64,000 nucleotides of DNA from Fodinibius salsisoli (lineage in GTDB: Bacteria > Bacteroidota > Rhodothermia > Balneolales > Balneolaceae): assembly GCF_026229185.1 (NCBI RefSeq), contig NZ_JAGGJA010000011.1, positions 62,001-126,000 on the forward strand, read 5' to 3'. Below, in pieces: positions 1-64,000 of the stretch. The first letter of the stretch is position 1; every line of letters starts with the position of its first letter. Made by a program: the position numbers and the translations under genes. The notes under the pieces were generated by a model. It was not told where the DNA came from. It worked only from the letters and a program-made list of their open reading frames with translations, and searched no databases.

Positions 1-49
1 CGTTACTCATGCTTACTTTCTTTTTATTGCTCTTTTAGTCGTTGAGTGA

Positions 50-505
50 TTACTTATATTCTTCCGCCGGTTCCGTGCACTGTGGTTGAGCACCTTCAGG
101 AAGTGGAGGGGCTTCTTCTCCAGCCTTTGGGAGTGTGCCCTTCAGTTCTTGCTTCCAATGGTCAACATCACCGGCCGGACCATAACAATAGATAAATTGG
201 AGAGGAGTTTCACCAATATTTGTTAATTGGTGAAACTCATTAGACGGTATATAAACGGTTTGGCCTGAATAGATTTCGGAGCGTTCTGTTCCAAGACATA
301 TTTCTCCTACGCCTTCCAGTATCGTATATATTTCTTCTTCCGGATGATTATGCCAAGGCACTTGTCCGCCATTGGGTTCAAGCGTAACAAGTCCCATGCA
401 AAAGTTTTCAGCTTGGATAGAAGAAACTCCTCCCGCGATATTCTTTGTGAGCCGACGTGCGGGATAGGTATTACCGTCGATTTTCTCCAAATCAGAAATA
501 TTCAT
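50..505 (-). CDS. Cupin-domain protein
   Basis: A 151-residue single-domain cupin. The metal-binding signature is visible: His52, His54 and Glu58 in the first motif (WHNHPEEEIYTILEG) and His92 in the second (EFHQL), the usual 3-His/1-Glu set. There is no signal peptide, so it is probably cytoplasmic. The C-terminal 40 residues are Pro/Glu-rich and look disordered. It lies downstream of a SusC-SusD pair on the same strand, about 135 bases after the SusD stop, so it may act in catabolism of the imported substrate as a small isomerase or dioxygenase-type enzyme. That link is only positional. Substrate and reaction cannot be read from the sequence. Confidence 0.8.
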   Translation of the reverse strand: MNISDLEKIDGNTYPARRLTKNIAGGVSSIQAENFCMGLVTLEPNGGQVPWHNHPEEEIYTILEGVGEICLGTERSEIYSGQTVYIPSNEFHQLTNIGETPLQFIYCYGPAGDVDHWKQELKGTLPKAGEEAPPLPEGAQPQCTEPAEEYK

Positions 506-640
506 TATTTCAGTTCTTGCGTTATCAGTTATTTAGTTAATTAGAATCCTTTCAGGAAAAGCCAAGAGGGATTGGATAATGGTTAGATATCTCAACCCCT
601 AAAGACTTTAATTATAGTTTATTTGCATCATTTGCTAAAA

Positions 641-2323
641 TTAATAGCCCCTATTTTGGGGAAAGGAATCGCTTCCGCCTTCTGTACGGTCAATTTGGCC
701 CTGAGGTATGGGACGAAGCTTGTGATACTCCTGCAGATTTCCAAGTGGAGGCACTACATCCGGATTATGAGCCTTGGCTCGTTCCAGCAGCTTGTCGGTC
801 CGAACCAAATCAAACCAGCGGAAGCCTTCACCCAGCAGCTCACGTCCTCGTTCATCCAGGATAAAATCTATACCATCCTCAGCGAGAGCAGTTGCAGTAC
901 GCGAAGTCATCGTTACCTCCTGACCTGGCCAAGCGGCACGTTCTCGTACGGCATTCAGATGATCAATTGCATTTACAGAACCTGCCCCATTCATCATGAA
1001 ATAAGCTTCTGCTGCAATCAGATGGGTCTCAGCAAGGCGGAAGGCCAACCAATTACGTGAACCAGCCGTTACATTAACACTCGCTCGATTCGGGTCAGCG
1101 TGTTTCCACAGCGGTGGAAAATTAATAGAGTTATATTCTTCAGGGGTGATTACCTGCGTATCCTGCTGCTGTTGTTCTTCCAGCGGCATATTATAGCCCG
1201 GGAACCAAATGGCCGTATCACCTTCGGCAAAGTCTTTCTCTACGCCATCCACTTCATAAGTCCCAGGGTCAATGACACGGAAAGTCAGCTTGAAGCTTTT
1301 CTCATAACGAGAGTCTACATCTCGGTCATCAATATTAAACATTTCCTGAGTCGTAAAGAGCGTAGGTCGGAATCGTCGCCATGGTCGACCGAATTCGACT
1401 GTTCTAAACAGACCGGGCTCTTGGTCATAAGGGAAGTTGAAATAGAGATGAGAAGAGTTTCCATTTTTGTCATCGGCCGACTCATTTGCAAGCGGGTTGG
1501 GGGAATACTGTACCGCCCAGATGACCTCAGCATTTTGTTCATTACCCACAGCATGCACATCGCCGAAATCATCCAGCAGGGTGAAGTCATAGTCATTAAT
1601 GACCGTTTCAGCCAGATCAGCTGCTTGCTGATAGTCACCCGATGCTCCTGCTTCGGAAGTAGCTTTGGTCAAATAAACACGGGCCAGCAGATGTTCGGAA
1701 GCAGGCTTTGTAGCGCGTCCGGCCTGTTCGGCCTCTACCGGTAAATTGGCAATGGCAAACTCCAGGTCTGAAATTATTTGCTCATAAACCTGTGGTACCG
1801 GTGTGCGAGAGGCCTCCAATTCTACGCCCTCAGTCTCTTCCGTGGTCAAGTGTACGGCCCCGAACATTTGGACGAGAATAAAATAGTATTGCCCTCTCAA
1901 AAACCGAGCTTCAGCGGATCTGCGTGTTACCACTTCCTGACTTATTCCTTCAACCCCGGATTCGGCCCGTGCCAGAACCGTATTGGCAATATTGATACCT
2001 TCATACATATTTTGCCAAATCCATTCGGTAATATAATCGAATGAATCGAGCTCATTGCTGTAGCGGTTCATGTATTTATATCCACCGTCAGCTCCTTCCC
2101 TATAGGTATCGGTTCCAAAGACGGTAGCCGTTAACCCCTGCTCGGTTCCATAAAAACTTCGCAATGGGTAGTAGGTTGCATTTACGGCCTCATTAAATCC
2201 ATCAGGTGTACTATAGCGCGAGTCGGACACCTGGGTATGGACTTCTTCTTCCAACAAGTCTGAGCACGAAACAAACAGCCCAGCTATCATCACCAAAACA
2301 AATATTTTTCGATACTTAAACAT
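641..2323 (-). CDS. SusD/RagB-family outer-membrane lipoprotein
   Basis: Surface glycan- or nutrient-binding lipoprotein that caps the SusC channel. It begins with a lipoprotein signal (hydrophobic stretch, then FVSCSD, lipidated Cys about residue 20). It also shows SusD features: an N-terminal domain with LEARFLRGQYYF-type helices (here SAEARFLRGQYYF), TPR-like helices, and a C-terminal RagB/SusD domain ending in the family-typical RPIPQGQI segment. Length about 560 residues is normal. The frame is open to an ATG at 2341 that overlaps the susC stop (TAATG). I prefer the ATG at 2323 because it places a short basic n-region directly before the hydrophobic core. It is translationally linked to SusC upstream. 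The substrate is not predictable from sequence alone. Confidence 0.93.
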   Translation of the reverse strand: MFKYRKIFVLVMIAGLFVSCSDLLEEEVHTQVSDSRYSTPDGFNEAVNATYYPLRSFYGTEQGLTATVFGTDTYREGADGGYKYMNRYSNELDSFDYITEWIWQNMYEGINIANTVLARAESGVEGISQEVVTRRSAEARFLRGQYYFILVQMFGAVHLTTEETEGVELEASRTPVPQVYEQIISDLEFAIANLPVEAEQAGRATKPASEHLLARVYLTKATSEAGASGDYQQAADLAETVINDYDFTLLDDFGDVHAVGNEQNAEVIWAVQYSPNPLANESADDKNGNSSHLYFNFPYDQEPGLFRTVEFGRPWRRFRPTLFTTQEMFNIDDRDVDSRYEKSFKLTFRVIDPGTYEVDGVEKDFAEGDTAIWFPGYNMPLEEQQQQDTQVITPEEYNSINFPPLWKHADPNRASVNVTAGSRNWLAFRLAETHLIAAEAYFMMNGAGSVNAIDHLNAVRERAAWPGQEVTMTSRTATALAEDGIDFILDERGRELLGEGFRWFDLVRTDKLLERAKAHNPDVVPPLGNLQEYHKLRPIPQGQIDRTEGGSDSFPQNRGY

Positions 2324-2340
2324 AATATTATCCGGTTGCA

Positions 2341-5334
2341 TTAAAATGTTAAATTGATTCCAAAATTCATTTGCCAGCGGGCAGGTGTACCCGTTCCAGG
2401 GTTTTCTGGATCTATACCACCATGTTCCTGAACATACGGTGAGTACATGAATGGCTGATCTGCACTGACATAGACACGAAGCGACTGAGCACCCAGTATC
2501 TCTTGCACGAATTGTACCGGCATGGTATAACCTAACTGGATATTCCGCACCTTAATGAAGCTTCCATCATAAAGAAGGCGTGCTTCGTTATAAATTGGGT
2601 ATTCCCTGTTAATGGTAGGTCTGGGATGTCTGTTAACCGGATTGTCAGGAGTCCAATAGTCTACATCATGATTATTGTATCGTCCAACCATGGCTGTGTC
2701 ATGAATTCCGCTATCAATAGTATTACCGAAGACCATATATAAGAAGAAAGAGAAATCGACCCCTTTGTAGTTAAAGCGATTGGTCATTCCTCCACTCCAT
2801 TTGGGCATCTCCTGGCCAAGAATCTCACGATCATCAGCATTAATCTGCTCATCGCCATTGACATCTTCAACGCGAATTTCTCCGGGTATCTGGTTATAGC
2901 TGGAAGCCAAATCTGCTTCATCAGACTGCCAAATTCCAACCTGATCATATCCATAGAATACATTGATGGGTTTTCCGATAAACCATCCATTACCAACATC
3001 ATCTTCGCCTCCACCGTAAAGCTCTACGATCTCTTCTTTATTGGATGCGATATTAAAATCGGTGGTCCATTGGAACCCATTATTATCATCAGATTGAACG
3101 TTGACGGTAGACACAGAGAACTCAATTCCGGTGTTTTTAGTGGATCCTACGTTTTCAAGAATACTGCCATAACCACTGGTCATTGGAAGCTGTCGCAACA
3201 GAAGAAGGTCTTTGGTATTCTGTTGATATACATCTACGCTACCGGAAATTCGGGAATCAAGAATTGCAAACTCCAATCCTAAATTTGTACTTGTTGTGGT
3301 TTCCCACTTTAAATCAGGATTGGCAATCTGATCGGGTTGATAACCATAGGCTAAATCGTCTCCGTAGTTATAGGTGGTTCGGTCCAACAGTGCCAGTGTT
3401 TGATAGGCATCAATACCGGTCTGGCCTGTTTTCCCCCAGCTTAAGCGTAACCTGAGATCATTTAAAAATCCATCACTATTAAAGAAATCTTCATTAGCAA
3501 TATTCCAGGATAAGGCTACCGAGGGGAAGACTCCATATTTATTATTATCACCAAAACGAGAAGAGCCATCCACCCGACCTGTTGCTGTCAACAGGTATCG
3601 GTCATCATAATTATAATTAGCCCGGAGCATGGTTGAAAGCAAGTTCCACTTTTCGAAACTCGTCTCTGAATTCAAGATCTCCTGGGCAGCACCAAAATTG
3701 TGATGTTCCATAGACTGAATAGGTATGCCCCTTACTCCCATTGCAGAAGTTTCAAGCTGCCTTTCCTGTATACTAAGCAACCCGGTCAGGTCAATGGAAT
3801 GACGCTCCGCCAGTGTTTGCTCATATTGAATAATATTTTCCCAAGTATATTCAAAAGTAAAATCCTCTTCCTTCTGGGCCGCTGATGGTCCAAGAAATTG
3901 GGATCTCGACCGTGAAGCCTGGAAGTCACTTCGGCGTTCATACTGAATGTCCGGTGCAAAATTCATCCTGAAACTCAGGTTATCGGTAAACCGGAATTCA
4001 CCATAAATGTTACTTAACAGCCGCTGCCGTTTTTCTTCCTCAACATAGGTGTCAGGCAATACCTCAATAAGTGGATTTGAACGCTGGCCATCGTTTATAG
4101 GCTGGAATACTAAGTTCCCTTCTTCATCAAATGGACTGCCCAACGGACTGTTGGAAAGCGCTTCACCATAGTAGTTACGGTCGGCGCCATTACGCTCACT
4201 GTAACTGGCTAAAGTGGTAGTCCCGATAGTAAAGTTATCGGAAATATCCATATCAATATTGATCTGGGCATTATATCGGCTAAAATCTTCGGGCGCTAAA
4301 ATGCCTTCTTCTAATAGGCCGCCAAAAGAGACGTGAAATTGTGTATTCTCGTTACCACCGGATATCCCCAGGTTATGATTATGGCGCACTCCTGTCTGTA
4401 ATATACGACCTTGGTAGTCGATCCATTCGCCATTATTTAGCTTTTCAAGCTCAGCAGGATCGAGGAATTGAGAATCGTCCTCATATTGTCCTGCGGCACG
4501 ATGGGCTTCTCGATTTAGCTCTGCATATTCTTCACCATTCATGCGGTCAACTTTCCCCAGTGCTTTTGAAAACCCAACAGAGCCGTTATAATTGACCGAC
4601 AACTCTCCATTATAGCCTCTGTTGGTCGTTACAATAATAACACCGTTTGATCCACGTGCACCATAAATAGCCGTCGCGGAGGCATCTTTAAGAACTTCAA
4701 TAGATTGGATGCTTGAAGGATTAATATCCCTGAGTCCACCGGAAATAGGGACTCCATCTACCACATATAAGGGATCGTTATTAGCTTCTAATGAACGGTT
4801 ACCACGGATGCGGACATCACCGGTAGAACCAGGTTTGGTTCCAACAGAACTTACAACCACTCCTGCGGTACGTCCCTGCAGTCCTTGGTCAATCGAAGAA
4901 ATTGCAACCTCATTTAACTCTTCAGCTGATACCGAAGATACCGAACCGGTAACATCGCTTTTTTCCTGGGTTCCATAACCCACTACGACCACTTCTTCGC
5001 CAATCTCCACACTCTGTGTTAATTGGATATCCAGTGTTAGATCTTCATCAGCGACTGTAATAGTTGTTTGATATTGTTCATAACCCACATAAGAAGCGGT
5101 CAGACTATAACTGCCCGGTTCTACATTGGTTATCTCATATTCGCCTTCAGCATTGGTGGCTGCCCCTTTTTGTAATTCTGATATATATACATTGGCTCCA
5201 GGTATCGTCTCACCTGTGGCCGCATCAGTAACGGTTCCACTTATCTGTTGTGCTTGCCCTACGATAACAGCACCAAAAACAATGCTGACCAGCAAACACA
5301 GTGTTCGAGGTAAAATTCGAATCATATTTCCCAT
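2341..5334 (-). CDS. SusC/RagA-family TonB-linked outer-membrane transporter
   Basis: A 997-residue TonB-dependent channel. In order: signal peptide ending at VGQAQQ; a carboxypeptidase-regulatory-like beta-sandwich (about residues 30-110, beginning ISGTVTDAATGETIPGANV); a TonB-box-like segment with the EEVVVVGYGTQEKSDVTGSV signature; the plug domain with the SusC hallmark NDPLYVVDGVPI and an SIEVLKDASATAIYGARGS motif; then a long beta-barrel ending in Phe (NFGINLTF). It works with the SusD protein that follows with no gap, taking up a glycan or similar nutrient with energy from TonB-ExbBD. The leader of about 320 bases holds two LacI-type palindromes. The start could also be the ATG three codons later. 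Confidence 0.96.
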   Translation of the reverse strand: MGNMIRILPRTLCLLVSIVFGAVIVGQAQQISGTVTDAATGETIPGANVYISELQKGAATNAEGEYEITNVEPGSYSLTASYVGYEQYQTTITVADEDLTLDIQLTQSVEIGEEVVVVGYGTQEKSDVTGSVSSVSAEELNEVAISSIDQGLQGRTAGVVVSSVGTKPGSTGDVRIRGNRSLEANNDPLYVVDGVPISGGLRDINPSSIQSIEVLKDASATAIYGARGSNGVIIVTTNRGYNGELSVNYNGSVGFSKALGKVDRMNGEEYAELNREAHRAAGQYEDDSQFLDPAELEKLNNGEWIDYQGRILQTGVRHNHNLGISGGNENTQFHVSFGGLLEEGILAPEDFSRYNAQINIDMDISDNFTIGTTTLASYSERNGADRNYYGEALSNSPLGSPFDEEGNLVFQPINDGQRSNPLIEVLPDTYVEEEKRQRLLSNIYGEFRFTDNLSFRMNFAPDIQYERRSDFQASRSRSQFLGPSAAQKEEDFTFEYTWENIIQYEQTLAERHSIDLTGLLSIQERQLETSAMGVRGIPIQSMEHHNFGAAQEILNSETSFEKWNLLSTMLRANYNYDDRYLLTATGRVDGSSRFGDNNKYGVFPSVALSWNIANEDFFNSDGFLNDLRLRLSWGKTGQTGIDAYQTLALLDRTTYNYGDDLAYGYQPDQIANPDLKWETTTSTNLGLEFAILDSRISGSVDVYQQNTKDLLLLRQLPMTSGYGSILENVGSTKNTGIEFSVSTVNVQSDDNNGFQWTTDFNIASNKEEIVELYGGGEDDVGNGWFIGKPINVFYGYDQVGIWQSDEADLASSYNQIPGEIRVEDVNGDEQINADDREILGQEMPKWSGGMTNRFNYKGVDFSFFLYMVFGNTIDSGIHDTAMVGRYNNHDVDYWTPDNPVNRHPRPTINREYPIYNEARLLYDGSFIKVRNIQLGYTMPVQFVQEILGAQSLRVYVSADQPFMYSPYVQEHGGIDPENPGTGTPARWQMNFGINLTF

Positions 5335-5377
5335 ATTATCACCCTATTATAGTTGTAGTTATTCATTATCAGATTGA

Positions 5378-5390
5378 TTTAACCGGTAAA
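5378..5390. promoter_or_regulatory. Candidate LacI-family operator 1 in susC leader
   Basis: The sequence TTTAACCGGTAAA is a near-palindrome centred on CCGG, the central CpG architecture of LacI/GalR operators. It lies about 45 bases upstream of the susC start and 35 bases (centre to centre) from a second related palindrome. The adjacent divergent-side gene encodes a LacI-family regulator, the natural candidate to bind here. This is inference from motif shape and context. Confidence 0.5.
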
Positions 5391-5412
5391 GTAACCTATG
5401 CATCCCCTTTTG

Positions 5413-5426
5413 CTTAATCGGTTAAG
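5413..5426. promoter_or_regulatory. Candidate LacI-family operator 2 in susC leader
   Basis: CTTAATCGGTTAAG is a dyad with a central CG and TTAA arms, matching the layout of the first site at 5378-5390. Two similar dyads in one leader, between a SusC gene and a LacI-family gene, suggest cooperative or looping repression of the uptake operon. The assignment is inferred, not demonstrated. Confidence 0.5.
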
Positions 5427-5636
5427 TATTGAGTCAAAAAAAGATCTGCCGTAGCAATTCTTCTTTGTAATCTTTTCTTAAGAAGCTTCGGTTAAATTAA
5501 AAAAAGTTACATGACTTGCAAATTATTACCTCAAATAATGAGAATTATATTAATATGGGTGACATTCAACCAAAACAATACAAACAAATCTCTCCCTCCC
5601 TGTTAACAAATAAATTTATACGTTCCCCCATATCGG

Positions 5637-5673
5637 TTTAGCCAGTTGCGACAAATGTCATTTACTGGCTAAA
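5637..5673. repeat. 10-bp inverted repeat overlapping the lacI-type gene stop
   Basis: Perfect arms TTTAGCCAGT (5637-5646) and ACTGGCTAAA (5664-5673) surround an inner GACA/TGTC pair. The right arm encodes the last codons of the LacI-family gene, so the transcript would fold across its stop codon. On the minus strand it is not followed by a T-run, so a classical intrinsic terminator is doubtful. Confidence 0.5.
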
Positions 5674-6695
5674 TCTTTATCATTTAAAATATTTGACTCC
5701 AAAGAAATGATTTCCGGGTTCAATTTAGAATCAGATTCTATTTCTAAGATAAGTTGTCTAAATGAACGTTGTCCTAATTGAAAAGCCGGCTGATCAATAC
5801 AGATGATGGGATGAGACAGATGGTGATTGAACTCACTACTTCCGAAAGAAAGCAACGCAACGTCATCGGGATTGATATTATGGTCTTTCATATATTGCAA
5901 GGCGCCCAAAGCCACAGGATAAGTAACACAAAAAATGGCTTCCGGTTGACCATATTGTCCAAGCATCTGAGCAAAACCATTATAACCATCATCTTCACTA
6001 TAACCGGCTTCTACAACCGCTTTTTCATCAACCTCTATTCCAGCCTCCTCCAGTGCATCTCTATACCCCAAATTACGGTCCTTTCCAATACTTCCAATAT
6101 TTCTCCTCACCGGGTGCGCATCATCAAGATAGCCCGACAAATGGGCAATATTTCGAAACCCTTGGTCAATCATATGCTTTACTCCTTTTCGAGCCCCTTC
6201 CCGGTCTTCAACCTTAACATAAGTGAACCCACTGTTCATGAAGCCCCGGTCATAGAACACAAGATCAACTTCCATATCTTTAACGATATCAAAATTGTCC
6301 AAATTCTGCGTTTGTTCAGAGATGGATATTAACAATCCATCAACTCTCATATTCAACATCGATTCAATATGCTTTTGCTCAAGATCCTCATCTTCCATAG
6401 TGACTCCCAATACAACCTCATAGTCACTTTCAAGCGCTGCCTGATACACCCCCTCGATAACAGAAGAAAAGAAAGGATGGGCCACTTTGGGAACAATAAC
6501 GCCAATAGTATGCGTTTTTTGTGAAGTCAAAGATCGGGCTACAAGATTAGGTCTGTACCCCATTTCCTTAGCCATCTTTTTGACCTTTTCTTTGGTTTCT
6601 TCTGAAATATCAGAATGATCACGCAGTGCTTTGGAAATACTTACTTTCGTAAGGTCTAACCGCTTGGCGATGTCTTCTAATCGTACATTCTTCAT
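5658..6695 (-). CDS. LacI/GalR-family transcriptional regulator
   Basis: A 345-residue regulator. The N-terminal helix-turn-helix is clear (VRLEDIAKRLDLTKVSISK, residues about 4-22), followed by the hinge helix (PNLVARSLTSQ) and a periplasmic-binding-protein-like sensor domain from about residue 62 (HTIGVIVPKVAHPFFSSVIEG). Length and layout are standard. It lies just upstream of, and in the same orientation as, the susC-susD operon, whose leader carries two LacI-type dyads. It probably represses that operon until the sugar-like ligand binds. It may be autoregulated, but I see no third copy of the dyad in its own AT-rich leader (6696-6942). Confidence 0.93.
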   Translation of the reverse strand: MKNVRLEDIAKRLDLTKVSISKALRDHSDISEETKEKVKKMAKEMGYRPNLVARSLTSQKTHTIGVIVPKVAHPFFSSVIEGVYQAALESDYEVVLGVTMEDEDLEQKHIESMLNMRVDGLLISISEQTQNLDNFDIVKDMEVDLVFYDRGFMNSGFTYVKVEDREGARKGVKHMIDQGFRNIAHLSGYLDDAHPVRRNIGSIGKDRNLGYRDALEEAGIEVDEKAVVEAGYSEDDGYNGFAQMLGQYGQPEAIFCVTYPVALGALQYMKDHNINPDDVALLSFGSSEFNHHLSHPIICIDQPAFQLGQRSFRQLILEIESDSKLNPEIISLESNILNDKDLASK

Positions 6696-6942
6696 TGATA
6701 AATATTTAGGTTAAGATTTCCCCGAATATAACTTTACTGAAAAAAAAAATGAAGCCCTGAAAACTTATTAATTTCGAGGCAATATAATTATTTGAATTTT
6801 TTTAAAAAATTTTCGCTCTTTTAATCCTTAAATTATCATTTACTGCAAAATATTTTAAATAAAGTGAAAATACCTGAATGTCTGGATAAATGGCAAAGCT
6901 TCTTTATCTTAGAAAAGCATCAATTATTTTCCAGTCTGACGT

Positions 6943-7893
6943 ATGAATAAGTACAAGTTAACACAGTATGTCCGAGAAAAAGCCCTCAGTTTAGGTTTTA
7001 ATGCCTGTGGGTTTTCTAAAGCGGGTCGCCTTGAAACTGAAGAGCGCCGTCTCCGGGAATGGCTCAACCAGGGGCGTCATGGAACCATGAACTGGATGGA
7101 AAACCATTTTGACAAACGAGTGGATCCAACAAAATTAGTTCCCGGGGCAGAATCAGTTGTTTCAGTAATTGGAAGTTACTACCACCCTAATCATAAAAGG
7201 CAACAGCAAAAAACCTCAAAGCCTAAGATTGCTAAATATGCGCAAGGCCGAGATTATCATAAAGTTTATAAGGGTAAACTGAAGAAGCTTTTTAAGGAAA
7301 CAGAAACATTTCTTGGATCGGAATTAAATGGGCGTGTCTTCGTGGACTCTGCCCCTGTTTTGGATAAAGCCTGGGCTGTACGAGCCGGACTCGGCTGGAT
7401 GGGCAAGAATTCGAACATCCTTAACAAAAATATTGGCTCTTTCTTTTTTATTGGTGAAATGATCACCGATGCTGAATTTAATTACGATCATCCTGTTACA
7501 GACCACTGCGGCAGCTGTACTCGTTGTATCGATGCCTGCCCTACTAATGCGATCTACGAACCCTACCGGGTGGATTCCAATAAGTGTATTTCATACTTGA
7601 CTATTGAGCTTAAAGAACAGATTCCGGAAAAACATCGCAATGACCTGGGGGAATGGATGTATGGTTGCGATATTTGCCAGGATGTCTGTCCCTGGAACCG
7701 GGATGCCCAATACACCCAAATGAAAGATCTCTCCCCTCGCGACAAGATCCTTGATCATGATATCAATTTCTGGGAAGAACTGGATAATGATTTATACGAT
7801 GAATTATTTGAAGGAAGTGCGATAAGACGGGCAAAATTTGAAAAATATAAAGATAACGTAGCTGCTGTAGCAGAGAATATTAACCAAAGGTAA
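6943..7893 (+). CDS. queG: Epoxyqueuosine reductase QueG
   Basis: Cobalamin-dependent iron-sulfur enzyme for the last step of queuosine synthesis: it reduces epoxyqueuosine to queuosine in tRNA. Two [4Fe-4S] motifs are visible, CGSCTRCIDACP (Cys189, 192, 195, 199) and CDICQDVCPWN (Cys242, 245, 249). The QueG motif VDSAPVLDKAWA carries the proposed catalytic Asp135. Length 316 is at the short end, so the C-terminal HEAT-like repeat found in some homologues is absent. The enzyme needs B12, which fits the cobalamin riboswitch elsewhere in this window. It stands alone, transcribed away from the LacI-family gene. The start ATG follows an AT-rich leader. Confidence 0.95.
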   Translation: MNKYKLTQYVREKALSLGFNACGFSKAGRLETEERRLREWLNQGRHGTMNWMENHFDKRVDPTKLVPGAESVVSVIGSYYHPNHKRQQQKTSKPKIAKYAQGRDYHKVYKGKLKKLFKETETFLGSELNGRVFVDSAPVLDKAWAVRAGLGWMGKNSNILNKNIGSFFFIGEMITDAEFNYDHPVTDHCGSCTRCIDACPTNAIYEPYRVDSNKCISYLTIELKEQIPEKHRNDLGEWMYGCDICQDVCPWNRDAQYTQMKDLSPRDKILDHDINFWEELDNDLYDELFEGSAIRRAKFEKYKDNVAAVAENINQR

Positions 7894-8164
7894 TATTTTA
7901 GGTAAACAAAACTTCATTTCTCCATGATGTGATAGACCTCAAGATCACTTTGCTTACCTTCTAACACCGTGACGATTTCCAATAGTGAATCAAAAAATCT
8001 GTGAGAGCTCATAGTATACTTAGCTGAATAGCTTGAGACTTGAGGATATTTCTTAAAGGCTGCTTTTTACTCTAATCTCGCTCCCAATCAATAAGTTCAA
8101 ATCCATCTTCTCGCCATTGATTATGGCGATTGGTCCCATTTTTTATCACGATCAATCCTACAGG
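7894..8164. other. Intergenic region with two short minus-strand open stretches
   Basis: No convincing gene. On the minus strand the frame of the collagen-like gene stays open for 30 codons past its stop (to 8072). A second stretch at 7914-8012 would encode a 32-residue peptide starting MSSHRFFDSLLEIV. Both look mildly protein-like and could be remnants of a decayed gene, but open stretches this short also occur by chance. Confidence 0.4.
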
Positions 8165-9079
8165 CTACTTGCGATAAAACCCATAATAATTAGCCACTGC
8201 TTCATAGTCAGAAACGTCCAGATGGTTGGGTAGGATGGATGTTTCCCCGGCTTTTATTTTCTCAAGGTTTTCGGTGCCGGAGGGTTCAATTTGAACAATA
8301 ATAATATCAGAAAAGCTTTCTCCGGGACCACTTACTACTCTGATCCGGACATCAATAGCTGTACCACTATTAAATGATCCATGATACTGGTTATACTCAG
8401 TGTCGGTGCCTGGGCCATAACCTGGAACAGGAAACTTAAATCCACTTGTACCAAGATAAACGAGCCATATACTTTCCTCTGTTTTTTCAATATTGCGTAG
8501 GAATTTTTGGGTACTGCCTTCAGATGAAAAATCATGCCCTGGAAAGATGTATCGTGTAACATTGGCATTGCCATCAGCACCTTTGAGGTTGAGCGGACTC
8601 CCCCAACCACTTCCGGTTTTCGGGCCATATAACTCATAGCTGCTTTTGTCAAGATAGTAGTCCCCGACCTTACCAAGAGATGCATCCGGAGCCCCACTGC
8701 CGGAATGAATCTGGCTACCATCTTCACCGTCGGCTCCGTCCTGTCCATCTTCCCCCATCAATACGATAATCGGATTTCCCCACCCGTCGGCATCTTTGGG
8801 TCCATAAAGTTCACCAGTATTTTGATTCAAATAGTAATCACCATTTGCACCCATACCGGCCTCAAGATCTCCTTCGCCGGAATACATTGCGCTGCCATCT
8901 TCGCCGGCCGGGCCTACCGGACCTTGTGCTCCTTCGGGACCTTGAGGCCCCTGGTCGCCGATTGGACCTTCACACCCTATCAGAGATACACTGATGATCA
9001 GCATAAAAGTTAGCAGCAGATGGGAAAAGTGAGTTGTATTTATTCTGGAAATATGTGGTTGTTTTATTGATGGTTTCAT
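8165..9079 (-). CDS. Collagen-like repeat lipoprotein (copy 1)
   Basis: A 304-residue predicted lipoprotein. A hydrophobic signal ends at SVSLIGC, giving a lipidated Cys36. This is followed directly by Gly-X-Y triplets (GPIGDQGPQGPEGAQGPVG). Next come two copies of a module with the pattern GDYYLN...ELYGPK...GWG.P, separated by a second short Gly-X-Y run (GEDGQDGADGEDGS). The last 120 residues form a unique, probably beta-rich domain with no recognised family. The protein is probably outer-membrane anchored with a short triple-helical stalk. A paralogue with the same modules is encoded about 500 bases upstream on the same strand. Function is unknown; adhesion or surface display is possible. 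Confidence 0.75.
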   Translation of the reverse strand: MKPSIKQPHISRINTTHFSHLLLTFMLIISVSLIGCEGPIGDQGPQGPEGAQGPVGPAGEDGSAMYSGEGDLEAGMGANGDYYLNQNTGELYGPKDADGWGNPIIVLMGEDGQDGADGEDGSQIHSGSGAPDASLGKVGDYYLDKSSYELYGPKTGSGWGSPLNLKGADGNANVTRYIFPGHDFSSEGSTQKFLRNIEKTEESIWLVYLGTSGFKFPVPGYGPGTDTEYNQYHGSFNSGTAIDVRIRVVSGPGESFSDIIIVQIEPSGTENLEKIKAGETSILPNHLDVSDYEAVANYYGFYRK

Positions 9080-9588
9080 AATCCCTTTTCCTTATTTATT
9101 TGATGTTCTATTGATAACAATTTATGAAAGTCAGGTTTAATTCTGCCTAGCTTTACAATCGGTTCAGATAAAGTAATAGTACCAACCAGTACATTAGTTC
9201 TTGGTCTCAGTTCCATGATCAATGGTTGAGTCTCTGCAAACAAGAAAAAACTACATTGTACCCCAACGACCCCCAATACAAATCATGCAGAATTATGTAT
9301 TGTTACCTCTTTGGCAATAATTGAAACTTTCGCTGCCTGCATGAGCTTTATTATCGTATTGAATGCATGATAAAGGGAACGACCTCTTCTTCAGTACCTT
9401 CGTTGGTAGAATGACCAGCAATATTACCGGCTTTATGGTTAAGAGTCCGGCCTTCAAGCGAAATATGGGAACCACTCAAACCTTCAATTTATTACCAGCA
9501 TAGGTTTTATCGGTTTTCTTCATTATTGTCATCATATTAGTCTCTCTTTTCGTGATGAGTTTTTAGATAAAGCACATCAATTGGAAAT
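9080..9588. other. Gene-poor gap between collagen-like genes with broken coding-like sequence
   Basis: There is no intact gene. On the minus strand, a start-like segment (MKKTDKTYAGNKLK, from 9523) runs into a stop at 9477. The neighbouring frame continues with a polar, protein-like stretch (GLSGSHISLEGRTLNHKAG) to a stop at 9351. This looks like a small gene broken by a frameshift. The segment nearer 9080-9276 is open in one minus frame but shows no recognisable domain. Confidence 0.35.
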
Positions 9589-10533
9589 TTAATCTCGAAT
9601 CCCAAAGTATTTTTTAGTTTGCTGGTAGTTTTTCAAATTTATTGGCAGGCTGTTTGTATTAGTACTGACACTTATATTTTCAAAGCCTGGGATAAGTACA
9701 TAGCGAAAAGAATTGCGTTCAGCATTATAGTCCTCAGGATCCAAATCTTCGGTGAATGATCGTATTTGAATATAAACCTTGTCAAAATAAACATGTGAGC
9801 GATATACATGTGATACCTCTCCATTAGAAATATCACGAACAGTTAGAGGTAATTGGTAAACTACACCAATATCTCTATATGGCGTACTTCTGCGATAAGC
9901 TAATACGACCCCAGTCTCCTTAAATTCGTTTGTTAACCTACTTTCAGTTATTATCATTCTCTTGAGTCGTGGGCGGTCAACACTCCAATCCGGTTCAAAC
10001 CATGTGGTATACATAACGTTCGTCTTAGCCTGCATATTGAGAGGAACTCCCCATCCACTGTCCGTTTTAGGACCATACAACTCAAAGCTGGATTTATTCA
10101 AATAAAAGTCATCTGTGTTTCCGAGTGATTCTGCAGGCGCCCCGCTTCCTGAGTATATCTGACTTCCATCTTTACCGTCTGCTCCATCTTGTCCATCTGC
10201 ACCGTCCTCTCCATCCTGGCCATCTTCTCCCGGCGGGCCCTGCAGGCTGAAAGGCACGCCCCAACCATCCTGTGTTTTGGGACCATACATTTCTGCGGCT
10301 GTGGTATTAAGGTAGAAGTCTCCCAATTTACCGATATCTTCACCTGGAGTACCGCTACCGGCATGAATAATGCTGCCATCTTCGCCGGCCGGGCCTATAG
10401 GCCCCTCCTCACCTTCGGGACCTTGAGGCCCCTGGTCGCCGGTCGGACCTTTGCAACCGATCAAAATTATACCGAAAGCCAATAGTAGTGTCAGAAGCAA
10501 CAGGTGTGCCTTTTTTATAGGTGTATTCATCAT
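9589..10533 (-). CDS. Collagen-like repeat lipoprotein (copy 2)
   Basis: A 314-residue paralogue of the protein encoded at 8165-9079. The signal peptide ends at ILIGC, followed by Gly-X-Y triplets (GPTGDQGPQGPEGEEGPIG). Two GDFYLN...GPK...GWGVP modules follow, separated by a longer Gly-X-Y run (GPPGEDGQDGEDGADGQDG). The C-terminal domain of about 140 residues differs from that of copy 1, although both end in a similar Tyr-Phe-Gly segment. The shared stalk with different heads suggests duplication followed by head diversification. It is probably a surface-exposed lipoprotein of unknown ligand. The upstream gap to the TIG/TolB-like lipoprotein is only 117 bases, so co-transcription is possible. 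Confidence 0.75.
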   Translation of the reverse strand: MMNTPIKKAHLLLLTLLLAFGIILIGCKGPTGDQGPQGPEGEEGPIGPAGEDGSIIHAGSGTPGEDIGKLGDFYLNTTAAEMYGPKTQDGWGVPFSLQGPPGEDGQDGEDGADGQDGADGKDGSQIYSGSGAPAESLGNTDDFYLNKSSFELYGPKTDSGWGVPLNMQAKTNVMYTTWFEPDWSVDRPRLKRMIITESRLTNEFKETGVVLAYRRSTPYRDIGVVYQLPLTVRDISNGEVSHVYRSHVYFDKVYIQIRSFTEDLDPEDYNAERNSFRYVLIPGFENISVSTNTNSLPINLKNYQQTKKYFGIRD

Positions 10534-10650
10534 TATTGATCTTTGCGTTGTCTATTTTGTTAGTGTCTCTCTCTATTACTTTTATTCTTTGCTATCTTTA
10601 AGTAGAGATATCTTTCTTTTACCAGTCTATTAAGAACCTATGGTATAATT

Positions 10651-11802
10651 CTATTCTACCGGGCTCCAGACAGGACTATAATCATATAGTTCGGTATTCT
10701 GGGTGATATTTAAAGCTGGGGAAGTATTGCCGGTATTAATGACGTAAATATCCGGATCCCCGTCTCTTAGACTAAAGAAGGCCAACTGAGAACCATCCGG
10801 AGACCACGATGGAGCTCCATTACGGCCAGTTGCAATGGTTACCGGTCGCCTGTTGTCGCCATTTTCATCAATGATTATGATCTGCTCTTCGGTATTACGA
10901 ACAAAGGCTATTTGGGTACCATCGGGTGACCACACCGGAGTGTTTTCCTCATCCTTAGTATTGGTCAGTTGCTGAACGGATGTTCCTTCAGGGTCCACTA
11001 TATAGAGGTCTCTTCTTCCGTTGCTATCACGGGTGAAGAGAATCTTTTCGCCATCCGGCGACCAATCAGGATATAGTTCTTTATTCGGATCGTCTGTAAT
11101 CTTCGTTTGCTCCGATCCATCGGCATTCATCACATAAAGATCATAATCTCCATCGCGATTACTTTGAAAGACAATCTGATTACCATCGGGCGACCAGGAA
11201 GGATGACTGTTTTTGCCGCCCCCTTCGGTCAACTGAACCGGATTGGAACCATTGGCATTGATAACCCAAATATTACGTTCGTCTCCCATCCGAGTACGAT
11301 AAGCAATATATTTTCCATCTGGTGAAATGGCATGATAAGCTTCAGACTCATCGTTCTCCGTTATTTGTATCATGTTTGAACCATCCGGATTAATCGCAAA
11401 CAGATCCCAGCTATCATCCTTCCTACTTCGAAACACAATTTTATTCTTTAGTATTGCTTCTACCGTAAAGTTTGGGCCTGTTGCTGTTTTTCCATTGATG
11501 GAAACAGCTATAGGACCCGTTGTGGCTCCTTCTGGTACTACGGCTATCAATTGTTCTTCAGTAGCTGATATTACCTCTGCCTCTACCTGATTGAATGTTA
11601 CACTGTTTTCAGAAGCCGTAGCGTTGTATCCATTTCCAGTGACTACAACTTCGGTGCCAGCTGGACCTTTGATAGGATTAACAGAAATGACTTCCGGTGC
11701 TGACGTACTGCCACCCGAACTATTTTTACAACCAAAGGAAAAAGCCAGTAGTATTATCACAGCTGATATATTAGACATGATGTGATAGTATCGATTTTCC
11801 AT
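10651..11802 (-). CDS. TIG-domain/TolB-like beta-propeller lipoprotein
   Basis: A 383-residue predicted lipoprotein (signal ending LAFSFGC). After a Ser/Gly linker comes one IPT/TIG immunoglobulin-like domain (about residues 36-115: PEVISVNPIKGPAGTEVVVTG). It is followed by about six TolB-type PD40 propeller blades, each with the pattern SPDGKYIAY/WSPDGNQIVFQSNRDGDYDLYVMNADGS. The propeller resembles the protein-binding domain of TolB, but this is not TolB itself: it lacks the N-terminal TolB domain and is a lipoprotein. It is likely a surface or periplasmic scaffold. The translation start may be the Met at residue 9. It is divergent from the ECF sigma factor at 11935. Confidence 0.85.
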   Translation of the reverse strand: MENRYYHIMSNISAVIILLAFSFGCKNSSGGSTSAPEVISVNPIKGPAGTEVVVTGNGYNATASENSVTFNQVEAEVISATEEQLIAVVPEGATTGPIAVSINGKTATGPNFTVEAILKNKIVFRSRKDDSWDLFAINPDGSNMIQITENDESEAYHAISPDGKYIAYRTRMGDERNIWVINANGSNPVQLTEGGGKNSHPSWSPDGNQIVFQSNRDGDYDLYVMNADGSEQTKITDDPNKELYPDWSPDGEKILFTRDSNGRRDLYIVDPEGTSVQQLTNTKDEENTPVWSPDGTQIAFVRNTEEQIIIIDENGDNRRPVTIATGRNGAPSWSPDGSQLAFFSLRDGDPDIYVINTGNTSPALNITQNTELYDYSPVWSPVE

Positions 11803-11934
11803 AGCAAGCCTTAATTAGATGATTTAACTCTCCTTCTATTTACTAAGCGTATAGTTCATTTAAATAGTGACAAATCAGTCAAAAAAATCTGTATATTAGC
11901 TATAAATTATCTTAAGCGTGATTAATGGAAGCTG

Positions 11935-12489
11935 ATGAGGGACGACATTACCCAGTTACTTATCGAGTTTAAAGATGGCTCGCGGAAAGCCTACAACCAA
12001 CTTTTCCCGTTAGTCTATAACCGTCTGAAGCAAATTGCCGGGCGAGAATTGGCACGCGAGGATAAGGGGCATACCTACTCTCAAACTGACTTGGTTCATG
12101 AGGGGTACTTCCGACTCATCAACCAAAACAAGGTAAAATGGCAGGATAGGGCCCACTTTTATGCTATTGCTGCAAAGTCAATGCGCAGAATACTTATTGA
12201 CCATGCCCGTAAAAAACGAGCTCAAAAACGTGGTGGTGATAAACGAGCTCAGACATTTATTGATGAAATAATGAATATTGATAAACAGGCTGAAGAACTC
12301 ATCAATATTGATGAGGCCCTGGACAGGCTGGCCGCCCTGGATGAAAGAATGGCCAAAGTGGTTGAGTTCCGATATTTCGGAGAAATGACGTTTGAGGATA
12401 TTGCTGAAGTAATGGATCTGTCTGCCAGAACAATAAAAAGAGATTGGGCCCAGGCCCGAGGCTGGCTATATAAAGAACTGAGAGGATAA
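11935..12489 (+). CDS. ECF-type RNA polymerase sigma factor, kinase-linked subgroup
   Basis: A 184-residue sigma factor with regions 2 and 4. The sequence fits the Sigma70_ECF subgroup often encoded next to Ser/Thr kinases (ECF43-like): SQTDLVHEGYFRL in region 2, RAHFYAIAAKSMRRILIDHARKKRAQKRGG, and a region-4 helix-turn-helix (MTFEDIAEVMDLSARTIKRDW). The acidic region 2.2 motif usual in ECF sigmas is absent and replaced by a Thr-Asp-Leu-Val-His-Glu sequence with Thr51. In the related Vibrio EcfP/PknT pair (known family), the sigma factor is activated by phosphorylation in region 2. The kinase gene follows on the same strand, and no anti-sigma gene is visible. Control by that kinase is inference. 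Confidence 0.9.
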   Translation: MRDDITQLLIEFKDGSRKAYNQLFPLVYNRLKQIAGRELAREDKGHTYSQTDLVHEGYFRLINQNKVKWQDRAHFYAIAAKSMRRILIDHARKKRAQKRGGDKRAQTFIDEIMNIDKQAEELINIDEALDRLAALDERMAKVVEFRYFGEMTFEDIAEVMDLSARTIKRDWAQARGWLYKELRG

Positions 12490-12548
12490 GCCTGTCTTTA
12501 CGACTCCAACAATTCGTAAGCTACCTTGATTTTTTAAGTCGCCACTGA

Positions 12549-12609
12549 TAATGCTAAAAAGTCGACCAGCGTTAAATGTCTGCAATGCATCATTCGACTC
12601 TTAGCATTA
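12549..12609. repeat. Long inverted repeat between sigma factor and kinase genes
   Basis: Left arm TAATGCTAAAAAGTCGA (12549-12565) and right arm TCGACTCTTAGCATTA (12594-12609) pair almost completely, with one bulge or mismatch, around a 28-base loop. The repeat lies in the gap between the sigma stop and the kinase start. It encloses an upstream in-frame ATG at 12576 and precedes the better start at 12651. No T-run follows, so it looks more like a translational or processing element than a terminator. Confidence 0.65.
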
Positions 12610-12650
12610 AAATTTATAATATAAGAAAAGCTTTTAGTAATGATGGGATT

Positions 12651-15029
12651 ATGGATCAAAAAGAGTGGGTGCAAATAAAGGAAATTGTAGGGCAAGCCCT
12701 TTCTTTAGAAGCTGACTCTCGTGATAGCTATATCCAGGAGGCTTGTGAAGGGAATGAATTATTACAAGCCCGGGTACAAGAACAGCTCCGATCTATTGCT
12801 CAATCTGAGAAAGAGAACTTTCTTGAGGACATAGGCTCAAAAAAAGGAGCGTTTATAGCGGATCTTAGTAATCGATGGACTTCAACTGACCCTGACAAAT
12901 TAATCGGCCGACAAATTGGTCCCTATGAAATCACCCGCCTTATAGGTGAAGGCGGCATGGGAGTGGTTTATAGAGCCAGTCGTATCGATGGTGCTTTTGA
13001 CCAGCATGTTGCAATAAAATTGATAAAAAAGGGAGTTGTATCAAAAGCAACCATCGAGCGATTTCACACAGAACGTGCGATCCTTGCTCGACTTCAACAT
13101 CCACATATTGCTCAACTCTATGATGGAGGGTTAACACCTGAGGGAATTCCATATTTAATAATGGAATTCATTGATGGAGTTCCTATCGACCAATGGTTGG
13201 ATGAACATCAGAGTACTACTGCAGAACGATTAGCCCTTTTTCAAGATGTATGCCAGGTTGTTCAATATGCTCATAACAACATGATTATTCACCGAGACCT
13301 GAAACCTCAAAATATTTTGGTTGATAAACAAGGCCATGTTAAAATTCTGGATTTTGGTATTGCTAAATTGCTTAAACAGAATCATTCTGATGATTCTAAC
13401 CAAGAGACTCTTCCCAATAATAGATTCTGGACCCCTTATTATGCTGCACCAGAGCAATTTTCCGGTCTATCGACAAGCGTAGCAACAGATATATATGCCC
13501 TTGGCTCCTTGTTATATTTACTCTTGTCTGGAACCAAGCCCTATAATTTCGACAGTAAATCCATCCATGAAATTGAAGCTATCATTAAGGTAAATGATCC
13601 AGAATGTCCCAGTAATATGATAGCAGATTCGTACCCTGAAAAAAGCAAAATCCAGAAAAAGCTCCGGGGAGATTTGGATGCACTAATCTTAAAAGCCATG
13701 CACCGTCAACCTCAGCACCGATATCGTTCGGTAGGCCGTTTATTGGATGATTTACAACGGTATGAATCAGGGTTGCCTCTGAAAGCCCGAAAAAGTACGT
13801 TTTTATACCGGGCAGTTAAATTTGGTAAACGTCATGCCGTTGGGGTCTTAATTTTCTTAATGTTTTGTAGCACAGTCATCTATTATTCTCATCAGTTAAA
13901 GCAAGAAAGAGACCACGCTCAATTAGAATCAAAGAAGGCACAAGAAGTAACCAAACTTATTACCAATCTCTTTCAGGCTTCAGACCCTAACTATGCTGAT
14001 GGGGCTGTAATTACAGCTCATGATTTGTTAGACAAAGGAGCTTTCCAAGTTCAAAAGATGACTAACCAGCCCCTTATTCAGGCTGATATGCTGCTTACTA
14101 TCGGCCAGATGTATCAAAACCTGGGAGACTATGAAAGAAGTAAGCCCCTTTTTAAGCAGGCTTATGAAATCAATCAGCATCAGTATGGGTTAAAAGATCC
14201 TCGTACTCTCCAAACCCTGGTGGCACTGCTTGGCAGTTATCATTTTTTAAAAGAAAAGGCTCAAGCTGAACTCCTTTTTGATAAGATCCAGGAAGAAAAC
14301 CTATTAGAGGTAATCCCCGACAATATCCAAATGGTCTTTTTACTTAATGAACGGGGGCTGATGGACCTAAGAGAAGGAAAATTTGGTTCTGCAGAAATTT
14401 GGCATCAAACAGCCTTAGAGCGGTATAAACAATTGCCTGAGGAAGAAAAGGATAAAGTATTTAAATCTTTATTGCTGAACAATATCGGATTTTCTCTTGA
14501 AAACAGGGCCCAATATGAAAGGGCATTATCCTATTACCGAAAATCAAGAGCAACTGTGGTTTCTGAAGTTGGCGAGCATCATACAATGTCCGCCGTGGCT
14601 TTTGGTAGCTTGAGCCGTGCGTATCGAGGATTAAATGTGATGGATAGTGCTAAATTTTATAACGAAAAGACGCTAAATATGAGACTGAATCTGCTTGGAG
14701 AGCAACACGAACAAGTTGCCGATAGCTATTTAAATGCGGCCCTCATAGCAAGGAAAGAAAAGAAATTTACCACTTCGGAAGAACTCTTTAAGCAGGCTAA
14801 ACAAATATATTCACATACACTCTCAGACAGCAGTCGTTTTGTTGGGAAGCTCCAAATGGAGATGGGGCTTTTATACTTAATACAGAGAGACACCATCAAC
14901 GCTCGACAATGCCTTAAAAAAAGTACTAAAATTCTTACCTCCACCCTTTCTGTTGACCACCCATGGATAAAACAGAACCAAAGGCTCCAGAATGCCATCA
15001 GGAAAGCATCAGGCAAGGCTTTAAATTAG
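12651..15029 (+). CDS. Membrane Ser/Thr protein kinase with TPR sensor domain
   Basis: Hanks-type kinase. It begins with the helical leader common in this family (MDQKEWVQIKEIVGQALSLE), which is why I start at 12651 rather than at the in-frame ATG at 12576 inside a hairpin. The glycine loop (IGEGGMGVVY) is near residue 100, the Lys of VAIKLIKKG near 123, and HRDLKPQN, DFGIAKLL and the APE-like AAPEQF follow. All catalytic residues appear intact. A single membrane span (GVLIFLMFCSTVIYY) follows the kinase domain. The C-terminal half is a TPR array (for example LLTIGQMYQNLGDYERSKPL), predicted outside the cytoplasm. Its partner is probably the ECF sigma factor encoded just upstream. Confidence 0.93.
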   Translation: MDQKEWVQIKEIVGQALSLEADSRDSYIQEACEGNELLQARVQEQLRSIAQSEKENFLEDIGSKKGAFIADLSNRWTSTDPDKLIGRQIGPYEITRLIGEGGMGVVYRASRIDGAFDQHVAIKLIKKGVVSKATIERFHTERAILARLQHPHIAQLYDGGLTPEGIPYLIMEFIDGVPIDQWLDEHQSTTAERLALFQDVCQVVQYAHNNMIIHRDLKPQNILVDKQGHVKILDFGIAKLLKQNHSDDSNQETLPNNRFWTPYYAAPEQFSGLSTSVATDIYALGSLLYLLLSGTKPYNFDSKSIHEIEAIIKVNDPECPSNMIADSYPEKSKIQKKLRGDLDALILKAMHRQPQHRYRSVGRLLDDLQRYESGLPLKARKSTFLYRAVKFGKRHAVGVLIFLMFCSTVIYYSHQLKQERDHAQLESKKAQEVTKLITNLFQASDPNYADGAVITAHDLLDKGAFQVQKMTNQPLIQADMLLTIGQMYQNLGDYERSKPLFKQAYEINQHQYGLKDPRTLQTLVALLGSYHFLKEKAQAELLFDKIQEENLLEVIPDNIQMVFLLNERGLMDLREGKFGSAEIWHQTALERYKQLPEEEKDKVFKSLLLNNIGFSLENRAQYERALSYYRKSRATVVSEVGEHHTMSAVAFGSLSRAYRGLNVMDSAKFYNEKTLNMRLNLLGEQHEQVADSYLNAALIARKEKKFTTSEELFKQAKQIYSHTLSDSSRFVGKLQMEMGLLYLIQRDTINARQCLKKSTKILTSTLSVDHPWIKQNQRLQNAIRKASGKALN

Positions 15030-15236
15030 AAAAAGATACTAATATACACCGCTTTGCATCTGTTTTGTCCCTAAATAACAATTTCTAGAGATAATTTGAC
15101 CTACTTATCTAAAAAAATACGCATTTCTAATGTAATCAGGTAAAACAGTAGGTATTCTTTCATTAAGAGAGGTTTACTGTCAGCCGTTTTATCTGATAAA
15201 CACTCACAAATACCATCAACAAACTACTATTATCTC

Positions 15237-15734
15237 ATGAAGAAATTATTACTTTTTTCTTTGTCTATTTTCGGGTTACTCTTCATATTCAATACCTCAA
15301 GTCATGCTCAGGCATCCAGTGATTTCAAAGTTGGAGGCGGTATTATCTATGGATCAGAGGTTGAGGCCATTGGTATCCAGGCCGGAGCAAAATATGGTTT
15401 TACCGAGGAAATTAGCGGGGCCGCTGATTTTGCTATCTTCTTCCCAGAAAACTATGACTGGTGGGAACTCAATGCCAACGGTCATTACCACTTCTTGCAA
15501 GAGGATAATATCAGTGTCTATGGCTTGGCCGGACTTAATTACGCTACCATGTCTTTTAGTGCTGACCTTGGTGAATTTGGTACAGCTTCGGCATCAAATT
15601 CCGAAATCGGCCTAAACCTTGGCGGTGGTGCAGAGTTTGGATTAGACTTTGCCAACCTCTATACCGAGCTTAAATACATATTGGGTAATGCAGATCAGCT
15701 TGCTCTCTCAGCTGGACTTAGATTTGACATCTAA
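15237..15734 (+). CDS. Small outer-membrane beta-barrel protein (paralogue A)
   Basis: A 165-residue secreted protein with a signal peptide ending NTSSHAQ, followed by alternating aromatic/glycine strands and a C-terminal strand LALSAGLRFDI, as expected of an eight-stranded outer-membrane barrel (OmpW/OmpX-like size). It shares its signal peptide region and strand pattern with the 165-residue protein at 16652-17149, so the two are recent paralogues. It is followed by a strong terminator. No enzymatic residues are visible. It probably has a structural or stress-related role in the outer membrane. Confidence 0.8.
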   Translation: MKKLLLFSLSIFGLLFIFNTSSHAQASSDFKVGGGIIYGSEVEAIGIQAGAKYGFTEEISGAADFAIFFPENYDWWELNANGHYHFLQEDNISVYGLAGLNYATMSFSADLGEFGTASASNSEIGLNLGGGAEFGLDFANLYTELKYILGNADQLALSAGLRFDI

Positions 15735-15760
15735 CTTCTACTTGCTAACATAGCAAACAA

Positions 15761-15795
15761 AAAGGGTTCTCGAGTGAGAACCCTTTTTTATTTTT
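15761..15795 (+). terminator. Intrinsic terminator after barrel gene A
   Basis: An 11-bp perfect stem, AAAGGGTTCTC (15761-15771) and GAGAACCCTTT (15776-15786), with a four-base loop, followed by TTTATTTTT. It lies between convergent genes and could also stop the minus-strand sigma transcript, which has an A-rich flank on the other side. Confidence 0.9.
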
Positions 15796-15807
15796 CTTTC
15801 AAAAAAC

Positions 15808-16446
15808 CTAAAACCGATGGCGTTTATCCTTGAGACCTTTATACAGCATCTCCCGGGCCCGAAAGATATGAGCTTTCACGGTTCCCAGCGGTTTATCAAG
15901 AATTTCTGAAATTTCCTGGTAGCTTTTTTCTTCCATATGGCGTAGCTCTATCACTCGCCGATACTTCTTGGGGAGATCATCTATAGCCTGCCGTACCATC
16001 CTTTTGCGCTGTTTTCGTATCAGATCTCTATCGGTAGCGGCTGACTCATCCGGTAGCTGCATCTCCATTTCGCCGCTTTTGGTCTTTACCGGTTCATCAA
16101 TAGAGAGTGTTTGCAATTTCTTTTTCCGCAGATAATCGATGGTATGATTCGTAGCAATACGATAGAGCCAGGTGGAAAAAGCGTAGTTGGTATTATAGCT
16201 ATTTAGATTATCGAAGGCCTTAACAAAGGTCTCTTGCACTAAATCTTCAACCTGCTCCGGATCGTTAATCATTTTACGGATATGGAAATGCAGGGCCCGC
16301 TGGTATTTATTAACCAGCTTTTTGTAGGATTGCTCACTCCCACCCACCGCTTCTTTAACCAATACATCATCCTCTAAACTGCTTTCAGAAGCGTTCTCTC
16401 GAGGCGGATTGGATGTATGCGTATTGCTGCCGTTCGAATCAGACAT
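15808..16446 (-). CDS. ECF RNA polymerase sigma factor (RpoE-like)
   Basis: A 212-residue sigma factor. The first 30 residues are a Ser/Asn/Glu-rich, probably disordered tail (NGSNTHTSNPPRENASES). Region 2 has VEDLVQETFVKAFDNL and STWLYRIATNHTIDYLRKKK, and region 4 has LPKKYRRVIELRHMEEKSY and the helix-turn-helix EISEILDKPLGTVKAHIFRA. These are standard for extracytoplasmic-function sigma factors. No anti-sigma factor gene is adjacent. It lies between two paralogous outer-membrane barrel genes, which are candidate targets, but that is positional inference. Confidence 0.93.
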   Translation of the reverse strand: MSDSNGSNTHTSNPPRENASESSLEDDVLVKEAVGGSEQSYKKLVNKYQRALHFHIRKMINDPEQVEDLVQETFVKAFDNLNSYNTNYAFSTWLYRIATNHTIDYLRKKKLQTLSIDEPVKTKSGEMEMQLPDESAATDRDLIRKQRKRMVRQAIDDLPKKYRRVIELRHMEEKSYQEISEILDKPLGTVKAHIFRAREMLYKGLKDKRHRF

Positions 16447-16651
16447 TCCAGCGCTGTGCAGAAACTATGGTTTTGATTATGATGGACCGAAACTTACTGA
16501 ATGTGATACATTATTCCCATTCTAATTTTTTAATTCAAAAATAGCTTTTTATTATCATTACAGTGTAACACCAGATAATAAAATCCGATATAAGTACAGG
16601 TTCATCAAACCATTCATTAATAACTACCAACATTAAACACTTATTAAAACT

Positions 16652-17149
16652 ATGAAAAAAATAATATTTACAAGCTGTTTGTTATTCGGGTTACTATTAA
16701 CATTTAATACCTCCAGCCATGCTCAAGAGGGTCGTATCCAGGCAGGTCCCGGACTTGCTTATGGAGGAGAAGCAGAAAACCTCGGGATTTCATTAGATGG
16801 TTATTATACCATTAATGAAGAGTTTCGTGCAGGAGCAGCTTTTACTTATTTCTTTGCTAATGACTTATATAGCTCTTATGCTATCGATTTAAACGGAAAC
16901 TACATCTTCCACAATGAAGATGAACTCATGGCCTATGGAATAGCTGGATTAAATATTTTCACCTACAGCTGGGATTCTGATGTTGCAGGAGTCGATGATT
17001 CTGAGTCAGAAATTGGACTCAATCTTGGTGCTGGGTTAGAATATAATGTGGACTTTGCCAACCTGTTTGGTGAGCTAAAGTTTGCCGGACTTGGCAGTGA
17101 TGCGAATCAATTAGTTCTCGGTGCTGGTTTACGCTTTGACATCCAGTAG
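16652..17149 (+). CDS. Small outer-membrane beta-barrel protein (paralogue B)
   Basis: A 165-residue paralogue of the protein at 15237-15734, with a nearly identical signal peptide end (FNTSSHAQ), repeated aromatic strands and the terminal strand LVLGAGLRFDIQ. It carries the same SEIGLNLG and VDFANL segments as paralogue A. It is predicted to be an eight-stranded outer-membrane barrel. It has its own strong terminator and an AT-rich leader, so it is probably monocistronic. The sigma factor gene that lies between the two copies is divergent from this one. Confidence 0.8.
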   Translation: MKKIIFTSCLLFGLLLTFNTSSHAQEGRIQAGPGLAYGGEAENLGISLDGYYTINEEFRAGAAFTYFFANDLYSSYAIDLNGNYIFHNEDELMAYGIAGLNIFTYSWDSDVAGVDDSESEIGLNLGAGLEYNVDFANLFGELKFAGLGSDANQLVLGAGLRFDIQ

Positions 17150-17175
17150 GCTTTGACAGCTTACTATTTTCTTAT

Positions 17176-17209
17176 AAAGCCCCGATAATAATTTCGGGGC
17201 TTTTTATTT
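17176..17209 (+). terminator. Intrinsic terminator after barrel gene B
   Basis: Stem AAAGCCCCGA (17176-17185) with TCGGGGCTTT (17194-17203), loop of eight bases, then a T-rich tract. It lies directly downstream of the stop of the second barrel gene. Confidence 0.9.
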
Positions 17210-17362
17210 ATACTTACCTCTTTATGATATCTGGATTACTTCCATTTTCTTTTATACTCTGCTTCTATTTTTAAAAAAAATGTAAGGATTAACCTTTTAA
17301 AAGGTCTTACTAAACAGACGAGCTACTTATCACAGTAACTATCAAATAAATTTCAGAGAATT

Positions 17363-17881
17363 ATGAAGAAAATAATAGTTTACGGATGCTTAATTTTCGG
17401 GATCATCTTCGCAACTCATTTTCAAGCTAAAGCCCAAGGCTTTCAAGAGGGAGATGTGGCAGTAAATGCTGGTATCGGTCTTGCTACTACTTATTCAACT
17501 CCTGTAGCAGATCTAAATATGCCCTTTGGAGGTGGATTTGAGTATGGAATTGCAGATTTAACTCCAGGTCTCATAGGGGTTGGCGGTGAAATTGGATACG
17601 TATCTGGCGGGGATTTGGATATCTTCTATATCGGTGGTAAAGGTTCTTATCATTTTAATGAATTACTTGAGCTGGAAAATGATGATGTAGATCTCTATGG
17701 TGGAATAGGACTCTACTATAGAAACTTTAGTTACTCAGAAGATAATATTAATTTTGGAAATGATGTGGTAGCCAGCTTCCATTTAGGAGGACGATACTAT
17801 TTCGCTAATAACATTGGCGGTTATGCTGAAATTGGAAATAACTGGGCCTGGCTAAACATTGGGGCCGTAGTTAAGCTTTGA
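17363..17881 (+). CDS. Outer-membrane beta-barrel protein (third, diverged)
   Basis: A 172-residue secreted protein with a signal peptide ending HFQAKAQ and glycine/aromatic-rich alternating strands (VNAGIGLATTYS, YIGGKGSYHFNE, VDLYGGIGLYYRNF), ending in a hydrophobic strand (WLNIGAVVKL). The size and arrangement match the two preceding barrel proteins, but the sequence has diverged further. All three genes run in the same direction, each with a separate terminator, which points to independent regulation. Function is unknown beyond outer-membrane localisation. Confidence 0.78.
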   Translation: MKKIIVYGCLIFGIIFATHFQAKAQGFQEGDVAVNAGIGLATTYSTPVADLNMPFGGGFEYGIADLTPGLIGVGGEIGYVSGGDLDIFYIGGKGSYHFNELLELENDDVDLYGGIGLYYRNFSYSEDNINFGNDVVASFHLGGRYYFANNIGGYAEIGNNWAWLNIGAVVKL

Positions 17882-17905
17882 GCTGTACTACAAATTGAGT
17901 CATTC

Positions 17906-17936
17906 AAAGTCCGGCGGTTAACCGCCGGGCTTTCTT
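17906..17936 (+). terminator. Intrinsic terminator after third barrel gene
   Basis: The 18-base perfect palindrome CCGGCGGTTAACCGCCGG (17911-17928), flanked by AAAG/CTTT, is followed by TTTCTTATTTT. It sits between convergent genes (the barrel gene on plus, ppx on minus) and probably works in both directions. Confidence 0.88.
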
Positions 17937-17939
17937 ATT

Positions 17940-18860
17940 TTAGGATGCCTCGATAATAGCTCCATGTTGAATGCCCCCGGTGCTGGCCGTTATAATATTA
18001 AAGCCATAGCGGTCCATTATCCCTTTCAAAATAAGTAACCCAGCCAAGTAAATATCGGCCCTGCCTTCCATAACTACCGGATAGCGATGGAGCAGTTCAT
18101 CAGAGCTCATATCACTTATCCATTCGATATATTGGTTAATAGTTTGTAAAGTGAGACCATATCCATCGATCTTATCATTCCGGTATTCCTCCAACTCTTG
18201 ATCCATATAGGCCAGTGATGTTACCGTCCCGGAAACGCCCACAAGTTCCGTCTCTTCTGTAATATCGAACGAATAGGTAGCCAGCATTTTTTGAACTGCT
18301 TCTTGACAGTCCCCAACCTGATCTGCCGTAGCTTTGGGCTCACCAAGAAAACGCTCGGTAAATCGCACACAACCCATATCAAAGGAATATCGATCTAAGA
18401 TCTCATGTCCTTTACCAAGCGCCATCTCGGTACTTCCTCCGCCAATATCCAACGCTAATAAGGGCTTAGTGCTGTATTGTTTCGGAAGCATACTTTGTGC
18501 TCCCTTGAAGGTGTATTCTGCTTCCTCCCTTCCACTCAATAGCTGAACGGTTAATCCTATTTCAGCTTTAACTTTCTCAAGAAAAGCAGATCGATTATTC
18601 GCATCACGGACTGCGCTTGTAGCGACAACAATAGGAATTAAAATTGAAGGATATTGTTGGGCTAGCAGCTTTTTATACTCTTCCAAAACATGAATCACCC
18701 GATTCATTGCTTCCTTAGAAAGGTTTTTATTTTTATCCACCCCACGTCCTAATCGTGGAATGCGCTGTTGCTCCTCCAATACATGAAGTGAGCGGTATCT
18801 TCGTTCTGCGACCAGCAGCAGAACCGTATTTGTACCAATATCAATACTTGCTTTCATCAT
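17940..18860 (-). CDS. Ppx/GppA exopolyphosphatase-like phosphatase
   Basis: Hydrolyses polyphosphate or the 5' phosphate of pppGpp. A protein of about 306 residues with the ASKHA phosphate-binding loops: KASIDIGTNTVLLLVAE at the N-terminus, IPIVVATSAVRDANN, LALDIGGGSTEMALGKG (about residue 140), and VGVSGTVTSLAYM. It is single-domain in length, lacking the C-terminal HD-like domain of E. coli Ppx. The frame is open further upstream, but I use the ATG at 18860 because it overlaps the prmA stop (ATGA), which indicates translational coupling. A second ATG follows at once. It is the last gene of the minus-strand run tatA-gatA-SDR-M28-prmA-ppx. Confidence 0.88.
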   Translation of the reverse strand: MMKASIDIGTNTVLLLVAERRYRSLHVLEEQQRIPRLGRGVDKNKNLSKEAMNRVIHVLEEYKKLLAQQYPSILIPIVVATSAVRDANNRSAFLEKVKAEIGLTVQLLSGREEAEYTFKGAQSMLPKQYSTKPLLALDIGGGSTEMALGKGHEILDRYSFDMGCVRFTERFLGEPKATADQVGDCQEAVQKMLATYSFDITEETELVGVSGTVTSLAYMDQELEEYRNDKIDGYGLTLQTINQYIEWISDMSSDELLHRYPVVMEGRADIYLAGLLILKGIMDRYGFNIITASTGGIQHGAIIEAS

Positions 18861-19696
18861 CTTACGACTTGTGCATGTATTGCAATCCATTCATTCTCTT
18901 GCTTAACAGTTACAATATCAGCCATGGGCGTTAATTCATCTATAACATCAGCTTCATCAGTCTCCAGCAGGCCGGAAAGAATAATATTTCCTCCCTTCTT
19001 TGTCGACTTCATAAATACCGGTAGCAGCTCTAAAATTGTATTTCGTTCTATATTGGCGAGTAGCAGATCAGCTTTTAAGGCATCTGGAATAACTTCTGCA
19101 GAACCTTCTTTTACCGTTATCTGCTCATTAACACCGTTCAACAGAATATTCTCCCGGGTATTCTCAATACTCCACTCATCAATATCAAAGGCAAAAGCCT
19201 GTTGTGCCCCTAATTTTATAGCCGCGATGGACAGGATGCCCGTACCGGTGCCGGCGTCAATCACCTGATCGCCCTCTTCTACAACATCCGGTAAAAGTTT
19301 TAAAATGAGTCTGGTGGTTTCATGATAGCCCGTACCAAAGGACATTTTAGGATCGATCTCAAGCAAAATGCGCTCCTCGGGAACGTTAGCTTCAGACCAG
19401 GTAGGTTTTACAAAGAATCTCCCAATTTCCTGCGCTTTGATGGTCTGCTCCCACTGCTCATTCCAATTTTGTTCAGCAACTATTTCCTCGGTTTCAATGA
19501 AGCATTCCCCCGGAAATCCTGCTAACAGCTGGTCAATATGCTCCCGATCATCAATGTCAAAGTTTTCCTTCATAATATATGAGACCAGTTTGTTTTCCAA
19601 CTGTTGAAACCCATCAAAATTCATTTCATTCAGTTCCGCAATAAGGGATTCTTGGTATTCATCAGCTATTACAATAACCAGCTTAATGTATGTCAT
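18857..19696 (-). CDS. prmA: Ribosomal protein L11 methyltransferase
   Basis: SAM-dependent methyltransferase that trimethylates ribosomal protein L11. A 279-residue protein with the PrmA layout: an N-terminal domain of about 100 residues, a linker with WNEQWEQTIKAQEIGRFFVKP, and a Rossmann methyltransferase domain with LEIDPKMSFGTGYHETTRL, motif I VIDAGTGTGILSIAAIKLGA, and DLLLANIERNTI (motif IV, Asn-Ile variant typical of PrmA). Its stop overlaps the start of the Ppx/GppA gene. A block of nested inverted repeats lies between it and the M28 peptidase gene downstream of that gene's stop. Confidence 0.94.
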   Translation of the reverse strand: MTYIKLVIVIADEYQESLIAELNEMNFDGFQQLENKLVSYIMKENFDIDDREHIDQLLAGFPGECFIETEEIVAEQNWNEQWEQTIKAQEIGRFFVKPTWSEANVPEERILLEIDPKMSFGTGYHETTRLILKLLPDVVEEGDQVIDAGTGTGILSIAAIKLGAQQAFAFDIDEWSIENTRENILLNGVNEQITVKEGSAEVIPDALKADLLLANIERNTILELLPVFMKSTKKGGNIILSGLLETDEADVIDELTPMADIVTVKQENEWIAIHAQVVR

Positions 19697-19707
19697 AGAT
19701 AGTTTTT

Positions 19708-19766
19708 AGGTTAAACGTTGCAGGTTGAATGTTGGATGAAACTTTAAACGTTTAACCTTCAACCTG
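19708..19766. repeat. Interleaved inverted repeats between M28 peptidase and prmA
   Basis: Two perfect inverted pairs: AGGTTAAACGTT (19708-19719) with AACGTTTAACCT (19747-19758), and CAGGTTGAA (19721-19729) with TTCAACCTG (19758-19766). Their order is interleaved, so both pairs cannot form as a simple nested stem. They are alternative hairpins or a pseudoknot. The whole element fits between two genes of one probable operon. Confidence 0.65.
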
Positions 19767-19769
19767 AAA

Positions 19770-20756
19770 CTAAATACGATTATAAATCAATTCGGTCAAT
19801 ACATCGCCCACGGCCTGCATCGTTGATGGGTCAATAATATCCATATTATCATGATGGGTGTGCCAATATGGGGCAAAGCCCGAGTCTTTTTGACTTGCAT
19901 CGTGCCGAATAATATCAATAGTGGGGATACCCAGAATGCGATTAATGATGACGTGATCATCTGAAATAGCCTTTCCCTGCTGGTTCAGGAAAAGATCGCC
20001 CGCGCCTTCCTCCTCAGCAATAGACCAGATCTCGTTTACCAAAGTAGGTGCATATTGCATGGAATACTGCTCTTTGGGAAATTGAGCATTCTGTCCGCCC
20101 ACCATATCCAATAAAATGCTAAAACGTGGTGAATAGCCCTGGACCGGTGGATTCTGTGCCCAATAACGAGACCCCAAGAAATAGTTGGCCGTATCTCCGG
20201 ATTTACCGTAATCTTCGCCATCAAACAAGACGATATCTACGCCTATAGGGGGAGGGGTTTCATGAAACAAGCGGGCCAGCTCCAAAAGCAAGCCGACCCC
20301 ACTGGCACCATCATCGGCGCCAAGAATAGGTTGATCTGCATTGACGGAATCTTCGTCGGCTCTTGGACGTGTATCCCAATGGGCGCAGAGCATAACCCGA
20401 TCGGTTTTCTTTGGATTAAAAGCCGCAATAATATTGGTCAACGCTAAGCTGTCTCCATCATACCCTTCAGCTGTAAAATTTTGGGCATAAGCCATTCGGT
20501 TACCAGCATAACCCTTTAACTTTTGGCTGAGGTACTCTTTTGTCTTTTGATGACCTTCAGAACCAGGATTCCTTGGGCCAAATGACACTTGTTGTGCCAC
20601 AAAATGATAGGCGCTATCTGAAGAAAATACAGGCACAGTGCGGCCCTTCTTTTCAAAGTTGAGTCGGTGTGAGTCGGTATCGTCGTTATTGCCACAACCG
20701 ATCAACAATCCCAGGATTAGTAATAACAAAAGATAAGAAGACCTGAGGTCAATCAT
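19770..20756 (-). CDS. M28-family zinc peptidase / glutaminyl cyclase-like lipoprotein
   Basis: About 328 residues, with an N-terminal lipoprotein signal (LLLLLILGLLIGCGNN). The M28 zinc-binding residues are visible: CAHWDTRPRA (His-x-Asp), GADDGASG (bridging Asp), FDGEDYG (Glu), DMVGG and IRHDAS. Sequence and length match the branch that includes glutaminyl-peptide cyclotransferases as well as aminopeptidases, so the reaction could be N-terminal pyroglutamate formation or peptide trimming in the periplasm. The frame opens upstream at 20804, but the Met at 20756 starts a proper signal peptide and lies within the end of the SDR gene, giving a short overlap. Confidence 0.88.
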   Translation of the reverse strand: MIDLRSSYLLLLLILGLLIGCGNNDDTDSHRLNFEKKGRTVPVFSSDSAYHFVAQQVSFGPRNPGSEGHQKTKEYLSQKLKGYAGNRMAYAQNFTAEGYDGDSLALTNIIAAFNPKKTDRVMLCAHWDTRPRADEDSVNADQPILGADDGASGVGLLLELARLFHETPPPIGVDIVLFDGEDYGKSGDTANYFLGSRYWAQNPPVQGYSPRFSILLDMVGGQNAQFPKEQYSMQYAPTLVNEIWSIAEEEGAGDLFLNQQGKAISDDHVIINRILGIPTIDIIRHDASQKDSGFAPYWHTHHDNMDIIDPSTMQAVGDVLTELIYNRI

Positions 20757-21519
20757 CATTGCGGTGGACCATAGTTGCAGACGACTGATCGGTCGGTAAC
20801 ACAATGGTATCCATTATGTTGACATGCGGCGGTCGATTAGCCGTAAAATGGATAATCTCAGCGATATCTTGTGCTACAAGCGGTTTCATATCCTCATAGA
20901 CGTCGTCAGCCTTCTCTTTGTCGCCATGGTAGCGAACAATACTGAATTCGGTTTCTACCAGTCCCGGAGAGACCATACTAACTCTTACCCCGGTACCGTG
21001 CAGATCTTTTTTCGCTGCCTCCGTGAAGGCTTTAACAGCATGTTTGGTAGCACAATAAATTGATCCTCCGCCATAACTCTCATGGCTGGCGATAGAGCCC
21101 ACATTGATAATATGTCCCTCTCCCCGCTCTTTCATTTTGGGAGAAAAGAATCGAGTCATACTCATCAACCCTTTGATATTGGTATCAATCATCGTATTCC
21201 AGTCATCAAAATCGGCTTGATCCACCGGATCGGTACCCCGTGCTAAACCCGCATTATTGATCAAGATATCAACGGGATGCTCCAAACCATCCACCATCCG
21301 GCGGCAGGCTTCAGTATCCCGAATATCAAAAGCTGCTGTTTCAACAGAAGTGGAGAAAGAGGAGGTCAAGTCCTCCTTTATCTCTTCAAGAGACTTTTCC
21401 CGACGCCCGGTAAGGATTAAATGTGACCCGGATTGGGCAAAGGCGTACGCCGTAGCTTTTCCAATGCCCGATGTGGCGCCGGTAATGACTACCCATTTCC
21501 CTGATAGTCTGTTTTTCAT
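20749..21519 (-). CDS. Short-chain dehydrogenase/reductase (YdfG-like)
   Basis: A 256-residue classical SDR. The NAD(P)-binding motif is ITGATSGIGKATAYAFAQSG near residue 13, followed by NNAGLARG, the catalytic Ser in GSIASH, and YCATKHAVK (Tyr-x3-Lys). Arg38-Arg39 after the second strand (TGRREKS) suggests NADP preference. It most resembles serine/3-hydroxy-acid dehydrogenases of the YdfG type, with segments such as SMVSPGLVETEFSIVR. It lies 13 bases after gatA and overlaps the start of the M28 peptidase, so it is part of the operon. The substrate is not certain. Confidence 0.9.
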   Translation of the reverse strand: MKNRLSGKWVVITGATSGIGKATAYAFAQSGSHLILTGRREKSLEEIKEDLTSSFSTSVETAAFDIRDTEACRRMVDGLEHPVDILINNAGLARGTDPVDQADFDDWNTMIDTNIKGLMSMTRFFSPKMKERGEGHIINVGSIASHESYGGGSIYCATKHAVKAFTEAAKKDLHGTGVRVSMVSPGLVETEFSIVRYHGDKEKADDVYEDMKPLVAQDIAEIIHFTANRPPHVNIMDTIVLPTDQSSATMVHRNDD

Positions 21520-21532
21520 AACTGAATGATTT

Positions 21533-23068
21533 TTATTCGCCTAACTGTTCGACTAAACGAGCAGCGTTAAAGAGCTTTCCTTCTTCGAAGGTATTGGCCA
21601 TAAATTGAAGCCCGTAAGGAAGCCCATTAGAATGGGTGCCTGCCGGTAAGCTAATTCCACAGATACCTGCCAGATTCGCTGAAATCGTATATACGTCGTT
21701 AAGATACATCTGCACCGGGCTATCGATCTCAGCTCCCACATCAAAAGCCGTTGTGGGCGCGGTTGGAGAGACAATAACATCAACGTCATTGAAGGCTTCC
21801 GTAAAGTCCTGCTTAATCAGGCGACGAACTTTCTGGGCCTTAGCATAATAAGCATCATAATACCCCGCACTAAGTACATAGGTACCAAGCATGATACGGC
21901 GCTTAACTTCTGCTCCAAATCCTTCGGTACGGCTCTTCTTGTACAAACGAATCAGTGATGAATCCATGTTATCGAGCTGAGCGCCCAGTTTGACTTTCTC
22001 CTCACCCTCGGCAAGCTTCATCTGCTCTTTAATAGCTTCTTCTTCCTGCTTTAAGTCAGCTTCTACTTCTTTTATATCGGCACGATGGCCATACCGGATA
22101 CCATCATAACGCGCAAGATTACTGGAGGCTTCTGCCGTAGCCAGAATATAATACGTAGCAATACCATACTTCATATGAGGCAAATGAATGGGCACAAGCT
22201 CTGCGCCAGACTCTTCTAAGTCAGAAAGGCGCTGCTGGATGCCCTCCCGGATCTCATCGTCCAACCCTTCACCAAAATATTCCTCCGGAACACCAATGCG
22301 AATATTTGACTCCGGATTGGTAGCAAACTGCTGATAATCGGGCACCGTCCGGCTGGAAGTGGTATTATCATTTTTATCATAGCCGGCCAGCGTTTCAAGC
22401 ATCAGGGCTGCATCGTTTACCGAATGCGTTAAAGGACCAATACAATCGAAAGAAGAAGCATAAGCGATAAGTCCATATCGGGATACCCGACCATAGGTAG
22501 GCTTTAGCCCCACTACGCCACAATAAGAAGCAGGCTGACGAATAGACCCCCCGGTATCAGACCCCAGCGAAGTCGTACAGAAGTCAGCAGCTACAGCGGC
22601 AGCACTTCCCCCAGAAGAACCACCTGGAACTTTAGAAGGATCAACAGGATTGCGGGCCGGACCGTAGATCGTATTTTCGTTTGAAGATCCCATGGCAAAC
22701 TCATCCATGTTCAAGCGTCCCAACAGAATAGCATCATCTTCTTTCAACCGCTTTACGGCAGTCGAATCGTAAACACTTTCAAAATTGGCAAGAATGTTGG
22801 AGGCACAGGTGGCTTTCTTGTTCTTTTCGCAAATCAGATCTTTAATGCCGACAACCATACCGGCCAGCTTGCCGGCAGTGCCGTCATCAATGCGTTGCTG
22901 AATGACATTGGCCTTATTCAGGGCCTCTTCCTTATCATAGCTTATGACGGCATTGATCTCGTCATTTTTTTGATCAATATTCTGGATGTAGTTCTGTACA
23001 ATGTCCGTAACGGTCAATTCACCAGACTCCAAAGACATACGAATCTGGCTAAAATCTGAAAAACTCAA
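21533..23068 (-). CDS. gatA: Asp-tRNA(Asn)/Glu-tRNA(Gln) amidotransferase subunit A
   Basis: Amidase subunit of GatCAB, which frees ammonia from glutamine to amidate misacylated Glu-tRNA(Gln)/Asp-tRNA(Asn). It is 511 residues, slightly longer than usual. The Ser-cisSer-Lys triad is intact: Lys76 (VVGIKDLIC), Ser151 in PGGSSGGSAAAVAA, and Ser175 in GSDTGGSIRQPA. An extra charged helical insert around residues 330-365 (DIKEVEADLKQEEEAIKEQ) explains the added length. It lies 19 bases after tatA. No gatB or gatC is in the window. Confidence 0.96.
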   Translation of the reverse strand: MSFSDFSQIRMSLESGELTVTDIVQNYIQNIDQKNDEINAVISYDKEEALNKANVIQQRIDDGTAGKLAGMVVGIKDLICEKNKKATCASNILANFESVYDSTAVKRLKEDDAILLGRLNMDEFAMGSSNENTIYGPARNPVDPSKVPGGSSGGSAAAVAADFCTTSLGSDTGGSIRQPASYCGVVGLKPTYGRVSRYGLIAYASSFDCIGPLTHSVNDAALMLETLAGYDKNDNTTSSRTVPDYQQFATNPESNIRIGVPEEYFGEGLDDEIREGIQQRLSDLEESGAELVPIHLPHMKYGIATYYILATAEASSNLARYDGIRYGHRADIKEVEADLKQEEEAIKEQMKLAEGEEKVKLGAQLDNMDSSLIRLYKKSRTEGFGAEVKRRIMLGTYVLSAGYYDAYYAKAQKVRRLIKQDFTEAFNDVDVIVSPTAPTTAFDVGAEIDSPVQMYLNDVYTISANLAGICGISLPAGTHSNGLPYGLQFMANTFEEGKLFNAARLVEQLGE

Positions 23069-23087
23069 CGATATATATGGATTTTAA

Positions 23088-23357
23088 TTAATCTTCCTTA
23101 TTAGTCTTAGTGGTCGTCTCAGGCTGCTCGGTTTTCTCCCGTGTTTTCTCAGTAGAGGTAGTTGAGGTGGTAGAAGAAGGATCCATTCCTTCCTTCTCGC
23201 CTTGCTCAAGCTCTTTCTTTATCTGATCAGAAGCCTTGCGAAATTCGTTCATTCCTTGCCCAATGCCACGAGCTAACTCAGGAATACGTTTTGCCCCAAA
23301 GAATAATAAGATAACCATCAGGACGATGATAATTTCCATACCGCCAAAACTTCCCAT
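23088..23357 (-). CDS. tatA: Twin-arginine translocase subunit TatA
   Basis: An 89-residue TatA/E-type component of the twin-arginine protein exporter. An N-terminal transmembrane helix (MEIIIVLMVILLFFGAKRIPELA) contains the conserved Phe-Gly and Pro hinge. An amphipathic helix follows (GIGQGMNEFRKASDQIKK), and the tail is rich in Thr/Ser/Lys/Glu. It is the first gene of the minus-strand run leading into gatA. The promoter probably lies in the AT-rich 23358-23543 region, which separates it from the divergent DUF2795 gene. Confidence 0.93.
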   Translation of the reverse strand: MGSFGGMEIIIVLMVILLFFGAKRIPELARGIGQGMNEFRKASDQIKKELEQGEKEGMDPSSTTSTTSTEKTREKTEQPETTTKTNKED

Positions 23358-23543
23358 AAAATATTCCTCACTTATTTGAGTTAATTGTTTAGAACTTCCA
23401 AGATAAGAATTATTTTGTAGATGTTTGAGTGATTGTTCGAAAAAATAATTGCATTTTCGTAAAAAATTGAGTTGAATTTAATGTGATGAATCTTTGTTAA
23501 GGTTCTAAAAGAAATTTTTAAGACTTAAAACGTATTTTTATCT

Positions 23544-23798
23544 ATGATTTGGACTGTTGAATTAGCTGCTGCACTTGATGATGCCCCCTTCCCTGCTACC
23601 AGAGAAGAGCTTATTGAATGGGCAGTTCGAAATGGAGCACCGCAACAGGTGCTTGATAACCTTCATGACCTTGAAGAAATTGAAGAGGGTGAGGATGTAG
23701 TGTATGAAGACATGGAAGATATCTGGCCCGATTATATCGGCAAAGAGGATTTCTTCCATAACGAAGAAGACGAAGGTTTTGATTACGATAACGTCTGA
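23544..23798 (+). CDS. DUF2795-domain small acidic protein
   Basis: 84 residues. The first 60 match the DUF2795 pattern (FPATREELIEWAVRNGAPQQVLDNLHDLE), a small helical domain found in many bacteria with unknown function. The tail is strongly acidic (residues about 45-84, many Glu/Asp). There is no signal peptide. It has its own strong terminator just downstream, which runs into the annotated N-terminus of the next gene, so it is probably a single-gene unit divergent from tatA. Confidence 0.85.
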   Translation: MIWTVELAAALDDAPFPATREELIEWAVRNGAPQQVLDNLHDLEEIEEGEDVVYEDMEDIWPDYIGKEDFFHNEEDEGFDYDNV

Positions 23799-23826
23799 TT
23801 ACTTTGTTAACAACATCTGAACTGTT

Positions 23827-23863
23827 AAACGGTTGCATGACAAGTTCGTGCAACCGTTTTTTT
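23827..23863 (+). terminator. Strong intrinsic terminator of the DUF2795 gene
   Basis: An 11-bp perfect stem, AAACGGTTGCA (23827-23837) with TGCAACCGTTT (23849-23859), an 11-base loop and seven consecutive T. Both in-frame ATG codons of the following barrel gene (23804 and 23837) lie before or inside it. This suggests the barrel protein starts later, at TTG 23885. Confidence 0.9.
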
Positions 23864-23884
23864 AAACCCTCAACTTCCTATTTA

Positions 23885-26296
23885 TTGAATAAGCAGACTT
23901 TTACAGGTGGATGCCCCCGCTGGCTGTTACTCAGCTTTGTATGGCTGATCATTACAACCTCCGCTTACGCTCAACAAAATGAGACTTCTGCCGATACCAC
24001 GGATAAAGTTGTACGGATTATCCGGTTTGCGGGCAATGACAACGTAGGCGACACGACCCTCGAAATGTTAATTCGCACCCAAACCAATCGCGAATTTTTA
24101 GGCATCTCTCGCTTTACCCCTTGGTACTTTATCTGGAAATTAACCAAAAAGTTCGGTGAGCCTCCCTCCCTTCTTAACAGAGAAACCGTAGCCAATGACA
24201 TCCAGCGTATTAAACAATATTATAAGACGGTAGGCTTCCTTGATGCCACCGTAGATACAAACATCGTTGAGTTTAAAAAAGACCGAGTCGAAGTTTCTTT
24301 TCTAATAAAGGAAGGGCAACCTTCTACGATTGAGACCATCGCCTACACCGGTATGCCTGCCTTTGAGGATACAACCAGAATACCAAGATTTTATAATAGG
24401 AGTCCGCTTACCCGCGACCGCATCAATGACTCTACCTTTATCCATAACAGGCGTTACTCAGAAAATGCCCTCGTTAAAGAGCGCGATCGTATCATTACCT
24501 TTCTCAAGAACAACGGCTTTGCGGCCGTCCAAAACGATTCTGTTTCCGTTTTGATGAAGCGCGATCCTGCCAACAAACAGCAGCTGGATGCGCTTTTCAC
24601 CATCAATCCGGGGCGTAAATATACCTTTGGGGATCTTCGTATAAGCCTTGCTGGTCCCGAGGACCCGGCTAATTTTGCTGATCAGGATACGGTCCAACGT
24701 CCGTCATTAACGACGGATAACCATGTAATGTACCTGGAAAAGGATCCGGCAACACAAACAAAGTTCAGCCTTCTTACCGACCAGGTTCTCTTTAAACCCG
24801 GTGATACCTTTAACAACTCACTGTATATTAAGACCGTCAATGAATTTCAAAACCTGGGTATGCTGACCGTTCGTCAATTCGGCCTTAGTGAGGATGGTTC
24901 ATTACCAGACTACTCGAAAGAGGAACTTCCTGCGATGTTTGCCTTAAAGTCGTTGCCCAAGCACTCGGTAAACCTCAATGTATTTGGCATGCATCGCTAT
25001 GGGTTTGGCTCTGGTGCCGGGCTCACCTATACCAATAACAACCTTTTTGGCAAAGCTGAAAACTTGAAGTTAAGTTTAAACGGAAGCTTTGAATATGTAA
25101 GCTCGGAAACCGTTCGTGAAATCAGTTCCGGTACCTCCGACTCTCCCATCGAGGGTAGTTTCTTTCAAAGTTTTGACTCCCGCATCGAGTATTCCTTACC
25201 GCGTTTGAACTTTCCCTTTTCCTTTTTGGATGACCGAACCTACTTTACCAACGCCTATACACGGTATGGCCTATCCTTCAGCCGGTCCGACCAGCTGCTG
25301 TTTGACATTAATTCGGATATTCGTTTCAACATCAGGTACGAAGTACAACACAACAATCGCTTTTCAAGCTTCCTTGATCTGATCGAGCTTAACCTGTTGG
25401 ATACCAATCCATCTGCAGAATTTCGGCGATCACTGCAGGAAGAATTTGGAGAAGATTCTTTCGAGTATCAGCGTATCCTCGAAGACTTCCGTCCCCAGGT
25501 ATCCTCTATTTTACGGTACACCTTCCAGAGCAAACGAACGGATCTCATCAAACGAAATTACGGTTACTTTAGCGAGTACTCCGCCGCTATAGGAGGGAAT
25601 ATTCCATACCTGAGCGACCGATTCCTGGTTACACCCGATACTCTCGAAGGCAATTTACCACCGCTTATACCGTCCAGCCAGAACAGTTTATCCTACAGCC
25701 GATTCTTTAAAGGCACCGCTGACTACCGGCGTTATGTCCCCATCTCCAATAGTGGTGTATTTTCATACCGTGGGTTTATGGGCCTTGCCCTGCCCTATGG
25801 CAACAGTAACTCTGTGCCTTTGAATCAGCGATTTTATGCCGGTGGGGCCAACGACATACGCGGATGGAGTATCTATAGCCTCGGCCCGGGCGCCATTCCC
25901 CTTGAAGATGTGACCATCAACGGGGGTGAAATAAAGCTACTTGCCCAGACCGAAGTACGCCAACGCTTTATAAGTAACTTTCTGTCAGCCAACTGGATTG
26001 CCGCCTTCTTTAGTGATGCCGGCAATATATGGTACGGACCTCGTACCCAGTTTCCTTCGGCTTCGGAAGGCGCCTCCAATATAACCCTTGAACAACAACG
26101 CACCCTGCAGCGCGGTAAATTCTATTTTGATGAATTTTACAAACAGATTGCCGTAGGCTCTGGCTTTGGCTTTCGGTTAGACTGGGAATACCTGGTAGCC
26201 CGGTTCGACTTTGCTTTTCGGGTTCACGACCTGCAGGATGGCTGGTTTAACAACAAGAAACTCTACTTCAGCTTCGGCATTGGCCATTCCTTTTAA
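23885..26296 (+). CDS. BamA/TamA-family (Omp85) outer-membrane protein
   Basis: Omp85-type protein of about 800 residues. A hydrophobic signal sequence ends TTSAYAQQ. At least two POTRA-like domains follow (KVVRIIRFAGNDNVGDTTLE; YYKTVGFLDATVDTNIVEF; VSFLIKEGQPSTIETI), then a 16-strand barrel with the RFYAGGANDIRGW loop (the conserved VRGF/Y-like motif) and a C-terminal Phe (YFSFGIGHSF). It resembles TamA or a BamA paralogue rather than the main BamA, since it has few POTRA domains. ATG starts exist at 23804 and 23837, but both conflict with a strong terminator. TTG at 23885 is the first plausible start after it. This choice is inference. Confidence 0.9.
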   Translation: MNKQTFTGGCPRWLLLSFVWLIITTSAYAQQNETSADTTDKVVRIIRFAGNDNVGDTTLEMLIRTQTNREFLGISRFTPWYFIWKLTKKFGEPPSLLNRETVANDIQRIKQYYKTVGFLDATVDTNIVEFKKDRVEVSFLIKEGQPSTIETIAYTGMPAFEDTTRIPRFYNRSPLTRDRINDSTFIHNRRYSENALVKERDRIITFLKNNGFAAVQNDSVSVLMKRDPANKQQLDALFTINPGRKYTFGDLRISLAGPEDPANFADQDTVQRPSLTTDNHVMYLEKDPATQTKFSLLTDQVLFKPGDTFNNSLYIKTVNEFQNLGMLTVRQFGLSEDGSLPDYSKEELPAMFALKSLPKHSVNLNVFGMHRYGFGSGAGLTYTNNNLFGKAENLKLSLNGSFEYVSSETVREISSGTSDSPIEGSFFQSFDSRIEYSLPRLNFPFSFLDDRTYFTNAYTRYGLSFSRSDQLLFDINSDIRFNIRYEVQHNNRFSSFLDLIELNLLDTNPSAEFRRSLQEEFGEDSFEYQRILEDFRPQVSSILRYTFQSKRTDLIKRNYGYFSEYSAAIGGNIPYLSDRFLVTPDTLEGNLPPLIPSSQNSLSYSRFFKGTADYRRYVPISNSGVFSYRGFMGLALPYGNSNSVPLNQRFYAGGANDIRGWSIYSLGPGAIPLEDVTINGGEIKLLAQTEVRQRFISNFLSANWIAAFFSDAGNIWYGPRTQFPSASEGASNITLEQQRTLQRGKFYFDEFYKQIAVGSGFGFRLDWEYLVARFDFAFRVHDLQDGWFNNKKLYFSFGIGHSF

Positions 26297-26343
26297 CCTA
26301 TTCTTTTAAGCTCCCCTCTTAGTTTGTAAAATAAGCATATTAC

Positions 26344-26371
26344 TGGCGCACCTGTTCACCTTGTGCCAGGT
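26344..26371. repeat. REP-like hairpin upstream of the decayed transposase
   Basis: CTGGCGCA...TGTGCCAG forms an imperfect palindrome (seven of eight pairs) around CCTGTTCACCT. The same GCGCACCTGT...TTGTGCC core recurs downstream of the transposase remnant, at about 27005-27031 and 27138-27161. This is the arrangement expected for REP sequences mobilised by RAYT proteins. Confidence 0.6.
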
Positions 26372-26437
26372 TTATTACAATAGTACTTTGCTATTAGATG
26401 CTATACCAAAGTACTAAGACCAACCACTCCCTGGACA

Positions 26438-26998
26438 ATGAGCAGAAAATACAAGTTTTATGATTCATCAAAAGCGCACTTTGTAAGCTTTGCAACCATC
26501 TCTTGGTTGGATGTATTTACACGACGCCCCTACTTTAATGTGATAACCGAAAGCTTATCTTATTGTATCAATAGTAAAGGATTGGTTGTCAATGCGTGGT
26601 GTATTATGACGAATCATCTGCATCTGGTCATACGTTCTGATACCAATAAGCTTGGGGCTATCATCAGAGACATGAAGAAATTTACGGCTAAAAAGTTAAT
26701 TTCTTGTATCCATAGTAACCCCCAAGAAAGTAGGAAAGAACGATAGCTACATATATTTAAGCAGTCTGGAAGCGCCAAAAGTAACAACAAAACATACCAA
26801 TTTTGGCAATAACACAACCATCCAATTGAATTATCTACCACAGAAAAAGTAAGGCAACGTATTCAATATTTACATAACAACCCTGTAAAGGCAGGATACA
26901 TAAGTAATCCGGAAGACTGGTTATATAGTAATGCAAAAAACTATGCCGGTTTGGAAGGGATGTTGGATATAGAATATATTAACTTAAATGATCTATAG
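26438..26998 (+). pseudogene. REP-associated tyrosine transposase (RAYT, IS200-like), decayed
   Basis: The frame from 26438 encodes a Y1-transposase/RAYT: FVSFATISWLDVFTR, then the HUH motif TNHLHLVIRS, and a C-terminal half with QRIQYLHNNPVKAGYISN and PEDWLYSNAKNYAG. One frame is kept throughout but is broken by two stops, TAG at 26744-26746 and TAA near 26807. The second sits where relatives have Gln in FWQQHNHPIEL, so a CAA-to-TAA change is likely. The remaining sequence reads well, so inactivation may be recent. REP-like hairpins flank it on both sides. RAYT proteins process single-stranded REP palindromes. Confidence 0.85.
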
Positions 26999-27004
26999 TG
27001 CTGA

Positions 27005-27031
27005 CCTGGCACAAGTTACAAACTTGCGCCA
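27005..27031. repeat. REP-like hairpin downstream of the decayed transposase
   Basis: CTGGCACAAGTT and AACTTGCGCCAG pair in 11 of 12 positions around a three-base loop. It starts seven bases after the transposase remnant's final stop codon. Confidence 0.65.
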
Positions 27032-27137
27032 GTGAGTTGTTTATGTGTTAAAATCGTCTATGAGAACCCTCATCATAGCGCTTGTGTTACTATATAATTT
27101 TTAAGTATATCTGTTTAAAATTGTTAAAATAGCCTGT

Positions 27138-27161
27138 CGCACCTGTGCAACTTGTGCCGGT
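27138..27161. repeat. Third REP-like unit
   Basis: CGCACCTGTGCAACTTGTGCC closely matches the unit upstream of the transposase remnant (GCGCACCTGTTCACCTTGTGCC) in the same orientation. It lies in the gap before the 2H phosphoesterase gene. Confidence 0.55.
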
Positions 27162-27206
27162 TATCATATAAATAAGATATCCTGATTAATCACATAAAAC
27201 CGACTT

Positions 27207-27887
27207 GTGGATTTAGAAAACCATTACCATACCCTTTGGAAGAAGTCACTGCAACGCTTTAACACCGGGGACTTTGAATATGACGCCATGATTGATGCTG
27301 ACCATGATCCCCGCTATGGTATCACCCTCATTGCCCGTCCATCTGAAGCTGTAACACAGTCCATTACCCATACCTTAAGTCAACTGACAGAAACAGCCCC
27401 GCAACAATATGCCTATCCGGCTGGTGACCTCCATCTGACGGTCCTCTCTATTATTTCCTGCTATCCCGGCTTTAGCCTGGGCGACATCCAACCGGAGCAG
27501 TACACCAATATTATTCGATCTGCGGTGGATACTATAGATCCTTTTCACATTCACTTCCGTGGATTAACGGCCTCGCCCTCCTCTATCCTGGTGCAGGGCT
27601 TCCCGGAAGACGATCAGCTGAACCAACTAAGAGATAGACTCAGAGACCAGTTTAAGGCCTCATCCCTGCAGCACTCCATTGACAAACGATACCGTTTGGA
27701 GACGGCCCACATGACCATCCTGCGGTTTAAACAACCGTTGCAAGAAGAACAGGTTTTTATTGACCGGCTCACAAAGCTAAAAGATATAGACTTCGGCTCG
27801 TGCAGAGTCGATCAACTTTCACTGGTAGCCAACGACTGGTACCAACGTCAGCAGAAGGTACAGCTTATTGAAAAATTTGATCTGTAG
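27207..27887 (+). CDS. 2'-5' RNA ligase-like 2H phosphoesterase
   Basis: A 226-residue protein of the 2H phosphoesterase superfamily. Two H-x-T motifs are visible, DLHLTVL at about residues 75-81 (His76, Thr78) and AHMTILRF near residue 170, spaced as in LigT/ThpR-like enzymes. These act on 2'-5' or 2',3'-cyclic phosphodiester bonds. There is no signal peptide. The start codon is GTG. The gene stands alone between the REP region and the DUF6602-like gene. The precise substrate cannot be told. Confidence 0.85.
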   Translation: MDLENHYHTLWKKSLQRFNTGDFEYDAMIDADHDPRYGITLIARPSEAVTQSITHTLSQLTETAPQQYAYPAGDLHLTVLSIISCYPGFSLGDIQPEQYTNIIRSAVDTIDPFHIHFRGLTASPSSILVQGFPEDDQLNQLRDRLRDQFKASSLQHSIDKRYRLETAHMTILRFKQPLQEEQVFIDRLTKLKDIDFGSCRVDQLSLVANDWYQRQQKVQLIEKFDL

Positions 27888-28172
27888 ATCATGATTGAAA
27901 TTAAAAATCAGCCTGTTACCCTGTCGTAAGTACAGAAATTTATTCCGGTACATGGGAAGTATTGCCGTTTCCTTAAGAAATAGTTCCCGATAACTTAATA
28001 CTCTTCGCCAATAATATTTTAAGACTTATTCAGGGCATGAGTACAAATTTTGGCGATAAAAATAGTTGAACAATTTTGATTTATCTATATGTTCATAATA
28101 CATTGATCACAAAATCATAACTTTTATTCTGTACATTTTTTATCAAAATGTGGATAAAAAAACAAATTAAAC
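27888..28172. other. AT-rich intergenic region before the DUF6602-like gene
   Basis: Holds no reading frame of note. The last 150 bases are very AT-rich with several poly-A and poly-T tracts and presumably contain the promoter of the following gene. I see no clear terminator for the upstream phosphoesterase gene. Confidence 0.5.
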
Positions 28173-29069
28173 ATGGGGTCAAAAAAAGGATTTAATACAC
28201 AAGGTTGGAAACAATTTCTTACACAAAGGAAGCAAATCATTGATGCCTATGATCAAGCTAAAGCCAAAGGGGGTTTAAAAAAAGTACAGACTGATCATGG
28301 AAACGTTTTAGAGGCTGAGTTTAGAAAATGGCTTGAAAAGTTTCTACCAAAAAGATTTGCAGTAACTTCTGGATATATTATTTCTCAAGGTTTAGGAGGT
28401 AAAGAAAAAGCCCCACATTATGATGTAATAATTTATGATGCATTAAACTCTCCCGTGTTGTGGATTGATGAAAATCCTGACTCTTCATCCTCAGGAAAAT
28501 CAAAAGCAATACCTGTAGAATATGTATTTGGAATATTGGAAATAAAATCATCATTTAATCCAAAATCAGTAAGAGATGCTCTAAAACATTTAAAAGAGTT
28601 GAAACCTTTAATGGAAGGTATTGATGATCCAAACGAAAGGTATAAAACTTATTTACCTCCAAATTTTTTCTGCGCAACAGTTTTTTGTGAAATAAGGAAT
28701 GAAAATAAAAGAAGTAAAACTGCTTTTAACGCTTTTAATAAACACCAAGATTTGAGAAGATTTTATGGTGGTTTAATTTTGAGAAAAGAAACGGAAAAAA
28801 CTCATTCTTCAGGTAAAATTATACCCAAATGGACAAATGAACCTCTCCCAAATCAAAGTATGGATAATCCTGAACGTAATTTGTTTGAATCTATTTGGTC
28901 AAAGTCATTTAAGGTGAAAAAGGATTTATATACTACTATGATGATTGATTGGTCACAAAAAAACTTTGCCGAATTTGCTTTTGATTTAATCGCATTGATG
29001 CAAGGAACATACAAACAGAATCAACTATCTAGTTGGCATGGGATTGGAATGTCTATTCATGAAGAATAA
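28173..29069 (+). CDS. DUF6602-like, PD-(D/E)XK nuclease-like orphan protein
   Basis: 298 residues, no signal peptide. The N-terminal half matches the DUF6602 pattern as I know it: VLEAEFRKWLEKFLPKRF, then a SGYII segment, HYDVIIYDALNSPVL and FGILEIKSSFNPKSV. The spacing of Glu47/Glu49, Asp84, and Glu123-x-Lys125 resembles a PD-(D/E)XK restriction-type fold, so nuclease activity is possible. Members of this family are often found in defence or mobile regions (general knowledge; not checked). The gene is clearly more AT-rich than its neighbours, which fits recent acquisition. It is single, followed within 70 bases by an ordered repeat array. Function is unproven. Confidence 0.75.
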   Translation: MGSKKGFNTQGWKQFLTQRKQIIDAYDQAKAKGGLKKVQTDHGNVLEAEFRKWLEKFLPKRFAVTSGYIISQGLGGKEKAPHYDVIIYDALNSPVLWIDENPDSSSSGKSKAIPVEYVFGILEIKSSFNPKSVRDALKHLKELKPLMEGIDDPNERYKTYLPPNFFCATVFCEIRNENKRSKTAFNAFNKHQDLRRFYGGLILRKETEKTHSSGKIIPKWTNEPLPNQSMDNPERNLFESIWSKSFKVKKDLYTTMMIDWSQKNFAEFAFDLIALMQGTYKQNQLSSWHGIGMSIHEE

Positions 29070-29136
29070 AATATTTACCTTTCTAAATAATTAAAGGTAA
29101 TTGATGTATATCACTTCATACTAACTAATCTTAAAA

Positions 29137-29232
29137 ATCCTTACTGTTTATGGTGTACATACAGTAAGGATGTGCCGTAGAAACAGTAAGGATTATTGGT
29201 ACAAACAGTAAGGATTTTTTGCAGATCCTTAC
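29137..29232. repeat. Iteron-like repeat array (five copies of GTAAGGAT)
   Basis: Three direct copies of ACAGTAAGGAT begin at 29161, 29183 and 29205, exactly 22 bases apart. They are flanked by an inverted copy at 29137-29147 (ATCCTTACTGT) and a partial inverted copy at 29225-29232 (ATCCTTAC). The helical-turn spacing looks like a protein-binding array (iteron or operator). The outer inverted copies could also form hairpins with the inner ones. It lies between the AT-rich DUF6602-like gene and a bidirectional terminator. Confidence 0.8.
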
Positions 29233-29267
29233 AGGGTGTTAACTTTTAACCACAATAAACATAAAAT

Positions 29268-29300
29268 AAGCCCTGCTGCTTTCACACAACAGGGCTTTTA
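29268..29300. terminator. Bidirectional intrinsic terminator
   Basis: AAGCCCTG (29268-29275) pairs with CAGGGCTT (29290-29297), followed by TTATT on the plus strand and by TATTTTATG on the minus strand. It lies 28 bases past the stop of the minus-strand HU/DUF4469 gene, which it probably terminates. It also closes the plus-strand unit. Confidence 0.75.
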
Positions 29301-29327
29301 TTATGCCTATATCAAGAAAGCATATCG

Positions 29328-30041
29328 TCAAGATGCTCCGCCAGAAACCGTTAGTTCTTCCGAAAGCACGCCTGACCGTATATCGTTGTTTCCATTCAAG
29401 ATGGTTCGCACTTCCAGCCTGTAGGTCCCGGGATCGAGCGCTGGATTCATGAAGATCAGTTCCGAAGGCTTATTCTTCATCATTTTAGAATCCACACGAG
29501 TAGCAGATCCATCGTCAGTATTAATGAAAAATATACCCTGACTGTCATCGGTTTCATCAAACTTTAGCAGCGTTCCGGTGATACGAGCCCCGCCGCTAAT
29601 CGTGATTTCCTCGTCTTTAGACTCCATAGTATTATCAAAGTAATGTAACAACTCTGGCTGACGCTCACGTGGACTTACCTTCTTGGTGTCGATATCTTCG
29701 GCTGATTTCCGCAAGCGCGAACCCGCAGAAACACTAATGCGCACCTGGTGGCGACCGAGGTCAAAGCGATCATCCTCGCCTATAAATACACCACTAATGG
29801 TTGGCATAAGGTTCACAAAGGGCGTAGATACCGAATCGCCCTGCTGTAGGATATTGATAATACCACGTGTAATTTCTTCAAAGCTGGCCAGCGCTTCTGC
29901 TTTGGTAAGCGTGGAGCCTTCGCGCGTCATATGGTCGTACACATCTTCAATGGTATAACTCTCTCTGTTGACACTTACGGCCATGTAGTCTTCGCTATCG
30001 GGAGTTATTCGATTGGGAGTTAAATAATATTCCAGGGGCAT
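29328..30041 (-). CDS. HU-like DNA-binding protein with C-terminal DUF4469 domain
   Basis: 237 residues. The first 125 look like an HU/IHF-type fold specific to the Bacteroidota group (YTIEDVYDHMTREGSTLTKAE, then ISVSAGSRLRKSAEDI). The last 100 match DUF4469, an immunoglobulin-like beta domain (ISGGARITGTLLKFDETD...). Such proteins are usually encoded in several copies per genome, and their role is poorly defined. There is no signal peptide. The gene is monocistronic, with a terminator just downstream. The 440-base gap upstream (30042-30480) separates it from a divergent cyclic-nucleotide-binding protein gene. Confidence 0.82.
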   Translation of the reverse strand: MPLEYYLTPNRITPDSEDYMAVSVNRESYTIEDVYDHMTREGSTLTKAEALASFEEITRGIINILQQGDSVSTPFVNLMPTISGVFIGEDDRFDLGRHQVRISVSAGSRLRKSAEDIDTKKVSPRERQPELLHYFDNTMESKDEEITISGGARITGTLLKFDETDDSQGIFFINTDDGSATRVDSKMMKNKPSELIFMNPALDPGTYRLEVRTILNGNNDIRSGVLSEELTVSGGAS

Positions 30042-30480
30042 AAGTTACCTCTCTTTTAATTGAATGTTTGCCCGGCTATTATAACGGACAGTGTTGCTGA
30101 CCGCTCAATACCGGCTGATCAGTTTATATTTATCTATGAGACCAATGGCCTCTGCCAACGTTATTTTGATGAACAGCAGCCATCTGTAATGATCCCTCTC
30201 TATTAGTAAGTACCTAAAACAAGGAAATCCTTACAAAATAATTTAATATTTTTAGATATAGATGGATATATAATACTCTTGGGGCCTATTATACCTGGAA
30301 TCATTTATATAAAAATACCCCTTGAATTGGCTTTTACCCTGCTTAGGACCGTTACAGAAATAATACATATCTCAAATTGATGAATTGGTAAATGGTGCTG
30401 TCCTTCAACATATTAGCACTAAATTATGATGCTATTTTTCTGTAGTTTAGTGCGTTGCATTTAACATAAACTAACGAGCT
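30042..30480. other. Intergenic region between divergent genes, no gene seen
   Basis: No reading frame with coding character. The sequence presumably carries promoters for the HU/DUF4469 gene (minus) and the cyclic-nucleotide-binding protein gene (plus). I found no strong hairpin or repeat. Confidence 0.5.
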
Positions 30481-31023
30481 ATGTTTGGTTCCGACCGATT
30501 TAACAAGGCTAAAAACCGGGGCGATGTTGTCTTTAACTCCCGCTTCTTAAAAAATCTGACGCTGCTTGAACGATCTGAATTTTTACAGTATTGTCACCGC
30601 CGCCAATATAAAGAAGGCGAGTATATATACTACCAGGGCGACCCTGGTACCGGCATGTACTTTATTGAGGAAGGCAAGGTAGAGCTTATTGTAAAGCCTG
30701 AACCCGAACACGAAGGCACGGCGCACTCCTACTTTATAGAGGCCCCCGAAAGCTTTGGTGCTTTGTCAATGGGGTATGAAATTCGTCGTATCTCCAGCGT
30801 TAAATGCCTCACGGACTGTACGCTAATGGGTTTCTTCAAGCCTGACTTCGAAACCTTAAAGAAACGCCATCCTGTTATAGCCGTCAAGTTTATGGAAACC
30901 CTCGCTGAGGTTGCGATGAAACAGCTGGAAATTGTCACCAATGAACTTAAGAAGAAAAGCAGTACCGAAGATGCCCTCTCGCTGCGATTTGAAACCTATA
31001 AAGACCTCCGGGAAGAGACATAG
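30481..31023 (+). CDS. Stand-alone cyclic nucleotide-binding domain protein
   Basis: 180 residues. One cyclic-nucleotide-binding beta-roll (about residues 30-135) is visible: YKEGEYIYYQGDPGTGMYFIEEGKVELIV, then a phosphate-cassette-like region (EAPESFGALSMGYEIRRISSV), and a C-terminal helix (VIAVKFMETLAEVAMKQLEIV). No DNA-binding helix-turn-helix, kinase or channel part is attached, so it is not a CRP-type regulator. The phosphate cassette lacks the typical Arg-Ala/Ser sequence of true cAMP binders, although an Arg pair (Arg101-Arg102) lies nearby. The ligand is uncertain. It probably regulates a partner protein through direct contact. Confidence 0.82.
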   Translation: MFGSDRFNKAKNRGDVVFNSRFLKNLTLLERSEFLQYCHRRQYKEGEYIYYQGDPGTGMYFIEEGKVELIVKPEPEHEGTAHSYFIEAPESFGALSMGYEIRRISSVKCLTDCTLMGFFKPDFETLKKRHPVIAVKFMETLAEVAMKQLEIVTNELKKKSSTEDALSLRFETYKDLREET

Positions 31024-31257
31024 CAGAATGTAGGCAACCGGCCTCTGCACTAACCTGGTACCGCATACTTTCTCACATAAGCATTCCATGAACAGGTTAT
31101 ACATAGTTTTGCCAGGTAGTTTCACCGGGGCTGCACTGTTTGCATAAGGCGGTACAATCAGTGTATCTTTAGACTAACGTTTGCTACAGAAAGTACGTAC
31201 CTTCACGGGTCTTGATTCATGCTCTTCTCTATCATTATTTAAATAAAGGAATATTTT

Positions 31258-32670
31258 ATGCCCTTAAAGAAAGGAACAGAAACAGAATTGACCATCCAGG
31301 CAGCAGCTTTTGAAGGCAAAGGCATTGCCAAGGTCGATGGATTGGCCGTCTTTGTGCCCAATACCGCTCCCGGCGATCGCATCAAAGCACTGATCACCAA
31401 AAACAAGAAAAGCTACCGCGAGGGCAAACTCCTTGAAGTACTCGAACCGGGACCACACCGTATTACCCCCAAATGCCAGCATGCCCAGGTTTGTGGAGGC
31501 TGTAGTTGGCAACATGTTGACTATGAGCATCAGCTGGAGTTTAAAGGCGAGCAGGTGCAAGATCATATGGAGCGCATTGGCAAGTTTGAGGGTATTGAAG
31601 TCAATGATACCATCGGTTGCGATCAACCTTTCTACTATCGTAATAAGATGGAATACTCTATTGGCCACCGTCGTTGGTTGAGTCCGGAAGAGATTAACAG
31701 CGAAGAGTATGTGAATGATCGTGGCTTTGCCGCAGGGCTACACGTACCGGGTCGCTTCGATAAAGTACTCGACCTCCAGGAGTGCCACCTGCAGGATCCT
31801 GTATCCTATCAAATTTTGGATTTTGTTCGTTCCTGGTGCAAAGAACACGACATCACCCCGTATAATCCACATAAGCGGAAAGGATTTATGCGCAACGTGG
31901 TCATCCGGATATCCAAATATACCGATGACCTGATGGTAAACCTGGTAACCTATGAAGAGGACACCAAAGTCATCCATCGGCTTTCTGATGAGCTCACAGA
32001 GGCTTTCCCCCGGATAACGACCATCGTTAATAATGTGAATGACCGGTCAAACCCTACGGCTGTAGGTCGGTATGAAAAGGTAATCTACGGCGACGGCTAT
32101 ATTGTTGATCGCATCGGGGACTATGATTTTGAGATCGATGCCAACTCTTTCTTTCAGACCAATACCCGCCAGGCAGAGCGGCTGTACGAAGTAGCCCGCA
32201 ATTATGCTGATATCGAGGAAGGCGACACCGTCATGGATCTGTACTGTGGTGTAGGCACGTTGAGCCTCTTCCTCAGTGCACATGCGAAGCAGGTAGTCGG
32301 GGTTGAGTTATCTAAAGTGGCTATCAAGAACGCCCGAAAGAATACCGAAAAGAACGATGTAGATAATGTGCATTTTCTGCAGGGAGATATACAATCTATT
32401 ATCAAAGAAGGGAAGCTTGATGAATTCCCTTCAGTGGATTGTCTGATCACGGACCCGCCCCGGGCCGGTATGCACGCGGATGTAGTTGACCACCTCAATA
32501 AGATGAAGGTGCCCAAGCTGGTGTATATCAGCTGCAATAGTTCAACGATGGCCCGAGACCTCAAGAAACTGAAGGAGGTCTATCGCATTGAAGAAATACA
32601 ACCGGTCGATATGTTCCCCCAAACCTACCATATAGAAACGGTGGCAAAGCTACGGTTAAAAGAAGACTAA
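31258..32670 (+). CDS. rlmD: 23S rRNA (uracil-5-)-methyltransferase RlmD/RumA family
   Basis: 470 residues. N-terminal TRAM domain (ELTIQAAAFEGKGIAKVDG), then an iron-sulfur motif with Cys73, Cys79, Cys82 (CQHAQVCGGCSW) and a fourth Cys near 178 (LDLQECHL). The C-terminal SAM domain has VMDLYCGVGTLSLFLS, the DPPRAG motif and the catalytic-Cys motif YISCNSSTMARDL. These define the TrmA/RumA family of m5U methyltransferases, which in bacteria target 23S rRNA. The exact nucleotide (position 1939 or 747 by E. coli numbering) cannot be decided from sequence alone, so the symbol is tentative. It is monocistronic. Confidence 0.9.
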   Translation: MPLKKGTETELTIQAAAFEGKGIAKVDGLAVFVPNTAPGDRIKALITKNKKSYREGKLLEVLEPGPHRITPKCQHAQVCGGCSWQHVDYEHQLEFKGEQVQDHMERIGKFEGIEVNDTIGCDQPFYYRNKMEYSIGHRRWLSPEEINSEEYVNDRGFAAGLHVPGRFDKVLDLQECHLQDPVSYQILDFVRSWCKEHDITPYNPHKRKGFMRNVVIRISKYTDDLMVNLVTYEEDTKVIHRLSDELTEAFPRITTIVNNVNDRSNPTAVGRYEKVIYGDGYIVDRIGDYDFEIDANSFFQTNTRQAERLYEVARNYADIEEGDTVMDLYCGVGTLSLFLSAHAKQVVGVELSKVAIKNARKNTEKNDVDNVHFLQGDIQSIIKEGKLDEFPSVDCLITDPPRAGMHADVVDHLNKMKVPKLVYISCNSSTMARDLKKLKEVYRIEEIQPVDMFPQTYHIETVAKLRLKED

Positions 32671-32773
32671 CGCTTCTTTTCAGTATCTTTTCTATATTTA
32701 TTATAAGGTGAGTTCAAAATAACGAAATGCGTAGGACTTCGTTTTGCTCCGCCCTTTTTGTCCCACTCCTATC

Positions 32774-32860
32774 CTCTCCCTACTGAGCAGGGAGAGAGAC
32801 GCTTTAATGGCTATTCGGTATGTGATAAGGCGTCTCATCCCCTAATTCCTTCGGGGATGA
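32774..32860. repeat. Cluster of hairpins in the rlmD-SDR gap
   Basis: CTCTCCCT (32774-32781) pairs with AGGGAGAG (32789-32796). GAGACGC (32796-32802) pairs with GCGTCTC (32830-32836). TCATCCCC (32835-32842) pairs with GGGGATGA (32853-32860). These perfect short stems are packed into under 100 bases of non-coding DNA between 32671 and 33034. They look like a mobile palindromic intergenic element rather than a single terminator. Confidence 0.6.
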
Positions 32861-33034
32861 ATGAGAAGGGGCCCAACAAAGACCGTTATTGGGTTAAACT
32901 TTTATCTCGTACCCAAGTTAATTAACACTTTCTGCCCCCTCGTTTAGACAAGAAGGAACTTACAGGGAACGATTATAACATTTTATGGGGTTACAATGCC
33001 TGTAAATTTAATAATTGGCTATAATCCTGATCTT

Positions 33035-34459
33035 ATGAAAGTTCTTCTTACGGGTGCTACCGGATACATTGCCCAGCGCCTGCTCCCTGTCTTACTGGAT
33101 GCCGGGCACACCGTGGTTTGCTGCGTACGCGATAAACGGCGGTTTGATACCGCTAAGTTCCCGGAAGAACAGCTCGAAGTCATAGAACTCGATTTCTTAA
33201 AGCCTTCAACGCTTGAGGTTATCCCGGATGATATTGATGCGGCCTACTATCTTATACATTCAATGGCCTCATCGGATGATGACTTTGAAAGCCTCGAGCA
33301 AAAAACAGCCCGTAACTTTAGAGATCAGCTGAACCAAACATCCGTACAGCAGGTCATTTATTTAGGCGGCATCGTCAACAGTGAAGAACTATCGAAACAC
33401 CTTCGCTCCCGCAAGCAGGTAGAAGAGGTACTCTCCGAAGGCCATTATCATCTGACGACCCTGCGGGCCGGTATTATCGTCGGTTCCGGCAGCGCTTCCT
33501 TCGAAATCATACGCGATCTGGTCGAGAAGCTGCCCGTCATGCTTGCCCCAAAATGGTTGAATACTGAAGCTCAACCTATTGCCATCCGGAATGTCATCGC
33601 CTATTTGAACGGCGTTTTGTTGAAAGGAACAACCTACGATCAAAGCTTTGATATCGGCGGACCCGAGATATTGACCTATAAAGAAATGCTTTTGGCCTTT
33701 GCCAAGGTGCGCAACCTTAAACGCAGAATCATTACGGTGCCGGTAATGAGTCCCCGGCTTTCCTCCTACTGGCTCTATTTTGTTACTTCCACTTCGTACC
33801 AGCTGGCGGTAAACCTGGTGAATAGTATGAAGGTAAAAGTCGTCTGCAGCGACAACCGATTGCAAGAGCTTCTGGATGTTAAACTTATACCTTACGAGAA
33901 AGCAATAAAGCTGGCGTTTGATAAAGTAGAACAGCAAGAGGTGCTCTCGAGCTGGACGGACGCGATGTCAAGCGGTGTGCTTGAGAAGGGAATCCCCAAC
34001 CTTGTTGAGGTACCAACCTACGGCTGCTTTAAAGATAAACAGACGCATAAACTGGATAACCCGCAAGAAGCCCTTGACCGCATCTGGTCTATCGGCGGCA
34101 AAACAGGCTGGTATTATGGTAATAAGCTCTGGGCTTTGCGTGGATTACTCGATAAGATGGTCGGTGGTGTTGGCCTGCGCCGGGGACGAAAAAGCAATCA
34201 TAGGATCTCAGCAGGCGACTCTTTAGACTTCTGGAGAGTACTCTATGCCGATAAAGAAGAGCAACGACTGCTGCTGTATGCCGAGATGAAGCTACCCGGC
34301 GAAGCATGGCTTGAGTTTAATATCATTGATAGTGTGCTGCATCAAACAGCTACTTTTCGGCCCTTGGGCGTCTGGGGACGTCTCTACTGGTATGCGCTTC
34401 TTCCCATTCATGCTTTCATTTTCAAAGGGATGATCAACAATATTGCAAAACCTTCATAA
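33035..34459 (+). CDS. NAD(P)-binding SDR-type protein with DUF2867 domain
   Basis: About 474 residues. The N-terminal atypical SDR Rossmann fold starts directly at the chosen Met (MKVLLTGATGYIAQRLLPVLL), with YYLIHSMASS, YLGGIVNSEELSKHLRSRKQVEEVL and a GGPEILTYKEM segment as in NmrA/complex-I-like SDRs. The last 150 residues match DUF2867 (KMVGGVGLRRGRKSNHRIS, SLDFWRVLY, LLLYAEMKLPGEAWLEF). The frame extends upstream to 32996, but the nucleotide-binding motif must begin near the N-terminus, so 33035 is preferred. Three genes with gaps of 2 and -1 bases follow (SRPBCC, photolyase), forming an operon that often goes with photolyases. The substrate is unknown. Confidence 0.87.
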   Translation: MKVLLTGATGYIAQRLLPVLLDAGHTVVCCVRDKRRFDTAKFPEEQLEVIELDFLKPSTLEVIPDDIDAAYYLIHSMASSDDDFESLEQKTARNFRDQLNQTSVQQVIYLGGIVNSEELSKHLRSRKQVEEVLSEGHYHLTTLRAGIIVGSGSASFEIIRDLVEKLPVMLAPKWLNTEAQPIAIRNVIAYLNGVLLKGTTYDQSFDIGGPEILTYKEMLLAFAKVRNLKRRIITVPVMSPRLSSYWLYFVTSTSYQLAVNLVNSMKVKVVCSDNRLQELLDVKLIPYEKAIKLAFDKVEQQEVLSSWTDAMSSGVLEKGIPNLVEVPTYGCFKDKQTHKLDNPQEALDRIWSIGGKTGWYYGNKLWALRGLLDKMVGGVGLRRGRKSNHRISAGDSLDFWRVLYADKEEQRLLLYAEMKLPGEAWLEFNIIDSVLHQTATFRPLGVWGRLYWYALLPIHAFIFKGMINNIAKPS

Positions 34460-34461
34460 CC

Positions 34462-34932
34462 ATGGCCTTTTATCAACTTAAACGAACACAGGTGCTTCCC
34501 GCCTCTTTGGATGAGGTTTGGGCTTTTATTGCTGCGCCCCGGAACCTGCAACGAATTACTCCCGATTATATGGGCTTTGATATTACATCCTCAGACCTTC
34601 CGGAGCAGATGTACACCGGCATGATCATCAGTTATAAAGTGAGTCCACTGCTGGGCATAGAAATGGATTGGGTAACAGAAATAACCCATCTCAAGGAAAA
34701 GGCTTACTTTGTGGATGAGCAGCGCATTGGTCCCTACAGCATGTGGCACCATGAGCATCATATCAAACCGGTTAATCAGGGCGTGGAAATGCATGATATT
34801 GTGACTTATCAACCTCCTTTTGGTTTCCTGGGAGCTATTGCCCATCGTCTCATAATCCGTGATAAGCTGAATGAAATTTTTGCTTATCGCTGGAAGGCCC
34901 TTGAAGATGAATTTGGTAACATACCTGCATAA
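34462..34932 (+). CDS. SRPBCC-fold protein (START/Bet v1-like)
   Basis: 156 residues of the SRPBCC ligand-binding fold. Typical segments are visible: the N-terminal LPASLDEVWAFIAAPRNLQRITPDYMGF, a central EMDWVTEITHLKEKAYFVDEQ, and a long C-terminal helix (DKLNEIFAYRWKALEDEF). This resembles the CDP-like cyclase/dehydrase group with unknown ligand. It begins two bases after the SDR gene stop, and its own stop overlaps the photolyase start (TAATG), so the three are translated together. Confidence 0.87.
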   Translation: MAFYQLKRTQVLPASLDEVWAFIAAPRNLQRITPDYMGFDITSSDLPEQMYTGMIISYKVSPLLGIEMDWVTEITHLKEKAYFVDEQRIGPYSMWHHEHHIKPVNQGVEMHDIVTYQPPFGFLGAIAHRLIIRDKLNEIFAYRWKALEDEFGNIPA

Positions 34933-36407
34933 TGTCTGCTATTACCCTCCTCTTTCCCCATCAGTTATTTGAAGAGAATCCAGCGGTCCAACCCGATCGA
35001 AAAGTATATCTCGTTGAAGAAGAGCTCTTTTTTAACCAGTATAATTTTCATAAGCAGAAGCTCGCTTTTCATCGTGCTTCCATGAAGTTCTATGCCCATC
35101 ACCTGCAGTCAAGGAATATCAACGTAGAATATGTTGAAGCAAACCAAGATATGTCCGATGTACGCAACTTACTTCCGGAGTTAAAAAAACAAGGAATTGA
35201 GGCCATCCATCACCTCGATACCGCTGATGACTGGCTCCGTCAGCGGCTCAATAAATCAGCCGATGAAACAGATCTTACACTCCAGGCATACGATTCTCCC
35301 CTTTTTCTTAACCCACTGGATGATATAAAAACATATTTTGATCAGCAGGATGTCTACCATCACGCTGACTTTTATATCCACCAACGTAAAACACATAATG
35401 TCTTAATCACGGATGATGAGAAACCCATTGGGGGCAAATGGTCGTTTGATCCTGACAACCGATCCAAATATCCAAAGGACAAGACGCCTCCTGCCCTACA
35501 GTTTCCGCGGGAGAATGAATATCACCAAGAAGCTAAAAGTTACGTAGAGAACCATTTCAGCAAGAATTATGGGAACCTTCATGATACTATCCGCTATCCG
35601 GTAACCTATGAGCAAACGCGCCACTGGCTGGATGATTTTCTTCATCATCGTTTCCAGTTTTTTGGCGATTATCAGGATGCGATCGTCCGTAACGAACACT
35701 TTCTGAACCACAGCGTCTTAACACCGATGCTGAATGTAGGGCTTATCACGCCCAAACAAATTTTAGATAGAGCGTTGAAATATGCTGAATCACACGATAT
35801 ACCTCTCAATTCTCTTGAAGGATTCGTGCGGCAGATTCTGGGCTGGAGGGAGTATATCCGGGCGGTATATGAGCTGGAAGGACGGTACGAGCGCACGGCT
35901 AACTTTTGGGATTTCAGTCGTTCTATTCCCTCTTCTTTCTGGGATGGGAGCACGGGCATTGCTCCTGTAGATGATACTATACGCCGGGTGCTCGATACGG
36001 GATACTGTCATCACATTGAACGACTGATGGTGCTTGGCAACTTTATGCTGCTCTGTGAATTCGATCCTGATGAGGTTTACCAGTGGTTTATGGAACTTTT
36101 TATTGATGCTTACGATTGGGTGATGGTTCCCAATGTGTATGGTATGAGTCAATTTGCCGATGGTGGATTGATGGCAACCAAGCCTTATATCAGCTCAAGC
36201 AACTATATCCGGAAGATGAGCAACTTTGGAAAAGGCGATTGGCAGCCGGTTTGGGACGGTCTCTTTTGGCGATTCATGCATGTGCACCGGGACTATTTTG
36301 AGGAGAATCATCGTATGAAGATGCTGCTGGGTACCCTCGACCGAATGAATAAAGAGACCCGTGAAACGCATCTTCAGCATGCCCATACCTTTCTTGAAAA
36401 ACTTTGA
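34932..36407 (+). CDS. Photolyase/cryptochrome of the DPRP (PhrB/CryB-related) family
   Basis: 491 residues. N-terminal DPRP antenna-type domain (ITLLFPHQLFEENPA), followed by the FAD-binding helical domain with GFVRQILGWREYIR, HHIERLMVLGNFMLL, DAYDWVMVPNVYGMSQFADG and TKPYISSSNYI. This is the family of PhrB ((6-4) photolyase) and CryB. The region that in PhrB supplies the four [4Fe-4S] cysteines appears replaced: TGIAPVDDTI carries no Cys, and after SNYIRKMS the sequence is FGKGDWQPVWDGLFWRFM with no Cys. It therefore probably belongs to the cluster-less branch. It is in an operon with an SDR and an SRPBCC protein. It repairs UV lesions or senses blue light; which of the two is uncertain. 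Confidence 0.9.
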   Translation: MSAITLLFPHQLFEENPAVQPDRKVYLVEEELFFNQYNFHKQKLAFHRASMKFYAHHLQSRNINVEYVEANQDMSDVRNLLPELKKQGIEAIHHLDTADDWLRQRLNKSADETDLTLQAYDSPLFLNPLDDIKTYFDQQDVYHHADFYIHQRKTHNVLITDDEKPIGGKWSFDPDNRSKYPKDKTPPALQFPRENEYHQEAKSYVENHFSKNYGNLHDTIRYPVTYEQTRHWLDDFLHHRFQFFGDYQDAIVRNEHFLNHSVLTPMLNVGLITPKQILDRALKYAESHDIPLNSLEGFVRQILGWREYIRAVYELEGRYERTANFWDFSRSIPSSFWDGSTGIAPVDDTIRRVLDTGYCHHIERLMVLGNFMLLCEFDPDEVYQWFMELFIDAYDWVMVPNVYGMSQFADGGLMATKPYISSSNYIRKMSNFGKGDWQPVWDGLFWRFMHVHRDYFEENHRMKMLLGTLDRMNKETRETHLQHAHTFLEKL

Positions 36408-36472
36408 CAGATAAATTCCAAAAGCTTTTATATTTTCGAATTCATTTTAAGCATAAAAGATAAAAAGTCGTT

Positions 36473-37168
36473 TTGAACATCCACTACTTGCAGCATGTTC
36501 CTTTCGAAGGGCCCGGATATATTAAAGAATGGACTGATAATACAGACCATCAGCTGACGGGCGCGCATCTGTATAAAGAGGAGAAACTCCCCTCTCCTGA
36601 TGAACTTGACGCCCTGATTGTGATGGGCGGCCCCATGGGCGTTGGCGATGAGGGGTCCTATCCTTGGTTAAGTCCGGAGAAAGAGCTCATTAAGCGCTGC
36701 ATCCAGGAAAAGAAGAAAGTGTTGGGCATTTGCTTGGGCGCCCAGCTCATAGCCGATGTACTTGGAGCTGGGGTTACCGCTATGTCTCAAAAGGAAATTG
36801 GGTGGTTTCCCCTGCATTGGAGCAAGGAATCGGGTGAGCATCCTCTACTGGATTTCCTCCCCGCCCGGCAAACGGTCTTGCACTGGCATGGTGATATGTT
36901 TGACATTCCGGCTGGAGCTCTGCCACTGGCTTCCAGTGATTGCTGCCCTAACCAGGGATTTGTAATCGATAATCAGGTTCTGGGGTTACAGTTTCACCTG
37001 GAAATGACACCCGAAGGCTTAAGTAAGCTGATCTCCCATTCTGAGGATAAATTATCAACAGAAGGAGATTATGTCCAGGATCCTGAGACGATGCTAAACA
37101 GCAGCAGCTTTAAAACAAATAACAAAACGATGGCTAAAATGTTAGATCAGTTCTTAGCTGCTGACTAA
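36473..37168 (+). CDS. Class I glutamine amidotransferase-like protein
   Basis: 231 residues of the GMP synthase-like amidotransferase fold. The nucleophile elbow VLGICLGAQLIADVLGAG is intact (Cys about residue 86), and HLEMTPE supplies the His-x-Glu pair near residue 180. The preceding IVMGGPMGVGD oxyanion segment is also typical. It is a stand-alone domain, so the acceptor partner is unknown. It follows the photolyase gene by 65 bases. The start codon is TTG at 36473, giving the family-usual beginning MNIHYLQHVPFEGPG. No ATG fits better. Confidence 0.87.
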   Translation: MNIHYLQHVPFEGPGYIKEWTDNTDHQLTGAHLYKEEKLPSPDELDALIVMGGPMGVGDEGSYPWLSPEKELIKRCIQEKKKVLGICLGAQLIADVLGAGVTAMSQKEIGWFPLHWSKESGEHPLLDFLPARQTVLHWHGDMFDIPAGALPLASSDCCPNQGFVIDNQVLGLQFHLEMTPEGLSKLISHSEDKLSTEGDYVQDPETMLNSSSFKTNNKTMAKMLDQFLAAD

Positions 37169-37174
37169 AGCAAT

Positions 37175-38326
37175 TTATTTGACCGGCATCATCTTCAGGC
37201 ACACCGGCATTGACACCTCCAGTTCCCTACCTGTATCTGTAAGCATTCCGGTTTCCTGGTTTCGTTTAAATACTACGATATTATCTGTATTACGATTGGC
37301 TACAAGCAGATAGCGTCCGGTGGGATCAATCATGAAATTACGCGGATGTACTCCGCCCGAGGCATGTTGTCCTACCCTAGAAAGCTCTCCATTATCCTGA
37401 TCAATTGCATAAATAACAATGTTGTTGAGATCCTCTCGGTTAGAGGCATAAAGAAACTCACCGTCAGGAGAAACGTGGATATCAGCACCGGAAATGGCCC
37501 CGTCATATCCTTCCGGGAGTGTTGAAATATTCTGAATTTGATTCAGAGCTCCATCTTCATACTTAAAAGCATCAACGGTGCCGTTAAGCTCATTGACCAG
37601 GTAGGCATACTCTCCATTGGGATGGAAAGTTAGGTGCCTTGGCCCGGCGCCGGGTGTAGTTTCAAATGTTGAGGAGGCCGTAGAATCCAGCACAACCTCA
37701 CCTTCTTCAAAGGCATAACCAGTGACCGTATCAGTCCCCAAGTCAGCAACAAAAAGTCGTTTGTTGTCCGGAGAAACATAGGTGCAATGGACATGCGAAC
37801 TATTCTGCCGGCTTTCATTAACGCTGCTACCAGAATGTTGAATAATATTTTTAGCCTCAGCCAGCGAACCATCGTTTTGTACCGGCAGCATGGCGAGCGA
37901 TCCGCCGGAATAATTGCCCGCAAATACGGCTTTACCTGTGGCATCCACCGAAACATAACAAGGGCCGGCCCCGCCGCTTGATTGCCTGTTTAAAAAAGTG
38001 AGCGAGCCATTGTCTTTATCAAAAGAAAATGCACTGACACCGGCTTTTTCTGCTCCCCCTTCACTGACAGCATATACATATTCCTGGTTGGGTGATATAG
38101 CTAAATAAGAGGGATTACTATGGCCCGTTGCTTCACTTACATACTCAGTCTCTCCAGTCTCAGCATCAAACTTATACACGTAAATTCCTTCACTTGACTC
38201 TGCGGTATATGTTCCCACAAAAAGATAAAATTCGGAATTGTCAGAATCACCAGGTTCATCAGCGCACGAAGGCAATATCATTGTCGCACTTAAAATTATA
38301 AGACAGCAAGATAGAAATTGGCTCAT
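37175..38326 (-). CDS. Lactonase-family beta-propeller lipoprotein (YbhE/Pgl-like)
   Basis: 383 residues, with a signal peptide ending in a Cys (MILPSCADEPGD), hence a probable lipoprotein. The mature part is a seven-bladed lactonase propeller, as in 6-phosphogluconolactonase of the YbhE type: FYLFVGTYTAESSEGIYVY, GHSNPSYLAISPNQEYVYAV, SGGAGPCYVSVDATGKAVFAGNY, and GGVHPRNFMIDPTGRYLLVANRNTDNIVVF. The catalytic role in sugar lactone hydrolysis is known for cytoplasmic relatives. The lipoprotein form here suggests periplasmic sugar-lactone handling. It is convergent with the amidotransferase gene, with six bases between stops. Confidence 0.88.
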   Translation of the reverse strand: MSQFLSCCLIILSATMILPSCADEPGDSDNSEFYLFVGTYTAESSEGIYVYKFDAETGETEYVSEATGHSNPSYLAISPNQEYVYAVSEGGAEKAGVSAFSFDKDNGSLTFLNRQSSGGAGPCYVSVDATGKAVFAGNYSGGSLAMLPVQNDGSLAEAKNIIQHSGSSVNESRQNSSHVHCTYVSPDNKRLFVADLGTDTVTGYAFEEGEVVLDSTASSTFETTPGAGPRHLTFHPNGEYAYLVNELNGTVDAFKYEDGALNQIQNISTLPEGYDGAISGADIHVSPDGEFLYASNREDLNNIVIYAIDQDNGELSRVGQHASGGVHPRNFMIDPTGRYLLVANRNTDNIVVFKRNQETGMLTDTGRELEVSMPVCLKMMPVK

Positions 38327-38457
38327 TTCACTTTGGTATATTAAAAAATTGAAATTCTTTGTTTAACAATCAGAGTATTCCTATATAACAGAAGAATTCA
38401 TGAAAAAACAACCATAACTAACTTTTAATTAGCAGCTGTACAGAATCTGAACATTAT

Positions 38458-39930
38458 ATGAAGGTTATTACGATTGGTGGCGGGCTGGGCGGTCTTTCTG
38501 CTGCTTGTTTATTAGCTTCTGAGGGACACGAAGTTACCGTTCTGGAAAAAAACTCGTCCGTAGGTGGGAAAATTGGAGAAGTATCAGCCCAGGGCTACCG
38601 TTTTGATACCGGGCCATCTCTGCTGACCATGCCTTTTATCCTTAAAGATCTGTTTGATCGATGCGGAGTAGCATTATCTGATTATCTTACCCTGGATACC
38701 CTCGATCCAATATGTAACTATTTTTATAGGAATGGCACTGAATTTAACTGCCACAAAAGCTCCTGTGTCAATGTTGCCCAAATCCAGAAGTTTGCCCCTG
38801 ATGATGTACAAGCTTATAAAGAGTTTATTGCCTATTCGGCAAAGCTTTATGAACGAACTAAAGATGCTTTTCTCTACAATCCTCTCTATGAACTTTCGGA
38901 TGTGGGTTCTGTAAAGTGGCGTAACCTACTCCATATTGACGCCTTTCAAACCGTTGCCGAAAGAGTTGACAAATGTTTTCAATCAATAGAGTTACAGCAG
39001 TTTTTTAAGCGGTTTACTACTTATAACGGTTCCTCCCCCTATCAGGCCCCAGCTACCATGAACGTGATTCCCCATGTAGAAATCACTATGGGAGGCTATT
39101 ATATTCGCGGCGGAATGTATCGGCTTATTGAAGCTTTGGTGCAACTAGCTAAAGACCTTGGCGTACAGTTAATAACCAACTGCTTTGTTAAAAATATTAA
39201 AACTGAGAACCAACAAGTTACCGGTGTTGAAGACCAAGATCATCAATGCTATCCGGCTGATGTTATTGTCTCCAATGCGGATGCTTATGAGACCTATCTG
39301 AATATTACTCATTCGACAGATATCTCAATCCAGAAAAAGAAACAGTTAGAACAGGTAGAGCCTTCTTGTTCGGGCTTTGTGTTACTATTGGGTATTGATA
39401 CCAAATATCCAGCACTCTCTCATCACAATATATTCTTTACAGGTGATTATGAGCGTGAGTTTCAGCAAATTTTCCAAGAAAAAAGAATGCCTGAAGATCC
39501 CACTATCTATATTGCCAATACCTCTTATACCGATCCTCAAGATGCTCCTGAAGGCGGATCCAACCTTTTTGTACTGATCAATGCCCCTTATCTTACGCCC
39601 GGTGACAACTGGCAAGAACAGAAGCATCAGTATAAGTCATTTGTGGTTAATGAACTAGAAAAGCGTGGTCTTGATGGATTAGGTAGCCATATCCAATATA
39701 GTAACATAATAACTCCTGAAGATTTTCAGACTAAATACCGAAGCAACCGAGGCAGTATCTACGGAACTTCGTCTAACAATAAACTGTCTGCCTTTCTGCG
39801 CCCCCGCAATAAATCGCGTTCTTTAGAAGGATTATATTTGGTAGGTGGCAGCACCCATCCCGGCGGAGGCATTCCACTGGTAACGCTCTCAGCCTTCCAT
39901 GCTGTGGAACTGATCAATCGATATGAGTAA
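38458..39930 (+). CDS. Phytoene desaturase-family carotenoid oxidoreductase (CrtI/CrtD-like)
   Basis: 490 residues. The N-terminal FAD-binding motif is VITIGGGLGGLSAACLLAS, followed by VGGKIGEVSAQGYRFDTGPSL, a segment conserved in carotenoid desaturases. The CrtI C-terminal signature appears as LYLVGGSTHPGGGIPLVTLSA. The pattern GPSLLTMP...DLFDRCG...DYLTLDTLDPICNYF is closer to CrtD (1-hydroxycarotenoid 3,4-desaturase) and related Bacteroidota enzymes than to phytoene desaturase proper. The gene stands apart from other carotenoid genes but lies just past the photolyase cluster. Substrate assignment is uncertain. Confidence 0.88.
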   Translation: MKVITIGGGLGGLSAACLLASEGHEVTVLEKNSSVGGKIGEVSAQGYRFDTGPSLLTMPFILKDLFDRCGVALSDYLTLDTLDPICNYFYRNGTEFNCHKSSCVNVAQIQKFAPDDVQAYKEFIAYSAKLYERTKDAFLYNPLYELSDVGSVKWRNLLHIDAFQTVAERVDKCFQSIELQQFFKRFTTYNGSSPYQAPATMNVIPHVEITMGGYYIRGGMYRLIEALVQLAKDLGVQLITNCFVKNIKTENQQVTGVEDQDHQCYPADVIVSNADAYETYLNITHSTDISIQKKKQLEQVEPSCSGFVLLLGIDTKYPALSHHNIFFTGDYEREFQQIFQEKRMPEDPTIYIANTSYTDPQDAPEGGSNLFVLINAPYLTPGDNWQEQKHQYKSFVVNELEKRGLDGLGSHIQYSNIITPEDFQTKYRSNRGSIYGTSSNNKLSAFLRPRNKSRSLEGLYLVGGSTHPGGGIPLVTLSAFHAVELINRYE

Positions 39931-40096
39931 CCAAATAGAAACAGCGATGAACGGACCTTGGCTGCGCTCAAACCTCTCATAACTTTCGCAACCTGACCGA
40001 AGTTGTAGAACTACTGATAAACCTTGGTGGAGCCTGTTTTTACAAGCACCTTCAATACGTAAGGTTATAGGAAAGAGTAATAATCAGATAGAAATA
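39931..40096. other. Short convergent intergenic region
   Basis: Separates the stops of the carotenoid oxidoreductase gene (plus) and the phosphoesterase gene (minus). I see no clear terminator hairpin or reading frame. Confidence 0.4.
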
Positions 40097-40594
40097 TCAC
40101 TTTTCACCAAGATTAATAACTTCCATATTCTGAAATTGCCCCTCATCAATTTCAAATCGTACACAAGTTCGGTATACCTGAAGACCATACCGCCCTGCTG
40201 CACCGGGATTTATAAATAACATCTTGTCCTTTTCCTGATCTCGGCCAATCTTAAGGATGTGGGAATGGCCACAGATAAAAACATCTGGCGGATTTTTTTC
40301 CATTTCTTCGCGAATGGGAATGCAGTAACGCCCCAGAGTCCCCCCGATATGCGTCATCCAAATATCAATACCCTCTCGATTAATTCGCTGGTGGAGCGGA
40401 TATTCCTGGCGAATATCCGTTCCATCAATATTGCCATAGACCCCTAAAACAGGTGCCAATTCACGAAGCTGATCTGCTATTTCAAGACTGCCAAAGTCAC
40501 CGGCGTGCCAAATCTCATCCCGATCGGCAAAATAATCGGCTATCTGAGGATCGAGATAGTTATGTGTATCAGAAATTAAACCAACTTTAATCAT
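40097..40594 (-). CDS. YfcE/MJ0936-type metallophosphoesterase
   Basis: About 165 residues. The calcineurin-like two-metal motifs are all there: GLISDTHNYLD, HAGDFG, YGNIDG, MTHIGG and CGHSHI, with NPGAAGRYG near the end. This matches small bacterial phosphodiesterases of the YfcE/MJ0936 type, which act on simple phosphodiesters in vitro with an unclear natural substrate. The frame is open to 40630, but the Met at 40594 directly precedes the first metal motif (MIKVGLISDTH). It is monocistronic and cytoplasmic. Confidence 0.9.
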   Translation of the reverse strand: MIKVGLISDTHNYLDPQIADYFADRDEIWHAGDFGSLEIADQLRELAPVLGVYGNIDGTDIRQEYPLHQRINREGIDIWMTHIGGTLGRYCIPIREEMEKNPPDVFICGHSHILKIGRDQEKDKMLFINPGAAGRYGLQVYRTCVRFEIDEGQFQNMEVINLGEK

Positions 40595-40799
40595 GAGCTC
40601 ATCTGTGGACCCTGTTATTTTGAACTTCAAATTTTCGAAGGTGCAAAATTTTGATCTCTTTAAGTTATATCAATAAATATGAGCAGACAAAATAATTTCT
40701 ATGTCCAATAAAATTAATCCTCGGCTTTAATAAAAGAAATTTCAATAAATAAGTGATTTAACTCCCCGGCTGCTCTGCCTTATTTCTCATTTCTGCTAA

Positions 40800-41174
40800 T
40801 TATGAACATCCCCGGTCGCTGATATAAATGGCAACCATAGTACCAACTTTTGATGTTTCGTCCCCATCTTCCGGATATTTATATTCCCTGATAATGATCG
40901 CATTACCACCCACAGCAGCAGTCTCTTTCTTGGCTGCATTTATACTGCTTGTATTATCCATTTCGAAGGCTGTTTCAGTGTTAATTAAAGCAATACGCTC
41001 AAAATCACAGGGCACATCTTCCGGCTCCAGATAGAGTTCCACCTGCTGAGGAGATGTGGGCCTATATTTATACTTCGTATTTAACTTGGTTACACTTGTA
41101 CTAACACAAGAAGACAAAATTAAGGACGAAAGAATGGTGGTAATAATATATCGCGTATCGACGTGATTTTTCAT
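40800..41174 (-). CDS. Small lipoprotein of unknown function
   Basis: 124 residues with a lipoprotein signal (TTILSSLILSSCVST, Cys about residue 23). The mature part contains a PTSPQQVELYLEPEDVPCDFERIALI segment and AAKKETAAVGGNAIIIREY, a pattern I associate with small Bacteroidota lipoproteins that have a heavy-metal-binding-like YbjQ-type fold. That is only a suspicion. There are two further Cys (in PCDF and the C-terminal GCS). No partner gene is close. Confidence 0.65.
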   Translation of the reverse strand: MKNHVDTRYIITTILSSLILSSCVSTSVTKLNTKYKYRPTSPQQVELYLEPEDVPCDFERIALINTETAFEMDNTSSINAAKKETAAVGGNAIIIREYKYPEDGDETSKVGTMVAIYISDRGCS

Positions 41175-41314
41175 AATGATGATTGTTTTTACTCAAGCCA
41201 AAAGGTTCGTGTGGAAATTATAATAGCTTATTCAAGCATGGAGCAACATCACATATTGATGTTAAAAGGAAATTCCGGTTGGCTTTTTGTATACTAATAG
41301 CTTTTGTCAATTGA

Positions 41315-42349
41315 TTGTTAACAGCACTACTTATGCCTTCTTTTAGTATTATCATTGTTTCCTGGAATGCATTGCATCATCTCAAAAAATATTTACCCAG
41401 TGTCATTGCCACAGACTATCCAAACTTTGAAATCATTTTAGCTGATAATGCCTCAACAGATGGGTCTAAAGCGTGGGTCCGTGAGCATTATCCCAAAGTT
41501 AAAATTGCCGCCCTTGAAAAAAACTATGGCTACTGTGGGGGGAACAATAAAGCCGTTCCCTATGCCGACGGTGATATTCTCCTTTTTCTTAATAATGATG
41601 TCCGGGTTGAGCCTGATTGGCTGCATGGACTAGCCCGCTGCTTTGAAGATCCTGGTATAGGAGCAGCCCAGCCAAAGTTTCGATCCGATGAAGAACCCGA
41701 ATATTTTGAGTATGCCGGAGCGGCCGGTGGTTTTCTGGATAAATATGGCTATCCTTTTTGCAGGGGACGTATTTTTGATACGGTTGAGAAAGATTATGGA
41801 CAGTATGATAATGCCCGGGATGTCCTTTGGGCCAGTGGCGCTGCTCTTGCTATCCGCAAAGAGCTTTTTATAGAACAAAAAGGCTTTGATGAAGCATTTG
41901 AATTCCATATGGAGGAAATTGACCTCTGCTGGCGTTTGTGGAATGCTGGCTACCGGGTTCGTTATTGTCCCGATAGCATTATCTACCATCTGGGCGGCGG
42001 TTCACTGCCAATGGATTCTCCCCGAAAGGTTTATTACAATTATCGCAATAACCTGAAGATGATTTGGAAAAACTGTAGTGCCGGGAGTTTGGTCCGGCGA
42101 TTTTGGATTCGTTATGGCTTAGATATCATCGCAACCCTTCGGTCACTTAGCACCGGAAACTGGAAAGAAGCCCAAGCTATTATCCGGGCTCACTACCACT
42201 TTTGGCAATCTTTTCCGTCTGTTCACCGCCAGCGGCAAGAGCTTCAACAGCGTCGAACTGTAGCAGATGACCCTGTCACTATCATGCCGGTAAATATCAT
42301 TAAAGAATACTTTTTGAAGAGTAACAAGATGTTCCGGGAATTACCATAA
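41315..42349 (+). CDS. Family 2 glycosyltransferase (rhamnosyltransferase-like)
   Basis: 344 residues, GT-A fold. Visible motifs are SIIIVSWNALHHLKKYLPSV, ILADNASTDGSKAW, FLNNDVRVEPDWL (the DxD equivalent is Asn-Asn-Asp), and the acceptor-site HMEEIDLCWRLWNAGYRVRY. The C-terminal half continues with an RNNLKMIWKN helix common in WbbL-type rhamnosyltransferases. No membrane span is evident. It is followed after 11 bases by a membrane protein with a HEAGH motif, likely in one transcript. It probably adds a sugar in cell-surface polysaccharide synthesis. Donor and acceptor are unknown. Confidence 0.92.
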   Translation: MLTALLMPSFSIIIVSWNALHHLKKYLPSVIATDYPNFEIILADNASTDGSKAWVREHYPKVKIAALEKNYGYCGGNNKAVPYADGDILLFLNNDVRVEPDWLHGLARCFEDPGIGAAQPKFRSDEEPEYFEYAGAAGGFLDKYGYPFCRGRIFDTVEKDYGQYDNARDVLWASGAALAIRKELFIEQKGFDEAFEFHMEEIDLCWRLWNAGYRVRYCPDSIIYHLGGGSLPMDSPRKVYYNYRNNLKMIWKNCSAGSLVRRFWIRYGLDIIATLRSLSTGNWKEAQAIIRAHYHFWQSFPSVHRQRQELQQRRTVADDPVTIMPVNIIKEYFLKSNKMFRELP

Positions 42350-42360
42350 CACTAAAGCAG

Positions 42361-42969
42361 ATGGATACTCCAAAGCTCAAAAATAGCGCTGTTGACCTGT
42401 TGAAAAAATGGTGGTGCTCCCTTTTCATCCTGCCGTTTATAGCCTTTTCTATTCATCAAATATACCTAGCGCTAAATTATAATATTTTTTTTGCCGTTAA
42501 CTATGACTATCCATTTCCACTGGGGGTCATTCATCTATTTATAGATAACTTTCTGCTCATAGTCCATGAAGCGGGTCACACATTCTTTTCAATACTCGGA
42601 GTGCGTTTTATCACCATCTTAGGAGGTTCCCTTTTCCAAATACTGCTTCCACTGATGATTCTATCCTACTTCTGGGTCAATCACCAAAAAATAGGAATAC
42701 AGCTTTCCCTCTGTCTGGTAGGATACAGCTGGTTGGATGTTGCATGTTACGCAGCGGATGGAAGTGCCCGTCAATTACCACTTATCGGTGGACTTGGTGC
42801 TAAATCCCATGACTGGTATAATTTGTTACATCAAGTAAATGCTTTGGAACATGATATTACGTTCGGAGTAATATTCAGTGTTTTGGGCATTCTCTGTTAT
42901 ACTGCGGCCCTCAGTTATCCTCTGTTCTTTAAGCGCTATAAAACCATATCGTTAGACCTGAACCTTTGA
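42361..42969 (+). CDS. Membrane protein with HEAGH metallopeptidase-like motif
   Basis: 202 residues with about five hydrophobic segments. The third carries LIVHEAGHTFFSILG (His69, Glu70, His73), a HExxH zinc motif embedded in a membrane helix as in M50-type site-2 peptidases. A following ILGGSLFQILLPLMI resembles the second M50 helix. A ligand Asp could lie at SWLDVACYAADGS. No PDZ domain is attached. It may be a small intramembrane protease, or an inactive relative. It is co-oriented with the GT2 gene 11 bases upstream. Confidence 0.7.
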   Translation: MDTPKLKNSAVDLLKKWWCSLFILPFIAFSIHQIYLALNYNIFFAVNYDYPFPLGVIHLFIDNFLLIVHEAGHTFFSILGVRFITILGGSLFQILLPLMILSYFWVNHQKIGIQLSLCLVGYSWLDVACYAADGSARQLPLIGGLGAKSHDWYNLLHQVNALEHDITFGVIFSVLGILCYTAALSYPLFFKRYKTISLDLNL

Positions 42970-43156
42970 GCAACTGAGCTTTAGCCAGTTGCTATTTTTC
43001 ACATTGTTGATCAGGTAGTTTAATCTTCCAGCCCAGCGTATAGTATTTCGTTTTACCCCATTAATTCCGTTATCTTTTACGTTTTTAGTCTGCTATCTTT
43101 TAGTAACTTAATCTGAAGAAATATTTTCAACGTATTTACAATCCATCTGCGGAGCT

Positions 43157-43996
43157 ATGAAAGAAGTCAAAACAATTTTATTTCCAACTGATTTTACTGA
43201 AGATGCCGCGCAGGCCTATACCTACGCCCTGAAAGTAGCTGCACAAACAGGGGCCGACCTACATCTTTTGCATGCTATTGAAGAACCTTTTGACTTTGCA
43301 ACTCGTGTGGAAGAAACCGTGGATGCCATCAAGGAGGAAGCGGAAGAACATTTCGAGCAGCTGATTTCTGAAGCACAACAGGATGAAGCCTATGATAATG
43401 TGCAAATTGAATATCATATTGTCCGCGGTAAACCTTATGGAGTGATTAATCAAAAGGCCGAAGAATTTGGAGCCGACTTATTAATTATGGGTACCAAAGG
43501 CGAATCAAGCATCAAGCGTATTCTTTATGGCAATGTAACCTCTGATGTTATCCTGGATGCCAAAATTCCGATTATGACGGTGCCTATCAACAGTAAAAAG
43601 CCCTACCTTGACCGGTTTTTATTTGCCACGGATTTTCGATCCAAGGATATGGAAGCTTTGGAATCTACAGTAATGCTTGCACGGGCTTTCGGTGCCGAAG
43701 TGCATGTACTCCATGTTTCCGAAGAAAAAACGATGGACGTTGACATCCGGTTTCGAGGGTTTAAAGACCTGATGAAAGAGCAAATAGGTTATGACAAGAT
43801 GTTCTTCCATCACCTGGAGGCCGAACGATTTTCAAAGGGGGTATCTGATTTCCTGGATGAACATCCTATTTCACTGATGGTGCTCATTCGTTATAAGAAG
43901 GTTTTCCTGCGCACTTTGTTGTGGGCCAATAATACCCAGGAGCTGACCTATCACACGCATGTTCCCATGCTGGTTTATGTTCCCGAAGCACTCTAA
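43157..43996 (+). CDS. Tandem universal stress protein
   Basis: 279 residues with two UspA domains. The first (about 1-142) is complete, with TILFPTDFTEDAAQAYTYAL and the nucleotide-binding GTKGESSIKRILYGNVTS (G-x2-G-x9-G-S/T pattern). The second (about 152-279) begins DRFLFATDFRSKDMEALES and lacks the terminal GxxG motif, ending instead in an RYKKVFLRTLLWANNT segment, so only one ATP site is likely. Cytoplasmic. It probably aids survival during starvation or stress. It is monocistronic. Confidence 0.9.
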   Translation: MKEVKTILFPTDFTEDAAQAYTYALKVAAQTGADLHLLHAIEEPFDFATRVEETVDAIKEEAEEHFEQLISEAQQDEAYDNVQIEYHIVRGKPYGVINQKAEEFGADLLIMGTKGESSIKRILYGNVTSDVILDAKIPIMTVPINSKKPYLDRFLFATDFRSKDMEALESTVMLARAFGAEVHVLHVSEEKTMDVDIRFRGFKDLMKEQIGYDKMFFHHLEAERFSKGVSDFLDEHPISLMVLIRYKKVFLRTLLWANNTQELTYHTHVPMLVYVPEAL

Positions 43997-44034
43997 CCTT
44001 ACATTAAGTTTCTGCTTTTCTATATTAATTACTT

Positions 44035-44967
44035 ATGCCTTTTACCCTTCTGTTTTCAAGAACAAGAACGCTAATCTTGCTGTCAAGTCTCCTCATCTTT
44101 TCATGTGGAATAAATGAAGACCAAATTTCTGAAAAAAAACACCAGCAGCAGATTAACCAATGGCATGAGGAGCGCATTGCCGATCTGGAAGAAAAAGATA
44201 GCTGGCTCAGCCTGGCTGGGTTACATAAACTGGAGGACGGGACAAATACCCTTGGTTCAGATTCCTCCAATACCATCATTTTTCCTCCCGTAGCTGCCCC
44301 GGATATAGGAACAATCACTGTCTCGGACAGCTCCTTTGTATTCACCGTTGAACCCGGGGTAACGGTCACGAAAAATGGACTTAAAGTTTCTTCTCCTCAA
44401 GAACTGCAGACCGATGCCAAAGGCACAGCAACCATTCTAAAACAGGGGCGATTCCTGTGGCACCTTATAGAAAGACGGAATGCTACATATGTCCGTATTA
44501 AAGATATCAATCATCCCAACTTCGATTCCTTTACTGGCATTGAACGCTTCCCGGTCTCCCGGCATTGGCGTATAAAGGCTACCTACCATCCTTTTGATAC
44601 TCCTAAAGCTATAACCATACCGGATGTGTTGGGTGAAGGATTACAGGATTCTCTTTATGGTGAACTTCGCTTTACATTAAATGGACAGGACTATACCCTC
44701 TCCCCACTTGGCAATCCTGAAGCGGAGGCAGAATTCTTTATCATCTTTGGTGACCAAACAAATGGCGAATCAACCTATTCCGGCGGTCGATATCTGTATG
44801 CTAATACCCCGGCCAATGATAATATAACCTATATAGATTTTAACAAGGCCTACAATCCACCCTGTGTATTTACCTCTTTTGCCACCTGTCCTCTGCCCCC
44901 CGCTCAGAACCGACTGGATATCAACATAGAAGCCGGAGAGAAGATGTATCAAGCTACCACTAAATAG
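44035..44967 (+). CDS. DUF1684-domain lipoprotein
   Basis: 310 residues. A lipoprotein signal (LLIFSCGINEDQ) leads into the DUF1684 domain: WHEERIADLEEKDSWLSLAGLH, the central TFDSFTGIERFPVS-type segment (here FDSFTGIERFPVSRHWRIKA), YLYANTPANDNITYIDFNKAYNPPC and a C-terminal CPLPPAQNRLDI. This domain is common in Bacteroidota and Actinobacteria. Its function is not known. The gene follows the universal stress protein by 38 bases and may share its transcript. Confidence 0.9.
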   Translation: MPFTLLFSRTRTLILLSSLLIFSCGINEDQISEKKHQQQINQWHEERIADLEEKDSWLSLAGLHKLEDGTNTLGSDSSNTIIFPPVAAPDIGTITVSDSSFVFTVEPGVTVTKNGLKVSSPQELQTDAKGTATILKQGRFLWHLIERRNATYVRIKDINHPNFDSFTGIERFPVSRHWRIKATYHPFDTPKAITIPDVLGEGLQDSLYGELRFTLNGQDYTLSPLGNPEAEAEFFIIFGDQTNGESTYSGGRYLYANTPANDNITYIDFNKAYNPPCVFTSFATCPLPPAQNRLDINIEAGEKMYQATTK

Positions 44968-45071
44968 GTTTTCTGTCTTTAAATAGACATTGATATAGCA
45001 CAAATATGCTATTTATCCTCCAGGTATATCTATTCTTATTGAGGTAACTAAGTAAATAAGAGTAGACTATT

Positions 45072-45392
45072 ATGAAGAACCAACCAAAACATTACTTGCA
45101 GGCATTCATAGTCGTTATCATAGCTATAATATTTTCCGCCTGTTCACACGGACAACTTCTTATTGAGGGTGAACGTGGAGCAGCAGCGATAGAAGTTCAT
45201 CAGAATGAACGCCACCATGATAATGAATATTACAGAGAGCGTGCTCCACGCATACCTCCCGGACATATGCCGCCTCCGGGAAGCTGCCGTATCTGGTATC
45301 CCAATACGCCACCAGGCCATCAACCTCCGCCGGGTGACTGCTACCAGCTCTCCCAACGGGTTCCTCCAGAAGCCTGGCTAATCCGTGGTTAA
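45072..45392 (+). CDS. Small proline-rich lipoprotein
   Basis: 106 residues. A lipoprotein signal is visible (IIAIIFSACSHGQ, Cys about 24). The mature part has a His/Glu/Arg-rich linker and two copies of a PPGH-x-PPPG-x-C module (PPGHMPPPGSC and PPGHQPPPGDC), each ending in Cys. Such PPGHxPPPGxC modules occur in short lipoproteins in this group, with no known function. A metal-binding role is possible because of the His-Cys pairs. A strong terminator follows. Confidence 0.72.
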   Translation: MKNQPKHYLQAFIVVIIAIIFSACSHGQLLIEGERGAAAIEVHQNERHHDNEYYRERAPRIPPGHMPPPGSCRIWYPNTPPGHQPPPGDCYQLSQRVPPEAWLIRG

Positions 45393-45420
45393 TATTCCCC
45401 ATAACATTATTCTAATCATT

Positions 45421-45455
45421 AAGTGGTCTGTCCAAAAGACAGACCACTTTTTATT
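45421..45455 (+). terminator. Strong intrinsic terminator after the proline-rich lipoprotein gene
   Basis: A 12-bp perfect stem, AAGTGGTCTGTC (45421-45432) with GACAGACCACTT (45438-45449), a five-base loop, then TTTATTT. It overlaps the upstream in-frame ATG (45423) of the ABC-F gene, which rules that start out. Confidence 0.93.
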
Positions 45456-45530
45456 TCTAAAAGTACCCAGTGTTCATTATTTTCATGGCTTGCGCTTGTT
45501 CATACAGCTATAGATCTACACACATCCACT

Positions 45531-47426
45531 ATGACCTATCTTTCAACAGAAAATCTCTCAAAGAACTACGGTATAAAAGTACTTTTCGAGGGACTTTCTT
45601 TCGGCATTTCAGAAGGCAATAAAACGGCTCTCATTGCCGAAAATGGCACCGGAAAATCTACGCTTCTGCAAATTTTAGCAGGTAAAGAAGAGCCGGATGA
45701 AGGAAAAGTAATGGTCCAGAATGGCGTCAACATCGGCTTTCTGGAGCAAGAGCCCGATCTGGATGAAAACCTGACCATCCGCGAGTATATAGCGCAGGAT
45801 GATAATGAGGTGGTACAAATTATTCGCCGATACCACCAGGCGCTGCAGGCTCAAGCCGAAGATTTTAACCAACAGACTCAGGAAGCTTTTGAGAAGGCAT
45901 CGAACGCTATGGATGTAGCCGGAGCCTGGGATTATGAACAGCGGATGGAGCAAATATTGGGCAAGCTAAGTATTCATGATCTAGACCAATCCATCTCCAC
46001 CCTTTCCGGTGGCCAACGAAAGCGGGTAGCCCTGGCTTTTGTACTTTTGGACAATCCCGATCTGCTCATCCTTGACGAGCCCACCAACCACCTTGATATT
46101 GAAATGATCGAGTGGCTGGAAGAGTATCTCACAACCTCGAGCATGACGCTGCTGATGGTAACACACGATCGCTATTTTTTGGACCGTATTTGCGACCATA
46201 TCCTCGAGCTCGATGGTGGTACCCTTTACCATCACGAGGGCAACTACGAATACTTTCTGCAGAAGCGGGCCGAACGCCGAGAAGTTGAACGCAAAGCCGC
46301 CTATAAAGCCAACCAGCTTTTTAAAAAAGAGCTGGAATGGATGCGCCGCTCGCCTAAGGCACGAACGACCAAATCTAAATCACGTATTGACCGGTTTTAT
46401 GAAACCAAAGAAAAAGCAGATCCTGGTCAGGATGATCCTGAATTAAAACTCAGCATCGATATGCCTCGGCTGGGCGGTAAAATTCTGGAACTAAAAAATG
46501 TTACCAAAAGCTTTGATGACCAATCCATTGTAGACAGCTTTTACTATACGTTTGAGGCAGGTGAGCGTATTGGCATTATCGGCAAAAATGGAGCTGGTAA
46601 GAGTACCTTCCTGGATATGATTACCGGCAAACAGTCCGCCGACTCCGGCAAAATAAGGATCGGTAAAACCATCACCTTTGGTCATTATGAGCAGCAAGGC
46701 CTGGAGTTCAATGATGACGAACGCGTCATTGATATCATAGAAAAGGAGGCCAAAGTTATTAAGCTGGCCAATGGAAAAAAAATATCTGCTTCCCGTTTTC
46801 TCGAGCACTTCATGTTTACCTCTGAGATGCAATATACCTACGTAAGAAAACTGAGTGGTGGTGAAAAGCGTAGGTTAGCCCTAATGAAGGTGCTTATCGA
46901 AAATCCCAATTTCCTGATCCTCGACGAACCGACTAACGACCTGGATCTGCTGACTCTTAATAAGCTGGAAGAATTCCTGCTCGACTTTGGAGGCTGCCTG
47001 ATTATTGTTTCTCACGACCGCTTTTTTATGGATAAGTTGGTGGATCATTACTTTGTCTTTGAAGATGATGGTAAAATCCGTGACTTCAACGGCACCTATG
47101 AAGAATACCGAAGTCAAAAATTGGAAGAAGATCTCCAATCAACTAAGAAGACAAAAAAACAAACTGAAAAAAAACAAGAGACGCCCACTGAGTCTACCTC
47201 CTCTTCTGAGAATGAAAAACTCAATTATAATGAGCGTCGGGAGTACAATAAACTGGAAAATAAAATTGCCCGGCTGGAAGAACAGAAGGAACAGCTTGAG
47301 GCTGAGATCAGCGGCGGTGGCTTAGAGCGCGAAGAGCTACAAGAGAAGTCAGAACGCTATAGCAAACTTTCCGAAGAAATAGAAGAACATACTACTCGCT
47401 GGTTTGAGCTTGCCGAACGGGCATAA
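45531..47426 (+). CDS. uup: ABC-F ATPase, Uup type
   Basis: 631 residues from the chosen ATG, with two ABC domains on one chain and no membrane part. Domain 1: AENGTGKSTLLQ (Walker A), LSGGQRKRVALAF, LLILDEPTNHLD. Domain 2: GKNGAGKSTFLD, LSGGEKRRLALMKVL, LILDEPTNDLD. The linker between them carries the ABC-F arginine/lysine-rich segment RRSPKARTTKSKSRIDRF. A C-terminal coiled coil (YNERREYNKLENKIARLEEQ) marks Uup, which acts on ribosomes or DNA intermediates. The frame is open upstream to 45423, but that start falls in a terminator. The ATG at 45531 begins at the family-typical MTYLSTENLSKNYG. Confidence 0.94.
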   Translation: MTYLSTENLSKNYGIKVLFEGLSFGISEGNKTALIAENGTGKSTLLQILAGKEEPDEGKVMVQNGVNIGFLEQEPDLDENLTIREYIAQDDNEVVQIIRRYHQALQAQAEDFNQQTQEAFEKASNAMDVAGAWDYEQRMEQILGKLSIHDLDQSISTLSGGQRKRVALAFVLLDNPDLLILDEPTNHLDIEMIEWLEEYLTTSSMTLLMVTHDRYFLDRICDHILELDGGTLYHHEGNYEYFLQKRAERREVERKAAYKANQLFKKELEWMRRSPKARTTKSKSRIDRFYETKEKADPGQDDPELKLSIDMPRLGGKILELKNVTKSFDDQSIVDSFYYTFEAGERIGIIGKNGAGKSTFLDMITGKQSADSGKIRIGKTITFGHYEQQGLEFNDDERVIDIIEKEAKVIKLANGKKISASRFLEHFMFTSEMQYTYVRKLSGGEKRRLALMKVLIENPNFLILDEPTNDLDLLTLNKLEEFLLDFGGCLIIVSHDRFFMDKLVDHYFVFEDDGKIRDFNGTYEEYRSQKLEEDLQSTKKTKKQTEKKQETPTESTSSSENEKLNYNERREYNKLENKIARLEEQKEQLEAEISGGGLEREELQEKSERYSKLSEEIEEHTTRWFELAERA

Positions 47427-47858
47427 AACATTTATTCTATAATTAATTTGGGTCAAATACTGATCCACTTTCTAGAAAATTGCCATATCTTTTATGCAAC
47501 AGTAAAAAACAGCTGGATTTATTATCCTGCTCTATTCCCTCCTACTCCTCTGTTTGGGTCTGCTTTTTTATAGGGAGTTCTATGTTATATATAACATCAC
47601 ATTTTACGTCCTTCCTGTACTAATACAAAAATAGATTATATCATTACCAAGGATACACTTTATGAAAAGTAATCTATATCATAAGTTATCTTCATAATAA
47701 AAAAATAAGGGATTTCATAATGTCACCGGCACAGCAAGCTTGAGCTTAGTTCTAATTGATCAAATACCAGCCCGAAAAACAGTAAACTATATACGCTAAA
47801 CAGCCTATTAATAACTGATCAACATTAATTTTAAAGTAATTAAAATTTGTTTGTCCAA
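47427..47858. other. AT-rich intergenic region upstream of the ECF42 cluster
   Basis: Nothing with coding character. The final 60 bases (from 47859) match a second leader inside the same cluster and are listed separately. Confidence 0.5.
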
Positions 47859-47921
47859 TTTCTGCAGTTTCAATCATTATATAGGTGAAAGGCGAATCCT
47901 AAAATCAAATAAAGACGAAAA
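47859..47921 (+). promoter_or_regulatory. Conserved leader upstream of doxX-like gene (copy 1)
   Basis: TTTCTGCAGTTTCAATCATTATA and what follows, through an ATCAAATAAA segment to the GTG start, matches the sequence before the YCII-type gene (49361-49421) at about 70-80% of bases, with the same distance to the start codon. Two similar leaders in one gene cluster probably share a promoter type, possibly recognised by the ECF42 sigma factor at the cluster's end. Confidence 0.55.
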
Positions 47922-48323
47922 GTGAAAGAATTTATTATTAGAAACAGAAATAAAATCATCTATTGGATTGCTACCGTCTGGCTTGCATTGGGAATGGTAG
48001 CAGGGGGCGTACAACAGTTGCTGCAAATAGGAGGCTATGTTGAAATTGTCAGTCAATTGGGGTATCCGCTATATTTATTATCCATACTTGGATTTTGGAA
48101 ACTTCTGGGAGTTATAGCCGTACTGGTTCCAAAATTCCCCCTGCTGAAAGAGTGGGCCTATGCAGGCTTTTTCTTTGCTATGTCGGGAGCGGCAGCATCG
48201 CATATTATCGGAGGTACTTCTCTAAGTGAGGCTGTTCCCTCATTGGTGCTTCTGATTTTAACGCTGACATCCTGGTATTTCAGACCTGCAAACAGAAAAA
48301 TCATTCCTGTTAACCAAAAATAG
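47922..48323 (+). CDS. DoxX-like membrane protein
   Basis: 133 residues with four predicted transmembrane helices (WIATVWLALGMVAGGVQQLL; YPLYLLSILGFWKLLGVIAVL; WAYAGFFFAMSGAAASHII; LVLLILTLTSWYF). The pattern matches the DoxX-like family (DUF4267/DoxX_2), whose members are common next to ECF42/YCII genes. No enzymatic function is established. The start is GTG at 47922. The next gene starts five bases after its stop. Confidence 0.85.
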   Translation: MKEFIIRNRNKIIYWIATVWLALGMVAGGVQQLLQIGGYVEIVSQLGYPLYLLSILGFWKLLGVIAVLVPKFPLLKEWAYAGFFFAMSGAAASHIIGGTSLSEAVPSLVLLILTLTSWYFRPANRKIIPVNQK

Positions 48324-48328
48324 CCATT

Positions 48329-48700
48329 ATGTCTAAACCCAAAGACGTTGATTCTTATATAGCAAATTCACCCTCTAAAGCCCATTCAATACTCGAAGAA
48401 CTCCGGGAAATAATAAAATCGACTGTTCCGGAAGCAGAAGAAGGCATAAGCTATAACGTGCCGTTCTATAAATTTCACGGTGTTCATGTTGGATTTTCCG
48501 CCTTCAAAAATCACGCTACTTTCGGCATAGGAGCAGACGTACTTCGAAGCAAAAATCGCAAAATACTTGAAGAGAAAGGTTATAAAACCGGAAAGGAAAC
48601 TATACAAATTAAGTATGGCCAAGAAGTACCGACTACAACGATAGAGCAACTTCTAAGAGCAAAAGTAAATAAAGCCAAGAAAACGACAAAAGATGAATAG
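48329..48700 (+). CDS. DUF1801 (YdhG-type) protein
   Basis: 123 residues matching the DUF1801 / YdhG fold: VDSYIANSPSKAHSILEELREII, VPEAEEGISYNVPFYKFHG, and a following VGFSAFKNHATFGI segment. Small cytoplasmic protein of unknown function, often found in clusters with YCII and DoxX proteins. It overlaps the next gene by eight bases, so the two are probably translationally coupled. Confidence 0.9.
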   Translation: MSKPKDVDSYIANSPSKAHSILEELREIIKSTVPEAEEGISYNVPFYKFHGVHVGFSAFKNHATFGIGADVLRSKNRKILEEKGYKTGKETIQIKYGQEVPTTTIEQLLRAKVNKAKKTTKDE

Positions 48701-49277
48701 CATGAACCCCAAGGTCGATGAATATGTAAGAGAAGCTGATCAATGGCAGCAAGAAATAGAGCAGTTGAGAATGGTCTGCCTCGAAGCCGACCTAACCGAA
48801 ATGTTGAAGTGGGGCAAACCCTGCTACTCCTTTCAGGAAAGTAACATAGTGATCATACAGCCCTTTAAAGAATCTTGTGTCCTTATGTTCTTTAAAGGGA
48901 TTTTGTTAGAGGATCCCCACGATGTACTGGAAAAGCCCGGAAAGAATTCGAGGATAGCACGCCGGATTCCATTTACCAGTGTTCAGGAAATTATTGATCA
49001 TGAATCCATCCTTAAATCCTATATCAAGGAAGCCATTGAAGCAGAAAAGGCGGGATTAGAGGTAGATGTAGAAGAAAAAAAAGAACCTGTTCCGGAGGAA
49101 CTGCAAAATAAGTTTGATGAGAACCCTGATTTTAAAACTGCTTTTGATGCCTTGACGCCAGGACGGCAACGAGGATATATACTCCACTTTTCCGATGCAA
49201 AACAATCCAAAACACGACAGCGAAGGATTAAAAAATATATTCCGAAGATTCTAGATGGAAAGGGACTGAGGGAATGA
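48693..49277 (+). CDS. YdeI/OmpD-associated-type protein (DUF1801 + OmdA)
   Basis: 194 residues in two parts: an N-terminal DUF1801-like domain (EMLKWGKPCYSFQESNIVII, FKESCVLMFFKG) and a C-terminal bacteriocin-protection/OmdA-type helix-rich region (PVPEELQNKFDENPDFKTAFDALTPGRQ without gaps, then YILHFSDAKQSKTRQRRI). Homologues such as YdeI are linked to stress or antimicrobial-peptide resistance in some bacteria. The start at 48693 overlaps the previous stop; the Met three codons later is an alternative. Two hairpins but no T-run follow. Confidence 0.87.
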   Translation: MNSMNPKVDEYVREADQWQQEIEQLRMVCLEADLTEMLKWGKPCYSFQESNIVIIQPFKESCVLMFFKGILLEDPHDVLEKPGKNSRIARRIPFTSVQEIIDHESILKSYIKEAIEAEKAGLEVDVEEKKEPVPEELQNKFDENPDFKTAFDALTPGRQRGYILHFSDAKQSKTRQRRIKKYIPKILDGKGLRE

Positions 49278-49283
49278 AATTCT

Positions 49284-49353
49284 CATTGAGAACGCTCAAT
49301 GGGGTTAAATTCCCGCTTATGTCAAAATGTTCAGGAGTGCAACTCCTTGACAG
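49284..49353. repeat. Hairpins between YdeI-type and YCII-type genes
   Basis: CATTGAG (49284-49290) pairs with CTCAATG (49295-49301), and AGGAGT pairs with ACTCCT around GCA (about 49333-49347). There is no T-run, so these are processing or attenuation elements at most. Confidence 0.45.
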
Positions 49354-49360
49354 CTGGTTA

Positions 49361-49421
49361 TTTCCACAGTCTCAATCATTATAAGGATATAAGGCAAACA
49401 CTCACATCAAATAAAAAGAAT
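49361..49421 (+). promoter_or_regulatory. Conserved leader upstream of YCII-type gene (copy 2)
   Basis: TTTCCACAGTCTCAATCATTATA through an ACATCAAATAAA segment matches the leader of the DoxX-like gene (47859-47921) base for base over most of its length and ends at the start codon. It is a shared promoter or a duplicated regulatory region. Confidence 0.55.
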
Positions 49422-49781
49422 ATGAAAGAATTCATGTTATTATTTCGGCAACCAAGTTATGATTATAGCGATGTTTCAAAAGAAGAAATGGCAGAACTTT
49501 CGAAGAAATGGAATGACTGGTGGAAAGGCATCGAGAAACAGGGAAAATTAGCCCGTCGAGGACCCCTCCTTTCTATGGAGGGCAAAGTGCTAAAACCCGG
49601 AGGGGTAGTCACCGATGGTCCGTTTGTTGAGATCAAAGAAAAGCTGGGTAGCTTTATTGTTGTGAAGGCCGAAGATTTGGAAGAGGCTACCACATTAGCG
49701 CACGGCTGTCCGGCACTGGATCAGGGCGGGAGTGTTGAAATCCGTCCCTTTGGAAACCCATGGACAGGGACGAAAGCATAG
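49422..49781 (+). CDS. YCII-related DGPF-motif protein
   Basis: 119 residues. Contains the YCII/DGPF hallmark VTDGPFVEIKEKLGSFIVV near residues 58-76 and the C-terminal EATTLAHGCPALDQGGSVEIRPF segment. DGPF proteins are the standard genetic partners of ECF42 sigma factors (known from comparative studies of ECF groups). Their chemistry is uncertain. The frame is open from 49299, but the ATG at 49422 lies exactly where the sequence becomes protein-like (MKEFMLLFRQ) and just after the conserved leader. The ECF42 gene follows after 28 bases. Confidence 0.9.
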   Translation: MKEFMLLFRQPSYDYSDVSKEEMAELSKKWNDWWKGIEKQGKLARRGPLLSMEGKVLKPGGVVTDGPFVEIKEKLGSFIVVKAEDLEEATTLAHGCPALDQGGSVEIRPFGNPWTGTKA

Positions 49782-49809
49782 TAGGATAACATAACGGCTG
49801 TACCTTTCC

Positions 49810-51048
49810 ATGCAACACGAACAACAAACTATAAAACGGCTATTCCACCAGGAATTTTCAAAAATGGTGGCGGTTATCAGTAAGCGATATGGGTTGTCTA
49901 ATATTCAGCTTGCTGAAGATGTGGTAAGTGAAACTTTTCTTCAGGCAGCAGAATCGTGGGGACTTGAAGGGCAGCCGGAAAACCCTACGGCCTGGCTCTA
50001 TGTAGTGGCCAAGCGAAAAGCGTTGCACCATTTCCGCCGGGAAAAAATATTTGATAATAAAGTATCTCCGGAACTGAGGTTACGACGGCAAGAAGATGAT
50101 GGAGTCGCAGAACCGGATTTATCGTTGCAAAATATCAAAGACAGCCAGTTGCAAATGCTCTTTGCCATCTGTCATCCCGCCATTGCCAGCGAAGCCCAGA
50201 TAGGATTGGCCCTGCGTACCCTTTGTGGTTTTGGTATCGATGAAATTTCGGAGGCTTTTTTATCCAATAAAAGTACCGTTAACAAAAGATTGTACCGGGC
50301 AAGAAAAAAACTTCGGACTGAAAATATCAGGATGGAACTGCCACCTGAGGATGAAATTCCCGCCCGCCTCGACAATGTCCTGCGTATTATTTACCTGCTG
50401 TTTAATGAAGGGTATTACTCGAACACACAAAATAAAATTTTGCAGAAGGACCTTTGCCTCGAGGCCATGCGGCTGGGACTTTTGCTGACCGAATATGCAA
50501 AAACCAATGAACCAAAAACAAATGCGCTGGTGGCCCTCATGTGCTTTCATGCTTCCCGATTTGAGGCTCGTGAATCCGCTGAGAGTTCTATCATACTATA
50601 TGACCAGCAAAACTCAGAATTATGGGATGCAGCGTTAATTAAGCAGGGTATGCGGTTTTTGGATCGGTCGGCCCAAGGTAACGAAATAAGCACATATCAC
50701 TTGGAGGCACGTATCGCATACTGGCATTGCATCGAAGAAGACACCCCAGAAAAGTGGGAGGAGATTCTTCAGCTCTATAATCAACTCTTGGATATCAACT
50801 ATTCTTCGAGTGCTGCACTTAACAGAGTTTATGCGCTTTACAAAGTGGAGGGAGCAAAAATTGCCATTAAAGAGGCTGAGGAATTGAGCCTGCAGGACAA
50901 TCATTTCTATTTTGTTCTCTTGGGTGAGTTCTACCAAACCACCAATCCGGATAAAGCAAAAAATCATTTCCAAAAGGCTTGGTCCTTAGCTAAGTCTCCG
51001 TCGGAAAAGCAACTCATTCAAGAAAAAATTAACAAAATTAGTTTGTAA
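49810..51048 (+). CDS. ECF42-type RNA polymerase sigma factor with C-terminal TPR-like extension
   Basis: 412 residues. Sigma region 2 (LAEDVVSETFLQAAESW, WLYVVAKRKALHHFRREK) and region 4 (LRTLCGFGIDEISEAFLSNKSTVNKRLYRARKKLR) occupy the first 170. A helical extension of about 240 residues follows (DNVLRIIYLLFNEGYYSN, the DUF6596 segment, and AALNRVYALYKVEGAKIAIKE, TPR-like). This layout is the ECF42 group, which has no anti-sigma factor and is thought to be controlled through its own C-terminal extension. Its nearest neighbour is the DGPF protein, as usual in that group. Confidence 0.92.
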   Translation: MQHEQQTIKRLFHQEFSKMVAVISKRYGLSNIQLAEDVVSETFLQAAESWGLEGQPENPTAWLYVVAKRKALHHFRREKIFDNKVSPELRLRRQEDDGVAEPDLSLQNIKDSQLQMLFAICHPAIASEAQIGLALRTLCGFGIDEISEAFLSNKSTVNKRLYRARKKLRTENIRMELPPEDEIPARLDNVLRIIYLLFNEGYYSNTQNKILQKDLCLEAMRLGLLLTEYAKTNEPKTNALVALMCFHASRFEARESAESSIILYDQQNSELWDAALIKQGMRFLDRSAQGNEISTYHLEARIAYWHCIEEDTPEKWEEILQLYNQLLDINYSSSAALNRVYALYKVEGAKIAIKEAEELSLQDNHFYFVLLGEFYQTTNPDKAKNHFQKAWSLAKSPSEKQLIQEKINKISL

Positions 51049-51420
51049 CCCCTGTAATGAATAGCTCTATTACGATTATTTCAGAGATCATGGACTGAAG
51101 TGTCAGACCTTTTACCCCTACCCCTGACCCAGAGTGTTAGACTGTTTGACCTGAGGCGTCAGAAACTCTGAGTAAAGCACAAACACATCGGATGAGTAAC
51201 AAGAGCTCTTATTCGATACTGAACTAAATCACTCATCCGATGAGTGATTCCAGCCTATTTACCATTTGAGATTCCTCCTCACATTCTCCTCGGAGTGACA
51301 GAGCAGGTTCCCTCTATTAATTTTTCCGCCAAGAAGTGTAAAGCCAATGATAGCTTAATATGATGCTCCTTTTAGTATTCAAGCCTTTCTAATCATAAAA
51401 ATTTGCATTTTCAAATTTTA
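51049..51420. other. Intergenic region with palindromes, no gene
   Basis: No coding frame. It contains degenerate TGTCAGACCT-like repeats near 51100-51175, an odd palindrome at 51227-51249 with a matching half at 51185-51197, and the sequence TTCCTCCTCACATTCTCC of the type common in scattered intergenic elements. Confidence 0.5.
51227..51249. repeat. 23-base perfect palindrome with an extra half-site
   Basis: AATCACTCATC and GATGAGTGATT are complementary with a single central base. A related half, CATCGGATGAGT, lies about 40 bases upstream (51185-51196). It could be an operator for an unidentified dimeric regulator or part of a mobile palindrome. Confidence 0.6.
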
Positions 51421-51438
51421 TTTCTACATTTGTAGAAA
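51421..51438. promoter_or_regulatory. BlaI/MecI-type operator 1
   Basis: TTTCTACATTTGTAGAAA is a perfect dyad containing the TACA...TGTA core recognised by BlaI/MecI repressors. It lies 24 bases upstream of the blaI-type start, with a second dyad 20 bases (two helical turns) downstream. Confidence 0.8.
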
Positions 51439-51441
51439 CAG

Positions 51442-51457
51442 TTCTAATAATGTAGAA
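51442..51457. promoter_or_regulatory. BlaI/MecI-type operator 2
   Basis: TTCTAATAATGTAGAA is an imperfect copy of the upstream dyad, ending five bases before the start codon. Binding of BlaI to both sites would block transcription of its own operon. Confidence 0.7.
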
Positions 51458-51461
51458 TAAC

Positions 51462-51833
51462 ATGAAGCTATCAAAATCCGAAGAGCAGTTAATGCAGTAT
51501 ATCTGGGAGCTTGGAAAGGCCTTTCTGAGTGACCTGCTCGAAAAATATCCTAAGCCCAAACCAGCCAGCAGTACCGTAGCAACGCTGCTGAAACGTATGA
51601 AAGATAAAGGATATATAGACTATGAGCAGATGGGGCGTTCACGCAGATATTATCCCCTGGTGGAGAAATCAGACTACTTTTCTCAACATCTAAACAACCT
51701 GATCAAGAAATACTTCAATGATTCTCCGTCCACCTTTGCTTCTTTCTTTACAAAAGAGACCAATCTTTCTGATGAAGAATTGGAAGAACTCCAGGAAATT
51801 ATCAACCAAGAGCTTAAAAAGAGAGACCAATGA
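51462..51833 (+). CDS. BlaI/MecI/CopY-family transcriptional repressor
   Basis: 123 residues. The winged-helix domain is typical: LSKSEEQLMQYIWELGKAFLSD, SSTVATLLKRMKDKGYIDYEQMG and RRYYPLVEKSDY. The C-terminal dimerisation segment (about 75-123) carries the usual cleavage-prone region of BlaI (FASFFTKETNLSDEELEELQ). It is proteolysed or otherwise inactivated in response to the membrane sensor encoded next. Two dyads upstream are its likely binding sites. The stop overlaps the M56 gene by four bases (ATGA), so both proteins are made from one mRNA. Confidence 0.95.
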   Translation: MKLSKSEEQLMQYIWELGKAFLSDLLEKYPKPKPASSTVATLLKRMKDKGYIDYEQMGRSRRYYPLVEKSDYFSQHLNNLIKKYFNDSPSTFASFFTKETNLSDEELEELQEIINQELKKRDQ

Positions 51834-53401
51834 TTACCTATCTCCTCTATTCGACTGTTTGTATGGGACTGATACTCCTGTTCTACCATGCCGTTCTGGC
51901 AAAGGAAAAGATGTATCAGATCAACCGCTGGTACCTGCTCTTTGGCCTGGCTTTTTCTTTAATAGTCCCATTTTTGCCCATAGGCATGGCTGACTCTTAT
52001 TTAAATCTCGACCGTGGCCCAGAACTCCCAATTGTTTCTGAGTATACAATAGGAACTGACATGCAAACCAAAACAGAAAAGCCTGTATCTACTACAGCTG
52101 AGAGTGGAGAACAGCCACCCCTTGGCATTGCATGGATTTCACCATTGCTTGTCCTTCTTTACGGTGTAGTTTCCCTTTTCCTGTTTGTCCGAATGGCCTG
52201 GCACTTTTGTCGCATGCAGCTGCGATCCATGAAAAATCCGGCCGTATTTTTTCAAGGCCATAAAGTTGTTTTGCTGGATGAAGAGATTGCCCCTCATACT
52301 TTCTGGTCGACGATATTTGTCAATAAGCAGCAGTATGAAAATGGTCAGATCAGCAATGAGATACTTATTCACGAACTAACCCATGCCCGGCAGTATCATA
52401 CACTGGATATTCTTATTCTCGAATTTTTGAAAACCATCTTTTGGTTCAACCCGGTTCTCTACCTTTACAAAACGACTATCCAGCTCAACCACGAGTTTAT
52501 AGCAGACGAGAATGTCCTATCAAAAGGTACAGACATTACGCAATACCAGGCCTTACTGCTTAGCATGCGGAAAGCGCAAACCGTTAACACTTTAAGCACC
52601 AGTTTACATTTTAAAATCACAAAAAAGAGGTTCCAGATGATGACTCAACACAATTCACCCTATCGTACTTTTTTGAAGACAGCAACCATCCTTCCATTGT
52701 TCCTGGTTCTTGGTATGCTTTTTGGCTGTGAGCCGGCCAGCATGGAGGAAGATCACTCAGATCAGGCACAGGTAATCACCCTGGAATTAATAGACGACGA
52801 AACCATTAAGCTTAATGGAGAAAAGGTTTCTCCTACTGATTTTAAATCCCGGTTTGCCAAAGCCGTACCTGAGCCGAAAAATTCCATTCTCAATTTTAAG
52901 GTTCACCCGGACACCCCATTTGGTTTGGTAACTGATATCCAGAAAATAATGCGCGAGCACGGAGCTCTGAGAATTAATTACTCGACGACACAACTAAGTG
53001 AATCTCAGTCAGAGGAAACTTGGAGGACAAAGTTAGATAACAGAAATATCTTGGACATACTTATTAATAATCAGGGAAATATTTTAATTAATGAAGAACC
53101 CGCATCACTTTCTTCAATTAAAAAATTAGCCAGGGATTTTATAACCAACAACGGTGAAAAAGAGCATTTATCGGAGAATCCCAGAGAAGCTATTATTGCC
53201 ATTGAAACTGATAAAAGAACACCTCATGACACCTATACCAATGCCTTAGATAAAATAATGGCAGTATATGATGAGTTAAGGAACCAGGCATCACTTCAGA
53301 AATTTGGTAAGCCATTCCAGTTGCTGGAAGAAGGAAGCAAAGAGCGAAAGCAGGTTGAAACCAGGTATCCCAAGAGAATCAGTATAAAAGATCCATCTTA
53401 G
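51830..53401 (+). CDS. BlaR1-like M56 membrane peptidase fused to ExbD-like domains
   Basis: 523 residues. The first about 300 form the M56 (BlaR1/MecR1) membrane metallopeptidase: four membrane spans and the zinc motif HELTHARQYHTLD (His181, Glu182, His185), with WFNPVLYLY and HEFIADENVL following. The final span is about 282-298. There is no penicillin-binding sensor. Instead, the extracytoplasmic part resembles ExbD-type domains twice: about 315-387 (LELIDDETIKLNGEKVSP) and about 404-520 (ILDILINNQGNILINEEPA, then AIIAIETDKRTPHDTYTNAL, as in long Bacteroidota ExbD tails). It probably senses an envelope signal and cleaves BlaI. The fusion is unusual. Confidence 0.88.
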   Translation: MITYLLYSTVCMGLILLFYHAVLAKEKMYQINRWYLLFGLAFSLIVPFLPIGMADSYLNLDRGPELPIVSEYTIGTDMQTKTEKPVSTTAESGEQPPLGIAWISPLLVLLYGVVSLFLFVRMAWHFCRMQLRSMKNPAVFFQGHKVVLLDEEIAPHTFWSTIFVNKQQYENGQISNEILIHELTHARQYHTLDILILEFLKTIFWFNPVLYLYKTTIQLNHEFIADENVLSKGTDITQYQALLLSMRKAQTVNTLSTSLHFKITKKRFQMMTQHNSPYRTFLKTATILPLFLVLGMLFGCEPASMEEDHSDQAQVITLELIDDETIKLNGEKVSPTDFKSRFAKAVPEPKNSILNFKVHPDTPFGLVTDIQKIMREHGALRINYSTTQLSESQSEETWRTKLDNRNILDILINNQGNILINEEPASLSSIKKLARDFITNNGEKEHLSENPREAIIAIETDKRTPHDTYTNALDKIMAVYDELRNQASLQKFGKPFQLLEEGSKERKQVETRYPKRISIKDPS

Positions 53402-53451
53402 CAATAATCTCTTAGTAGAACCTGAATTTTTTATGGTCGTTGTATCAAATT

Positions 53452-54033
53452 TCAGGGAGCTATCGGTATACCTTCTCCCAACGCTATCTTTCCGGGTATT
53501 TTAATCTCTTTACTTTCCTTTTTAGTTATCTCAAGGCCTTCGCAATGTATGGCTCCCGATATTTTCAATGTGCCGGTTCTGAGTTGCCTGATCCTGGCGT
53601 CCTGAATTTTTAGAATGCCTCCTTTTACCAAAATTTCCAAGTCAACGTCAACATTAATTCTGCCAATCGATTTGTTATTCACTTCTACATCAAGATATGG
53701 TTTGTGCTTCGAAGAAACCGTATGCTCTTTGAGTTCGATTAGAAAAACTTCCTCGGGATCGTACTTTTCTCTGTTTACATATTTATTGAGTATGCCCGCC
53801 TTATTCCAGGCCCGGATCAAAATATCCGGAATCGTTACGCTGAGCAGATCTCCGGCCTTGGTCTTGATGTCTTCGGATAAACCGGACCAGGATATCATAG
53901 ACGATTTTTCAGTCAAGCTTTGCCTCATTGAGCGAAGCCCTTCGCCATCCAGCGACCGTTTTAAATTTTCAGTAAATCCTCCGTCTTCTTTATCATTGAA
54001 GACTTGGTACAAACTATTAGGTTGATTCATCAT
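53452..54033 (-). CDS. Unknown protein partnered with PKD-repeat membrane protein
   Basis: 193 residues with no signal peptide or membrane span and no recognised domain. The N-terminal 60 residues are helical and polar. The C-terminal half is rich in short alternating hydrophobic strands (SIGRINVDVDLEILVKGGI, GTLKISGAIHCEGLEI) and ends in IPGKIALGEGIPIAP. The start overlaps the end of the PKD-repeat gene by 17 bases, so the two are translationally linked. Its cytoplasmic location and the cytoplasmic tail of the upstream protein suggest they interact. Function is unknown. Confidence 0.7.
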   Translation of the reverse strand: MMNQPNSLYQVFNDKEDGGFTENLKRSLDGEGLRSMRQSLTEKSSMISWSGLSEDIKTKAGDLLSVTIPDILIRAWNKAGILNKYVNREKYDPEEVFLIELKEHTVSSKHKPYLDVEVNNKSIGRINVDVDLEILVKGGILKIQDARIRQLRTGTLKISGAIHCEGLEITKKESKEIKIPGKIALGEGIPIAP

Positions 54034-55723
54034 AATCCCTCTGCTCTTGTATGATCAAATTTCCCGTATTTTTAATTGATTGCGCCCCAATATCTTTTAC
54101 TGGTTTCAGCCTCAATTCAGATTTAATCTCAAGTCCACCATGGGAAGAGACCTCCTGTTGTCCCAAGTCAATATGTGGCTTGACCGTTGTAGATATACTG
54201 CCAGGTGACCTGGGCTTATTTTCCTTTTTGGGAATACGACCTCTTACCAGAAAATAGCTCCCCGCTCCCAGGATTACGAGTGCACCTGCGATAAGAATCC
54301 AATAGGGAAATCCCTCAATATTTATAGGCACAATAGTGCTTTGGAATGTCTCGCCCGGCGACAACCGAGCTTCCACAAATACATCATAGGAACCCTTCTG
54401 ATCGTAAGTATAAGTCGCTTCGGATTTAGGCGTCCACCCCGACTCCTCGCCATCGCCAAAATGAAAATTGTACTCTGCATCAACGCCTGCGGGTATCCCT
54501 GCTGCAGTAAAGTGGATAGCAGTGCCCGTCTTGGCTTCGGATGGGTCAGGCTCAAGACTGAGATTAAAACCGGGGTGAACCGTTATTGAATAGGGATTAC
54601 TGGAAAAACTCCTCCCTTCAATCGAAGTCAAAAGATTAATCTCATGCTCTCCTTCCTGCCGAAAGACATAATCAAATGTAGGTTGAGGACGGCTAAATAC
54701 TGAATCACCAACTACAAAATTATAGGTTGCGTTATCGACAGCAGGATTAATGGAACCGGTGAATTCAACGCTCTCTCCTTGCCGGATAACATTTTTATCT
54801 GCATTCAGCCTGACTTCAATGACACTTACTGTTAATGCATTGCTCCTGGCAACAATTTCTCCATTCGGATTTCGTGCAGTCGCATATACCCGGTAACGTC
54901 CGGGGTCCGGATAACTGTGCTCGGTTTGTTGTGCAGCATCAACATAAGTAGCTGTATTATTCCCAAAATTGACTTCATAGGTTAATTCCTGCCCTGAGGG
55001 TTCAAGGAGTTGGGCCGTAAATAAGATTGGATTTCCGGCTCCTACCATGGACTCACTGGCATCCAGGCTTAAATTAGGGGTTCCAAGATCGGGTTCTCCA
55101 ACATTGATGGTTATAGTATCTCTTCCCAAGAATTTATTACCTACGTAGGCATTAAGCTGAACCGTATAAGTTCCAGCCTGGGGATAACTGTATTCAACAG
55201 CAGGACCATTAAAATTTCCGGCATTATCATCCCCATAATAGATAACCAGATTAACGGTTTCATTGGACGCTCTACCAGTAAACTGAATCGTTTCATTCAC
55301 CTCAGCGTCTGTTTTATCGGCTCTCAGGGAAACTTCAACTTCCGGAAGATTGATTACTTCAACCGTTACCGGGTTGCTTCTAATTGGGTTAAAATTGGGA
55401 GTCGGTTTTACTTCCACAAAAGCCTCATACTGACCCGCATTGTTATATACATAGCTAAGTCGAGGACTGTCTCCCCATCCGGTTTCCTCTCCATTCCCCA
55501 GATGAAAATTATAAGTGGCGCCATCGTATTCAGGCCTGAGATAAGCTATAAGATTAGTACTATCTCCAGTTATTGTAGGAGTGCTGATTACGTACAGCTC
55601 TACAGTGGGTGTTTCTGGCTCTTGAGCAACTGCGTTGTATGAATTAAGCGGCCCCATGCCTATGAAAAGCAGGCATACCCCAACTTTTAGCAATCTGAAA
55701 CTATGTTGTAACATCCGGCTCAT
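54017..55723 (-). CDS. PKD-domain repeat single-span membrane protein
   Basis: 568 residues. Signal peptide ending NAVAQEPE. About five PKD/Ig-like repeats follow across residues 40-450, recognisable by YNFHLGNGEETGWGDSPRLSY, YNFVVGDSVFSRPQPTFDY and YNFHFGDGEESGWTPKSEA patterns. A single membrane span (YWILIAGALVILGAGSYFLV, about residues 455-474) and a basic cytoplasmic tail of about 90 residues complete it. The PKD array probably binds glycans or proteins outside the membrane. The tail may contact the unknown protein encoded immediately downstream. No cellular role is established. Confidence 0.82.
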   Translation of the reverse strand: MSRMLQHSFRLLKVGVCLLFIGMGPLNSYNAVAQEPETPTVELYVISTPTITGDSTNLIAYLRPEYDGATYNFHLGNGEETGWGDSPRLSYVYNNAGQYEAFVEVKPTPNFNPIRSNPVTVEVINLPEVEVSLRADKTDAEVNETIQFTGRASNETVNLVIYYGDDNAGNFNGPAVEYSYPQAGTYTVQLNAYVGNKFLGRDTITINVGEPDLGTPNLSLDASESMVGAGNPILFTAQLLEPSGQELTYEVNFGNNTATYVDAAQQTEHSYPDPGRYRVYATARNPNGEIVARSNALTVSVIEVRLNADKNVIRQGESVEFTGSINPAVDNATYNFVVGDSVFSRPQPTFDYVFRQEGEHEINLLTSIEGRSFSSNPYSITVHPGFNLSLEPDPSEAKTGTAIHFTAAGIPAGVDAEYNFHFGDGEESGWTPKSEATYTYDQKGSYDVFVEARLSPGETFQSTIVPINIEGFPYWILIAGALVILGAGSYFLVRGRIPKKENKPRSPGSISTTVKPHIDLGQQEVSSHGGLEIKSELRLKPVKDIGAQSIKNTGNLIIQEQRDYDEST

Positions 55724-55941
55724 ACCATATTGCTCTCCCTTCTTCTAATTCCCCAATATTTACTGTTACCATTGCATAACCGGCGATTTCAATCTCTCCC
55801 ACGGCAACATTTTTTCCTAAAGGAATGATAGTTATTAGGATCAACTTGCACAAGTAATTTAAAAACTTAAGCCGTTGGTATAACTCAGCTATAAACCAAA
55901 TAGATTAACAGCTTATTAGCTCCACCTGTTACCTCAATGAA

Positions 55942-55980
55942 AAAAAGACCTGCCGGTTTTAGCCCACAGGTCTTTTCTTT
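55942..55980 (-). terminator. Intrinsic terminator after nrdA
   Basis: CAGGTCTTTT (55967-55976) and AAAAGACCTG (55943-55952) are perfectly complementary, with a T-run following on the minus strand (seven T). It lies just past the nrdA stop and could act on both strands. Confidence 0.85.
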
Positions 55981-55992
55981 AAAGCTTACCGC

Positions 55993-58404
55993 TTATTCAC
56001 ACGCCGGACATATCCTCCGCAGCATGGGGTCTGTGGGACAGGAATTGGCATCGGCTTCCAGCGCCTGGTCGACGGCTTCATCCCCGAATTTTTCACGCGC
56101 CTTGGCTTCCAATTCCGCTTTATCCTCTTCTACCGGATCGGTCTTCTTCGGGGTCCCGTTATCCGCGGATGATCCGGAAGCTCCGAATCCTTTACGCGAT
56201 CCGCGCTTGTTGACCTTCTCTGTGTACTTCTCCCCTTTCACTACTTTGTCAATGAAGCAGTAATAGGTGGACTTCAGCTTTTTCTCCCACGCATAAAGAT
56301 AGATCTCCTCCATGTTGTCGCGGAGCTGCTCGTCGATATACAACGACTTCGAAACCGCCTGGTCGATGGACTCCTGGAAGGCCGCCGCAATATCGACCTG
56401 TCGCTTGGGATGGATCTCGTAGGCCGTTTTATACAGCTGCTTGTCGATGATGCCATCCAGCTCGTCAATATGCTGCACCGAACCGTTATTAGCTTTGATC
56501 GTATCGGCCATCTCATCGCTCCACTGCCCTTGCTCTTCCAGATCCTCAATCAGCTGACGATTGATAACAATATGCTTCCCGGAAAGGGTATCACGCGAAT
56601 AGAGATTGCTGAAGTAGCTGTCGATAGACGAGGTGGTTCCGGTGATGATGGAAATGGAGGCCGTCGGGGCAATGGCCAGCAACACAGCATTGCGTCTCGG
56701 CTCATAATCGTACGGATTACCCTGCTCTTCCATCTCCTGGTAATGCTTGAAAGCTCCGCGCTCTTCGGCTAATTCTTGCGAGGTGCGATAAGCTACTTCA
56801 CGCATAAAGGAACCCAGCTTTCGCGCAAGGATGACCGCCTCTTCCGAATCGTAGGCAATATCCAGGTCGATGAGCGCCTCGGCAAAGCCCATCATTCCGA
56901 TACCCAACGGACGCAGATCCATGGTGTTTCGTCGGGCAGCCTCCGAGGGATAGAAGTTCTTATCCAGGATATTATCGAGTCCACGGACCATCACTTCGAG
57001 TGTATCCTCCAGCTTATCCCAGTCGATGTCGTCCTGTGCTTCATTAACGTGCTTCGACAGATTCACCGACGCCAGCGTACAGACCGCCGTAGAATCCGGC
57101 CGGTTGGGAATAGAGATCTCCGTGCACAGGTTCGAACTGTTGATGACACTGTACTCGGGACACGGATTGTGACGGTTGTGCTCGTCTTTGAAAATCAACC
57201 ACGGGTGACCGGTTTTCGCCAGCTTAAAGAGGTATTTCTTAAAGAAGTTCTGGCTGTCCAGCTTTTTGAACTGCTCCAGCTCCCCGGCCTCAGCCTGCTC
57301 AATACGTTTCTCATACTTCTTCCTGAAGTCATCTCCAATTGCATCCACCAATTCTCCACAAACTCCGGGATCAAAAAGGTAAATGGGTTCTCCCTCCTTG
57401 ATCCGGCGCATCATCTCGTCCGGCATCCAGAGCTTGGTGTTGAGCGAAGGCGTTCGGAAGTAGGCATTGCCTGTGGTTTCGCGCAAGTCCATGAAGCCGT
57501 CGATATCCAGATGCCACGGCTGCATGGAGATCACCTGCGAACTGCGGCGACGCCCCCCCTGCTGGATCGAATTCACCAGCGTATCAAAGATCTTGATGAA
57601 CGGTATAGCGCCCGAAGACGGAGCGTTCAACGATTCAATATTTGAACCTGTCGCCCGGATACGAGTGACATCCGTACCCACACCGCCTGCATACTTCGCC
57701 AGGAAAGCTGTTTCGCGGGCCTTGTCCATAATCGAATCCAGCGAGTCGTCAACCACGCTCACGTAGCAGGAAGAATACTGCGAGGTGACCGTACCCGAGT
57801 TAAAGAGCGTGGGCGTGGAGTGCAGGTATTCCAGCTTCGAAAGCTTATTGTATATCTTGACGATCTCTTCATTGGAATTGCCGATGCCCATAGCCACCCG
57901 CATAAAAAACCACTGCGGCTTTTCGATTACCTGCTGGTCACGATTCTTCATCAGGTAACGGTCGTTGAGGGTCGTCAAGCCAAAGTAGCCCAGCAGTCCG
58001 TCGCGCTCAAAATTGAGAGACTCAGCCAGCAAATCTAAATCAAACTCCTTCAGTCGCTCATCCAGCAATTCCTGTTCAAAAGCCTGCTCAAGGAAATCAT
58101 GAAAATCATCCAGTCGCCGGTCAATTCCTTTGTTAATGAGCTTCAACAGCTGACGGGTGGCCAGCGTATCGTAGACCGGATGTTTGGGGATCAGCTGCTC
58201 GATAGCTTTGAGGACCAGTCGGTCAAGTTCTTCTGTGGTCACTCGTTCCGGGACTTTCAGATCCAGCTCTTTCATAATCAGGAAGACAAGTTCGTAGTCG
58301 TCCTCCACTTCCAGTCCCTGGATGATTTCAAAAATGGCGTTGATAATTTGTTGGGTTCGGAAGGGTTCTTCCGTGCCGTCGCGTTTTATGACTGTTCGTT
58401 TCAT
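55993..58404 (-). CDS. nrdA: Ribonucleoside-diphosphate reductase, alpha subunit
   Basis: 803 residues, class I catalytic subunit. The N-terminal ATP-cone is short (MKRTVIKRDGTEEPFRTQQI). Active-site residues are visible: Cys213 (SQYSSCYVS), Asn425/Cys427/Glu429 in NSSNLCTEI (thiyl-radical Cys427) and Cys442 (AVCTLASVNL) forming the redox pair with Cys213. The C-terminal tail carries CPAC (LRRICPACE), the swinging thiol pair. It is the partner of the NrdB encoded just upstream, whose metal ligands fit class Ic. Cytoplasmic; makes dNDPs for DNA synthesis. Confidence 0.96.
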   Translation of the reverse strand: MKRTVIKRDGTEEPFRTQQIINAIFEIIQGLEVEDDYELVFLIMKELDLKVPERVTTEELDRLVLKAIEQLIPKHPVYDTLATRQLLKLINKGIDRRLDDFHDFLEQAFEQELLDERLKEFDLDLLAESLNFERDGLLGYFGLTTLNDRYLMKNRDQQVIEKPQWFFMRVAMGIGNSNEEIVKIYNKLSKLEYLHSTPTLFNSGTVTSQYSSCYVSVVDDSLDSIMDKARETAFLAKYAGGVGTDVTRIRATGSNIESLNAPSSGAIPFIKIFDTLVNSIQQGGRRRSSQVISMQPWHLDIDGFMDLRETTGNAYFRTPSLNTKLWMPDEMMRRIKEGEPIYLFDPGVCGELVDAIGDDFRKKYEKRIEQAEAGELEQFKKLDSQNFFKKYLFKLAKTGHPWLIFKDEHNRHNPCPEYSVINSSNLCTEISIPNRPDSTAVCTLASVNLSKHVNEAQDDIDWDKLEDTLEVMVRGLDNILDKNFYPSEAARRNTMDLRPLGIGMMGFAEALIDLDIAYDSEEAVILARKLGSFMREVAYRTSQELAEERGAFKHYQEMEEQGNPYDYEPRRNAVLLAIAPTASISIITGTTSSIDSYFSNLYSRDTLSGKHIVINRQLIEDLEEQGQWSDEMADTIKANNGSVQHIDELDGIIDKQLYKTAYEIHPKRQVDIAAAFQESIDQAVSKSLYIDEQLRDNMEEIYLYAWEKKLKSTYYCFIDKVVKGEKYTEKVNKRGSRKGFGASGSSADNGTPKKTDPVEEDKAELEAKAREKFGDEAVDQALEADANSCPTDPMLRRICPACE

Positions 58405-58483
58405 AGTTATAAGGGTTTGTTATTATATTTTCCGGATGACTCTATTTTCCCGAACCATCGGGACTCCGCTGCGCTCAATATGA

Positions 58484-58540
58484 CATCATCCTGAGCGCAA
58501 TTCCGACGTGGGCGGAATGTAGTCGAAGGGTGACTTGGGG
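58484..58540. repeat. Scattered intergenic repeat fragment between nrdB and nrdA
   Basis: The gap holds CATCATCCTGAGCGCA...TGTAGTCGAAGGGTGA, which resembles the palindromic CCTGAGCG...GTCGAAGG elements scattered between genes in Bacteroidota-group genomes. It contains no reading frame. The rest of the gap shows no other structure. Confidence 0.5.
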
Positions 58541-58550
58541 TGATTGTGTA

Positions 58551-59537
58551 TCAATAATTAGTGTATTCGGTGGAAGATACTTCGAAGAAGTTGATCAGCT
58601 TCTTGACGTCTTCTTTCTGCAGGAAACGCAGCGGATTCTCGTTAATATGGAACTCCTGCTCAAAACCCAGCTCCTGTAGCCTCCGGTCGGTGATGTACTT
58701 CAGGTAGCGCTCCAATTCTCCATAAGAGATGCCCAGAATAGTACGATCACCGAATTTGTGCTTCACGTACTCGATCTCCAGTGCCGTGCCTTCCAGGATC
58801 ACGTCGCGGATTTCCTGCACGTACTCCTGGTCTTCCACAATCTCTGGATTTTCATCCAGCATGATAAGGATGGCCTCGATGCCGTTCTGCAGATGCAGCG
58901 ACTCGTCGATCAGTACCAGCTCCACCCCGGAAACAACGTTCTTCATCTTGGCCATATCCTTGAGAGCAAAAAAGTGTGCAAAAGAGGAATAGAAGAAAAT
59001 GCCCTCCAGGATAATATTGTTAAGCAGGATAGCCCGCAGGATTTGTTTCTGTCCCTCGAGCGAGTTCGGATCAATCCGCCCGTAGCTGATCTTGTCGATT
59101 TCATCCACGATGAGCGACTGCTTTTTGCGCAGGATGGGATCGTCAAAGGCTACATCGTACATCTTCTCCCGGTCCATACCGAACGACTGCAATACAATTT
59201 CGAAGAAATCGCTGTGGATGTTCTCCATAAACAGCTGCGTGCTGAAGCTCATCTTGGCATGGGGATCGGTAAGCAGTGGGAAGAAGGAATTAACCAGCAC
59301 ATTCTGCACCAGCAATTCCGACGAACAAAAGTAGCCGACGGCGGTATCAAACAGATCTTTCTCATCCTCCGAGAGCGTGTGGTAGTCCAGCGCATCCTGC
59401 TGGATATTCAGCTCCTCCGGGAACCAAACAGCCTTCTTCTGCTTTTCATACAATTCTTTAAAAATGGGATATGAGGGATCCTCACTCAGTTTAATATTAT
59501 CACGTACAGAGGTGCGTCCAATGAGTTTATGGGGCAT
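58551..59537 (-). CDS. nrdB: Ribonucleoside-diphosphate reductase, beta subunit, class Ic type
   Basis: 328 residues, ferritin-like fold. The metal ligands are Glu74 (CSSELLVQN), Glu105 and His108 (MENIHSDFF), Glu178 (ILEGIFF), Glu212 and His215 (IDESLH). The residue seven positions after Glu105, normally the radical Tyr, is Phe112, and the first ligand is Glu instead of Asp. The relative spacings (31, 73, 107 residues) match those of the Chlamydia trachomatis class Ic protein, which uses a Mn/Fe cofactor instead of a tyrosyl radical. It is paired with nrdA 146 bases downstream. The metal content itself is inference. Confidence 0.95.
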   Translation of the reverse strand: MPHKLIGRTSVRDNIKLSEDPSYPIFKELYEKQKKAVWFPEELNIQQDALDYHTLSEDEKDLFDTAVGYFCSSELLVQNVLVNSFFPLLTDPHAKMSFSTQLFMENIHSDFFEIVLQSFGMDREKMYDVAFDDPILRKKQSLIVDEIDKISYGRIDPNSLEGQKQILRAILLNNIILEGIFFYSSFAHFFALKDMAKMKNVVSGVELVLIDESLHLQNGIEAILIMLDENPEIVEDQEYVQEIRDVILEGTALEIEYVKHKFGDRTILGISYGELERYLKYITDRRLQELGFEQEFHINENPLRFLQKEDVKKLINFFEVSSTEYTNY

Positions 59538-59625
59538 AGTGTAATTATTTAGAGATTATATATGAAATTTCTATAGAGATGATTAATCAAATCGACAGAT
59601 TATTGGGAATTCCCAATATTTGGAT

Positions 59626-61977
59626 TTATTTATTATGAGAGACTTCCATCTCAACCCTTTCCCTCATCTGTCGGGCTGCTTTGACCATATTTTCTAAGGA
59701 TGGCAGCGTCTCCTCCCAACCGCGGGTTTTGAGTCCACAGTCTGGATTAACCCACAGTTGCTCCGGCGGAAGCACATCCACAGCCTTTTCCAGCAGATTG
59801 ACCATTTCCTCGGTCGACGGCACGCGGGGCGAGTGAATATCATAGACCCCCGGACCGATTTCGTTGGGATAATCGAACTCCACAAAGGCATCCAGCAGCT
59901 CCATCTGAGAGCGCGAGGTCTCCATGGAGATCACATCAGCATCCAGGCGGGCAATATGCTCGATTACATCATTGAACTCCGAATAGCACATATGGGTATG
60001 GATCTGGGTTTGATCATCCACCACCGTTGAAGCAATTCGGAAGGCATCCACGGCCCAATCCAGGTAGTGAGTCCAATCGTTCCGGCGCAACGGAAGTCCC
60101 TCGCGAAAGGCCGGCTCGTCAATCTGGATGGCCTGAATGCCCGCCGCTTCCAGATCAGCCACTTCATCGCGGATAGCCAGCGCAATCTGTTTCGCGGTTT
60201 CGGAGCGCGACTGATCATCCCGGGGAAAGGACCACTGCAGGATGGTTACCGGACCCGTAAGCATCCCCTTCACCGGCTTTTCGGTCTGCGATTGCGCATA
60301 CGAAGACCACTTGACGGTCATAGGATCCGGCCGATGCACATCGCCATAAATGATGGGCGGCTTTACACCACGGGTGCCGTAGCTCTGCACCCAGCCGTTG
60401 CGGGTAAAGGCAAAACCGGCAAGCTGCTCTCCAAAATATTCGACCATATCATTGCGCTCAAATTCGCCATGCACCAACAGATCCAGACCGATTTCTTCCT
60501 GCTTTTCGATGAGATCAGCCGTGGCTTCTTTGAGCTTCTGCTCGTATTCCTCTTTCGATAGCTCGCCCTTCCGATAGTCGGCTCGCCACTGACGTACTTT
60601 TTTTGTCTGAGGAAAGGAGCCGATGGTGGTAGTCGGAAAGAGCTCCGGCAAATCGATATGCTCCTGTTGGATTTTCTTACGTTCGAGGTAGGGGTTATCC
60701 CGATGCAGGATATCCTCATCTAAGTTGTCCATGCGCTGCTGCACTTCGGGATGGTGCACTAAAGTCGACTCCCCTTTGTCGGAAATATCTGCCTGATGTT
60801 CTTCTACTTGCTGGCGCTCCTTAGCTGTTAAATCATCTTTTGCCAACTTCTTCAACAGTGACAGTTCTTCCAGTTTTTGATTGGCAAAGGCCATCCAGCG
60901 TTTTATATCGGTCGGAAGGGCCGTCTCGTCCGTCTCCTGTTCCAGATCCACCGGACAGTGCAGCAACGAGCTCGAAGGTGCTATAAGTACCTGCTCCTCA
61001 CCAATGGCTTCAGCGGCCTGTTTTACAACCTCAACTGCTTGCTCAAGGTCCGCTTTCCAAATATTACGTCCGTCGATTAGTCCAAGGGAGAGTTTGGTTT
61101 CTTCATCCAGATGCTCCAGCACCTTATCCAGCTGACCGGGTGCTTCCACCAGATCGATATGGAGGCCTTCCACTGACAAGTCACACGCCAACCCAGTATT
61201 CTTGTCCAGTCCTTCGAAATAAGTCGTCAGCAGCAGTTCCAGTCCCTCCCGGTCTTCTGCAAGCTTCTCATAAGCCCTCTGATAAGCGACCTGGGCTTTT
61301 TCATCCAGATCAAGACAAAGGAAAGGCTCTTCAATCTGCACCCATTCTACGCCCATCTGCTCGAGCTCTGATAGTATTTCCTGATACACCGAAAGCAATT
61401 CATCCAGCAGATCCAGGCGATGAAACTCTTCCGACTCATCCTTTTCTTTGCCCAGCAACAGGAAGCTTACTGGTCCAATAAGCGTAGGTTTGGTAATCAC
61501 ACCCACTGATTTTGCCTCCTCATATTCATCAAAAACCTTTGATGAGAGGCATTCGAAGGTCTGCCCGGCCGAAAACTCCGGCACAATATAGTGGTAATTG
61601 GTATTGAACCACTTGGTCATTTCCATAGCCGGGATGTCGTGCTCATCATCCTGCACGCCACGTGCCATAGCAAAATAGGTGTCAATAGGATAGCTGTGGG
61701 TGCCGTCGTTTTCTTCCTGGAACAGTTCCTGGTAGCGATCGGGAATCGCTCCGACCAGCATAGCCGTATCAAGCACCTGGTCATAAAGGGAAAAGTCGTT
61801 TGAGGGTACTAAATTGATTCCAGCTTCTTTCTGTTTAGTCCAGTGCATCACCCGAAGGGCTTCGCTGGAGGCTACCAGCTCTGATTTATCGATCTCGTCT
61901 TTCCAGTACGATTCGACAAGTTTTTTGAGGTCTCTTTGGATACCTATCCGCGGATATCCGAGATTGTGAGTAAGCAT
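59626..61977 (-). CDS. metE: Cobalamin-independent methionine synthase
   Basis: 783 residues, in the usual range. Final step of methionine synthesis: methyl transfer from methyltetrahydropteroyl-glutamate to homocysteine. Two TIM-barrel-like halves are clear: N-terminal LGYPRIGIQRDLKKLVESYW, and C-terminal TTTIGSFPQTKKVRQWRADY. Zinc ligands are in THMCYSEF (His and Cys) and NPDCGLKTRGW (Cys). Other active-site segments are LLVHGEFERNDMVEYFG and IQIDEPAFREG. The leader carries a cobalamin riboswitch, which by family precedent switches metE off when B12 is plentiful. It is separated from nrdB by about 90 bases. Confidence 0.97.
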   Translation of the reverse strand: MLTHNLGYPRIGIQRDLKKLVESYWKDEIDKSELVASSEALRVMHWTKQKEAGINLVPSNDFSLYDQVLDTAMLVGAIPDRYQELFQEENDGTHSYPIDTYFAMARGVQDDEHDIPAMEMTKWFNTNYHYIVPEFSAGQTFECLSSKVFDEYEEAKSVGVITKPTLIGPVSFLLLGKEKDESEEFHRLDLLDELLSVYQEILSELEQMGVEWVQIEEPFLCLDLDEKAQVAYQRAYEKLAEDREGLELLLTTYFEGLDKNTGLACDLSVEGLHIDLVEAPGQLDKVLEHLDEETKLSLGLIDGRNIWKADLEQAVEVVKQAAEAIGEEQVLIAPSSSLLHCPVDLEQETDETALPTDIKRWMAFANQKLEELSLLKKLAKDDLTAKERQQVEEHQADISDKGESTLVHHPEVQQRMDNLDEDILHRDNPYLERKKIQQEHIDLPELFPTTTIGSFPQTKKVRQWRADYRKGELSKEEYEQKLKEATADLIEKQEEIGLDLLVHGEFERNDMVEYFGEQLAGFAFTRNGWVQSYGTRGVKPPIIYGDVHRPDPMTVKWSSYAQSQTEKPVKGMLTGPVTILQWSFPRDDQSRSETAKQIALAIRDEVADLEAAGIQAIQIDEPAFREGLPLRRNDWTHYLDWAVDAFRIASTVVDDQTQIHTHMCYSEFNDVIEHIARLDADVISMETSRSQMELLDAFVEFDYPNEIGPGVYDIHSPRVPSTEEMVNLLEKAVDVLPPEQLWVNPDCGLKTRGWEETLPSLENMVKAARQMRERVEMEVSHNK

Positions 61978-62079
61978 AAGTACATTCTGTTTTAGCTATA
62001 ATTATGAGGAAGGGATGCTAAAACATTGAAGAAGGCAGGGATAGAGATGCTCATATGATCAATAAACCAATGCAACCTG

Positions 62080-62330
62080 TCTGCCTTTCAACAACACCTT
62101 AACTCCCGAAGGCCTCGTTTACTCGACTTAAAGGCAGGTCTCCTGGCTTACCGACAGACTCTTTTGACCTTCCCGCCTCGTTTGGGGCTGAGGCAGTGGT
62201 TATTCAAAAGATAAATCGGCTTACAGTTGCGGGAACAGCTCCGGATTTCCATCCTACGCATAAAGCTTCGGAGGATAGGCACCGGATTCCCTTTTCACCC
62301 CACACTAAACTTTAGTGCGGGGCACCTTTA
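62080..62330 (-). promoter_or_regulatory. Cobalamin (B12) riboswitch upstream of metE
   Basis: Read on the minus strand, the leader contains the B12-element core: GGTGAAAAGGGAATCCGGTG, the conserved CCGGAGCTGTTCCCGCAACT segment, GTAAGC, and AGTCTGTCGGTAAGCCAGGA with GGAGACCTGCC. A downstream AAAGGCAG can pair with CTGCCTTT of the aptamer end, forming a candidate expression-platform switch. It controls the metE gene about 100 bases downstream. The core is unmistakable; its boundaries are approximate. Confidence 0.92.
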
Positions 62331-62339
62331 AATCTTACT

Positions 62340-63847
62340 TTCAAGAAAACAGCTTAGGCGTTCATTGTCAACGATTACTTTTCCACATTTTACCGGAGTT
62401 GTCAACAATTTGGAATCTTTTCCTTGTCTGCCCCAAGCCTTTGGAATTCATCGTTCCAAAAATGGAACAGGAATTACTTTTACTATTGCCAATGATTTTT
62501 CTACCACCTTTTGGCTTGACCCAAAAGGTTCCTAAAAGGTCAAGAAGAATTTAACTCCTCGGTACTGGCAACCTCTACTGCCGCTGATCAAGGTTTGGCT
62601 GCAGTACCTCGTCTAACAGAAATTCTTCCGGTAGGTCTAGTCACTTTTAATAGAAAGAAAAAAAATAGAGAAATAGCTTTTTCCTCCGGCCTTAGGGTTG
62701 TGAAGGTGTTGGGTTGCCGGGGAGCAACGAGGAGTAGAAAGAATGGTTGTTTGAATCCCGGTATGCACCCGGAGAATCCATCAGCCGGTGAGTTTTTGGG
62801 TTACTTTTTTGCTCATTCAAAAATAGTAATAAGAAAACTGAGGCATCCCCTTGGCTTAGCTATTTACAATTTATTAAGGCCATTACTGTATCTTTACCAC
62901 TTTTGTGTCGACAAAAGTGGAGCAAAAACGACCGACTGAAAATGCTGTAAACGCTGTATCCTTTGGGTGGAATAATTTTGATGGTCCGTTACATACAGAA
63001 TCTATGTCATAGGTACTTACCGGCACAAAATTATTCTGACCACCCTCGGTTCCGCACAGCATTCATTATGTCGGCGGTATGAGTGCCTTGTTTTTAGTAC
63101 AATTTCTTGGCCTCTGCTCATGCTTCTTAGCCTGCCCCACAGAATCCTCAGAGGGCCACGAAGTGGCATTCTCAGGGCTGGCCATGTTTAGGATTACCAG
63201 CTCTGCTGAAAGAAAAGGTCAAGAATAATTTAATCCCTGGTACAGAAAGACTAAACGGTCGCTAATCATCTTTTTAGGCCTTACCCCGTAAACAAAATTT
63301 CTTCCCAGTAGATCTTTTCGCTTTTAACAAAAATCACAACCTGTAGAAGCTCCTTTACCTCCAGCCTTAGAATCCTCAACTTCCTGGATAGGTGAAGCGA
63401 AGGCGAAGGATAACAAATAATTTCCTGTCTGAGGACCAGCGGTCCGAGCTAAATTATTTGCCGAAGCCACAGCAGAACCTGGAAAGCAGAGGATTCTTCA
63501 GCCTTGATCTTTTACCGGTCTTTTGGATCAAGCCAAAAGACCACCATAAAACAAAAAGCTTGATCCCTTATCCTCTTGACCTCCATCCGTAATAAGTACA
63601 GGCTACGCTCCTTATATGCATAACCAAAAAGTCATATTAATGACCTTTAACTTCTCCCTACTATGTTAAGGAGTGCAATCAGTAAGGTCAGGCAGTTTTA
63701 TCCTACTGTATGCTTCTCCATATAAAGGATACCAGCGCCTGTATCGCCTTGCAAAATTAGATATTGAATGGCTACGCGAATATGCGTATGGTTAATAACG
63801 TAAAATGTTTTCCTTCTGCGGAATGATCACAATCATAAATGATAAAC
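62340..63847. other. Gene-poor 1.5 kb with diverged duplicated segments
   Basis: No intact gene. Open frames here (62315-62554, 62595-62939, 63392-63592 on plus) read like non-coding sequence, with low-complexity Phe/Leu/Pro/Lys and no domain. Segments near 62532-62700 resemble segments near 63211-63380: AAAAGGTCAAGAA.AATTTAA, then CTTCC..GTAGRTCT, then CCTCC.GCCTTAG, in the same order. A third related block lies near 63515-63560. This suggests an old duplication or mobile element now decayed. Confidence 0.5.
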
Positions 63848-64000
63848 ATGAATCGACACATTATGAGTATCTCAAAAAAATTATTAGCAGTCGCCGCTGT
63901 CATTGGAATGATGCTGGGTGGTATCACAACTGCCTCGGCACAAGAAAGCGAAGAATGGGTATCACTCTTTGACGGCCAGACGCTTAACCACTGGCAAGCC
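63848..64000 (+). CDS. DUF1080-domain (3-keto-disaccharide hydrolase-like) secreted protein, 5' part
   Basis: 51 codons are present before the window ends. A signal peptide is clear (SISKKLLAVAAVIG to TTASAQ), followed by ESEEWVSLFDGQTLNHWQA, the opening of the DUF1080 / 3-keto-disaccharide hydrolase family (the FDG-x-T/S-x-x-x-W signature). These proteins are concanavalin-like and act on or bind disaccharides and glycan debris in the periplasm. An alternative start is the Met at codon 6 (63863). The remainder lies beyond the right edge. Confidence 0.85.
   Translation, partial: MNRHIMSISKKLLAVAAVIGMMLGGITTASAQESEEWVSLFDGQTLNHWQA

Follow-up and report, generated by a model that had tools for sequence, protein, structure and literature searches.

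Bacteroidota feed largely via Ton-dependent receptors. How they monitor the condition of the Ton machine is a question raised by a two-gene locus of a marine bacterium of the family Balneolaceae (Fodinibius salsisoli, genome of 4.85 Mb in 43 contigs), in which a BlaI-type repressor is encoded together with a membrane protease of the BlaR1 type whose periplasmic half is made of ExbD domains. What would such a protease respond to, when the penicillin-binding sensor of BlaR1 is missing? The locus was analysed within a stretch of 64,000 nucleotides, called the window, whose positions are used below. Its features are the following.

51402..51432 (+): Bacteroidota-type promoter TTTG-N19-TANNTTTG, recognised by its sequence pattern and overlapping operator dyad 1
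51422..51437 (no strand): operator dyad 1, TTCTACATTTGTAGAA, perfect; the sole site with 0 mismatches in the genome
51442..51457 (no strand): operator dyad 2, TTCTAATAATGTAGAA, with 2 mismatches, exactly 20 bp after dyad 1
51462..51833 (+): blaI-like repressor, 123 aa (PF03965, E 1.8e-29)
51830..53401 (+): M56 (BlaR1-type) protease with presumed ExbD sensor, 523 aa (PF05569 and PF02472 over the cut-off)
51830..52579 (+): TM1-TM3 and cytoplasmic zinc protease, aa 1-250, matching BlaR1 in sequence and fold (8exq, E 3.3e-6)
52370..52384 (+): zinc motif HELTH, aa 181-185, read from the sequence
52583..52642 (+): juxtamembrane segment VNTLSTSLHFKITKKRFQMM, aa 252-271, a candidate autocleavage loop (His260-Phe261)
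52658..52729 (+): TM4, about aa 277-299, ending in LFGC with the lipobox-like Cys300; helix 277-298 in the AlphaFold2 model
52766..52993 (+): ExbD domain 1, ExbD-b type, aa 313-388 (PF02472; placed with real ExbD-b in the tree)
53039..53398 (+): ExbD domain 2, ExbD-a type with the C-terminal tail, aa 404-523 (PF02472; placed with real ExbD-a in the tree)

The two reading frames overlap by 4 nt, and the architecture of a BlaI, an M56 protease and two ExbD domains is near certain. A preliminary description, made from the letters of the DNA alone, had proposed a BlaI-controlled M56 peptidase, and this agrees with the Pfam matches: PF03965 matches the repressor, and Peptidase_M56 (PF05569) lies at aa 21-270 of the second protein with E 1.9e-18, passing the cut-off. 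The candidate cleavage site of the repressor, presumed from an alignment with S. aureus BlaI, is Phe95/Phe96. The fusion gene is located neither beside exb or ton genes nor beside exbB/tolQ; its neighbours at 49299-55723 encode YCII, ECF sigma and PKD proteins and one protein without a Pfam match. Elsewhere in the window, at 8165-9079 and 9589-10533 (-), two neighbouring lipoprotein-like proteins carry collagen-like GPxGPxGxxG repeats.

The peptidase half, earlier described as standard BlaR1-type, has this character by its PF05569 match, its HELTH motif and its fold match to BlaR1. The HExxH motif and a downstream Glu are invariant in 60 Bacteroidota M56 proteins, a set selected by juxtamembrane motif rather than at random. 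The claimed absence of a penicillin-binding domain holds as well, as no transpeptidase/PBP (penicillin-binding, class D-like) sensor domain is found among the Pfam matches of the 523-aa protein, and the NCBIfam BlaR1 models match the protease part only, far below the cut-off. In BlaR1, the protease cleaves BlaI as well as its own chain ahead of TM4, where Phe occupies P1′, and signal peptidase releases the sensor behind TM4 (PMC9834060). The juxtamembrane segment of the fusion occupies the position of this autocleavage loop (PMC9834060). The loop of the fusion before TM4 (LSTSLHF-KITKKR) contains the aromatic residue, and its KKR..M is near-invariant both in the junction alignment and in the 60 M56 proteins.

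TM4 (TATILPLFLVLGMLFGC) is without any acidic residue, and the motor Asp-bearing N-terminal TM helix of ExbD is absent. The lipobox pattern also matches cysteines inside TM4 outside Balneolaceae, hence only the aligned Cys of the junction alignment was counted; it stands at the end of TM4 in 12 of 13 fusions. In the M56 proteins of Flavobacteriia (L184-L241), the end of TM4 is often formed by an AxA-Q site resembling those of signal peptidase I (VEAQE, VIAQK), at the place where Balneolaceae have the lipobox-like Cys. Because TM4 ends in LFGC, the Cys recurs in the fusions and the AxA-Q-like sites occur in Flavobacteriia, processing of the sensor by signal peptidase, of the lipoprotein type in Balneolaceae, is plausible as a parallel to BlaR1.

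The periplasmic half (aa 313-523) consists of two ExbD domains according to Pfam, AlphaFold2/Foldseek and the tree. Two segments resembling ExbD had already been noticed in the preliminary description, and profile comparison finds the relation present: PF02472 matches the fusion with E 3.3e-11 and 43.8 bits (cut-off 25.4) in two stretches. A scan of the whole genome with ExbD gave the two fusion copies separately at E 4e-4 and 1.6e-5, and the sole other matches were the three real ExbD/TolR genes. The AlphaFold2 model of the whole protein, built from a 41-sequence alignment, has a mean pLDDT of 85.6 and contains three TM helices, the protease, TM4 and two ExbD folds, with a pTM of 0.60 that leaves the mutual placement of the two ExbD domains open. 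When the tail was modelled alone (pLDDT 89.6), both domains showed the ExbD topology with high confidence. The top Foldseek match is S. aureus BlaR1 (8exq), and the next is ExbD bound to TonB (8p9r; TM 0.78, 2.0 Å over 73 columns); ExbD with the D-box (8vgc, 8vgd) and TolR are also matched. Structure prediction and comparison with solved ExbD/TolR thus give the ExbD fold for both domains.

The origin of these domains is indicated by the Ton operon of the same genome, which has the order exbB - exbD-a (181 aa) - exbD-b (150 aa). In a tree of 74 ExbD domains from fusions and real genes, a branch with 98/100 support separates fusion domain 1, together with real ExbD-b and TolR, from fusion domain 2, together with real ExbD-a. 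Since the tree separates them, the two segments descend from different ExbD paralogues, and an origin as two copies of one ExbD is ruled out. Domain 2 and the linker before it (aa 388-523) align with the cell's own ExbD-a at 43% identity over 136 aa, gap-free and tail included, in accordance with the long Bacteroidota-type C-terminal tail claimed earlier. An LPPAPP-like stretch stands ahead of domain 2 in many relatives, and likewise after the TM helix of real ExbD-a. Domain 1 shares 19 of 36 residues (53%) with the cell's own ExbD-b and is far closer to ExbD-b than to TolR. To judge by these sequences, domains 1 and 2 are ExbD-b and ExbD-a domains acquired from the Ton motor of the same cell.

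The second half of domain 1 is conserved (Gly365, Asp369, Gln371 and Tyr384 in 14/14 copies), and the first half has drifted. Tyr384 falls on E. coli ExbD Leu132 in the profile alignment, two residues beyond the last aligned Ile, a correspondence that speaks for residue retention only. In E. coli, mutation of Leu132 stops D-box binding, and one D-box strand of TonB is taken up in the groove of the ExbD dimer (PMC10907165). The binding of ExbD to peptidoglycan is transient, and the dimer interface is affected (PMC10771500).

The distribution of the fusion was surveyed with a junction profile comprising the juxtamembrane segment, TM4 and domain 1. The fusion, whose presence in other genomes the preliminary description had left to such a survey, is matched nearly in full in 29 of 92 Balneolaceae genomes, which belong to 7 of 21 genera; among 394 genomes of the phylum, one such match lies outside this family. 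A search for viral carriers gave 49 pattern matches with no relative among them. Outside Balneolaceae, the domain-1 profile matches 7 of 60 M56 tails at E < 1e-3, compared with 0 of 600 shuffled tails, and domain 1 alone is present in a few Flavobacteriia M56 proteins; the domain-2 profile has no match among the same 60 tails. In comparisons with a measurable dS, dN/dS ranges over 0.05-0.28 in the protease, TM4 and domain 1, and over 0.16-0.40 in domain 2; both ExbD domains are under purifying selection where dS is unsaturated. Domain 2 is missing in one relative (G009), interrupted by stops in two (G006, G011) and doubled without a recognised domain 1 in another (G013); it is lost or broken in 3 of 5 Fodinibius copies (L043, L045, L046), with domain 1 kept. 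Domain 2 therefore seems dispensable, given its absence in G009 and the stops in G006 and G011, and a covalent ExbD-b/ExbD-a pair would not always be required.

Related sequences were observed in other arrangements. Short ORFs of about 100-130 aa with a domain-1 match occur at L153:1468-1797, G106:C2:349249, G052:C132:1076, G110:C269:10004, G069:C236:2149 and G064:C11:216903; that of L153 (109 aa), the one examined over its full length, starts with a leader resembling that of lipoproteins, lacks any M56 portion and lies above the ExbD cut-off. A 320-aa M56 homologue beside blaI (L154:1126-2088, identical with L069:6781-7743) has lost the protease core and kept the TM helices and two domain-1-like repeats. 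Sister BlaI-M56 operons of Balneolaceae (L062:2084-7031 (-), L065, L067, L057, L048, L047, L059, L058) are followed by 1 to 7 tandem proteins of 200-280 aa. These start at the M56 juxtamembrane motif (e.g., MKQFTSHIDFSLTKKRFKMM) and continue with TM4 and a periplasmic tail without a protease, resembling free-standing sensor chains like the autocleavage product of M56.

The regulation of the operon can be followed at its promoter. Sites of this promoter type number 3 in the window against 0.4 expected, and the same arrangement (N19-N21) stands upstream of blaI in 17 of 28 relatives. The two perfect-to-near-perfect dyads reported before are confirmed, dyad 1 being perfect and dyad 2 having 2 mismatches. 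Dyad 1 recurs with at most one mismatch upstream of 26 of the 28 blaI genes compared, a set that spans fusion and MORN-type operons and counts the gene of the window itself, and the 20-bp spacing to dyad 2 recurs too; dyad 2 alone is not above chance within the window, and the pair is conserved at fixed spacing in the relatives. Dyad 1 contains the -7 element of the promoter, which fits simple self-repression.

No second strong operator is found elsewhere in the genome, and none is common to four other Fodinibius genomes except at M56 operons. The visible output is thus self-regulation, and no visible link leads to the Ton genes. Wider regulons were considered and rejected: sites of TTCTACANNTGTAGAA with 2 mismatches are about as frequent as those of the reversed-pattern control, the 1-mismatch operator site in the genome falls within a LacI-type gene, and TCTACANNTGTAG retrieves from five Fodinibius genomes just M56 operons and sites inside or overlapping other open frames. 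The sequence evidence contains no tie of the operon to iron or beta-lactams, its own promoter being the sole target found. A lone TACACTTGTA at 41091-41100 of the window lies upstream of a glycosyltransferase ORF at 41315; such sites are at chance level in the window.

The only other M56 protein of the genome (G000:C22, L041:6299-8251) adjoins a blaI and combines M56 with TonB_C and CarbopepD_reg domains. Its TonB C-terminal domain shows 73% identity with the cell's own TonB, and its blaI is without the doubled-dyad operator. Both M56 proteins of the genome therefore wear Ton parts, an ExbD tandem in one and TonB_C in the other. M56 tails differ widely between paralogues (MORN_2, TonB_C, ExbD); in those of the 60 Bacteroidota M56 proteins, Pfam finds TonB_C in 14, the TBDT plug in 3, carboxypeptidase-regulatory-like domains in 4, ExbD in 4 and M23 in 2.

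The loss of the penicillin sensor, together with the carriage of both ExbD domains, makes it probable that the cue on which the protease inactivates its own repressor comes from the Ton machine or the cell wall and not from antibiotics. The reading preferred here, whose chance comes close to even, is that of a two-gene self-regulating system of the BlaI-BlaR1 type, in which the captured ExbD tandem replaces the beta-lactam sensor, binds the ligand of the motor ExbD (TonB or peptidoglycan) and triggers BlaI cleavage. The M56 protein would cross the inner membrane and expose its protease to the cytoplasm and its ExbD pair to the periplasm, where the pair would form an ExbD-like dimer groove. The ligand of this groove would most likely be the periplasmic D-box segment of TonB, which would become accessible if ExbBD is scarce or disengaged, or else peptidoglycan. 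Ligand binding by the ExbD tandems of an M56 dimer may alter the TM helices via TM4 and activate the protease. Cleavage of BlaI would then free the doubled operator overlapping the promoter, leading to transcription of blaI-m56, and the turnover of the sensor could be provided by autocleavage before TM4 and lipoprotein-type processing at Cys300. It was also considered whether the TM2-TM3 loop could serve as an internal ligand, in the manner of EL1 in BlaR1; the loop is disordered in the AlphaFold2 model, which gives this idea no support.

The proposal that the protein reads the motor or shares its ligand appears better grounded now than in the preliminary description, as both paralogues are present, the presumed TonB-edge residues of domain 1 are kept and the second M56 protein carries a near-copy of the TonB C-terminal domain. 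A broader version, possible although doubtful, would make BlaR1-type proteases general monitors of the Ton system in Bacteroidota: each copied Ton part (ExbD pair, TonB C-terminal domain, receptor plug) would compete for the partner of the real component, imbalance would lead to BlaI cleavage, and the Fodinibius protein would be a covalent mimic of an ExbD-b/ExbD-a heterodimer. If the sensor reading is true, a direct and testable route leads from the Ton motor to gene expression, and the textbook antibiotic-sensing switch would be a single case of a broader scheme of envelope sensing in which the sensor can be exchanged. Should the two ExbD paralogues associate in the motor itself, the fusion would also represent a covalent model of that pair.

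Other explanations have to be weighed against the sensing of a motor ligand. The domains, being of the ExbD/TolR type, could bind wall glycan, so that wall damage or a changed distance to the wall would activate the protease and the ancestral theme of BlaR1, itself a sensor of wall-directed drugs, would be kept. The transient peptidoglycan binding of ExbD with its effect on the dimer interface and the M23 domains in two of the 60 sampled tails agree with this peptidoglycan sensor; it is nevertheless unlikely, as the TBDT plug, the carboxypeptidase-regulatory-like domains and the near-identical TonB_C tails point to Ton and not to the wall, domain 2 derives from ExbD-a, and domain 1 is far nearer to ExbD-b than to TolR. 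It is quite unlikely that the ExbD domains form a mere dimerisation or spacer module, with the signal read elsewhere (the TM2-TM3 loop, the membrane) or by a partner lipoprotein. The frequent loss of domain 2 in Fodinibius and the wide variation of M56 tails between paralogues would be expected of such a module; against it, domain 1 is kept in the fusions with its invariant residues on the presumed ligand-binding side, and Ton-tied domain types recur far outside Balneolaceae.

The tandem might also act on the Ton motor directly, as a decoy that titrates TonB or partners with ExbB/ExbD and thereby tunes Ton activity, with BlaI just limiting its own level. Such a role is improbable in view of the conserved protease residues and the missing motor helix with its Asp (TM4 having no acidic residue), even though no target besides the own promoter was found and the C-terminal tail of ExbD-a is kept in domain 2. 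The premature stops in two relatives could suggest a chance or decaying fusion without function; this is hardly credible for a gene present in 29 of 92 genomes and 7 genera, with a conserved operator and dN/dS below 0.41 wherever measurable.

No literature joining M56, ExbD and BlaI was found in a search of sources other than subscription papers and preprints, and the only paper that joins peptidase M56 with TonB there surveys extrachromosomal elements of C. difficile and is, to judge by its title, unrelated. The closest described systems are BlaR1/MecR1-BlaI/MecI of staphylococci and bacilli, with which the fusion operon shares the overlapping repressor gene, the M56 zinc protease and the arrangement of its TM helices, the basic juxtamembrane loop before TM4 and the TACAnnTGTA operator before the operon. 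Unlike them, it has an ExbD tandem and no penicillin-binding sensor, no adjoining resistance gene and no second strong operator in the genome. The ExbD-a/ExbD-b pair of the Bacteroidota Ton motor (exbB-exbD-exbD) is homologous to the periplasmic domains paralogue by paralogue, with the same fold and the same C-terminal tail, whereas the fusion is without the ExbD TM helix and its Asp, without an ExbB partner gene, and joined to a protease. A comparable two-exbD arrangement is found in Riemerella (exbB2-exbD21-exbD22-tonB2; PMC4446302). The M56-TonB_C proteins of Bacteroidota, such as the second M56 protein of this genome, also combine M56 with a captured periplasmic Ton component and adjoin a blaI; in contrast, the place of ExbD in the second protein is taken by a TonB C-terminal and a carboxypeptidase-regulatory-like domain, and its blaI is without this operator. 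The system described here would work like BlaR1-BlaI, yet without the defining sensor of BlaR1, and its periplasmic domains are ExbD by descent, without the helix of the motor.
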